21,858 nucleotides of DNA, from the IMG/VR virus record IMGVR_UViG_3300023109_000165, positions 1 to 21,858 of that record; one strand, written 5' to 3'. Every line of letters begins with the position of its first letter. Positions within the stretch are counted from its first letter, which is position 1. Origin of the DNA: a virus. Made by a program: the position numbers and the translations under genes. Positions 1-21,858 of this stretch are shown piece by piece. A model generated the notes under the pieces. That model was given only the letters and a program-made list of their open reading frames with translations, made no database searches and was not told where the DNA came from.

Positions 1-1
1 T

Positions 2-2467
2 TCCGATTTCTTAGGAAATAGATGGATGGGTATTAGAAGAGGATCTCCAATTCATGCCTATCAAATTAACGATGATGGAACATATAATGTAATTGGACAA
101 GTTAGTGATCCAACAGTTTCTGGATCAACTCTAAGTTTAAAAGTGTTTGGTTATAAGTGTGATTTAATTCAGGGAAGAGATGTATATTTCTCTATAGCAA
201 GAAAGTATGAAATTAATACCATTGTTGGATTAAATTCATCTGGTTCTTCAATTGTATATGAAACTGATAATGATGGCAGATCTGTTCTTAGAGGAATAGA
301 TCAAAACTGGCGTGGTACTTATTGGAGAAAAGTATATAAAAATCCATTTATAAGTCTTTCAAACAATAGTCTAATAAAAGTTGAGGGTGAAGATAAGTTC
401 AGAAAAATTAAAGAACTCCCATCAAAACTAACAAGTAAGGAACAAAGAAGTCAACAGCAAGTATCAAATAGTTATTTTGGTCAAGTTGAAGTTCAAGCAT
501 ATAATGGAATAACAAGAGGCGAAGGTCTTTCTATTGTTGCTATACTAGAATATCAAGTTGATGGAAATGGCGAGTTTATTCTCGATGGAAATGGTAATAA
601 AATTCCGACTGGAAAAATTAAAAATCTTGAATGGAATCAACGTAGTTATGATCCTATTACACAACCGACTGCTTATCAATATTATACCCCACCAGTAATC
701 AATTTTATTCCTGAAAATGGAGAAGGTGGTGGAGCCAGGGCACAGGTCCTTGTCAGTAAAGGTCAGGTTATTAGTGTAGAACTAATCGAAAGTGGGTCTG
801 GATATACAAAAGCACCAAAAGTTGTTGTTGCCAGACGTTATGATGTTCTAGAAGAAACTGATATTGGGGTATCCATAATTAATGTTGCGATGAATTTGGA
901 GCAGTCTTTAGGACTGAGCGTAATCTTTACCAGTATTGATGTTATTAGTAATCAGGCAGCAAGTGTTGAAGCTATTACTTCAACCTTAGTTGACAGTCCT
1001 CTGATAATTGATACCAAATTAATTGATATAATTACTCCTGCCGCTGAACCTGTCAGTGAAAATTTATCTACAAATCTTGATGAAATATTAACTACTTTCC
1101 ATACAGAGCAGCAAGCAGCACCAGTTGACACATTCCATGGTGGAACAGTAATTAATGTTCGTATTAGTACTCCATACATTGTTGGTATTGATTCTTCTTC
1201 CACACTGACAACATCAGCAGCAAGAGAAATAACTTCTAGTATTGCTAATGTTATAAACAACACTGCTCTTACTAACATCAATTATTTTGAAGTTGGTGCG
1301 TTCTTGGATACTACATTAACTATTAATGATACCGTCATTTATGTTGGTAATACAGATAAATTTAAAACCAATGGATATCTTCTTATTGGAACAGAAATTG
1401 TTCGATATTTCCGCAAGATTAATGATCGTTTCTTAAATGTAGAAAGAGGTCAAGAGAATACTACTGCTCAAGAGTGGATTGCTGGAACATTCTTACGACA
1501 GATTCCAGATCCAGTATCCTTGACATATGGTGGTATCACTGTTGTTGAGTCTGAATCCAGTCTGGTTACAATTAACGCTGGTGCTAAAGTGTTTGCCGCA
1601 GGTCAATCACAAAAACAAATTATAACACCAACAGTTAAAGTTCAGAAAGTTTCTAGACAATCAATTGCGAATATTCAACCACAATTTAATGTCGCATCTA
1701 TTTCGAGTGTAGAAACCGTTGTAAATTACAAACTAGAAACACCATCTAGTAATATTCAGTCATTTACTACATCAGTCAGACAAACAAACTTCAAAAATAC
1801 AATTCAAACTGTTCAATCAGAACTTGATATAACCAAGCAAGAGTTGCAGGTATTACTCATCACTCCTCCAAGTGGAGCAGTCGATGGATACGAGGAAAGT
1901 GTTTTTGTCGTTGATCCAATTAAAACAAGAATTGGGGAAGTTGATTTAATTGATATCAATGGTAGATATTATGTTACACAGCGAAATACCACAGAGATCT
2001 TAATATCAAACGTGACATTTGGACAAGATACGGGATATGTAGGTACCTACACAAAAACAAATCTTGGTCACACAATTAAACATTTTGATGGTTTATTTGA
2101 TGATGGAGCATGTAATGTTTCTAGTTTAAGTATCTTAGAATTGACTAGTTATTATCCATCATTGACAGTAAACGATTTTGCCGAACGCGGAAATTCTAGT
2201 TATACTTTAGTGGGCGATAAGTTTACTCTAATGCCTCCATCAATTCAAAACCCAGTTGCTATTAGTTCTTCTAATGGAACTATTGGTGGTTCAATTGTTG
2301 TACAAGATACAACATACTTCCCGAATAATGGATATTTGTTTACTAGTGGAGGAACTGTAATCCAATACACAAGTAAAACAGAAACCCAATTTGATGGTTG
2401 TACTCTCTATAGTGGACCAAATTCTATCAATGCCACTGAAGAATTGGTTCCGTTTACAATTTCATAA
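2..2467 (+). CDS. Large virion structural protein, probable baseplate wedge component in the gene 7 position (5' truncated)
   Basis: The frame is open from base 2 with no stop before the first ATG at 26, and that ATG has no ribosome binding site, so the window probably cuts the gene and the true start lies upstream. About 820 residues are visible. Counting from the ATG at 26, residues about 230-270 carry a glycine-rich GSGYTKAPKVVV module. Residues about 429-480 and 756-797 are two copies of a small beta unit of the form 'FxxNGYLxIGxExxxY...F..C/VxxG'. The remainder is Ser/Thr/Asn/Ile-rich and looks beta-structured, with no signal peptide or membrane segment. It lies directly upstream of gp8, where T4 encodes gp7, the largest wedge protein. 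I cannot align it with T4 gp7 by eye, so that assignment rests on position only. A structural virion role is likely; the exact part is unsure. Confidence 0.7.
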   Translation, partial: SDFLGNRWMGIRRGSPIHAYQINDDGTYNVIGQVSDPTVSGSTLSLKVFGYKCDLIQGRDVYFSIARKYEINTIVGLNSSGSSIVYETDNDGRSVLRGIDQNWRGTYWRKVYKNPFISLSNNSLIKVEGEDKFRKIKELPSKLTSKEQRSQQQVSNSYFGQVEVQAYNGITRGEGLSIVAILEYQVDGNGEFILDGNGNKIPTGKIKNLEWNQRSYDPITQPTAYQYYTPPVINFIPENGEGGGARAQVLVSKGQVISVELIESGSGYTKAPKVVVARRYDVLEETDIGVSIINVAMNLEQSLGLSVIFTSIDVISNQAASVEAITSTLVDSPLIIDTKLIDIITPAAEPVSENLSTNLDEILTTFHTEQQAAPVDTFHGGTVINVRISTPYIVGIDSSSTLTTSAAREITSSIANVINNTALTNINYFEVGAFLDTTLTINDTVIYVGNTDKFKTNGYLLIGTEIVRYFRKINDRFLNVERGQENTTAQEWIAGTFLRQIPDPVSLTYGGITVVESESSLVTINAGAKVFAAGQSQKQIITPTVKVQKVSRQSIANIQPQFNVASISSVETVVNYKLETPSSNIQSFTTSVRQTNFKNTIQTVQSELDITKQELQVLLITPPSGAVDGYEESVFVVDPIKTRIGEVDLIDINGRYYVTQRNTTEILISNVTFGQDTGYVGTYTKTNLGHTIKHFDGLFDDGACNVSSLSILELTSYYPSLTVNDFAERGNSSYTLVGDKFTLMPPSIQNPVAISSSNGTIGGSIVVQDTTYFPNNGYLFTSGGTVIQYTSKTETQFDGCTLYSGPNSINATEELVPFTIS
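1310..1464 (+). repeat. Beta-unit repeat, copy 1, in the gene 7-position protein
   Basis: This encodes a unit with the pattern T-I-x-V-x-x-T-x-x-F-x-x-N-G-Y-L-x-I-G-x-E-x-x-x-Y followed by an R-G turn. A diverged second copy lies at 2291-2415 near the C-terminus. Units of this type ('FPxxGxLxIGxExIxYxxxxxxxFxGxxRG') recur in phage and other extracellular beta proteins. Confidence 0.55.
2291..2415 (+). repeat. Beta-unit repeat, copy 2, in the gene 7-position protein
   Basis: This is the second, diverged copy of the unit at 1310-1464. It shares the T-x-x-F/Y-F-x-N-N-G-Y-L core, an I-x-Y strand and an F-x-G-C turn. It closes the protein, about 17 residues before the stop. Confidence 0.5.
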
Positions 2468-2474
2468 GTAACGG

Positions 2475-2488
2475 TATAAATATAAATA
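2475..2488 (+). promoter_or_regulatory. Two overlapping T4-type late promoter octamers upstream of gp8
   Basis: TATAAATA occurs at 2475-2482 and again at 2481-2488, sharing two bases. TATAAATA is the T4 late promoter -10 element, and T4-like cyanophages use close variants (NATAAATA). The octamers lie 7 bases after the upstream stop and 36-42 bases before the gp8 ATG, leaving a leader of roughly 30 nt. Two exact matches in a 57-base gap are unlikely to be chance even in AT-rich DNA. Confidence 0.75.
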
Positions 2489-2524
2489 ACTCAGGCACAA
2501 ACCTTACGTCGGAACAGAAAACCA

Positions 2525-4336
2525 ATGGCTGCTATTATCTCAGATAAGTTTAGAATTTTTAACGCTAAACAATTCTTGGAATCCTTGACAGAAGGTCCAA
2601 GTGAAACCAGTGCCGAGCGCACTAGAATGTATTTCTTTGTTGGGCGTCCCCAAGCATGGAAAGCATATCTAGAAGTATATTCCAAAGGAAGTAATAACTT
2701 CACTGTCGGAAATGAAGTATATGTTGGAACATATGGTTCAACTGCTTTCCGTGCCACCGTTGCTGCAGTTTATGATAGTGCCCTCCTTCTTACCGACGTT
2801 TTTGGCAGCAACGGCACAAATTCCGTTCCCCCCATTGGTTCTAATTTAAAAGAAACTTCTAATGCTGGTTCTACAGACACTGGTGCTGTTGCCAAATCTG
2901 GCGTTTATCGTTACGCAACAGAAGATGTTCCGCCTCTTCCTTTAGATAATCAGAGAGAAAAAATTGCTGTATATGACGAACTCATTGCTGCGAAGCGTAT
3001 TACTGATGCCTTCGCAAGAACAGTTATCCGTCGTTACAATTGGGATTTAGTTGCAAACCCTAAATTTGATATGTGGAAACCTGATTACTCTGCTACTCCT
3101 GGTGGCGGTGGTCAAGTTGGTAAGCAAACAGGTACAAACCAGACAAGTATCTCTGATGCCAAGTTCTACCTAATGAACTCGGATTATGAAGTATTTAAGT
3201 GCTTATATAACGGCGAAAATGTTGCGAATCCAACTGGACAAAACGCAACTGAAGAACCAAAAACTGCTGGTGGTAACTATGCTTCTGCAACTGGTCTTTA
3301 TACCGAGACATCTGGTGCTGGATACATCTGGAAGTACATGTATACCATGCCAACCGATGATGTTCTAAGATTCCTTTCTTCGGACTTCATGCCAATCGTT
3401 CTTCCTGCCAACAATACCCGTACTGCTGTTACTGGTGCTGCTGTTGCCGGAGCAATTGATGTTGCTCTTATTGAAGATGGTGGTGCTAACCTACCTGCTT
3501 CACAAACACTATTCACTAGCATCAAGGGTGATGGAACTGGTGGAGTAATTGAGTTTGCTACAGACGGTTCAGGCACTATTACTTCTGCTAGTGTCCAAGC
3601 AAGAGGATCAGGTTATACATATGCTAACGTTCTTTTAGGAAATGGCAACCTCTTCTCTGATGCTGGTTTAACTACAGGAGTTGCGACACCTGCAAATGGT
3701 GTTGGTGCTATCGAAGTTGTAATGCCTCCACAAGGCGGTCATGGTTTTGACCACGAGCTAGAACTCAATGGTAAGCGCGTCATGACGAATATTCGTCTAA
3801 CTTACGCAGAAGGTTCTGGTGACTTCCCTGTTGATAACGACTTCCGTCGTATTGGAATCATTAAGGATCCATACAACTGGGGAACTACTACGTTCTCAAC
3901 TGCAGACACTCTTAGTGGTCTAAGATCAGTTAAAATTACTGGTGCTACCGCAGATTTCATTCCTGATGAGCAGATCTCTCAAACGGTAACAGATGGTACT
4001 GCGAGAGGAACTGTAGTTTCTTGGACACTAGATAGTGGTTCTTCCACAGCAGGTGTTCTTAAGTATATCCAAACAAATGATGCCCACACAGACCAGGGTG
4101 TTGTAAGAGCATTTGAGAGCAATGGATCAAACGCTATTTCCGGTGTTCTATCAGCAGCGGCAGGTAATGTTGATACAACATACGCAAGCACACTTCTAGG
4201 TGTTGCTTTCACATCTGGTCTTGCTGCTCCTGAAATTGAAAACAACTCTGGCGATATCATTTACCAAGAAAACCGTCGTTTGATCACCCGTGCTCCTGAC
4301 CAGATTGAAGATATCAAGTTGGTTATCGAATTCTGA
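2525..4336 (+). CDS. gp8: Baseplate wedge subunit gp8
   Basis: This is the homologue of T4 gp8, a wedge protein that joins gp10, gp7 and gp6 during baseplate assembly. The N-terminal segment SDKFRIFNAKQFLESL, then RMYFFVGRPQAW, matches T4 SKFRTEKMLNFYNSI and FITFGRSEPW. VIRRYNWD (167-174) matches T4 VIPRRDWGD. SGAGYIWKYMYTMP (263-276) matches SGAGWLVY / GYVWEYLFEIP. FRRIGIIKDP (440-449) matches FRQISIITNP. The C-terminus SGDIIYQENRR...DQIEDIKLVIEF matches SGEMIYMENRP...DQTEEINILFTF. At 603 residues it is far longer than the 334 of T4. The extra length lies in three beta-rich stretches at about residues 49-135, 296-400 (with a GSGYTYANVLL module) and 456-570. The ATG at 2525 is preceded only by a weak ribosome binding site and is served by the two late promoters just upstream. 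Arg codons are mostly CGT/CGC (15 of 24), unlike its AGA-rich neighbours. Confidence 0.93.
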   Translation: MAAIISDKFRIFNAKQFLESLTEGPSETSAERTRMYFFVGRPQAWKAYLEVYSKGSNNFTVGNEVYVGTYGSTAFRATVAAVYDSALLLTDVFGSNGTNSVPPIGSNLKETSNAGSTDTGAVAKSGVYRYATEDVPPLPLDNQREKIAVYDELIAAKRITDAFARTVIRRYNWDLVANPKFDMWKPDYSATPGGGGQVGKQTGTNQTSISDAKFYLMNSDYEVFKCLYNGENVANPTGQNATEEPKTAGGNYASATGLYTETSGAGYIWKYMYTMPTDDVLRFLSSDFMPIVLPANNTRTAVTGAAVAGAIDVALIEDGGANLPASQTLFTSIKGDGTGGVIEFATDGSGTITSASVQARGSGYTYANVLLGNGNLFSDAGLTTGVATPANGVGAIEVVMPPQGGHGFDHELELNGKRVMTNIRLTYAEGSGDFPVDNDFRRIGIIKDPYNWGTTTFSTADTLSGLRSVKITGATADFIPDEQISQTVTDGTARGTVVSWTLDSGSSTAGVLKYIQTNDAHTDQGVVRAFESNGSNAISGVLSAAAGNVDTTYASTLLGVAFTSGLAAPEIENNSGDIIYQENRRLITRAPDQIEDIKLVIEF

Positions 4337-4354
4337 TCACAAATAAATAACTTC

Positions 4355-4387
4355 AAATCCTCTGAGATATCTCAGGGGATTTTTTTT
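4355..4387 (+). terminator. Rho-independent terminator after gp8
   Basis: A 12-base-pair stem (AAATCCTCTGAG at 4355-4366 with CTCAGGGGATTT at 4371-4382) has one T-G wobble and a 4-base ATAT loop. It is followed by a run of eight T (4380-4387), part of which pairs with the A-rich foot of the stem. It begins 18 bases after the gp8 stop and should end transcripts coming from gp8. Confidence 0.9.
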
Positions 4388-4392
4388 ATCTC

Positions 4393-4400
4393 TATAAATA
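4393..4400 (+). promoter_or_regulatory. T4-type late promoter upstream of the giant DUF4815 gene
   Basis: This is an exact TATAAATA, 5 bases after the terminator T run and 36 bases before the ATG at 4437, nearly the same spacing as for gp8. The order terminator then promoter indicates that the giant gene starts an independent transcription unit. A further NATAAATA match (AATAAATA, 4342-4349) lies upstream of the terminator and is probably not productive. Confidence 0.75.
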
Positions 4401-4436
4401 CTAAGGACAAAGAATGCTAGTATTTGGCGGAAAACG

Positions 4437-7400
4437 ATGCCACAGAAGACAAACCTTAATGTAAATCCTTATTACGAGGACTTCGACGCGAGCAAGAATT
4501 TCTATAAGATTCTTTTCCGTCCTGGGTATTCTATCCAGACTAGAGAATTAACACAAATACAATCTATTCTACAGAATCAGGTTGAAAGTTTTGGTAAGTA
4601 CGCTTTCAAACAAGGAGACTTAGTTGTCCCTGGAGAAGTTGGTCTTAACACTAAACTAGATTATGTAAAGTTGTCTTCTGTATCAGAAGTTGCTATCAAT
4701 GATGGCAATAATAATATCGTATATAAAAAATATGATATTAGTCAACTTATTGGATCACAAATCCGAGGTTTGAGTTCTGGAGTTGTTGCTAATGTTTTAG
4801 AAACAAAGTTAGCAACAGATTCTACTGCCGATACAGTATATGTAAATTATCTAAGTAGTGGTAATTCCAATTTAGATAGTACATTTCGTCAAGGAGAAAC
4901 GCTTGAAGTAGTAGACGGTGTTAATACTCCATTGCTAGTCGTTGGAACCGATGGAAGTGTTCTTCCAACTAGTATCCAAATTATAAATCCAGATACAGAT
5001 GAATCTACTCCACTAGAAAGCCCTGCCATGGGGTATGCTTCTGCAGTAAAAGTGGAAGAAGGCATCTATTTTGTGAATGGATATTTTGTCAGAAATGAAA
5101 AGCAACTTTTAGTAATAGACGACTATTATAACAACCCATCAGCAAAAGTTGGATTCACTATCGTTGAGCAGGTTGTTACTCCAGAAGAAGATGCATCTTT
5201 GTATGACAATTCTATTGGATCAGCAAACTATTCTGCTCCTGGAGCACATAGACTTAAGATCAGTTTAACTATAAAAAAATTCAAACTATCTGAAGCAACA
5301 GATAAGAATTTTATTCAACTTATTACAGTATACAAAGGATTAGTACAGAAAAAAGTATCTCCCACAAACTATAGTTTGATTGAGCAGACGCTTGCTAGAA
5401 GAACTTTTGATGAAAGTGGCGATTATATTGTTAACAATTTTTCTGTAGACATTAGAGAATATGCTCAGAAAGATAAAAATGGCGGTGTCTATAAAGTTGA
5501 TGAATTTGGATCATATAATGGATTAACCGAGTCAGAAGCAAGCAGAAAGATGCTTGCTGGTATTGGACCAGGTAAAGCATATATTAGAGGATACGAAATT
5601 GTCAATAAAGAGACAAAATATTTAGAAATTAGTAAAGCAAGAGAATCACTCTCAAGTGATAACGTTACACTAAAAACTAAAGGACTCCCAACGTTTAATA
5701 TTACCAACACATATGGAAGTGTTCCCTTAAACAAGGAAGGCGGAGATCTAACAGCATATCCATATATTAATTTGTTTGCTACTTATAATGATGGATCTAT
5801 CGGTCTTAATGGAACAGAAAAATCTACAGACCATAGACAAACCTTAAACAAAAGAGGAACCACATTATCAAGTAATGACGGTATTAAAACAATTACTATT
5901 AATGTAACAAATACCACTACTACTTTAGCATCAATTACAGATGGCACATTTGCTAATTTAGCAGATTTGTATTTTATTAAAACTAGAGATGATTCTGGTA
6001 ATGCCCTTACAACAGGAACATTAAAGTCTTTATCTTTTGCTAAAGTAAACAAACCATTACTTAATTCTAATGAGTCTGTTCTGTTCTTAGAATTGACAGT
6101 AGTTGGAGAGAAAGAAGACATTGAATTATTGATGTTGGAATATGATCCAGGAGACAATAACTATCAAAGAAATCTATTCTTATCAGCAGCAGATGCTGCG
6201 ATTGATAACAATGAATTGGGATATATCATCGACTATAGTGAAACTATCACACCTTTAGTTGGTAGAGCAAAACCAAGCAACTATTTCCTCAAGAATAGAG
6301 GTCTTGGTTTTAATTCAGATTCTGATATTATTTTATCTAAAGGAAAATTAGCAGAAGGTGGTGATACATACAATGCTATTTTTGGTCTTTCTTACTTTGA
6401 TCCTGAATTTTATACAAAATTACTACTAGAAACTACTCCACAAAATAATAGTTTTGGAATTGGTAAGTATGTTGTTGGATTAACTAGTGGTGCTTATGGA
6501 GTTGTTGAAGGAGCACCTTCTGGAACATATTCAATTGGCAATATCTTATTCGTAAAAACTCTTTCCGGCAAATTTACTTCAGGAGAATCCATCAGAGATG
6601 AATCCGGGGTTACAAATAAAATTGCTACAGATAACACAATTTCTAAATTTATTGTAGTTAATCGTGGTCTTGGATATGCTGATGGTTCTACTATTGTTAT
6701 TAATGGCGTAGAATACGATGCTGCTGCAGCAGAATTGATGCGTTTAACAAACGGTTCGTTCTACACAATTCAAATTAATAATAAGTCTGCTCTATCTATA
6801 GAGTATTCTCAACCACCATCAGTGTCTGTTAAGCAACCAGAAGGAGCTGCTAACCCTAGTGTTAGTGCTGTTATTCTACCTATCTTAACTAGAAATGCTG
6901 TAACAACTTATACACCACAAAATGTAAAATCTGTAACATCACAATATGGATCTGGTAATGCTAATATTTTTACCGCAGACTTAGTTACAGATGATCAATC
7001 ATATGCTGAAATTAAATCAGTAACCGATTTTACTTTCTTCGGTTCTAAAGGTTACAACTTTATAGAATCTACTAGTTTTAATGCTGATGCAAGTATTTTA
7101 CTGCAGCAAGGAGATGTTATTCAGTTTTCTGATGAGAGCAATACATTAGTTCGTGCTGTTGTACAATATGCTACTCAAAGACAAGGATCTGCTAAGTCTA
7201 GAGTATACATGGACACGGTTCTTCCCGGTAATGTAACTAATACTAGTATTGTTAGATTACGTCCAAGGGTGGAAAATGCTAACTTAGGAACTTTACTATT
7301 CCCAACAGGAAGCAATCAAATTAAAAAAGTTTCTAGCACACCAGAACAAACAAATATCAAGTATTTTTTCCGTAGAGATTTTGTAACTACAGCGTCTACT

Positions 7401-10400
7401 TCTGGTGGCACAATTACCTTTGCTGCTCAGTTGCCATTTGGCACACAAAGGTTTGCTACTTTTACTGAAGAGAATTATATTATTACAGTATTAGATCCAG
7501 GTGATGCTCCAAATATTAGTAAAGGTGATATCGTTTACGTTGATGTAGATTCTGTAGACATTAGTTCTGCAACTGATACAGCAAGTGGACTGACATCTGG
7601 TAGTATTAGTCTCAATCTACCGACAACATACTTTGGAACTATTCCAGTAAATGGCACATTCCCTAAATTAAAACTATCCGCAACTTTAGAAGTTTCAAAT
7701 GCTAAACCTAGATTAAAAACTTCTATCGAAAATAGAAGAATTGTTGTTACTTCTTCTGGAGATCGTGTAATCCCGTTTAGAGGAACCAATTACGATAGTG
7801 ATGTTGTCGAAACTATTTCGTATTCAGATGCCTACAAACTAAAATATGTCTACGAAGGTAGTGCAACACAACCACCAACTGTTGACACTTCAGGAAAATT
7901 AATTTCTGGAATAGATGTAACTGATAGATTTACGTTTGACAATGGTCAGAGAGATACTGTATATGATGTTTCTCGTATTGTATTAAAACCAGGTAAAGAA
8001 CAAACTACAGGTCAACTTGTAATTGCTTTCGATTACTTTGAACAATCACAAGGAGATTTCTGTACAATTGATAGTTATATTCATGAAGCAGGTGTAACTG
8101 AAGATCTTATTCCTTCTTTTAATTCTTCTGTATATGGCATTGTAAATTTGAAAAATTTGTTAGACTTCAGACCTAAAGTTGATTCTACATCATTTGTTGC
8201 TGGTTTCCAAGATCAGTCTTCTCTTTCTGAAAGTATAGGTAAGTTTGCCGGAGTAGGATCTGTAATTGCTGCTACACCAGCTCCAGATCTTGGTTTAGAA
8301 TATACAATGTCTTTTAGTCAAGTACAGTATCTTGATAGAATTGATGGAATTTTCTTAAACAAAAATGGAAACTTTATTGTAAAAGAAGGAAATTCTTCAC
8401 TGAATCCAACCAAACCAGATCCAATTGATGATGCGATTGCTTTATTTTATGCTTACATTCCCGCATTTACGCAAACTAGCAAAGATGTAAGAATTACTTC
8501 TGTTGATAATCGCCGCTATACGATGCGTGACATCGGCAAACTAGAGAAGCGTATTGAGCGTCTTGAGTATTATACCACACTAAGCATTCTAGAGCAGCAA
8601 GCTCTAAACATGCAAGTAAAAGATGAAATAGGTTTAGACAGATTTAAATCAGGTTTCTTAGTTGATAATTTTGAATCTCACAAGTCAGGAAATCTTATAT
8701 CACTTGATTATCAATGTGCTGTTGATTCACAACAATCAGTCTTGCGTCCACAATCTAAAGAAGATTCTCTTTTCCTAAAAGAAGTTAATACTAGAGAAGA
8801 TCAAAGATTTGTTTCTGGTTATAAAAAATCTGGTGATATTATTACACTACCTTATACCAGTTTAAATTTATTGGGTAATAGTTTTGCTTCAAAAACACTA
8901 AATCCAAACCCATTTGTTGTTTTACAATATGTTGGTGATGCTACTGTATCTCCAAGTATTGATCAATGGTATGATCAATCAGTAGAACCCCTCGTGGTAG
9001 ACACAAATACTGATCTGTATAAAATTTTTATTGCCAAGCAAGATGTAAGAGAAAGTTTCTCAAGTTTATACAATTCTTTTGTTGTTAACTGGGTCGGATC
9101 TTCTCCGTCATTTACATCTATTAATTCTCTGGGACAGATTAATTCCTTGGAATCTCAGTCTTCTGTAAGTAATGCTTCTATTTCAAGTTCTTCAAACATT
9201 AGTCCACAGAACAATGATGTTGCTAAAGGAGTACAATCTTCTATTGTTAGAGGTAACTCTGTATCCACATCATTACAATTCTTTGCCAGAAGTCAACCAG
9301 TTAAGTTTGTAATTAGCAGACTAAAACCAAATACCAATATTTCGGTATTCTTAGAGGGTAGAGATATTAGTCGTTGGGTAAATCCAGATCTTAGATTTAC
9401 TGGCATCGCTGGTAATTCATTGTCAGCTTTTAATGGCACTGTAACCACAGACAATGACGGCAATGCTAGTGGATTAATTTTATTACCTGCAGGTTTTGCT
9501 CCTAGACAAAATGCTACATGGAGTGGCGATGTTGATACGGTTGATTACGATACAGAATCTGAAGAAATAAGAGTTACAACAGGAGTTAAAACGTTTAGAT
9601 TTACTTCGAGCGATAGCGATGTTGATAAACTAACAGTATCTACGTATGCTGAAGTTAAGTACTATGCTACTGGTATTCTACCAGAAAATCCTGTCAGTGT
9701 TATTTCCACTAAACCATCTTTCTTTAAGGCAAATGAAGGTGTTCAGTTTGTTGATAGCAATACCGACAATCCAATAAGACCAAATCCACTTGCTCAAACG
9801 TTTAAAATTGAAAACTATGATGGTGGAGTATTTACCACAGGTATCGATCTTTACTTCAGCAAAAAAAGCAATAAGGTTCCTGTCAAAGTATACTTAACTA
9901 ATGTAGATTCGGACAAACCAGGTAAAAATATTATTCCTGGAACAGAAAAAATCCTATCTCCATTTACGTATATCAAATTTTTCACAAATGGAAATGTTTA
10001 TATTACTAAAGGTGAAAATGTAACGGGAACTACTTCTGCTGCAAGTGGTCCAGTTGAAAAAATTATTGACAAGAATGGTGTTGATTTAGTTCCATCTTCT
10101 TCTGGTAGATTCTTATTAACAAATGAGCAAGTATATACTCTCGTTTTAAGTAACCATAATGGTCGTTCGTTTAATCAAAACGAGCAACTTTCAGTTCCAT
10201 CAGTAACTCTCAGAAACAACACTGAGGGAGAATCTGGCGTTCTGACTGTTGCTAAAGATAGTGGCAAGGTTTCAAATATTAGAATTACATCTACTGGTCA
10301 AAATTACACCAACGCAATTTTAACTATCGAAAGTCCACAACTTCCTGGTGGATCTGTTGCTACTGCTGGTGTGGAGGTATCCGATGGCAAACTTTATAAT

Positions 10401-12554
10401 ACAGAAATTAGTTTGAATGGATTTGGATATACAGAACCACCCTCTGTCGTCATTAAAGGCATCGGTAACGGCGCTGGAGGAGCGACAATTGAAACTGAGA
10501 TAGAGATTGATAGTCCTGCTGTTAGAATGGGCGTAGCAGTGGACCAGAGCGGTCTCACAGATTCTACTGTTCCATCACATTTTGAATTTGAGCATCCGGT
10601 ATATCTACAGAATGATACCGAGTATGCTATGGCAATTGAAACTGACTCAACTGATTATGAACTTTGGGTATCTAGACTTGGGGAAGTTGATGTCGCCACA
10701 AGTACTGTTATTACGACACAACCTTCTCTCGGTTCGGTATACAGATCACAAAATGTAGATAACTGGACAGAAGATAATTTTGAAGATGTCAAATTTACTC
10801 TATACAGAGCAGAATTTAATATCGCTAAAACTGCAGAGTTGATATTAACAAATGAATCTTTAGGTTACGAATTGTTGGCCAAGAACCCATTCAATACTAA
10901 CGCTACATCTAACACAAACGCGACTTCAAAACTCTTTAGAAACAACAACAACATTATTCAAGTATCACATAGAGATAATGGATTTGAAACTTCTGGATCT
11001 TCTTATGTTTTCTTCAAAGGTGCTGTCGAAACTGGTGGTGTAACTTCTGATGTTTTAAATAGCAAGTTATTCCAAATTACAAATAGTGGAATTGATACTT
11101 ATAATATCACATCAACTGTTGCCGCTTCTGGAAACATTGAAGGTGGTGGTGAAGTAGTGTATGCTACTTACAATAGAAAATATGAAATTCTATATCCACA
11201 AATTCAATACTTATCATTTACTGGAACTAAATTAAGTTCTTCTATTAAAACAACAAATGTTGTTCCTGTGGATTCCCTGACCAATAATTATACATCATAT
11301 TCACAAACAGATTATGAAAAGACATTTTTAAATGAACCACATTATTTCACGAATCAGAAATTTATTGCTTCGGATATTAATGAGACATTAAACAATGTGA
11401 CTTCCTTATTGTATAAGTTGTCTCTTTCATCTACCGTTTCTTATCTTTCTCCAGTAGTTGATCTTTCTACGGCAAGCGTCAAAACTGTGTCAAACAGAAT
11501 CGAATCTGCTACTGGACAGGAAGATAGATACGGAAGAAGAGACCAAATCATTGAGTTTTACCCAATCTATAAGTTCAATATAGGAAATACTAGTGGCAGT
11601 CAAATTCAAGACAACCAAGCTATCGAAGGATATACTTCAAAAGCAGTTGGCACTATTGCTAAAGTTGAAGGTTCTACAGTTTGGGTGAGACTCAAGACAA
11701 GTCAGTTCTTCAAGAGAGGAGAAAGAGTTACGTTAGGAAATCAACCAACGTTAATTGAAACTGTTAATGGTGTAGTTGTACCAGCTGCTACTATTTCTAC
11801 AAACCCAATTGAAGTATTCCTTGATATTCCAGATTCGGCAACTATGGTTGCAAGAAATCCATCCATAATTTCAGAATCGTATGATAATATTATTACTGGA
11901 ACTGCGGTTATTTGGAATAACAAGACTCAGAAACTAGAAGTTAGAAACGACACACAACCACTAGCAGATGATTTCACAGGAAGAATTACTGACAATGTAA
12001 TATTCAATAGAAATTCTGATGCGAATGATCAACTTGCCGATATCTTTAGAGTAGGAGACTTCTTGAAGTATCCGAATCAAGTAGATGATGAAGCAAGATT
12101 CTTAGAAATTAAAGCAATAACTTATGCCAACGGAATAACATATGTTTCCGACAATACTTCTAAGAACAGTTCTACTGTATCAAAATATGTTACAAAGGAA
12201 GTTGTAATTAACAACCCAGCAACTGCTATTGATGTTCACTTGACATTAAATTCTAAAGATATTAATGATGTTCAAGTTCTTTACAAATTTAAAAAATCTT
12301 CAAGTCAAGAAAACTTTGAAGATGTTAATTGGACATACTTTAATGAAGATGGATCTCCAGATTCACTAGTGATTGCTACTCCAGAAAATACAATTTCTTC
12401 GATAGTAGAAAAACAATCATCTTATCAGGATATTACTTACAGTGTGTCAAATCTCCCAGAGTTCTCATCCTTTGCGGTTAAAATTATTATGAAAGGAGTC
12501 GATCCATCATTTGTTCCCAAGATTCAAGACATTCGAGCAGTAGCAGCATTCTAA
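4437..12554 (+). CDS. Giant DUF4815-domain virion structural protein
   Basis: This 2705-residue protein opens with the signature of the phage DUF4815 family. Residues 10-60 read NPYYEDFDASKNFYKILFRPG, then QTRELTQIQSILQNQVESFG and AFKQGDLVVPG. Family members are virion proteins found next to baseplate genes; their exact place in the particle is not established as far as I know. Residues about 1361-1388 (YTMRDIGKLEKRIERLEYYT...) form a short coiled-coil-like helix. Residues about 1622-1752 are an Ig-like module starting at PVKFVISRLKPNTNISVFLEGRDI. Residues about 1785-2127 are a beta-sandwich-like region from LAQTFKIENYDGGVF to VKFTLYRAEF, carrying a large insert at about 1841-2033 with GSGY-type units. 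The C-terminus ends SFAVKIIMKGVDPSFVPKIQDIRAV. There is no signal peptide or membrane segment. A weak GGCGGA precedes the ATG. A peripheral baseplate or fibre role is inferred from family and context. Confidence 0.88.
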   Translation: MPQKTNLNVNPYYEDFDASKNFYKILFRPGYSIQTRELTQIQSILQNQVESFGKYAFKQGDLVVPGEVGLNTKLDYVKLSSVSEVAINDGNNNIVYKKYDISQLIGSQIRGLSSGVVANVLETKLATDSTADTVYVNYLSSGNSNLDSTFRQGETLEVVDGVNTPLLVVGTDGSVLPTSIQIINPDTDESTPLESPAMGYASAVKVEEGIYFVNGYFVRNEKQLLVIDDYYNNPSAKVGFTIVEQVVTPEEDASLYDNSIGSANYSAPGAHRLKISLTIKKFKLSEATDKNFIQLITVYKGLVQKKVSPTNYSLIEQTLARRTFDESGDYIVNNFSVDIREYAQKDKNGGVYKVDEFGSYNGLTESEASRKMLAGIGPGKAYIRGYEIVNKETKYLEISKARESLSSDNVTLKTKGLPTFNITNTYGSVPLNKEGGDLTAYPYINLFATYNDGSIGLNGTEKSTDHRQTLNKRGTTLSSNDGIKTITINVTNTTTTLASITDGTFANLADLYFIKTRDDSGNALTTGTLKSLSFAKVNKPLLNSNESVLFLELTVVGEKEDIELLMLEYDPGDNNYQRNLFLSAADAAIDNNELGYIIDYSETITPLVGRAKPSNYFLKNRGLGFNSDSDIILSKGKLAEGGDTYNAIFGLSYFDPEFYTKLLLETTPQNNSFGIGKYVVGLTSGAYGVVEGAPSGTYSIGNILFVKTLSGKFTSGESIRDESGVTNKIATDNTISKFIVVNRGLGYADGSTIVINGVEYDAAAAELMRLTNGSFYTIQINNKSALSIEYSQPPSVSVKQPEGAANPSVSAVILPILTRNAVTTYTPQNVKSVTSQYGSGNANIFTADLVTDDQSYAEIKSVTDFTFFGSKGYNFIESTSFNADASILLQQGDVIQFSDESNTLVRAVVQYATQRQGSAKSRVYMDTVLPGNVTNTSIVRLRPRVENANLGTLLFPTGSNQIKKVSSTPEQTNIKYFFRRDFVTTASTSGGTITFAAQLPFGTQRFATFTEENYIITVLDPGDAPNISKGDIVYVDVDSVDISSATDTASGLTSGSISLNLPTTYFGTIPVNGTFPKLKLSATLEVSNAKPRLKTSIENRRIVVTSSGDRVIPFRGTNYDSDVVETISYSDAYKLKYVYEGSATQPPTVDTSGKLISGIDVTDRFTFDNGQRDTVYDVSRIVLKPGKEQTTGQLVIAFDYFEQSQGDFCTIDSYIHEAGVTEDLIPSFNSSVYGIVNLKNLLDFRPKVDSTSFVAGFQDQSSLSESIGKFAGVGSVIAATPAPDLGLEYTMSFSQVQYLDRIDGIFLNKNGNFIVKEGNSSLNPTKPDPIDDAIALFYAYIPAFTQTSKDVRITSVDNRRYTMRDIGKLEKRIERLEYYTTLSILEQQALNMQVKDEIGLDRFKSGFLVDNFESHKSGNLISLDYQCAVDSQQSVLRPQSKEDSLFLKEVNTREDQRFVSGYKKSGDIITLPYTSLNLLGNSFASKTLNPNPFVVLQYVGDATVSPSIDQWYDQSVEPLVVDTNTDLYKIFIAKQDVRESFSSLYNSFVVNWVGSSPSFTSINSLGQINSLESQSSVSNASISSSSNISPQNNDVAKGVQSSIVRGNSVSTSLQFFARSQPVKFVISRLKPNTNISVFLEGRDISRWVNPDLRFTGIAGNSLSAFNGTVTTDNDGNASGLILLPAGFAPRQNATWSGDVDTVDYDTESEEIRVTTGVKTFRFTSSDSDVDKLTVSTYAEVKYYATGILPENPVSVISTKPSFFKANEGVQFVDSNTDNPIRPNPLAQTFKIENYDGGVFTTGIDLYFSKKSNKVPVKVYLTNVDSDKPGKNIIPGTEKILSPFTYIKFFTNGNVYITKGENVTGTTSAASGPVEKIIDKNGVDLVPSSSGRFLLTNEQVYTLVLSNHNGRSFNQNEQLSVPSVTLRNNTEGESGVLTVAKDSGKVSNIRITSTGQNYTNAILTIESPQLPGGSVATAGVEVSDGKLYNTEISLNGFGYTEPPSVVIKGIGNGAGGATIETEIEIDSPAVRMGVAVDQSGLTDSTVPSHFEFEHPVYLQNDTEYAMAIETDSTDYELWVSRLGEVDVATSTVITTQPSLGSVYRSQNVDNWTEDNFEDVKFTLYRAEFNIAKTAELILTNESLGYELLAKNPFNTNATSNTNATSKLFRNNNNIIQVSHRDNGFETSGSSYVFFKGAVETGGVTSDVLNSKLFQITNSGIDTYNITSTVAASGNIEGGGEVVYATYNRKYEILYPQIQYLSFTGTKLSSSIKTTNVVPVDSLTNNYTSYSQTDYEKTFLNEPHYFTNQKFIASDINETLNNVTSLLYKLSLSSTVSYLSPVVDLSTASVKTVSNRIESATGQEDRYGRRDQIIEFYPIYKFNIGNTSGSQIQDNQAIEGYTSKAVGTIAKVEGSTVWVRLKTSQFFKRGERVTLGNQPTLIETVNGVVVPAATISTNPIEVFLDIPDSATMVARNPSIISESYDNIITGTAVIWNNKTQKLEVRNDTQPLADDFTGRITDNVIFNRNSDANDQLADIFRVGDFLKYPNQVDDEARFLEIKAITYANGITYVSDNTSKNSSTVSKYVTKEVVINNPATAIDVHLTLNSKDINDVQVLYKFKKSSSQENFEDVNWTYFNEDGSPDSLVIATPENTISSIVEKQSSYQDITYSVSNLPEFSSFAVKIIMKGVDPSFVPKIQDIRAVAAF
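10257..10500 (+). repeat. GSGY-type beta modules inside the DUF4815 protein
   Basis: Two degenerate units are visible: 'SGKVSNIRITSTGQNYTNAIL', then 'DGKLYNTEISLNGFGYTEPP' followed by VVIKGIGNGAGGATI. They follow the pattern G-x-V/L-x-x-I-x-I-x-x-x-G-x-x-Y-T-x-x-P-x-V-x-I-x-G-G/N-G-x-G-A. Units of the same kind occur in the other large genes of this window. Confidence 0.65.
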
Positions 12555-12563
12555 TTTCCGCAT

Positions 12564-12770
12564 ATGAGTTATATTAAAGTAGAAGGTCATGATGGTCTCG
12601 TCAGAGATGAGACCACAGGTGCCATCATCAGTTTGGACGATTCTGCCATAGAATCTAGACGCAAATCAAAACACCTTGGTTCCGCGTTAGAAGACATAAA
12701 TATGTTGAAGGATGAAGTCTCTGAAATCAAATCCCTACTTAGAGAGCTAATAAAAAATGCCAGCAATTAA
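12564..12770 (+). CDS. Small coiled-coil virion-associated protein
   Basis: This 68-residue protein starts MSYIKVEGHDGLVRDETTGA and ends in a helix. From residue 38 hydrophobic residues keep an unbroken 3-4 heptad spacing (L38, A41, I45, L48, V52, I55, L59, L62), predicting a parallel coiled coil, probably dimeric or trimeric. Small genes of this form ('KVEGHD.LVRD..T.AI' plus a C-terminal coil) sit among structural genes in cyanomyoviruses, but I know of no assigned function. The ATG lies 9 bases after the stop of the giant gene with no clear ribosome binding site. The last 14 bases overlap the next gene, suggesting coupled translation. A trimeric coil next to fibre proteins might be an assembly adaptor; that is inference. 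Confidence 0.8.
   Translation: MSYIKVEGHDGLVRDETTGAIISLDDSAIESRRKSKHLGSALEDINMLKDEVSEIKSLLRELIKNASN
12695..12702 (+). promoter_or_regulatory. Possible internal late promoter ahead of the 1433-residue protein
   Basis: CATAAATA lies inside the small coiled-coil gene, 54 bases before the ATG at 12757. It fits the NATAAATA late motif of T4-like cyanophages but not the strict T4 octamer. It could give the downstream fibre genes extra transcription, or be chance in AT-rich coding DNA. Confidence 0.3.
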
Positions 12771-15700
12771 TGTCGCTAGAACAGATACCTTTGAACAACA
12801 AAGGAATAAAATTAATGATATTGGATCTCAAGTATTCAACATTGCCGCTGGTGGTTCCGATTTATCCACAGGAAATTTAAAACTTGGAGATGGATCTAAA
12901 AATATACCATCATTATCTTTTATAAGCGATAATTCTCTTGGTTTATTTAAGTCAGATTTAAATATTCTTTCTTTTGTTTCTGGATCAAGAAAGATCTTTG
13001 AATATTCAAGTTCTCAAGTTAGTTCTTATAATGATTTTTATGTCATTAAGAATGAATTAGATACTGCAGGAACTATAATTTCTTCCTCAGGAACTGGTTA
13101 TGGATCAGGAACATATACAGCAGTTCCTCTTACTGGTGGTAGTGGTAGTGGATCAGAATCTACAATTGTAGTAGAATCATTTTTAGGTTCGATAACTACA
13201 AATGCTACTGGATTGAAATCTGGTCAATATTTTACTATTCCACTTGTTGGTGGATCTGCACCAGAAAAATCTACGACGGTCAATTTTACAGTTCCAAATA
13301 TCCTAGGATCTATAAGTAATGCTGGAAGTGGATATACTGAAAATAGTTATGATGGGGTAAGTCTTACCGGAGGAAATGGTTCTGGAGCTCAAGCAACGGT
13401 AGTTGTAGATAACACGGGAGTTGTCACAGGAATTACAATTTCGGCATCTGGTTCTGGGTATTTGAATGGGGATGTGCTTGCTCCAGATACCAGCACAATG
13501 ACTTATGTCGATGAAAGTGATATTACTCAAACAAGTGGAGGACTTGGAGCAACATATGTGATTTCAAATGATCCAAGTAGTATTGACACATCAACCCTAA
13601 CTTTTTTATCTAAAGGAGATGGATATCTTGTAGGGGAAGTTCTCAGTCTCAATATAGAAGTAACTGGGGTTACATTAACAATTACTGAGGAAGAGGGTGA
13701 GCCTTCCAGTCAAATTATTATAACAGAAGCACAATATAATCAATTTACTAATGGTTCTACTATAACGAAAACTGGCGGAACTGGTGTTCTTGCTGCCAAT
13801 ACAACAATTACTTTAAGTATTGATGGAGACAGTGGAAATTACATTTTATCGTTATCTGATCAACCAACAACTGCTGGTTCTATTACAGTAACAATAACTC
13901 CGCCATATGGAGAACCAGCAACAAATCTTCAGTATACAATTTCATCTTTAGGATCTGTTGGATCAGTTACTATAACAGATGGTGGAGTTGGATATGCGGT
14001 AGGTGACGTTGTATCCACAAATCCAGCAAACTTAATTCAGAGTATTAGTTATGCTGCTACTAGCATTGCCGTACAAGAATTAACTTTCAATCCAGCAATT
14101 GCTCTTGGTGCATTAACCACATCAGATCAAGTTCAAGTACAAGGAGGAGTAATTGAAGACACAGAAGTTACTACTGCTTCTACAGGAGGAACTGCTGATG
14201 CTTCAGTAGGGGGTGTAGCACCAACCTCAACATCAGGAAATGGTGTTGGGGGATTGTTTGATGTCTCTTTTGATGAAAATGGTGTTGTAATTTCTGCTAG
14301 CATTTCAGTAGATGATGCTGGATATAACTACCAAACAAATGATACCGTAACATTAAGTGGTGCTTCTATTGGGGCGACTGGTAATACTTTGATTACCGTA
14401 ACAGCTGTATCGTCTGATGGAGCATTAGTTGATGTATTAGAAGTTGTTGATAATGGTTCAAATATTACTTCTATAGTTGTTGCTGATGGAGGATCATTCC
14501 AAGATACAAATTTAGTAAAAGATAGTACAAATGCATACCCACTCAGTGCTGTAGGATCCCAAAATAGATATCAAATTGATGGTGTTACCACACCAGATCT
14601 AACTTTCTATGTTGGTGACACAATTGAAATCACATATCCAAGTGATCACCCATTTACACTAAGTGCTTTTAGGGATGGAATATACTCCCCGAGTCTAGTG
14701 TCTTCGGTATCTGGATCAGTAACTGCAGGATCTGCAGTTATGACATTAACTTCCAGCACAGGCATTCTACCAGGAATGGTCGTAACTGCTACTGGTGCGG
14801 GAGCGATTCCATCATCTTTAATTGTTATCAGTGTAGACGGACCAACTCAGGTTACATTGTCTGGAAATGCCACAGTTACTGGAGCACTTACAGCGAATTT
14901 CTCTGGTGGTGAATATACAGAAGGAGTGTCCAGAGTAGGAACAGTCCTATCTATTAATATTACTGAAAACACCCCCACTACATTATACTACTATTGTACC
15001 AGTCATCCTAACATGGGTGGGGCAGATAATCAAGAAGCATCTATTACTATCAACAGTAATAACCCAAGAACATTTGGTTCTGGTTTAGTTCTTAATGTAT
15101 CTAGCATAACATCAACAAATATTTTTAATACAGATGTAGAAAATTCATCTGTATCAATTCCTACAATAGTAAGTTCCCAAGTAAATGGAGTAAATCAAAC
15201 TCTCACAGGAACTTTAACGGCAGCTAGTATTATAGCAACAGAGATTGCTGTACCAGAAATTAATTCTGCTGCGGATATTGTAGTTACTGCTGTCGATGAT
15301 TTAACTTTAAGTTCTACCAATATTACATTTAAAGATAAAATTGCCATAGACACTGATGGCAATATTGATAGTGCTGGATATTTCAAAACAACTTCTTACG
15401 CAGAATTTAACGAAAAATTACATTTAGAAGAAGATACAATTTCATCAAAAGCTGGTTACGATATTAATATCATACCAGCAGTAGATCAAGTAGTAAAAAT
15501 TCCAACAACTACGTCTTTAAATATTCCTTTCGGTACTACAGCAGAGAGACCAACATTATTGGCGGAAAATGGATCTATCAGATTCAACACAGAAAGTCAG
15601 CAGTATGAAGGTTACAACGCAACAACAACTGCATGGTCTTCTCTTGGAGGTGTCAGAGACCAAGACGGTAACACCTATATTAAAGCAGAGGAAACTGTTG

Positions 15701-17058
15701 GCGCAAACGACAATACTTTATATTTTATTAATGATAATATTAACACTGTAAACGTTACACCAAATTCTTTAGAATTTGTGAATGTGAAGAAGCAAAGTTC
15801 TATTAATACGGCAGCGCCAAATTTTGTTAACTGGAATGCAAATACTCCTGTTGTTGCTGGAGATTATTTGAAGTGGAAGAATAACTTATACGAAGTTATT
15901 GTAGACGGTACTACAGGCGGACCAGGATCACCTCCAGTTGATATATCAGGAAATAATTTTTTAAATGGCAATGCCACACTAGTTTATAGTCAATTAGCTG
16001 TAGCACCTATTGTATTTGAAGATATTGAAGAGGTTAGAATTGATCCAACAGGTTCTAGTCCTATTGTCATTAACAATGACTTAAAACTTTCAGAAAATAT
16101 AATCTCTTCTGTTATCAGTGATATTTTAATAGCGCCAAACAGTGGCAAAAAAGTAAAAATTGATACTAATACAACACTGGTTCTTCCATCTGGAGCGGAT
16201 GCTGATAGGGGATCACCTGATCAGGGTTCTGTTCGTTTCAATACATCTGCTCTTCAGTTTGAAGGTTATGATGGAGTCAACTGGGGTTCTCTTGGTGGCG
16301 TCAAAGACGTTGATCAGAATACTTATATTATACCAGAACTTTCTCCAGGATCAAATGAAAATATTTTATATTTTTATAATGACAATAACAATACGTTAAG
16401 ACTCACAGCAACAGCACTTGATTTTGACACAGTTGATACTATCAGATCTGTAACCAGTAATGAGTTTGAACTAACTTCATCTCTTCTAACACTTGATAAT
16501 GCATCAACAACTATTGATAACACTGATACGACAAAAACATTTATTCATAGTAATAAACCAGCATTAGAGTTAGGTCTGTCATCTGGATTAAATGTCGATC
16601 CAATTTTAAGATTCCAAGACACTGGTGATATTTTTTATAATATTGGATTTGGTACTGGAGTGTATGATGGTGTTAAAATTTTTGATTCTGAACTAAAAGA
16701 ATTTGAATTAGCAGATTATATAATTTCAACTAAAAAAATTACTTTAGTCAAAGGTTCATCTGAAATTGGAAGTGCTGTTCTTTACAGTACAGTTACTGCT
16801 AATGGTTGCCGTTGTACAATTCTTTCAAAGAATACTGCAACAGGAAATAAGTCGATGATGGAATATGGAATTATCAATAAAAGCACTACCGACATTTACA
16901 ATAACGAATACGGTGGTCTAAATAGTTCTCAGGATGGTTTCACAACTACATTTGATTTTACTGATGAAAATGAAGTACGTGCAACTGTAACTTTAACCAA
17001 TGATCATTTAGTTGGTAGTTCCGTAGAATTTACTGTAGTCACACACGCCCTCAAGTAA
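12757..17058 (+). CDS. Tail-fibre-like structural protein with GSGY repeats and a cupredoxin-like domain
   Basis: This 1433-residue protein begins MPAINVARTDTFEQQRNKIND, followed by a short conserved-looking head (AAGGSDLSTGNLKLGDG) that probably anchors it in the particle. Residues about 104-590 are glycine-rich beta repeats of the GSGY type. Residues about 603-765 resemble a cupredoxin: FYVGDTIEITYPSDHPFTL, then YYYCTSHPNMGG, split by an inserted beta module at about 649-715. Residues 888-1008 and 1109-1227 are two copies of a tail-fibre module (SIRFNT..QQYEGYN...WSSLGGV and SVRFNT..LQFEGYD...WGSLGGV). Residues about 1330-1433 form a separate C-terminal domain ending in VEFTVVTHALK. The ATG at 12757 lies inside the preceding gene (14-base overlap), and no strong ribosome binding site is visible. 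A host-contact fibre or baseplate appendage is the best reading. It has no visible homology to T4 gp10, gp12 or gp37. Confidence 0.85.
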   Translation: MPAINVARTDTFEQQRNKINDIGSQVFNIAAGGSDLSTGNLKLGDGSKNIPSLSFISDNSLGLFKSDLNILSFVSGSRKIFEYSSSQVSSYNDFYVIKNELDTAGTIISSSGTGYGSGTYTAVPLTGGSGSGSESTIVVESFLGSITTNATGLKSGQYFTIPLVGGSAPEKSTTVNFTVPNILGSISNAGSGYTENSYDGVSLTGGNGSGAQATVVVDNTGVVTGITISASGSGYLNGDVLAPDTSTMTYVDESDITQTSGGLGATYVISNDPSSIDTSTLTFLSKGDGYLVGEVLSLNIEVTGVTLTITEEEGEPSSQIIITEAQYNQFTNGSTITKTGGTGVLAANTTITLSIDGDSGNYILSLSDQPTTAGSITVTITPPYGEPATNLQYTISSLGSVGSVTITDGGVGYAVGDVVSTNPANLIQSISYAATSIAVQELTFNPAIALGALTTSDQVQVQGGVIEDTEVTTASTGGTADASVGGVAPTSTSGNGVGGLFDVSFDENGVVISASISVDDAGYNYQTNDTVTLSGASIGATGNTLITVTAVSSDGALVDVLEVVDNGSNITSIVVADGGSFQDTNLVKDSTNAYPLSAVGSQNRYQIDGVTTPDLTFYVGDTIEITYPSDHPFTLSAFRDGIYSPSLVSSVSGSVTAGSAVMTLTSSTGILPGMVVTATGAGAIPSSLIVISVDGPTQVTLSGNATVTGALTANFSGGEYTEGVSRVGTVLSINITENTPTTLYYYCTSHPNMGGADNQEASITINSNNPRTFGSGLVLNVSSITSTNIFNTDVENSSVSIPTIVSSQVNGVNQTLTGTLTAASIIATEIAVPEINSAADIVVTAVDDLTLSSTNITFKDKIAIDTDGNIDSAGYFKTTSYAEFNEKLHLEEDTISSKAGYDINIIPAVDQVVKIPTTTSLNIPFGTTAERPTLLAENGSIRFNTESQQYEGYNATTTAWSSLGGVRDQDGNTYIKAEETVGANDNTLYFINDNINTVNVTPNSLEFVNVKKQSSINTAAPNFVNWNANTPVVAGDYLKWKNNLYEVIVDGTTGGPGSPPVDISGNNFLNGNATLVYSQLAVAPIVFEDIEEVRIDPTGSSPIVINNDLKLSENIISSVISDILIAPNSGKKVKIDTNTTLVLPSGADADRGSPDQGSVRFNTSALQFEGYDGVNWGSLGGVKDVDQNTYIIPELSPGSNENILYFYNDNNNTLRLTATALDFDTVDTIRSVTSNEFELTSSLLTLDNASTTIDNTDTTKTFIHSNKPALELGLSSGLNVDPILRFQDTGDIFYNIGFGTGVYDGVKIFDSELKEFELADYIISTKKITLVKGSSEIGSAVLYSTVTANGCRCTILSKNTATGNKSMMEYGIINKSTTDIYNNEYGGLNSSQDGFTTTFDFTDENEVRATVTLTNDHLVGSSVEFTVVTHALK
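13066..13488 (+). repeat. Tandem GSGY-type beta repeats in the fibre-like protein
   Basis: Four consecutive units of about 35 residues read roughly G-T/S-I-x-x-x-G-S/T-G-Y-x-x-x-x-Y-x-x-V-x-L-T-G-G-x-G-S-G-A. Clear anchors are SSGTGYGSGTYTAVPLTGG, NAGSGYTENSYDGVSLTGG and ASGSGYLNGDVL; one unit is degenerate. Weaker units (GDGYLVGEVL, GGVGYAVGDVV, DAGYNYQTNDTVTL) continue to about 14520. Confidence 0.75.
14563..15051 (+). other. Cupredoxin-like domain with candidate type-1 copper ligands, split by an inserted module
   Basis: These bases encode residues 603-765 of the 1433-residue protein. A strand pair FYVGDTIEITYPSDHPFTL supplies His631. The loop YYYCTSHPNMGG supplies Cys747, His750 and Met753. 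His, Cys, His, Met is the ligand order of type-1 copper proteins, and C-x2-H-x2-M is the spacing in amicyanin. Between His631 and Cys747 lie 115 residues. About 67 of them (649-715, bases 14701-14901) look like a separate beta module (VTAGSAVMTLTSSTGILPGM), and removing it leaves a cupredoxin-like distance. Related domains occur in other marine phage proteins. Metal binding is not shown by sequence alone. Confidence 0.6.
15418..15780 (+). repeat. Tail-fibre repeat module, copy 1
   Basis: This encodes residues 888-1008 of the fibre-like protein, from LHLEEDTISS through VKIPTTTSLNIP, GSIRFNTESQQYEGYN, WSSLGGVRDQDGNTYIKAE to LYFINDNINT. It matches copy 2 at 16081-16437 over its whole length. The 'SIRFNT..xxFEGY....W..LGG' core is widespread in phage tail fibres. 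Confidence 0.75.
16081..16437 (+). repeat. Tail-fibre repeat module, copy 2
   Basis: This encodes residues 1109-1227, from LKLSENIISS through VKIDTNTTLVLP, GSVRFNTSALQFEGYD, WGSLGGVKDVDQNTYIIPE to LYFYNDNNNT. It is a clear but diverged duplicate of the module at 15418-15780. A 100-residue linker (15781-16080) containing YLKWKNNLYEVIVDGTTGG separates the two. Confidence 0.75.
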
Positions 17059-17059
17059 A

Positions 17060-17560
17060 ATGCCTGTTAATTTAAGAGAGTTTGATTCACTTGGTGGATT
17101 TTCTATTAATCAAACAACAATAATTGATAAAGATAAAAACGCTAAAGAATTAAATTCTTTAGAAATAAAAAATTCTTTTTATACCGATTCCAACGCAACA
17201 AAATATATTTTGCGTGGAGCTAACAGTGGTTCATTACAATTAGATGATGTTGGAACATTAATTAATATTGAAAATAATACGATAAATTTTATTACTGGTC
17301 AGATTATTGCTGTAAATCCCAACGGAACATTATTCGCAAAAAAATTAGAAAGTGCTGTATTTTGTAATGGATCCGGTGCGGTATCTATTTCGTCAACTTT
17401 AGAGACAACTATAAAAGATGATATTCCCGAAGGAGAAACTTGGGATGTTGTTCCTTTAGGGTCGGTAAATAATTTCACATATAATACTACAAGAGCAGGA
17501 ACAACATCAAATATTAAATGGATTGCTATGACAGATGTTGTATCTATCGCATGGTCGTAA
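17060..17560 (+). CDS. Small structural protein of unknown function
   Basis: This 166-residue protein (MPVNLREFDSLGGFSINQTT...) starts one base after the stop of the 1433-residue gene, so its translation is probably coupled. It is Asn/Thr/Ser/Ile-rich and looks all-beta from about residue 45 on (YILRGANSGSLQLDDVGTLI). It has a single Cys (position 98), no membrane segment and a hydrophobic C-terminus (IKWIAMTDVVSIAWS). I recognise no known domain. Its size, composition and place between two fibre-like genes suggest a minor virion protein or fibre cap, which is inference. The frame is intact, and no competing frame gives a better protein. Confidence 0.75.
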   Translation: MPVNLREFDSLGGFSINQTTIIDKDKNAKELNSLEIKNSFYTDSNATKYILRGANSGSLQLDDVGTLINIENNTINFITGQIIAVNPNGTLFAKKLESAVFCNGSGAVSISSTLETTIKDDIPEGETWDVVPLGSVNNFTYNTTRAGTTSNIKWIAMTDVVSIAWS

Positions 17561-17563
17561 TTC

Positions 17564-17571
17564 GCTAAATA
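17564..17571 (+). promoter_or_regulatory. Possible weak late promoter ahead of the last gene
   Basis: GCTAAATA keeps six bases of TATAAATA (the TAAATA core) and ends 32 bases before the ATG at 17604, a spacing close to that of the strong promoters at 2475-2488 and 4393-4400. It fills most of the only sizeable gap in this half of the window (43 bases). Sequence match alone is weak. Confidence 0.35.
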
Positions 17572-17584
17572 ATAACTAGGAAAG

Positions 17585-17629
17585 ATGAACGAGCGCACGC
17601 ACCATGAGTTTTCATATCAATTCAGATAA
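17585..17629 (+). other. Possible 14-codon leader ORF overlapping the start of the last gene
   Basis: An ATG at 17585 has AGGAAAG directly in front, a better ribosome binding site than any for the large gene at 17604. It reads 14 codons in another frame (MNERTHHEFSYQFR) and stops at 17629, 26 bases into the large gene. It may couple or tune translation of that gene, or may be chance. Confidence 0.2.
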
Positions 17630-20600
17630 AGAAAAAATTAGAGGCGTTAATCCAAAACTTATTGGTGATAATGAACTCACTATTAGAGGTGGTACTGGAT
17701 CATCTGAAAAAGAAATTTTAAGAACTCAACTAGATTCCGAAACGGATTTACCTCGTGTTGGTATTAACAGAACTGGACAAAGAGTTAATACTATCACAAT
17801 TACCGAGTCTGGTTCTGGGTATACCGCCGCACCATTAGTAGAACTCACAGCACCTCCCGAAGGTGGAACACAAGCTTTAGCATCTGCCTTTATTTTCAAC
17901 GGTCGTGTTATTAACATTGCAGTTAATAACCCAGGTAGTGGTTATAATACTGCTCCTCAAGTTGTTATTAGTGGTGGTAATGGTTCTGGTGCTGCAGCAA
18001 CATCCGCACTTGATACCGTTGACTATGAACTTGATATTAATGGTGCTATTAGAACTTCCACGTCTATCATTTCAGATACGGCGAGAATTCTAAACCTAGA
18101 TATTGACAACTTTATCACTCCAGATACAAATTTTAGAGCGCCCAACTTAAAAACATATCAAAATAATACTGGTACTTTATGGGCACCAAATATTATTCTT
18201 CAGGAAAATTCATTTAGATATTTTGGTTCAAATGTTTATCAGGCACTAAATGCTGGAGAAACTGGACCTAGCGGTCCAGAGCATGTTGATGGTATTGTTG
18301 CAAATGGCGAAGTTAACTTCAAGCATGTTGGTTTTCGTGTAATTAATGAAGAAGAATTTAGATATAATGATACCGGAGACGCAGGTGTATATCCTCGTTC
18401 TATTACTCCTCTTCTAGGAGATAGATCCGACAAAATTGCTACTACTGAATATGTACTTAACCTAGCAACAAATGACGTTGGTGGTCGTGTTTATGTTTCA
18501 GAACAAATTGGTTCCGATCTAAATGATGGTCGTTCTGCTGTTGCTCCTGTTAGAACCATTAAGAAGGCAGCACAAATTGCATGGTCTACTCCTGGTGTCA
18601 AAGAAACGTTAATTATTTCTGGTGGTGATTATGTAGAAGACAATCCCATCTCACTACCACCAGACGCATCGGTTGTTGGTGATAACCTTCGTTTGGTTAT
18701 TATAAGACCAAACAATCCTGGCAAACACATCTTTAAGTTCGGTGATAAAAACTATGTCACTGGTGTTACTTATAGAGACAAAATTGATGCTAATGGCGAT
18801 GCTGTTGCTACTTGGGATTATGCTATGGTCTTTGACGACAAGCAAAGAATTCTTGTCGATAAAGAAGTAAATGGTGATATTGGTGTAAAGTTTCCAATTG
18901 GTCATCAAGTTTTTGGTCCAGATCAATTCCGTGTTGATTTTACTGGTAACACAGGATTATCAACTCTTGCTAATGGATTGGATGTAGTTGGTTTAAATAC
19001 TGGTTCAAGAGCAAATATTATTGATGTTAGGTTTGAGGAAACAACTGGCGCTAGCGCATATATTTCTGGATCAGCTGATGTAGAACTAAAAAGTGGTTCT
19101 TTTGTTCAAGGCGAACAATTTTCCTATATCACATCTGCTGGAACTGGTGCGGCAGTTAGTGGATTAACTATTACTGCTGCTTCTGGAGAGAACAAACTCA
19201 GATCTACTTCAGATCCGTCATCTATAATTCCAGCTGGCACATATGTGTTCGTGGATGATACTAACGATGCTGTCTTTACGCAAGGTTATTATCAAATTGC
19301 TTCAATTACACCAGATGATATTGATACTCCAACTTATTGGGATATTAGATTTTTTGGTATACTAGGAGCTCCTGAATGGAATAGCACTGCTGCGATTAGT
19401 GTTAATATTAACCAAGCAACACCACAAATTGAAACTTTTAATTCTACTTCACTAATTTCAATTAGAGCTGAAGGCGAAGTTGTATCAGTCAACGAAGATT
19501 TTGAAGCTTCGTATCCTATTATTAGATTAGATTTCTCGAAGCAAGGAGATCCATCTATTACACAAAACGGTTTCCAATTTGAAACATTTGGAAATTCTGA
19601 AGATATTGGTGGTGTTGTCTTTTACACAAGTGAACTTGTAGGTAGAAGCAATACTCACGAATTAAAAGAAGGTGAAGAAATTGTAATCTCTGGAATGCCA
19701 ACTTCCAATCCAGATCTATCTGCATTGAACGGTAAACAGAGAATTTATAAAGTTCTAGAAGATGCTGATGGTCGTGCTAGAAGATTTGTAATTCCCAAAA
19801 AATTTCCTGCTGTCGTTGACAATAATGTTCAACCAGGACAAACAGCAGTTGCAAAAACTTTCACGAGAAGTGTTACATTATCGCTCCTCAACTCACCAAA
19901 CACATTCGCAACCGCAACGCCTGTCGAAAGAAGGTATCAAGATGCTGTTACATTCATCCGCAACAACAGAGAATTTATTGCCGATGAAGTAGTAGGAAAA
20001 ATTAATGATCAATTCAAAAGAGATTATTATTCCGTATATGATATTGGTGGACAAGCAACTGCTCAATTTACACCAACAAATGTAACTTATAATCCTGCTA
20101 CAGGAGATACTGTATTCACAGTAAATAACCATGGATTATCTGTAGGAAATGGTATCAGGATTGCTGATCAGTCTATCACATTTACATGTGCGATGGATGG
20201 CAATCAAACAGAACACGCATTACCTGATACGGATCAATTTGCTAGCGGAAGATCTTTACCTATCACTGCATCTGATACAAACACATTTACTGTAAACGTT
20301 GGTGCTTCTGGTCCAGATCAGCAGTTTACACCCTCTGGTGCAAATTATGATCCAGCAACAGGAAGTCTTGTTTTAACAGTCGGACCACATACATTATCTG
20401 TTGGTGAAGGTATTATTATTGATGACAATTCGTTGTCCTTCACATGTGACATGGATGGAAATCAGTCAGTTAAGACTTATCCACGTCCTGGTATTGATCC
20501 TTTTGCTGGTAGGTCTATGCCTATCACAGCAGTTGCTGAAAATACTATCACCATTAATGCTGGTATTTCAGGTCCCAATAAGTATTTCACACCAACTGGT

Positions 20601-21858
20601 GCTAATTATAATCCAGTAACAGGTGATATGACAGTCACTGTTGGACAGCATGGTCTTGGGGTCGGACGTAGCGTTGTTCTTGCTGACAACTCATTTACGT
20701 TTACATGTGATCTGGATGGAAACGTACTTCAAAGCACATACCCACGTCCTGGACAAGATCCATTTGCTGGTAAGTCTATTGCTATTACTAGCGTTGGTGC
20801 TACTCAACATACCGCAACTGATGCTCCTTATGACGCAGCAACTGGTGTAGTAACACTAACTGTTTCAAACCATGGATTTACTAACGGTGATTATGTTAAA
20901 ATTGATAATGATTCATTAACATACACTTGTGATCTAGATGGTAATGTTGCTCAAAAATCATATCCTCGTGCTGGATATGATTACCCATCAGGTCGCTGGT
21001 TAGAAATCAGCAATGTAACTACCAACACATTTGATATTAATGTAGGATCTTCTTCTTACACTGGTACTCACACCTTCGTCAGTGCGGCTGCCAATGGCAT
21101 TGACCACCAAGATGGAACGTTTACAATCAACGTTGGAACTTCTTCCGACACTTCTGCTCATACGTTCATAACTGCATCAGCAAATGCTATCAAGCATGAA
21201 CCACAATCAATACATAGTTTTTCTGGTTCAGCATCCAATGCAGTAAAACATCTACCACAGTCTGTTCACACATTTGTAAGATCTGAATCAAATTCTCTAT
21301 CTGTTGGTGGTAGTTCTTTCAGCATATATCTCGGAACATTAGATCATGTAAATACTTGGGTTAGTGGCGGTACTGTAACTTCATCTACTGGTGCTGTAGT
21401 TAACGTTACTAATTTTGTATACGACACTTCAAATACTGGTGTTGCTGTAGTAACAACTGACCAACCATTAACTCTAGCAAATGATGATATTGTAAGACTA
21501 GCAGATTTGCTAATTGAATGTGAAGCTGGACAGAAAATTTATCCAGCATACAGTGCTCCAACGTCAACAAATTCTGGAAGTAATGGCGACGTTCAATGTA
21601 AGCAAGATGTTATCCACTTCTTAAATGCTCTAACACGAGATTTAGAATTTGGATCAAATCATAATATTATTGAAGCAGCAGATAGATATGTAGTTGGCGC
21701 AAAAATTGCTTATATTGAAAATGAAATTATTCAAACAGTTCGTGCGATTGAATATGCTCGCGAACTAGCAATCTTTGCAATGTGTAATTGGAGAACTGGT
21801 GACAGAACACAATCCAGTCCAATATACGTCCCAGAGTTTACATCGTCAGAAAGATATT
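17604..21858 (+). CDS. Large beta-helix and repeat-rich virion structural protein (3' truncated)
   Basis: The frame is open from ATG 17604 to the right edge (1418 codons visible) and clearly continues beyond it. An in-frame TGA at 17586 makes 17604 the first possible ATG. Residues about 61-136 hold two GSGY units (SGSGYTAAPLVEL, PGSGYNTAPQVVISGGNGSGA). From residue about 293, GGRVYVSEQIGSDLNDGRSA, then VRTIKKAAQIA, ETLIISGGDYVEDNPISLPP and ASVVGDN, resembles the start of a pectate-lyase-type right-handed beta-helix (DUF1565-like). A helical stretch RRYQDAVTFIRNNREFIADE lies at about 776-795. Four tandem beta repeats follow at about 822-1149, then short HTF repeats. A second helical stretch follows, VIHFLNALTRDLEFGSNHN and IIQTVRAIEYARELAIFAM. 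There is no signal peptide or membrane span. A baseplate appendage or fibre protein is likely; no T4 counterpart is recognised. Confidence 0.82.
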   Translation, partial: MSFHINSDKEKIRGVNPKLIGDNELTIRGGTGSSEKEILRTQLDSETDLPRVGINRTGQRVNTITITESGSGYTAAPLVELTAPPEGGTQALASAFIFNGRVINIAVNNPGSGYNTAPQVVISGGNGSGAAATSALDTVDYELDINGAIRTSTSIISDTARILNLDIDNFITPDTNFRAPNLKTYQNNTGTLWAPNIILQENSFRYFGSNVYQALNAGETGPSGPEHVDGIVANGEVNFKHVGFRVINEEEFRYNDTGDAGVYPRSITPLLGDRSDKIATTEYVLNLATNDVGGRVYVSEQIGSDLNDGRSAVAPVRTIKKAAQIAWSTPGVKETLIISGGDYVEDNPISLPPDASVVGDNLRLVIIRPNNPGKHIFKFGDKNYVTGVTYRDKIDANGDAVATWDYAMVFDDKQRILVDKEVNGDIGVKFPIGHQVFGPDQFRVDFTGNTGLSTLANGLDVVGLNTGSRANIIDVRFEETTGASAYISGSADVELKSGSFVQGEQFSYITSAGTGAAVSGLTITAASGENKLRSTSDPSSIIPAGTYVFVDDTNDAVFTQGYYQIASITPDDIDTPTYWDIRFFGILGAPEWNSTAAISVNINQATPQIETFNSTSLISIRAEGEVVSVNEDFEASYPIIRLDFSKQGDPSITQNGFQFETFGNSEDIGGVVFYTSELVGRSNTHELKEGEEIVISGMPTSNPDLSALNGKQRIYKVLEDADGRARRFVIPKKFPAVVDNNVQPGQTAVAKTFTRSVTLSLLNSPNTFATATPVERRYQDAVTFIRNNREFIADEVVGKINDQFKRDYYSVYDIGGQATAQFTPTNVTYNPATGDTVFTVNNHGLSVGNGIRIADQSITFTCAMDGNQTEHALPDTDQFASGRSLPITASDTNTFTVNVGASGPDQQFTPSGANYDPATGSLVLTVGPHTLSVGEGIIIDDNSLSFTCDMDGNQSVKTYPRPGIDPFAGRSMPITAVAENTITINAGISGPNKYFTPTGANYNPVTGDMTVTVGQHGLGVGRSVVLADNSFTFTCDLDGNVLQSTYPRPGQDPFAGKSIAITSVGATQHTATDAPYDAATGVVTLTVSNHGFTNGDYVKIDNDSLTYTCDLDGNVAQKSYPRAGYDYPSGRWLEISNVTTNTFDINVGSSSYTGTHTFVSAAANGIDHQDGTFTINVGTSSDTSAHTFITASANAIKHEPQSIHSFSGSASNAVKHLPQSVHTFVRSESNSLSVGGSSFSIYLGTLDHVNTWVSGGTVTSSTGAVVNVTNFVYDTSNTGVAVVTTDQPLTLANDDIVRLADLLIECEAGQKIYPAYSAPTSTNSGSNGDVQCKQDVIHFLNALTRDLEFGSNHNIIEAADRYVVGAKIAYIENEIIQTVRAIEYARELAIFAMCNWRTGDRTQSSPIYVPEFTSSERY
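17784..18011 (+). repeat. Two GSGY-type modules near the N-terminus of the last gene
   Basis: The units VNTITITESGSGYTAAPLVEL and INIAVNNPGSGYNTAPQVVI are followed by SGGNGSGAAATSAL. They are the cleanest copies in the window of the pattern also seen in the upstream genes. Confidence 0.8.
20067..21051 (+). repeat. Four-copy tandem repeat (about 86 residues) with TCxxDGN motif
   Basis: Copies begin near 20067, 20325, 20586 and 20811; the first two spacings are 258 and 261 bases, while the third copy is shorter (225). Each has Y-x-x-A/V-T-G near its start, then H-x-L/F-x-x-G, a strand, T-C-A/D-M/L-D-G-N, a Y-P-R or equivalent, an A/S-G-R/K turn and, except in the shortened copy, an N-x-G end strand. 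The four Cys motifs are TCAMDGN, TCDMDGN, TCDLDGN and TCDLDGN. Copies differ at DNA level, so the duplication is not recent. This repeat type is common in marine phage structural proteins. Confidence 0.85.
21069..21299 (+). repeat. Short HTF repeats
   Basis: Four short units follow the large repeats: HTFVSAAANGIDH, HTFITASANAIKHEPQS, HSFSGSASNAVKHLPQS and HTFVRSESNSL. Spacing is 99 bases between the first two and about 54-57 bases afterwards. The His-rich pattern H-x-F...A-N-x-I/V-x-H is unusual for this window. Confidence 0.7.

Follow-up and report, generated by a model that had tools for sequence, protein, structure and literature searches.

Does a virion protein of a marine cyanophage carry a predicted copper-protein fold with a working metal site, or only a beta-sandwich in which the motif of such a site has lingered? 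The window, the whole stretch of 21,858 nucleotides analysed (IMG/VR record IMGVR_UViG_3300023109_000165), is 97.1% identical over its whole length to Synechococcus phage ACG-2014j (KJ019089), a cyanophage of the Kyanoviridae. Its ORF at 12757-17058 (+) encodes a 1433-aa protein that matches PHROG 6005, virion structural protein, and the same gene is so annotated in KJ019089. The initial annotation placed at 14563-15051, which is residues 603-765, a cupredoxin-like domain with a complete type-1 copper ligand set in a phage fibre protein. The residues are exactly as it described: His631 (CAC, 14647-14649), Cys747 (TGT, 14995-14997), His750 (CAT, 15004-15006) and Met753 (ATG, 15013-15015, the predicted axial ligand), the last three within the loop YYYCTSHPNMGG. 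The whole protein holds 3 Cys, 6 His and 7 Met, and C-x2-H-x2-M appeared in 3 of 20,000 shuffles. In three diverged alleles (79-91% identical in protein) the four residues are kept while 17, 38 and 38 of 180 codons change amino acid, two of the alleles giving the same counts. CTPHPFM, a loop with the same spacing that is apparently that of amicyanin, is named as a type-1 copper-binding loop in the title of PDB 2vmj.

The designation 'fibre' is loose, as the gene lies among baseplate-wedge and tail-fibre genes and its product, a virion protein of the baseplate or tail region, is not shown to be a fibre. Upstream are a long structural gene (called gp7 in S-MbCM7) and a small ORF, and downstream a 166-aa virion protein and a tail-fibre-like gene. 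A 68-aa ORF at 12564-12770 overlaps the start of the gene; at the same place relatives annotate a hypothetical protein of T4-GC 112, though it is not annotated in KJ019089. Three different ORFs, 26-2467, 12757-17058 and 17604-21857, match PHROG 460 (head closure Hc2) over short stretches (E 2e-4, 0.002 and 2e-9), which probably reflects a shared repeat rather than three Hc2 genes. No Rfam family reached gathering score in the window, and a promoter scan of 12400-17700 gave 13 sites against an average of 24.0 in shuffles. Against KJ019089 the gene has the same length, yet DNA identity in steps of 150 bases is 0.97-1.00 over the first 100 residues and 0.93-1.00 after residue 900, but 0.77-0.89 from about residue 101 to 900 (13057-15456, +). 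The domain lies inside this block, as expected if alleles of an exposed part are exchanged between phages, and all four ligands are kept across it; this hints at a host-facing role.

The fold is known from predicted models only. An alignment of the window domain with 50 IMG/VR relatives (50 of 80 loci from one search) gave an AlphaFold2 model (mac67a7752359) of residues 594-773, 14536-15075 (+), with pLDDT 94.7 and pTM 0.87, that is confidently predicted to be a cupredoxin with an inserted Ig-like domain. The insert, about residues 647-716 (14695-14904, +), resembles phage Ig-like domains by VIA-align, namely a decoration protein of Arthrobacter phage Bridgette (8eci_1; Z 9.2, 1.5 Å over 65 residues), a tail tube (9n71_A; Z 8.5) and tailspike LKA1 gp49 (4ru4_B; Z 7.5), but also other proteins such as ubiquitin E1 (Z 7.2). 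The remainder comprises a first cupredoxin half with the upstream His, about residues 604-646 (14566-14694, +), and a second half with the Cys-His-Met loop, about residues 717-766 (14905-15054, +), and it matches rusticyanin and copper nitrite reductase at Z 8.1 over 86-88 residues, a value near what unrelated models can reach. Plain Foldseek E-values for this composite are weak (best 0.015, rusticyanin), though in the viral library 31 matches had E <= 0.001, led by a virion structural protein of ACG-2014e.

An insert-less relative is clearer. Its model has pLDDT 95.4, and of the 50 PDB rows listed for it by Foldseek 49 are copper nitrite reductases, rusticyanins, multicopper oxidases/laccases or factor VIII, the exception being 3njk. 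The best fold match is the N-terminal cupredoxin domain of Hyphomicrobium three-domain copper nitrite reductase (2dv6, 6tfo), with Foldseek E 8.4e-4, the only one at or below 0.001, and Z 10.2, 2.6 Å over 103 residues; identity is 14-16%, and that domain is part of an enzyme, apparently without such an insert, and not a virion part. Comparison by hhalign aligns the window family to the insert-less family with the insert as one gap (probability 99.8, E 1.4e-27), and likewise to cellular copies.

Sequence links to named families are weaker. A search of the PDB with the window domain gave nothing convincing (best E 0.56, a copper nitrite reductase). The profile of the window family hit an IgA Fc receptor at E 0.0021 and that of the insert-less family mostly antibody chains from E 0.21, with plastocyanins from E 0.7; the antibody and receptor hits are read as a shared beta-sandwich and YYC signature, not as relatives. 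The window domain itself gives no match to the plastocyanin/azurin family (PF00127) at E <= 10, but one cellular copy, L285, when cut out as a domain scores 24.8 bits against the cut-off of 21.2, though the whole protein scores 20.2, below it; 15 of 55 cellular copies hit the family at E <= 0.1. In an alignment of the cellular profile to plastocyanin 3bqv all four ligands line up in the same order, the His631 column with the upstream His of plastocyanin, though at E 0.13. The amicyanin model TIGR02657 gives a weak local match (E 0.095) with 13.1 bits against a cut-off of 110.2, so the domain is not a member. The At5g54830-like domain (PF25489) partially matches residues 105-161 of the window domain (E 1.6e-4), its 22.1 bits being below the 27-bit cut-off, and is also hit at E <= 0.1 by 6 of 51 phage rows (best E 1.4e-5) and 7 of 55 cellular rows.

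The insert-less form is a widespread, unnamed module. Among annotated phages 262 of 50,697 records match it, 12 of them over at least 80% of the query; most are Synechococcus and Prochlorococcus phages, with 4 Pelagibacter and 4 Methylophilales phages. Of 12 such copies read, 8 have His, Cys, His and Met and 4 have lost them. In genomes of bacteria and archaea 108 loci encode a relative; the 80 examined include contigs filed under SAR86, SAR11, Flavobacteriaceae, Marine Group II, Photobacterium and others, but most are metagenome or single-cell assemblies and at least one SAR11 copy sits in a T7-type tail fibre, so some are viral. The link to photosynthetic hosts suggested in the initial annotation is accordingly not general. 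By text pattern 22 of the 80 ORFs start like lipoproteins, and four of these are little more than this domain; such short lipoprotein-like ORFs (167-183 aa) in contigs filed under SAR86 are possible free surface cupredoxins. The upstream His, for which the search patterns did not select, is invariant in the 62 aligned insert-less viral copies (of 68 picked under 75% identity, three that bear the insert and three that looked odd were left out). It was found by text pattern in 110 of 113 viral copies, the other three being one of the odd copies and two insert-bearing copies whose His lies outside the stretch read, and in 80 of 80 cellular copies. No paper describing this module was seen in a search restricted to open-licence text (PMC3037559, PMC8115048, PMC11705849 and PMC7112961 were among those consulted); the viral nirK gene (PMC8115048) is an enzyme gene in a myovirus scaffold, not this domain.

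Whether the site is a relic can be approached through the way in which it is lost. Three searches, with a pattern that lies downstream of the site and does not select for it, contributed the best 80 of 254, 250 and 252 relatives, and these with 16 phage records and the window gave 134 distinct positional homologues; a copy with a stop in the domain, the one of 253 not recovered, is not among them. Of the 134, 112 keep His631, Cys747 and His750. In the 22 others Cys747 and His750 are both gone every time and His631 is gone in 18, while two still have Met and one Glu at the fourth place. No sequence keeps only one of Cys747 and His750, and none loses His631, 116 residues away, while keeping Cys; this holds at 95, 90, 80 and 70% clustering, the last with 74 clusters. 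The correlation of presence (phi) is 0.889 for His631-Cys747 and 1.0 for Cys747-His750, against 378 background pairs of similarly conserved columns with a median of 0.04, though the top background pair, at 0.84 (the next is 0.49), comes close to the His631-Cys747 value. On a quick tree made without the ligand columns the fewest changes of state are 9, but only 2 independent pairs lie on well-supported branches (9 on all branches), so the number of independent losses is uncertain and sign tests cannot reach 0.05. The pattern is taken as good evidence that the three residues serve one job, which in a cupredoxin is metal binding.

The fourth ligand varies, but in an ordered way. Of the 112 intact sequences 65 have Met, 58 with C-x2-H and 7 with a longer loop, and 47 have Glu, all with a longer loop, C-x5-H or C-x6-H. 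The free loss of Met753, which the initial annotation would have counted against its reading, is thus partly true. In another subfamily, seeded by four ligand-less copies in tail-fibre or structural proteins of ACG-2014b, Syn30, S-RIM2 and ACG-2014d, 80 of 156 relatives were examined, and all 56 distinct copies among them have Asp or Glu in place of Cys and no His: the residues at the His/Cys positions are Arg/Asp in 31, Lys/Glu in 2, Leu/Glu in 20, Val/Glu in 2 and Thr/Asp in 1. A salt bridge doing the work of the metal fits the 33 with a basic residue, not the other 23.

The explanation favored, with reasonable though far from complete confidence as metal binding, the identity of the metal and redox activity are not shown, is that residues 594-773 are a predicted cupredoxin module with an intact type-1-like site that probably holds a metal, most likely copper where the axial residue is Met. 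The metal is inferred to pin the two halves of the sandwich together across the insert, which would project from it, and so to stiffen a surface module of the tail or baseplate that helps position host-contact parts; electron transfer is not needed for this job. That 22 of 134 relatives live without the site means that it is dispensable for the protein, and lineages can drop the metal by losing the whole set. Copper loading is also not obvious, as the cytoplasm where virions assemble is likely to be poor in free copper. With zinc probably far more available there, a structural site for zinc or another divalent metal is less likely overall but a serious rival, above all for the Glu form, to which S-PM2 itself belongs; a nitrite reductase with Met150 changed to Glu holds zinc according to the title of PDB 1ntd. 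Against this, the window and 64 others of the 112 have Met, apparently the usual copper axial ligand; the cellular copies are also Met-type, but the search pattern selected for that.

A metal-free scaffold that merely kept the motif is unlikely. The fold signature does stay in the 22 relatives that lack all or most ligands, and the fibre copies replace His and Cys, but a relic should decay one residue at a time, and the Cys is kept in 112 of 134 although 132 of 134 domains hold no other Cys. More remote is a redox switch in which copper in the tail senses host photosynthetic or cell-surface redox state and gates light-dependent attachment. Cyanophage P-HM2, whose adsorption falls in the dark (PMC7112961), has three copies with His, Cys, His and Met in two proteins, gp7 and the T4-GC 519 protein (domain E 3e-26, 1e-6 and 0.0013; the gp7 copy has C-x2-H-x3-M), in the 50,000 of 183,806 bases searched, and P-SSP7, reported not to depend on light, has none at E <= 1 in 44,970 of 45,176 bases. 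With two phages of different families, which differ in much else, this is a lead, nothing more; the module also sits in phages of non-photosynthetic hosts and in bacterial genomes, no electron-transfer partner is known, and a photosynthesis-specific role is rejected as a general explanation. It is similarly improbable, though not excluded, that marine phage tails carry redox-active copper in a shared module whose Met/Glu axial switch tunes or changes the metal, letting the virion sense light-driven redox state at the host surface and gating attachment or tail firing. Equally doubtful is the metal as bait for a host metal-uptake receptor, like the iron proposed for the HxH tail fibres of T4 (gp37) and marine phages such as alterophage R22Y (PMC11705849). 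Those are also metal ligands in a phage tail protein, and the domain here lies in a divergent, host-contact-like block, but it has one His-Cys-His-Met site inside a predicted beta-sandwich and there is no HxH in the protein, its His being only at 631, 750, 889, 1264, 1417 and 1430. A type-1 site would be expected to bury its metal, and the same module on lipoprotein-like bacterial proteins fits a general surface role better.

If the site holds copper or zinc, metalloproteins of the cupredoxin kind are common parts of marine virions, and no Pfam or NCBIfam model names them in the phage copies scanned here. The natural Met/Glu variants and metal-free relatives are a ready-made series for studying how a metal site is gained, altered and lost in one fold.
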